From Chitinophagales bacterium (lineage in GTDB: Bacteria > Bacteroidota > Bacteroidia > Chitinophagales > UBA2359), in assembly GCA_020629335.1 (NCBI GenBank), contig JAHDDN010000187.1, positions 1 to 9,784 on the forward strand: a stretch of 9,784 nucleotides of DNA, given 5' to 3'. A model generated the notes under the pieces. The model did not search any database. It worked only from the letters and a program-made list of their open reading frames with translations, and was not told the origin of the DNA. Each line of letters opens with the position of its first letter. Positions within the stretch are counted from its first letter, which is position 1. The position numbers and the translations under genes are program-made. Positions 1-9,784 of this stretch are shown one piece after another.

Positions 1-135
1 AATATATAGGGAAAATACGATTTTCAACTCATAATATCAACATATGGAGGTTAATCATTAAAGAAATTCTTTATTTCAAATAAATAGCGCTTTGAAAGAA
101 GGCAGGATACAAGAGATAAATACTTGTGGTTTTGA

Positions 136-1374
136 TTATTTTATTTTTTCGATAGTTTGCCCATCTATGAATCCGTCTTTAAGGATGGCTGCTGTAACTT
201 GATTGTTTTCATCTCTAATAAATTCAATAGCTGCATCCCTTTCTAAAAGGTAAAACTGGCTTTCTGATTGAGGATAAAGTACTTGCTTATCGGGGCCCAT
301 TTGTATATAGAGCACCTCTTCTTCAGCTGTGACATTAAAAGAGAAATGCTCATTCATTTGGTAAGTACCATGATAGTCCTTTAGTACTTTGGCATCAATA
401 CTTATTGGCTTTCTTAGAAGAGGCAGCTTATAATCATCTCCGTTTAATATAGCATTAATTGAATTAGTCATTTCTTCGGCAACTGGATGGCGATAGTTGC
501 TTAATATAATCCTGGTATAATTGCCATTTGCATCTTTGGATAGACAGTAGCTAAAGCCATCATTCATCAGATATCCAAATTTATAAACGACTGGCAGAGT
601 ATTGCTGAATTTAAGTAGGTCTTGAGCAGTGGTTTTGATACCCGTACTACTAAAGGCTTCTGCTTCATTATAAGATGGGGAGACTGTTAATACCAATTCT
701 TTTCCATCTAAATTTTGATAGCCTGTATATCCTTTGGCTACTTTAGCCGATTCACCTTGGTAAAAGGTATGCGTCAACTCTAAATCAGATAAGTAAGTCT
801 CTATGGCTTGTTGATAGGATTTGTTGCTTACTTTTTCGATTAGTAGGCCTAATATATTATAAGCTAAATCGCTAAATTGATTACTCTTATCTGGTTTTAC
901 TAAGTTGGCTAATTGAATGATTGACAAACTGGTATCTGGATGGGCTTTTTTAGCTTCTTCTATGGAGCCAAATCCAATACGACGATTGATTAGATCGTCT
1001 ACAGAGGCAATAGATTTTAATCTTGGTAAATAATGAGTAATGGTTTGATAAGATTTTATGAGTCCTTCTTCTTCCATTTTTTTTAAAATGGCTTTGGTAT
1101 AGAGTTCAGTGATACCGCCCACCTTGAAAGCTGTTTCCTCTGTGAATGGCATGCTTGCTTCATAATCAGCCATACCATAATACTTTTCAAAGAGGATATT
1201 CTTTTTCCTATCTGCGATTAAAACGACTCCATTGAAGCGATTTAGACTTGCATATCTATTGGCTAGTTCGTCAATTGCAGTACTTTGTTGATCTGTGATG
1301 GAGATATCAGCTTGGGCGAATAAGTGAAAATGAGAGAGCGAAAAAAACAAGGTCAAAAAAAATATACTTTTCAT
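136..1374 (-). CDS. Exported beta-lactamase-like (class C/PBP fold) protein, catalytically degenerate
   Basis: A 412-residue protein with a signal peptide (MKSIFF..., hydrophobic to about residue 19, likely cut LFA-QAD), so probably periplasmic or exported. Residues about 35-310 follow the serine beta-lactamase/esterase (COG1680) pattern: NRFNGVVLIA near 45-54, the SxxK region at 83-93, the YxN region at 166-180 and FSSTGIKTTAQDLLKF at 241-256. Residues about 325-412 resemble the DUF3471-type beta-sandwich often found after such domains (YHGTYQ at 334-339). The key residues are changed: SxxK reads G87-I-T-E90, YSN reads F167-S-D169, and no HxG motif is visible near 260-290. The family acts on acyl substrates such as peptides, esters or beta-lactams; this member is probably a non-catalytic binding protein. 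It reads as an intact ORF, not a broken gene. It lies downstream of the signalling cluster but is separated from it by 314 nt, so it is probably transcribed alone. Fold assignment is fairly sure; function is unknown. Confidence 0.85.
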   Translation of the reverse strand: MKSIFFLTLFFSLSHFHLFAQADISITDQQSTAIDELANRYASLNRFNGVVLIADRKKNILFEKYYGMADYEASMPFTEETAFKVGGITELYTKAILKKMEEEGLIKSYQTITHYLPRLKSIASVDDLINRRIGFGSIEEAKKAHPDTSLSIIQLANLVKPDKSNQFSDLAYNILGLLIEKVSNKSYQQAIETYLSDLELTHTFYQGESAKVAKGYTGYQNLDGKELVLTVSPSYNEAEAFSSTGIKTTAQDLLKFSNTLPVVYKFGYLMNDGFSYCLSKDANGNYTRIILSNYRHPVAEEMTNSINAILNGDDYKLPLLRKPISIDAKVLKDYHGTYQMNEHFSFNVTAEEEVLYIQMGPDKQVLYPQSESQFYLLERDAAIEFIRDENNQVTAAILKDGFIDGQTIEKIK

Positions 1375-1500
1375 TTTTTGCTCACAAAATAGTAATTAAT
1401 TTCTAATATATTCTCCTCTTATTGTCAAATTTTCTTTAGTTTTCTATTTATTTACAGCGAATCTCGAAGTTTTTTTAGGGGTTTGGAGAATGATTTTGAG

Positions 1501-1664
1501 GGCTGAAATATGCGGCCCTGATAGAAGTGGTATGTGGCGTTCATGAGGGAGCTTACGGAGCTTAGGCGGACGCAGGCTTGCCCCGAAGGGGAAGACAAGT
1601 GCGCCTTAGCGGAGTAGCTGCCGAATAGCCACATAAGAACGGATAGCAGGATTAAGCCGCCCTA
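1501..1664. repeat. GC-rich fold-back repeat in a 314-nt intergenic stretch
   Basis: The gap 1375-1688 holds no convincing gene. Its middle is clearly richer in GC than the flanking genes and folds on itself: 1531-1538 pairs with 1628-1635 (TATGTGGC/GCCACATA), 1560-1568 with 1602-1610 (one mismatch), CTTG 1577-1580 with CAAG 1596-1599, and CCCC 1581-1584 with GGGG 1588-1591 around GAA. GGAGCTTA occurs twice in tandem at 1548-1555 and 1557-1564. Part of it (1625-1647) recurs inverted at the window end. It is best read as a dispersed intergenic repeat or a structured RNA element. The remaining flanks (1375-1500, 1665-1688) are AT-rich; TTGACA on the minus strand about 50-60 nt before the gene starting at 1374 could be part of its promoter, but no good -7 box follows. 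Confidence 0.55.
1625..1647 (-). repeat. Short dispersed repeat, copy 1 (inverted relative to 9756-9778)
   Basis: The minus strand of this 23-nt stretch matches the plus strand of 9756-9778 at 22 of 23 positions (core TTCTTATGTGGCTAT versus CTCTTATGTGGCTAT). AGTAGC also lies beside both copies, with a six-base spacer (TGCCGA) here and directly adjacent in the other. The shared part probably belongs to a longer repeat that the window truncates at its right end. Confidence 0.6.
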
Positions 1665-1688
1665 AAAATCCACCTCAATATCATCCGA

Positions 1689-2360
1689 TTAAACTTCGCT
1701 TTCACCATCAGCATTCATTGTTAAGACTTCGCTCATATAATCAAAGAATGGGCGAAGTGCTAAATGTGTTTCGATTACTTGATCGATGAATTTGGCACTG
1801 GTGACTTGCTTGTCAGTGAAGTTACGGAATACGTAAAATTGCTTTTTACGGATGAGGTCAATGGCTGGATGTTCTGCACTGAATCCTCTTGGTGCGGTTT
1901 TGACTTCTTCGCCTTGAATGGTACCAAAGAACTTTTTGAATTGCTTGTCTTTTATGATGGATCTAAGTGGGGCATCATCAAACTCAATATCTTTTCTGAT
2001 ACGCTTTAGATCGGCAGGATTGGGTGCATAAAATCCTCCTCCTATTTTGCTTTTACCTTCTGGCTCAAGGCCTACCCAATAACTTCCTCTAAGAGCTGCG
2101 GTGGCTCTTGTAATAGCACAGTGAATGTAATGTTTGTAGGGAGTTTTATCTTTAGAAAAACGAACGTCTCTGTAGATACGATAAACCTTATGGCCTTCGA
2201 TTAGATCCGTTTCTTTTAAGCGATCTTCTACTAATTGGAAGAAGGCTTTGGTGTCAGCTTGATGTTTTCTGTAAGTGGGTTTGTTCTCTTCAAACCAGAC
2301 TTTATTATTGTTTTCTTTGAGATCGCTTAAAAACAGTAAACACTCTTTTGTGATTTTCAT
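1689..2360 (-). CDS. DUF2461 (TIGR02453) family protein
   Basis: A 223-residue soluble protein with no signal peptide or membrane segment. It carries the family hallmarks throughout: FLSDLKENNNKVWFEENKPTY near 10-30, the conserved block YRIYRDVRFSKDKTPYKHY around 60-78, the glycine-rich GGGFYAPNPADL near 107-118, and a C-terminal RKKQFYVFRNFTD region. Length is typical of the family (about 210-230). The biochemical role of DUF2461 proteins is not established. The gene is the last in the minus-strand run, 69 nt after the hybrid kinase; the gap has a weak AT-rich hairpin but no U-tract in the direction of transcription, so read-through from the kinase genes is possible. Its link to signalling may be only positional. 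The start ATG at 2358-2360 gives the N-terminus usual for the family. Confidence 0.88.
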   Translation of the reverse strand: MKITKECLLFLSDLKENNNKVWFEENKPTYRKHQADTKAFFQLVEDRLKETDLIEGHKVYRIYRDVRFSKDKTPYKHYIHCAITRATAALRGSYWVGLEPEGKSKIGGGFYAPNPADLKRIRKDIEFDDAPLRSIIKDKQFKKFFGTIQGEEVKTAPRGFSAEHPAIDLIRKKQFYVFRNFTDKQVTSAKFIDQVIETHLALRPFFDYMSEVLTMNADGESEV

Positions 2361-2429
2361 GGATGGTCTTATTTTAAGGGCTTTTAAATATTGGGCAATT
2401 TAAAGCTTTTTTAAAACAAGGGCATCATT

Positions 2430-4754
2430 TTAAGCGCTATTTTTGATATTATCTTGTATTAGGTAGGGAAATTCTTCGACAAAAGCATCTATGAGTAGTT
2501 GACAATTGATGGCAAGGGCTTTTGATAGTGTAATAAGACGTTCTGTATGCTCCTTCTCTCCTGCTTCTTGTGTGGAGGTGCATAGATATGCTAAGGCTTC
2601 ATTATTAATTTGAAGGGCGGATGATTTCATTTTGTGGGCGATAAAAGATAGTGTTTCATAATCTTTATTGGCAATTGCTTTTTTGATTCCCACTATAGAC
2701 TCTATCGATTTATTATGTATTAGCTGTATCAATTGACCAATAAAATTTGGATCAGAGGAAATGGCTTTTAGGGGTTCTAAATCGAACATCTTTTTATTGG
2801 CGATATGGTAACGTGCTTTATTATTTGGGTGCTTGCTTAATATTTCCGTTACCTTGGTACCAAATGTATCAAATTGGAAAGGTTTAGACATGATTGCTTC
2901 TACCTTACCTTCTACTACCACATTTGAACGATGCCCTGGATCATTCGCTGATAAGACGATAATCGGCCAATCTAATAGTAGGTTGGTCCTGATAATATCA
3001 ATAGCTTCTGCTCCCCCCATTAATGGCATATTCATATCCATGAGAATGAGGTCAATTTTTTGATCACTTATAATGTGTTCAATAGCTTCTAAGCCATTGG
3101 CTGCACCTATGGGATTAGCTCCCAGGTTTTCTAATAATTTGCTAAGTATTTCTTTATTTAATTCATTGTCTTCTACAATCAATATATTTAGATCGCTTAA
3201 TGAAACGAATTGTGTATTTTCTGTGTAGAGAGTGCTTTTTTGAGATTTTTCTAAGTCTAAAGTAAAGGTAAAAGTGGTTCCAACATTCATTTCACTTTCT
3301 ACTATCAGATGGCTATCGAATAATTCTACTAGGTTTTTAACGATGTATAGCCCTAAGCCAGTACCTTTTTGTTTGTGTGTTTTGGAAGCTTCTAATTGTT
3401 TATATTTATCAAAGATAAAGGGGAGTTCTTCAGGAGAAATCCCTATCCCTGAGTCTTTGATTGAAAATTGAATTTTGTATTGCCCTGCTTGATTTTCGAG
3501 CGCTTTTGCTTTTAGGGTGACTTCGCCTTGTTTTGTAAATTTAATGGCATTAGAAACCAGATTGACGATGATTTGATTCAACTTTACGGAATCGACTAAT
3601 ACTTTCTCTCTAATTTCTTCATCAAAATCAATGATGAATTTAATATTTTTAGAGTTAGCCATGTGCTGAAGTGGCAAGGTACAAGTGGCTAGTAATTCCT
3701 TTAAATTTGTTAATCTATTTGACAGTTCTAAAGCCTTTTTTTCAATTTTGGACAGGTCTAAAATATCATTTACTAAAGCTAACAGTTGCTCTGTAGAATT
3801 TTTGATTGCAGTTACATACTGCAATTGGCTATCAGCTAAAGTGGTATCCGATAAAAGCTTTGTCAATCCTGTGATAGAGGTAATCGGTGTCCGAATTTCA
3901 TGGCTCATCACTGCTAAGAATTGTTGCTCTGCTTTTTTGGCTTCCTCTGCATCTATTTTTGCTTGGCGTAATAATTTTTCGTTTTTCTTACGAACGGATA
4001 TATCTCTGGCAAATGCGACTAATTTATCACTAAAATCTTCCTTTTCAGATGGGATGCTGGCAAAATTAATTTCTATCCAAACACCATCGGTTTGGTCATT
4101 AGTTTGAAATAAACAAATTTCGGCAGAACTCGTATTTTTCTGTAGGATAAGTTCAAGGATTCGAGTGGTTTGGGATTTGTTATTTTGTTGATGAATTAGG
4201 CTTCCCAATGTCAATTTTGTATGGTCCTCAATTCGAAATAAATTTTTGAAAATCGGATTAGAAAAGTCGATAGTGGAGTCTAAAATATCTTTTTGTATAT
4301 TGAATATAGCGATGGCATCATTAGCATTGATCACTGCTGTTTCTAGTAATTTGATTTTGCGTTGGGCATTGTGCTTACTTAGTGTTTCCTCAATTTGCAG
4401 GGGAAGCAATTCTAAGTATTCTCGTTCCATATCTTTGATGATATAATCGTAGACTCCTACTTTCATTGCCTTAACTGCTACCTCTTGATTACCGGCACCA
4501 GTGACAAAAATAATCGGGATATCTTTGATTATTTCAATGATATCGAAAAAATCACCATCTTTTAATTGATAGTCCGAAATGATAATATCAAACTCTGCTC
4601 CGCAGCTAAACAAGACTTTTGTTTGTTCCACGGAGTCAGTAAGTGTCAAGTCATAAGGTAAGTTTTGAGCTTTGACACTACGCTTAAATACCATCTGATC
4701 GATAGGATCATCTTCGATATAAAGTACAGAAATTTGCTTATAAAAATTACTCAT
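2430..4754 (-). CDS. Hybrid histidine kinase: REC-PAS-HisKA-HATPase-REC-Hpt
   Basis: A 774-residue cytoplasmic protein without membrane segments. Domains in order: receiver 1 (about 8-125; acidic pocket E14/D15/D16, phospho-acceptor D61, T85, K107), a PAS-like region (about 135-255) ending in a short coiled linker, HisKA dimerisation domain (H-box SHEIRTP, H285), ATPase domain (N402 in the N-box, G1 DSGIGIS 434-440, G2 GTGLGLY 464-470), receiver 2 (about 522-640; acidic VEDN 527-530, D573, S602, K624) and a C-terminal Hpt domain (about 655-765; HKMKSS, H707). All phosphotransfer residues are present, so it could autophosphorylate, pass phosphate to D573, and exchange with H707. The N-terminal receiver could be an input from HK1 or HK2. 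No effector domain is present. The start ATG follows the stop codon of HK2 with no gap (TAG-ATG), implying translational coupling. Domain assignment is firm; signal and target are unknown. Confidence 0.93.
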   Translation of the reverse strand: MSNFYKQISVLYIEDDPIDQMVFKRSVKAQNLPYDLTLTDSVEQTKVLFSCGAEFDIIISDYQLKDGDFFDIIEIIKDIPIIFVTGAGNQEVAVKAMKVGVYDYIIKDMEREYLELLPLQIEETLSKHNAQRKIKLLETAVINANDAIAIFNIQKDILDSTIDFSNPIFKNLFRIEDHTKLTLGSLIHQQNNKSQTTRILELILQKNTSSAEICLFQTNDQTDGVWIEINFASIPSEKEDFSDKLVAFARDISVRKKNEKLLRQAKIDAEEAKKAEQQFLAVMSHEIRTPITSITGLTKLLSDTTLADSQLQYVTAIKNSTEQLLALVNDILDLSKIEKKALELSNRLTNLKELLATCTLPLQHMANSKNIKFIIDFDEEIREKVLVDSVKLNQIIVNLVSNAIKFTKQGEVTLKAKALENQAGQYKIQFSIKDSGIGISPEELPFIFDKYKQLEASKTHKQKGTGLGLYIVKNLVELFDSHLIVESEMNVGTTFTFTLDLEKSQKSTLYTENTQFVSLSDLNILIVEDNELNKEILSKLLENLGANPIGAANGLEAIEHIISDQKIDLILMDMNMPLMGGAEAIDIIRTNLLLDWPIIVLSANDPGHRSNVVVEGKVEAIMSKPFQFDTFGTKVTEILSKHPNNKARYHIANKKMFDLEPLKAISSDPNFIGQLIQLIHNKSIESIVGIKKAIANKDYETLSFIAHKMKSSALQINNEALAYLCTSTQEAGEKEHTERLITLSKALAINCQLLIDAFVEEFPYLIQDNIKNSA

Positions 4755-5774
4755 CTAAATTGTTACATTTTCAACTAATTCTTCAAAAGGCAGCCAAATT
4801 TGAACTGTTGTTCCTTCCTCAGGAACGGAATACAAATTAATTCTGCCAGATGATACGCTTACAATTTTCTTTGCTAATGTCAATCCCATACCGACCTTCG
4901 TTAGGGTCGTATTTTTATAAAATAAGTCAAATGCTTTACTCACTGTTTTTTCGGACATACCTTTCCCATTATCCTTGATTGATAATAGGTGAAATTTATT
5001 TTGCTGTTCTTTTTTTATCTCTACTTCTAAATTTTCTGTATTGTTATGATCAATGCAATTTTCAAGTATTAAGAAAAATAATTGCTCTGCTAAGGTGGCA
5101 TCCATTTGAGTATAAATGGCTTCCTCTGGATAATTAATTTTTATCTCTGGATTTAGTAGTACTAGCGCTTTAGATACTTTTTTAATGATTGGTTGTACAT
5201 CTAAGTGCTTTTTAAAATAGCTAACCCTTCCTATTCTCGAATAATTCAAGAGCGCTCCCATGAGTGAATTCAGTTCTTGCGTTTTTCGAGTGAGTAGTTT
5301 TAGAGTCTCTACTTGTTCTTCATTTAAAAGCTCTTTCAAATCGTCTTGTAACCAACCTGATAAGGTTGATATACCACGAACAGGCGCTTTTAAATCGTGG
5401 GAGATGCTATAGATAAATTGTTCAATATCTTTCTCTAAAGCTTGATTACTGAGGATGAGCTTTTTTATAGGATGACAGGGCCTCATAGCGATTAAAAAGC
5501 CCTCTTCTCTTTCAAAAAACTTCAATTCTAAAGGAAATGGCTCATCTCCATTGACTTGAGCTTTAATGAGGTCTTTCGATTTTAACAAATCAGCTATAGG
5601 GAGATCACTTTCCAAAGACAATAAATCGCCTATAAAAGCATCTTTTATTTCGATAGCAGAGTCCTCAAAAATCACTTGAGTAGCTTCATTATACTCCATA
5701 ACTTTTGCCGCCTGATCGACCAATAATACAGGGCCTAAAAAATCAGACAACTCATCAAATGAAACACTTTTCAT
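4755..5774 (-). CDS. Cytoplasmic sensor histidine kinase HK2 (PAS-like, HisKA, HATPase)
   Basis: A 339-residue protein with no signal peptide or membrane helix. Residues about 8-105 look like a divergent PAS fold (GPVLLVDQAAKVMEYNEAT...). A linker helix leads to the HisKA domain with H-box ISHDLKAPVRGI (H126) and a dimerisation hairpin ending LLNYSRIGR. The ATPase domain has N239, G1 DNGKGM (268-273) and G2 GMGL (295-298). It is clearly a paralogue of HK1 (compare LSGWLQDDL with LSDWLATDY, and YSRIGR in both). The N-box is unusual: ENCIDH, where HK1 has SNGIKH, so the lysine usually near the ATP phosphates is D242; the first Asn of the box is L235. It may have weak kinase activity or act mainly as a phosphatase or partner. 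It lies 28 nt after the receiver gene and directly abuts the hybrid gene. Confidence 0.9.
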   Translation of the reverse strand: MKSVSFDELSDFLGPVLLVDQAAKVMEYNEATQVIFEDSAIEIKDAFIGDLLSLESDLPIADLLKSKDLIKAQVNGDEPFPLELKFFEREEGFLIAMRPCHPIKKLILSNQALEKDIEQFIYSISHDLKAPVRGISTLSGWLQDDLKELLNEEQVETLKLLTRKTQELNSLMGALLNYSRIGRVSYFKKHLDVQPIIKKVSKALVLLNPEIKINYPEEAIYTQMDATLAEQLFFLILENCIDHNNTENLEVEIKKEQQNKFHLLSIKDNGKGMSEKTVSKAFDLFYKNTTLTKVGMGLTLAKKIVSVSSGRINLYSVPEEGTTVQIWLPFEELVENVTI

Positions 5775-5802
5775 GCTATAGGTTTAATACCGTGTAACTT
5801 AA

Positions 5803-6213
5803 TTAAGGAAATTTGCTTACTGACCAGTACTCTTGGATTGTTTTCATGAGCTGTATGAACTGCTCATAATCAACTGGCTTAACCATATAACCAGCTGCAT
5901 GAAGATCAAAGCTCTTATACTTATCTTGGTCTTCCTGAGAAGTGGTTAGAATGATCACTGGAATTCTCCTATATTTTGGATCATGCTTAATATTTTCCAA
6001 GAACTCCAAGCCATTCATCCTTGGCATATTAATATCTAGCAAAATCAAACAAGGCAGTTTGTCTGTGGTATGCAAATAATCTAATGCATCTTCTCCATTT
6101 TCTGCTACAGTAATAGGATTGCCGATACCAACTTCTTTTACTGCTCTTTTTACAGTCATTGAATCGACTAAATCGTCCTCTACTAACAGAATTGGGCTAT
6201 TGTTGTTAATCAT
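5803..6213 (-). CDS. Stand-alone response regulator receiver, Rcp1/CheY-like
   Basis: A 136-residue single-domain receiver. The acidic pocket is E12/D13/D14, the phospho-acceptor D60 lies in LILLDINMPRMNG, the switch threonine is T90 or T91 (ILTTS) and the conserved lysine is K112 (VKPVD). The loop after the acidic pocket (DDLVDSMTVKRA) and the long segment LDYLHTTDKLP are typical of Rcp1-type receivers, which in other bacteria partner kinases with SHDLKAPLR-type H-boxes, as in cyanobacterial phytochrome systems. Both neighbouring kinases have that H-box, so this receiver is probably their shared acceptor or a phosphate shuttle to the hybrid. There is no output domain. The gene starts 22 nt after the left arm of a large palindrome that separates it from HK1, so its expression may differ from that of the first two genes. 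Confidence 0.93.
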   Translation of the reverse strand: MINNNSPILLVEDDLVDSMTVKRAVKEVGIGNPITVAENGEDALDYLHTTDKLPCLILLDINMPRMNGLEFLENIKHDPKYRRIPVIILTTSQEDQDKYKSFDLHAAGYMVKPVDYEQFIQLMKTIQEYWSVSKFP

Positions 6214-6232
6214 GATATTTATTATTCAATTT

Positions 6233-6396
6233 TAGTGGTTCAGTTTATAAGTTTCTGACAGTTAAGTTGTAGGATTTTTACGATTATACAAGGCATTTTT
6301 GAGGCCCATAGCAGGGCTACGAAACGAAAAAATAACGAAGTAGAATCGTAAAAAGACAAAACTTGGGCTGTCAAGAACTAATAAATTGAACCATTA
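6233..6396. repeat. Large imperfect palindrome with conserved centre, between HK1 and receiver genes
   Basis: The arms 6236-6289 and 6340-6393 are each 54 nt and complementary at 40 of 54 positions without gaps; the block nearest the centre (TTTTTACGATT/AATCGTAAAAA) is perfect. TAG/TAA just outside almost extends the pairing into the HK1 stop codon (6394-6396). The 50-nt centre (6290-6339) begins AAGGC and ends AACGAA, with ATTTTT 6295-6300 pairing AAAAAT 6328-6333 and a central hairpin TAGC-AGG-GCTA (6309-6319). It has the same layout as 8682-8841. It would be transcribed with the operon and could attenuate, stabilise or process the mRNA. It encodes no protein. Confidence 0.8.
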
Positions 6397-7425
6397 GGTA
6401 CTTGTTTTTGGGAAAGTGAAAAAGAAGCTTGTGCCTTTTTCGGGTTCTGACTCCAACCATATTTCACCACCATAAGAGTTTACGATTCGCTTTACGACCG
6501 TTAATCCTACTCCCGTACTATCTGTTTTATCTTTTGATCTTAAGGTCTGGAATATCTTAAATATCCTTTCAAAGTATTTAGGATCAACTCCATTTCCATT
6601 ATCACTTACACTAAAAGTGTACTTGTTTCCTCCATTTTTGCAAGCAATGTTTATTAAAGGTTTTTCTTTATCATTATGCTTAATACCATTACTTATCAGG
6701 TTTTGAAATACTTGTCGGATTTGTGTTTCATCTGCTTGGATAGTCGGCAATTGATCTATTTCAACAAACTCTTCGGCTTCTAACATATCGACTACTTCAG
6801 AAAGTAAACCATTCAGATCTACTGAAACTCGTTTAGTCTCTGTTCTACCAATGCGAGAATACTCTAATACGCCTTCGATCAACTTATGTAAGCGTTTTAC
6901 TCTTTTACGCAATAAGGTCAAATATTCTTTGCCTTGATCATCCAACTTATCTTCATAATCTGTCGCTAACCAATCAGATAAAGAACCGATAGACCGTAAG
7001 GGTGCTTTAAGATCATGTGAAACTACATAAGCAAATTCATTCAATTCCTTGTTTACCTTGAATAGATTATCTTCTGTTTCACGAATTTTATGTGATAAAT
7101 CTTCTATCAATTCAGAAATCTCTAAAATTGAAAGAGAATCTGCATCTTTAAACTCCAGTAAATCATTATTAGCCGTCAAAGTAACGACTGCTCTTTTTAA
7201 TTGATTTAAAGATTTTGTTTTCAGTTCTGACTCTTCATATAATTTTGCATTAGCGCTCGCTAATTCCTCGGAGCTTATATCCATTGACCTAATCAAGAGC
7301 TGTCTGTCTTTCTCATTATGATCATATGATTGATTAATCGCTTTGATTAAGGGCATCATCTCTTCAGGTATCTGATCAACTCCTCCTAAGTTTCTCTTAA
7401 TTTGGCGTAAAAGTAGGCGATTCAT
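6394..7425 (-). CDS. Cytoplasmic histidine kinase HK1, partner of the FIST protein
   Basis: A 343-residue protein without membrane helices. The N-terminal 60 residues (RLLLRQIKRNLGG..., then KDRQLLIRSMDISSEEL) resemble the helical start of kinases commonly encoded beside FIST genes. Residues about 50-130 form a long predicted coiled coil (ELASANAKLYEESELKTK..., ending KVNKELNEFAY). HisKA follows with VVSHDLKAPLRSI (H137) and LLEYSRIGR-like end (188-194), then an ATPase domain with N-box QNLISNGIKH (N242, N246, K249), G1 DNGNGV (275-280) and G2 GVGLTV (305-310). All catalytic motifs are intact. No PAS or GAF sensor domain is visible, which fits signal input through the separate FIST protein. 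The start codon lies 5 nt after the FIST stop, so the two are almost certainly co-translated. The stop is at the edge of the palindrome at 6233-6396. Confidence 0.92.
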   Translation of the reverse strand: MNRLLLRQIKRNLGGVDQIPEEMMPLIKAINQSYDHNEKDRQLLIRSMDISSEELASANAKLYEESELKTKSLNQLKRAVVTLTANNDLLEFKDADSLSILEISELIEDLSHKIRETEDNLFKVNKELNEFAYVVSHDLKAPLRSIGSLSDWLATDYEDKLDDQGKEYLTLLRKRVKRLHKLIEGVLEYSRIGRTETKRVSVDLNGLLSEVVDMLEAEEFVEIDQLPTIQADETQIRQVFQNLISNGIKHNDKEKPLINIACKNGGNKYTFSVSDNGNGVDPKYFERIFKIFQTLRSKDKTDSTGVGLTVVKRIVNSYGGEIWLESEPEKGTSFFFTFPKTST

Positions 7426-7430
7426 TTTTA

Positions 7431-8570
7431 TTAGTTTTCGCTTAGTATGGTAACTGTCATTGTTTGATTATGGAGTTCGCAATTGAACTCATCCGAGAAG
7501 GGAGATATTTCTCCATAGGAATAAAAACCAATCATAGGTGTTTTATTTCCTAACAAATCTGCGGTACTTTCTACTTCCTCTTCTACCATTTGGTCTAAGA
7601 CTAATTTTCTACCTACACAACTAATCAATATGGCAAGCTCTGGATTAGAATCTTTGATGACCATTTTAGCCCCTTCTGCTGCTTGGAATGCCGCATCTAT
7701 GATTCGATCATAATTGGCTCTCATCAATTGTACGGTAGCCCCTTCTGGAAGATCACCTGCAAATGTCATACTTTGGTCCTCTTCATTGACTGATAAGATC
7801 GTTCGAACCAATGGTTTTTTATCATCAGCCAACTGCATATTCAATGGGAATAATAAGCCAGATGCTGGTAATTCATCTGCTTTATCCCCTAAATACTTTT
7901 TATATAAGGCTAAGGCAGATTGACCATCTAACTCATACAATACATTATTCTCTGATTTGGTTACTCTACGTTTAGGACCAAATGGGTCCCAACCTCCTAC
8001 AGAACCAAATCCAACCTTAAATTGATCTCCATAGAAACCAATTCCTACTACATTACCACTAACTGGAGCATCATTTAGTCCAACCAATGTTTTCTCAAAT
8101 CTTGCCCCATCCCCTGCTAAACCTCCTGTAACAGAAATGCCATCACTCAAATCTTCATTGAGCCCTTTCACTAATTCACTCCCATTGATGAACTGACCAT
8201 CTGAGAATACCATTACGTGTTTTAATTTATCTTTTTTAAGGCGGGAAGTCATTTCTTTACCAAGCGCTAAACTGCTATCAAAATCTTTATGATTTAACTG
8301 CTCTACACAAATGTCAGTACGATCTAACTTAATAGCATTCAATACAATACTATCATCTTGTACATTGGTACCAATAATTTCTCCTGAAGTACTACAAATT
8401 ACAATTTGTGCATTGGGATAAAAAGACTGAATTTCTTTATAACGATCAGATTCCGCTAACAAATAGCGATTTCCAAATGCTAATACCAAATTAGCAGCTA
8501 TATTTTCAGTTTGAGAAGAACGATTTTGCCATTGAGTAGCTTGATTCCAACTTTTCTGTTGAGATTCCAT
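7431..8570 (-). CDS. FIST domain sensor protein (FIST_N + FIST_C), possible NosP-like
   Basis: A 379-residue soluble protein made of FIST_N (about 25-210) and FIST_C (about 215-360). Markers include ICSTSGEI near 58-65, HVMVFSDG 118-125, VTGGLAGDGARF 147-158 (the glycine-rich FIST signature), GWDPFGPKRRVTKS 193-206, and the C-terminal GFYSYGEISPF and CELHNQTMTV blocks. FIST domains are proposed to bind small ligands; NosP members of this family are described as haem-binding nitric-oxide sensors that regulate an adjacent kinase. Only three histidines are present (H94, H118, H367), so if haem is bound the candidate ligands are few. This is the first gene of the cluster, preceded by a good Bacteroidetes promoter (8645-8674), and lies 5 nt before HK1. 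Family assignment is strong; the NO role is inference. Confidence 0.92.
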   Translation of the reverse strand: MESQQKSWNQATQWQNRSSQTENIAANLVLAFGNRYLLAESDRYKEIQSFYPNAQIVICSTSGEIIGTNVQDDSIVLNAIKLDRTDICVEQLNHKDFDSSLALGKEMTSRLKKDKLKHVMVFSDGQFINGSELVKGLNEDLSDGISVTGGLAGDGARFEKTLVGLNDAPVSGNVVGIGFYGDQFKVGFGSVGGWDPFGPKRRVTKSENNVLYELDGQSALALYKKYLGDKADELPASGLLFPLNMQLADDKKPLVRTILSVNEEDQSMTFAGDLPEGATVQLMRANYDRIIDAAFQAAEGAKMVIKDSNPELAILISCVGRKLVLDQMVEEEVESTADLLGNKTPMIGFYSYGEISPFSDEFNCELHNQTMTVTILSEN

Positions 8571-8644
8571 ATGTTAATTTTGAGGTAGAAAACAATGTTG
8601 AACGATATTTACTTTTGAATAAAGCATGTAAAACTATACAAAAG

Positions 8645-8674
8645 CAAAATTAGAATTTTAAAAAACACCTACAA
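8645..8674 (-). promoter_or_regulatory. Bacteroidetes-type promoter of the FIST-kinase cluster
   Basis: On the minus strand, TTG (8672-8674) is followed after exactly 19 nt by TAATTTTG (8645-8652), a full match to the -7 consensus TAnnTTTG with the usual spacing from the -33 element. Transcription would begin near 8638, leaving a leader of about 65-70 nt before the FIST ATG (8568-8570). The large palindrome starts 8 bp upstream of the -33 element. Confidence 0.65.
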
Positions 8675-8681
8675 CTTCCTA

Positions 8682-8841
8682 AGGAACGTTTAAAAAATAA
8701 GATTGGCATTTGCAGCTAAATATTTTGTATCAAGACAAGGCGAAAAATGCAGCCGATGCAGCGCATCGGCAAGGCTTTTCAACGAAGTATTGGTACAAAA
8801 GATTAGTTGCTAAATGTGGAAATTATTTTTTAAACGTTCCT
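8682..8841. repeat. Large imperfect palindrome with conserved centre, between divergent promoters
   Basis: The 341-nt gap 8571-8911 holds no gene; this element occupies its middle. The arms 8682-8736 and 8787-8841 are each 55 nt; the outer 19 nt are perfectly complementary (AGGAACGTTTAAAAAATAA) and 40 of 55 positions pair without gaps. The 50-nt centre (8737-8786) starts AAGGC and ends AACGAA; GAAAA 8742-8746 pairs TTTTC 8776-8780, and GCCGATGC-AGC-GCATCGGC (8752-8770) is a perfect 8-bp triloop hairpin. Size and layout match 6233-6396 in the same orientation. It lies just upstream of the FIST promoter and about 37 nt before the presumed -7 box of the plus-strand gene, so it could insulate or modulate both. 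Confidence 0.85.
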
Positions 8842-8877
8842 AAAGATTACTGATACGAGAAAACTTTGAAATTGTTG

Positions 8878-8885
8878 TATCTTTA
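8878..8885 (+). promoter_or_regulatory. Possible -7 box of the secreted protein gene
   Basis: TATCTTTA fits the Bacteroidetes -7 consensus TAnnTTTG with one mismatch and lies 26 nt before the chosen ATG at 8912. No TTG is found 19-21 nt upstream; TTTG at 8865-8868 is too close. It is a weak call resting on one box and its position. Confidence 0.4.
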
Positions 8886-8911
8886 CCCAAAATTTCACAA
8901 AAAGTTTGCCA

Positions 8912-9661
8912 ATGAAGAATTTATTAGCCTTTATATATTTCTGGGGATTATTTATGACGTTTATTTATGCACAGAACCAAGAACCATGTTTTACAGAGAG
9001 TGTTCACGAAATTGATGAATCCTTAACTGTATTGATGCCCAATGCTTTTACGCCTAATAATGATGGAGTAAATGATTGTTTTCAATTGCTGTATGCTGGA
9101 GGAGTCGCTGAAATTGACATGAATATATATGACGAATTAGAAAACACTGTTTTCAGTACCACTGATCCGACAGAATTTTTTTGTTTAAATATAGAAGAAG
9201 ATACCCACTACAATGTAGATATTGATATTACTAGTATTTTAGGTAATACCGATACGGCCTGTATTGATTTATATGCACTTTTGTATGACGAATCTAGCAA
9301 TTGTATTCCTCACTCTTGTGACACATTGAAATTTTCCGACATGGGAAATTTTGATATTTATGGATTCTTTAACCCCACTAATGAAGTATGTTGTTTTGAA
9401 GGAACGCCCAATCAAGATATAGACCGTCATCTTTCTGTCAAATTATATCCTAACCCTGCTCATGAGCAACTATTTTTCACTCCTGATCACGCCCTTAATA
9501 ATGGCAGTATTCAGTTGTACAGTATCAATGGGGAATTGATAAAAAATCAGCCTTATATTCCTAATGAACCTTTACTTTTAAATGACGTAAAAAGTGGTAT
9601 GTACTGTCTAATATTAGAGGGGAATGAAGGAAGATTGGTGAGAAAAATCATTATTGATTAA
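8912..9661 (+). CDS. Small secreted Cys-rich protein with gliding-type motif and type IX secretion tail
   Basis: A 249-residue protein starting at ATG 8912 (MKNLLAFIYFWGLF..., likely cut IYA-QNQ after residue 20). An in-frame TTG at 8906 would add only Met-Pro before this and is less likely. Residues 41-82 carry LMPNAFTPNNDGVND...MNIYDELENTVF, the opening of the CHU_C/gliding-motility C-terminal domain. Residues about 172-249 form a type A Por-secretion tail (KLYPNPAHEQLFF, LYSINGELI, LKSGMY-like NDVKSGMYCL, VRKIIID at the end), which directs export through the type IX system and usually surface attachment or release. Between them lies an unassigned acidic region with Cys at 91, 117, 131, 136, 160 and 161; nine Cys in all after the signal peptide suggest disulphides. 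No enzyme motif is seen. It is divergent from the kinase cluster and followed 16 nt later by a long palindrome. Secretion is well supported; function is unknown. Confidence 0.85.
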   Translation: MKNLLAFIYFWGLFMTFIYAQNQEPCFTESVHEIDESLTVLMPNAFTPNNDGVNDCFQLLYAGGVAEIDMNIYDELENTVFSTTDPTEFFCLNIEEDTHYNVDIDITSILGNTDTACIDLYALLYDESSNCIPHSCDTLKFSDMGNFDIYGFFNPTNEVCCFEGTPNQDIDRHLSVKLYPNPAHEQLFFTPDHALNNGSIQLYSINGELIKNQPYIPNEPLLLNDVKSGMYCLILEGNEGRLVRKIIID

Positions 9662-9677
9662 TTAAATTGGGGCGCAT

Positions 9678-9751
9678 CCTTTCCTAATATTTTCATGCGA
9701 GGGCGGACACATAGGTCCGCCCCTACTGGCGCATGAAAATATTAGGAAAGG
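9678..9751. repeat. Nested palindrome after the secreted protein gene
   Basis: The outer arms 9678-9699 and 9730-9751 are perfect 22-bp inverted repeats (ending CATGCG/CGCATG). Inside, GGGCGGAC 9701-9708 pairs perfectly with GTCCGCCC 9715-9722 across the loop ACATAG. The inner part resembles a short palindrome (GGGCG..CACATAGGT..CGCCCCTAC) that I recall from intergenic DNA of several phyla, which would need a search to confirm. It begins 16 nt after the stop codon and could end transcription from either side, although no T-run follows on the plus strand. Confidence 0.75.
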
Positions 9752-9755
9752 TCGG

Positions 9756-9778
9756 GCTATCCGCTCTTATGTGGCTAT
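9756..9778 (+). repeat. Short dispersed repeat, copy 2, at the window edge
   Basis: This stretch matches the reverse complement of 1625-1647 at 22 of 23 positions and directly adjoins the nested palindrome. The sequence continues to 9784 (GCTACT, matching AGTAGC beside copy 1) and is cut by the window, so the full repeat length is unknown. Confidence 0.6.
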
Positions 9779-9784
9779 GCTACT

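Follow-up and report, generated by a model that had tools for sequence, protein, structure and literature searches.

Two ERIC-like palindromes in a Chitinophagales contig belong to a family of mobile elements with strand-specific pairing

Enterobacterial repetitive intergenic consensus sequences (ERIC, also named IRU or RU-1) are 127 bp long and, in the excerpt available of one report, are described from Enterobacteriaceae and Vibrionaceae (PMC10969869). Their own target duplication is given as TA in the passages describing them. The sections seen of a 2007 review state that transposase-driven movement of ERIC and similar repeats was without experimental support, and that matching insertion sequence (IS) ends for such repeats were mostly not sought or not found (PMC2229807). 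Here we describe two long palindromes in a stretch of 9,784 nucleotides from a Chitinophagales bacterium, referred to as the window. As in ERIC, the elements are palindromic and intergenic, and they probably share its TA ends, which in ERIC read TATACCC. An initial sequence-only reading knew of no named element with this design, but ERIC is a named element whose core design is closely similar. In the printed ERIC consensus AAGGC separates the outer from the inner stem on the left and AACGCA separates them on the right, and the same junction is found in the window with AACGAA. The targets in the window, TTAG and TAA, contain TA as well, with duplications of 3-4 bp compared to the TA duplication given for ERIC.

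The palindromes are two elements of 158 nt, each consisting of 54-nt arms and a 50-nt core of the form AAGGC-N39-AACGAA (Table 1). Three features noted before were present: centres of 50 nt, a triloop at positions 24-26 of each centre, and the junction AC-AAGGC ... AACGAA-GT. The limits first given for element 1 were correct, while those for element 2 took in an extra base at either end and its arms measure 54 nt. An arm pairing of 73-74%, as originally estimated, is near the gapped values in the table; the ungapped count for element 1 is 42/60. Both elements folded far better than their own shuffles (z -10.1 for element 1 and -11.8 for element 2). They scored 79.9 and 100.4 bits, respectively, with a covariance model that includes both of them. 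The pattern ACAAGGC-N{25,55}-AACGAAGT matched twice in the window and in 0/200 dinucleotide shuffles. A search of the 4227 models of Rfam 15 returned nothing matching over either element at E values up to 5. The stop codon TAA of a histidine kinase gene on the minus strand (6394-7425) occupies 6394-6396, inside the right TTAG of element 1.

Table 1. Positions of the two elements and their parts within the window.
Feature	Positions	Strand	Description
Element 1	6236..6393	+ (strand carrying AAGGC ... AACGAA)	inverted tips TGGTTCAG/TGGTTCAA, TTAG on both sides
Element 1 left target duplication TTAG	6232..6235	.	same as 6394-6397
Element 1 right target duplication TTAG	6394..6397	.	same as 6232-6235
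Element 1 left arm	6236..6289	+	pairs with 6340-6393, 45/58 gapped columns
Element 1 core	6290..6339	+	AAGGC, hairpin with triloop AGG, AACGAA
Element 1 right arm	6340..6393	+	pairs with 6236-6289, 45/58 gapped columns
Element 2	8683..8840	+	inverted tips GGAACGTTTAAA at both ends, direct repeat TAA
Element 2 left target duplication TAA	8680..8682	.	same as 8841-8843
Element 2 right target duplication TAA	8841..8843	.	same as 8680-8682
Element 2 left arm	8683..8736	+	pairs with 8787-8840, 46/58 gapped columns
Element 2 core	8737..8786	+	AAGGC, hairpin with triloop AGC, AACGAA
Element 2 right arm	8787..8840	+	pairs with 8683-8736, 46/58 gapped columns

Both palindromes are MITEs, a class of non-autonomous DNA transposons. 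At 158 nt the elements are too short for a transposase gene, they carry terminal inverted repeats, and copies agree up to fixed tips. Direct repeats flank both window elements. In 62 copies both flanks read TWA; the flanks agree in 49 of these, giving 3-bp TWA duplications, and disagree in 13; a further 21 of 83 copies are without TWA on at least one side, some of them being of CTAG type or mutated. Two orthologous sites were examined and both were empty in the relative: the gap between HK3 and RR measures 10 nt in L001 vs 180 nt in the window, as judged by synteny, and the insertion at L197 is missing from genome G014 by DNA comparison. Since copies at different sites have their arms in common as far as a fixed boundary and carry target duplications, the arms travel with the element. 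The earlier suggestion that inverted duplications were generated in place around a core is therefore not supported. A hairpin of the host, serving as regulatory RNA or terminator and multi-copy by accident, would explain the strong folds and the intergenic location; we regard it as highly improbable in view of the target duplications, the empty sites, the recent copies at several sites and the absence of an orientation preference.

Further copies, situated between genes, were found in other genomes, and related genomes hold many copies with fixed ends. Of 99 genomes searched, the seven with the most matches held 132 places with the pattern, compared to 8 when the pattern was reversed as a control, and genome G021 carries nine near-identical copies at nine sites. 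The first copies were picked by an exact 15-base pattern, and core conservation in the early copy sets is therefore biased. One of 101 pattern matches (L151) was not an element and was excluded from later counts. With at most 12 candidates per genome scored and strict filters, the covariance model matched 11/296 genomes of one phylum, two of which (G001 and G076) had contributed sequences to the model, and 48/299 genomes of a second phylum, that of a genome titled Proteobacteria bacterium (holding L017). The second search had been run as a negative control, and its matches overturned the idea that the family is confined to Bacteroidota. Marinifilum flexuosum DSM 21950 gave 4 matches to the model. 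Among the matches listed for viral contigs no locus had arms matching by more than 50% over 30 nt, and element 2 was without a match in a plasmid collection.

The arms differ between subfamilies, yet an arm paired best with its own partner in 20/20 cases, and pairing was far above that of shuffles. Because additional intergenic copies exist and their arms pair well beyond chance, the family is not a coincidence, and its description as a conserved core with co-varying arms holds. In alignments fitted to the structure of the model (A3, A4), both sides had changed in 25/25 pairs vs 0/500 shuffles. Moreover, the pairing is biased to one strand. Representatives, from which two copies with odd or duplicated ends (L164, L231) had been excluded before the pairing, unpaired-place, G.U/A.C and strand-energy counts, showed 133 G.U vs 47 A.C in arm pairing, compared to 56% G.U with non-partner arms (p about 1.7e-6); these p-values are optimistic, since the representatives share ancestry. 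Restricted to one representative per genome the count was 113 vs 39. The AAGGC strand gave the more stable fold in 35/35 representatives, compared to 88/140 controls with random mismatches. An internal-loop pattern was predicted in 24/35 representatives and in 0/35 complementary strands, and there are recurrent unpaired places.

Similar results were obtained in the second phylum, where 25 distinct elements from 23 of the 48 genomes with matches were compared (L374 and L382 are the same place). The AAGGC strand was more stable in 25/25, and G.U outnumbered A.C by 102 to 40 with the duplicate removed; a few elements, e.g. L375, L385 and L386, had their junction wrongly placed by the script. In two contig-end matches excluded from this set (L368, L370) the AAGGC strand was more stable too. 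Selection for a folded form, proposed before as RNA or cruciform, is thus supported; a symmetric cruciform alone is insufficient, because the pairing bias is one-stranded.

An ordinary MITE, in which the terminal repeats alone matter and inner pairing results incidentally from a palindromic origin and is maintained by template switching between arms, would fit two observations. Genomes G008 and G017 hold multiple copies of a 123-bp form that lacks the core hairpin, and the hairpin is therefore dispensable for mobility there. Exchange between arms or copies also occurs, as arm tips are swapped in two copies of genome G009 (L159, L170) and arms of two subfamilies are joined in L232. However, arm exchange would erase both the asymmetry between AAGGC and AACGNN and the unpaired places that recur, and neither the one-strand G.U excess nor the strand energies are predicted, so that we consider this explanation quite improbable.

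The strand bias alone cannot tell RNA and single-stranded DNA apart. The orientation of copies relative to codirectional genes was even (27 vs 23), which argues against a function in host mRNA in one orientation. The same evenness would suit selection on folded single-stranded DNA, a form used by or arising from mobility or replication, with a role apart from host transcripts. This reading is unlikely in our view, as target duplications and IS5-type ends indicate double-stranded cut-and-paste; in addition, the GC skew of the flanks revealed no replication-strand bias (96 copies, mean -0.014, p 0.14), with p 0.025 for the AT skew in the same test.

IS5 elements duplicate a YTAR target, and the duplications in the present family are of the TWA or YTAR type expected of an IS5-mobilised or Tourist-like element. 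In 2/20 element-bearing genomes (G294, G271) we found, as a candidate partner, an IS5-family insertion sequence with the ends of the local elements; the one in G294 carries a single in-frame stop codon, and its two flanks differ (TTA, TAA). In G271 the transposase (L331) is intact, and L304 is its local element. Using the one IS5 model searched (IS5_3), no IS with matching ends was detected in the other 18 genomes: IS5_3 transposases with ends differing from the local elements were present in three (G086, G199, G023), and 15 gave no IS5_3 match. Twelve matches to PF01609 and three to PF13359 were obtained in 10 genomes, and the element ends were not terminal repeats at any of these 15 loci. 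Two spans between distant ends (L264, L270) were set aside as autonomous partners, as their listed ORFs were, by eye, not recognisable transposases. At L285 a truncated element adjoins a transposase.

Because ends and targets are common to the elements and the IS5-family IS in two genomes, we infer mobilisation by a transposase of the IS5 family. Acting in trans, it would recognise the outer tips of both arms and use TWA or CTAG sites as targets for insertion, creating duplications of 3-4 bp (TWA, CTAG/TTAG). The strand bias suggests that persistence or spread of the element requires the AAGGC strand to fold while single-stranded, RNA being the simplest form; with the arm sequences drifting, such a need would preserve the stem with its imperfections, the internal loop of AAGGC/AACGNN and the hairpin that caps it. 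By analogy with ERIC, a first guess is that the folded strand may act in the processing or stability of transcripts containing the element. Taken together, we think it probable that these elements form a cross-phylum ERIC-type MITE superfamily which is moved by IS5-type transposases and has kept a strand-specific hairpin. The question of mobilisation can be tested directly on elements that combine an ERIC-type junction with the ends of an IS5-family IS resident in the genome. One-strand pairing in two phyla is unusual among DNA transposons, and it leads one to expect that the folded strand has a function. Furthermore, many intergenic repeats that are so far unexplained could be annotated with a covariance model of the family.

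The comparison with ERIC extends to the predicted loop pattern and the strand preference, the AAGGC strand having the lower energy in 5/5 ERIC sequences (in one by no more than 0.6 kcal/mol). The differences lie in the arms, which in ERIC measure 27 nt and are about half as long, in the longer central hairpin of ERIC, and in the arm and hairpin sequences, so that outside the junction the window elements do not follow the 127-bp consensus. Model R1 gave no significant score at ERIC loci. Model R2 placed 3/3 ERIC copies on the correct strand and in the right register, with weak E values of 0.006, 2.5 and 9.7; that run also gave 11.2 bits (E 0.9) to a place in L376 that is not ERIC. The window elements are therefore ERIC-like and are not classed as ERIC. 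Two ERIC copies (L397, L398) were taken from a second search, for which the right-hand portion of the printed consensus served as query; L398 is a chosen copy, since the search was repeated for AACGCA after the E. coli copy L376 proved to be without it. The printed Salmonella ERIC also has no AACGCA at the junction.

Convergence on a common RNA motif, without common descent, would agree with these model scores, the different arm and hairpin lengths and the two sequences without AACGCA. We judge it somewhat unlikely, as AAGGC/AACGCA occupies one of two symmetric places fitting the geometry (chance about 1.5e-5, calculated post hoc) and as loop pattern, strand energies, the register of the R2 alignments and, probably, the TA ends coincide. 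Returning to common descent, we tentatively propose, at somewhat less than even confidence, an ancient cross-phylum ERIC-type superfamily in which the lasting unit would be a single-strand (RNA) hairpin needed for success, while the terminal repeats would have been swapped repeatedly for those of a resident IS5-type transposase.

Other known systems invite comparison with the family. REP/BIME sequences, 20-40 nt hairpins tied to the Y1 transposase gene of a RAYT tyrosine transposase, are a poor fit given the size and target duplications of the window elements. Integron attC sites are folded sites with the core RYYYAAC/GTTRRRY, and this candidate was set aside on reading of the junction. In the portion seen of its description, YPAL (RU-2) of Yersinia is palindromic, intergenic and about 168 bp long (PMC2759123). 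It thus resembles the window elements in length class, palindromy and position, but its printed sequence is, by eye, without the AAGGC ... AACG junction. The Correia or NEMIS elements of Neisseria are described, in parts of two articles, as co-transcribed hairpin MITEs processed by RNase III (PMC10969869, PMC2229807). Compared by description, they are alike in being hairpin MITEs. They differ in their terminal repeats, which are fixed. The extract seen on RUP and BOX of Streptococcus pneumoniae reports ends resembling a resident IS (IS630-Spn1, ISSpn2) (PMC3049150). Set side by side from descriptions, these are likewise small structured repeats with ends like a resident IS. They are tied to other IS families than IS5, and we know of no AAGGC/AACG core in them. 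With Tourist-like MITEs and the IS5/PIF-Harbinger group (PHIS) the family shares the TWA duplication, ends in common with IS5-family ISs in two genomes and, presumably, a resemblance to plant Tourist ends. A TWA target duplication is given for PIF/Harbinger in the part seen of its account (PMC4482050). In contrast to Tourist-like and PHIS elements, the family described here has a conserved structured core and one-strand covariation over the whole element.

The class to which the two window elements belong is an ordinary one, that of MITEs. Unusual are their covariation on one strand, their constant geometry over two phyla, a core of the ERIC type (the 127-bp enterobacterial repetitive intergenic consensus) and their exchangeable ends. 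An Rfam search returned no family matching either element, and in the titles and abstract openings of the openly licensed literature we found no account of such a family in Bacteroidota.

Position and layout of the two window elements
Feature	Position in window	Length	Arms	Core	Flanks (left/right)
Element 1	6236-6393	158 nt	54 nt	50 nt	TTAG/TTAG
Element 2	8683-8840	158 nt	54 nt	50 nt	TAA/TAA

Eight ORFs of the window gave Pfam matches, namely a beta-lactamase family protein, DUF2461, a hybrid histidine kinase (HK1), HK2, a response regulator (RR), HK3, FIST and a type IX secretion-domain protein. Element 1 occupies the HK3-RR interval, with the HK3 stop codon inside its right target duplication, and element 2 sits between FIST and the secretion-domain gene, which are divergently oriented. 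The closest synteny to the window was found in a Bacteroidetes MAG. Locus L001 ('MAG: Bacteroidetes bacterium isolate MAG-52') shares the gene order FIST-HK3-RR-HK2-HK1, with a FIST protein 66% identical to that of the window, and from the HK3 stop to the RR start it measures 10 nt versus 180 nt in the window. A diverged element copy was present 284 nt upstream of FIST in L001. This copy (L001 3474-3640) and element 2 both lie upstream of FIST in equal relative orientation, with quite different arms, which reflects either chance or an old shared insertion.

The window carries other repeats as well. At 9678-9751 a palindrome has 22-nt perfect inverted repeats flanking a GGGCGGAC...GTCCGCCC hairpin. 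Its arms and the terminal repeats flanking a PF01609 transposase of genome G007 (locus L280) have CGCATGAAAAT-TTAGG in common, so this palindrome may be an IS-derived mini-element. The segment at 1510-1657 matched the Rfam Flavo-1 RNA below threshold (28.8 bits, cut-off 42); it may represent a further repeat family, since an inverted copy of its 3' part (1625-1647) is present at 9756-9778.

With the covariance model R1 of the element family (E <= 1e-4), 11 of 296 genomes were matched in the phylum of L001 and 48 of 299 in that of L017 (titled Proteobacteria bacterium), a run intended as control. Among the 11 genomes behind FIST loci two were matched, both Marinifilum (2 and 4 places), and none in Chryseolinea or the eight titled as other groups. 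A strict core pattern occurred in 19 of 99 genomes, comprising the L001 genome and its relatives. The seven richest held 61, 18, 18, 11, 11, 8 and 5 places, compared with 8 for a reversed control pattern over the same seven; several single matches outside them look like chance.

The fetched loci contained 101 pattern matches, and 85 of the 86 elements with usable context lay outside script-predicted ORFs of at least 80 codons (one was within a 94-codon ORF). Where a gene had its 3' end toward an element, the stop codon fell exactly in the target duplication in 8 of 66 cases and one base off in 3. Tips on both sides were found in 83 of 96 distinct copies, window included, and TWA (TAA or TTA) flanked both sides in 62 of these. 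The pair matched in 49 (25 TAA, 24 TTA); the 13 that disagreed came from genomes G021 (nine), G014 (two), G023 and G076 (one each). G021 holds nine near-identical copies at nine sites which diverge beyond TA. In G017 the site is mostly CTAG, as it is for the G008 elements shown. Insertion L197 of genome G019 is missing at the orthologous place in G014; here too the position is that of a stop codon (G019, TAA; G014, TAG). A 123-bp form lacking 41 nt of core was present at several sites in G008 and G017 (seven shown). In some G021 copies (L273-L277) additional short palindromes, belonging to a few recurrent types, are inserted in arms or core, and in locus L231 (G011) part of an element is tandemly duplicated with cores 118 nt apart. 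Left and right arm tips are swapped in L159 and L170 (G009) and L232 (G011) is a chimera of two subfamilies, which suggests that copies or arms recombine with each other.

Ends were shared with insertion sequences in two genomes. In G294, elements and an 858-bp IS have the ends GAGCCTGTTTAAA in common. The transposase of this IS, broken by a single in-frame stop, has pieces matching DUF4096, DDE_Tnp_1 and the NCBI IS5_3 model, and the IS is flanked by dissimilar triplets (TTA, TAA). G271 has an IS5_3 frame of 273 codons (247.8 bits) that is uninterrupted and bounded by CTAG-TGCTGCGTCAAG repeats, and the local element L304 ends in CTAG-TGCTGCATCAAG and TGCTCCGTCAAG. IS5_3 was detected in 5 of 20 genomes; its ends in G086, G199 and G023 did not match elements, nor did 15 loci from two further families of transposases share ends with them. 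According to PMC4482050, PIF/Harbinger transposons also duplicate TWA, and they are treated there together with bacterial IS5 in one superfamily analysis.

The arms co-vary. In all 20 representatives compared the whole left arm found its best match in its own right arm; by arm part this held for 17 (inner 20 nt), 12 (middle) and 12 (outer). When 37 matches were aligned by fitting to the model, 91.4% of cells were paired and all 25 pairs changed on both sides, which 0 of 500 shuffles reached. Similar values were obtained for 60 matches from two phyla (92.5%; 25 of 25). Arm positions 3 and 18-21 were paired in half or fewer of the 20 representatives, and positions 50-55 vary in letters, yet are paired in 18-20. 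Arm GC ranged from 22 to 61% across representatives, and the length from AC through the core to GT was 54-57 nt in 34 of 35 (L302, 73 nt). Four core-like elements of G264 (L302, L311, L318, L323) have a longer central hairpin, apparently shorter arms and no clear target duplications.

Moreover, the pairing prefers the strand reading AAGGC ... AACGAA. On this strand non-Watson-Crick arm pairs were G.U in 133 and A.C in 47 cases (46 versus 3 in the inner 17 positions), and 113 versus 39 with one representative per genome; the excess was not significant in positions 22-30 alone (11 versus 5). G.U prevailed in 29 of 35 representatives and A.C in 3, with 3 equal, and a control with non-partner arms gave 56% G.U (p ~1.7e-6). 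Within families 80 changes from Watson-Crick led to G.U and 33 to A.C, counts that are dependent through shared ancestry. Folding energy was lower on the AAGGC strand in 35 of 35 representatives, also for arms alone, compared with 88 of 140 control palindromes (left arms and cores kept, mismatches random), and in all 26 listed elements of the other phylum (25 distinct). This preference fits RNA and single-stranded DNA alike and does not tell them apart.

ERIC is a named element whose core has much the same design. Its consensus as printed in PMC2759123 reads outer stem-AAGGC-inner stem ... inner stem-AACGCA-outer stem; AACGCA is absent at the junction in the printed Salmonella ERIC and in E. 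coli copy L376. R1 failed on ERIC sequences, and R2, the other covariance model, scored 21.1, 9.2 and 6.5 bits (E 0.006, 2.5, 9.7) at the correct places and strand, together with one non-ERIC place (11.2 bits, E 0.9). A search of 5426 E. coli genomes with an ERIC query gave matches in 5376. Titles and abstract openings of the openly licensed literature gave no ERIC-IS5 link, and PMC2229807 states that transposase-driven movement of ERIC had no experimental support as of 2007. The same paper reports that the effect of ERIC on Yersinia mRNA depends crucially on its orientation. The predicted loop pattern of the ERIC consensus is that of 24 of 35 element representatives and of none of the 35 complementary strands, and all five ERIC sequences that were folded had the AAGGC strand as the more stable one, in one case by just 0.6 kcal/mol.
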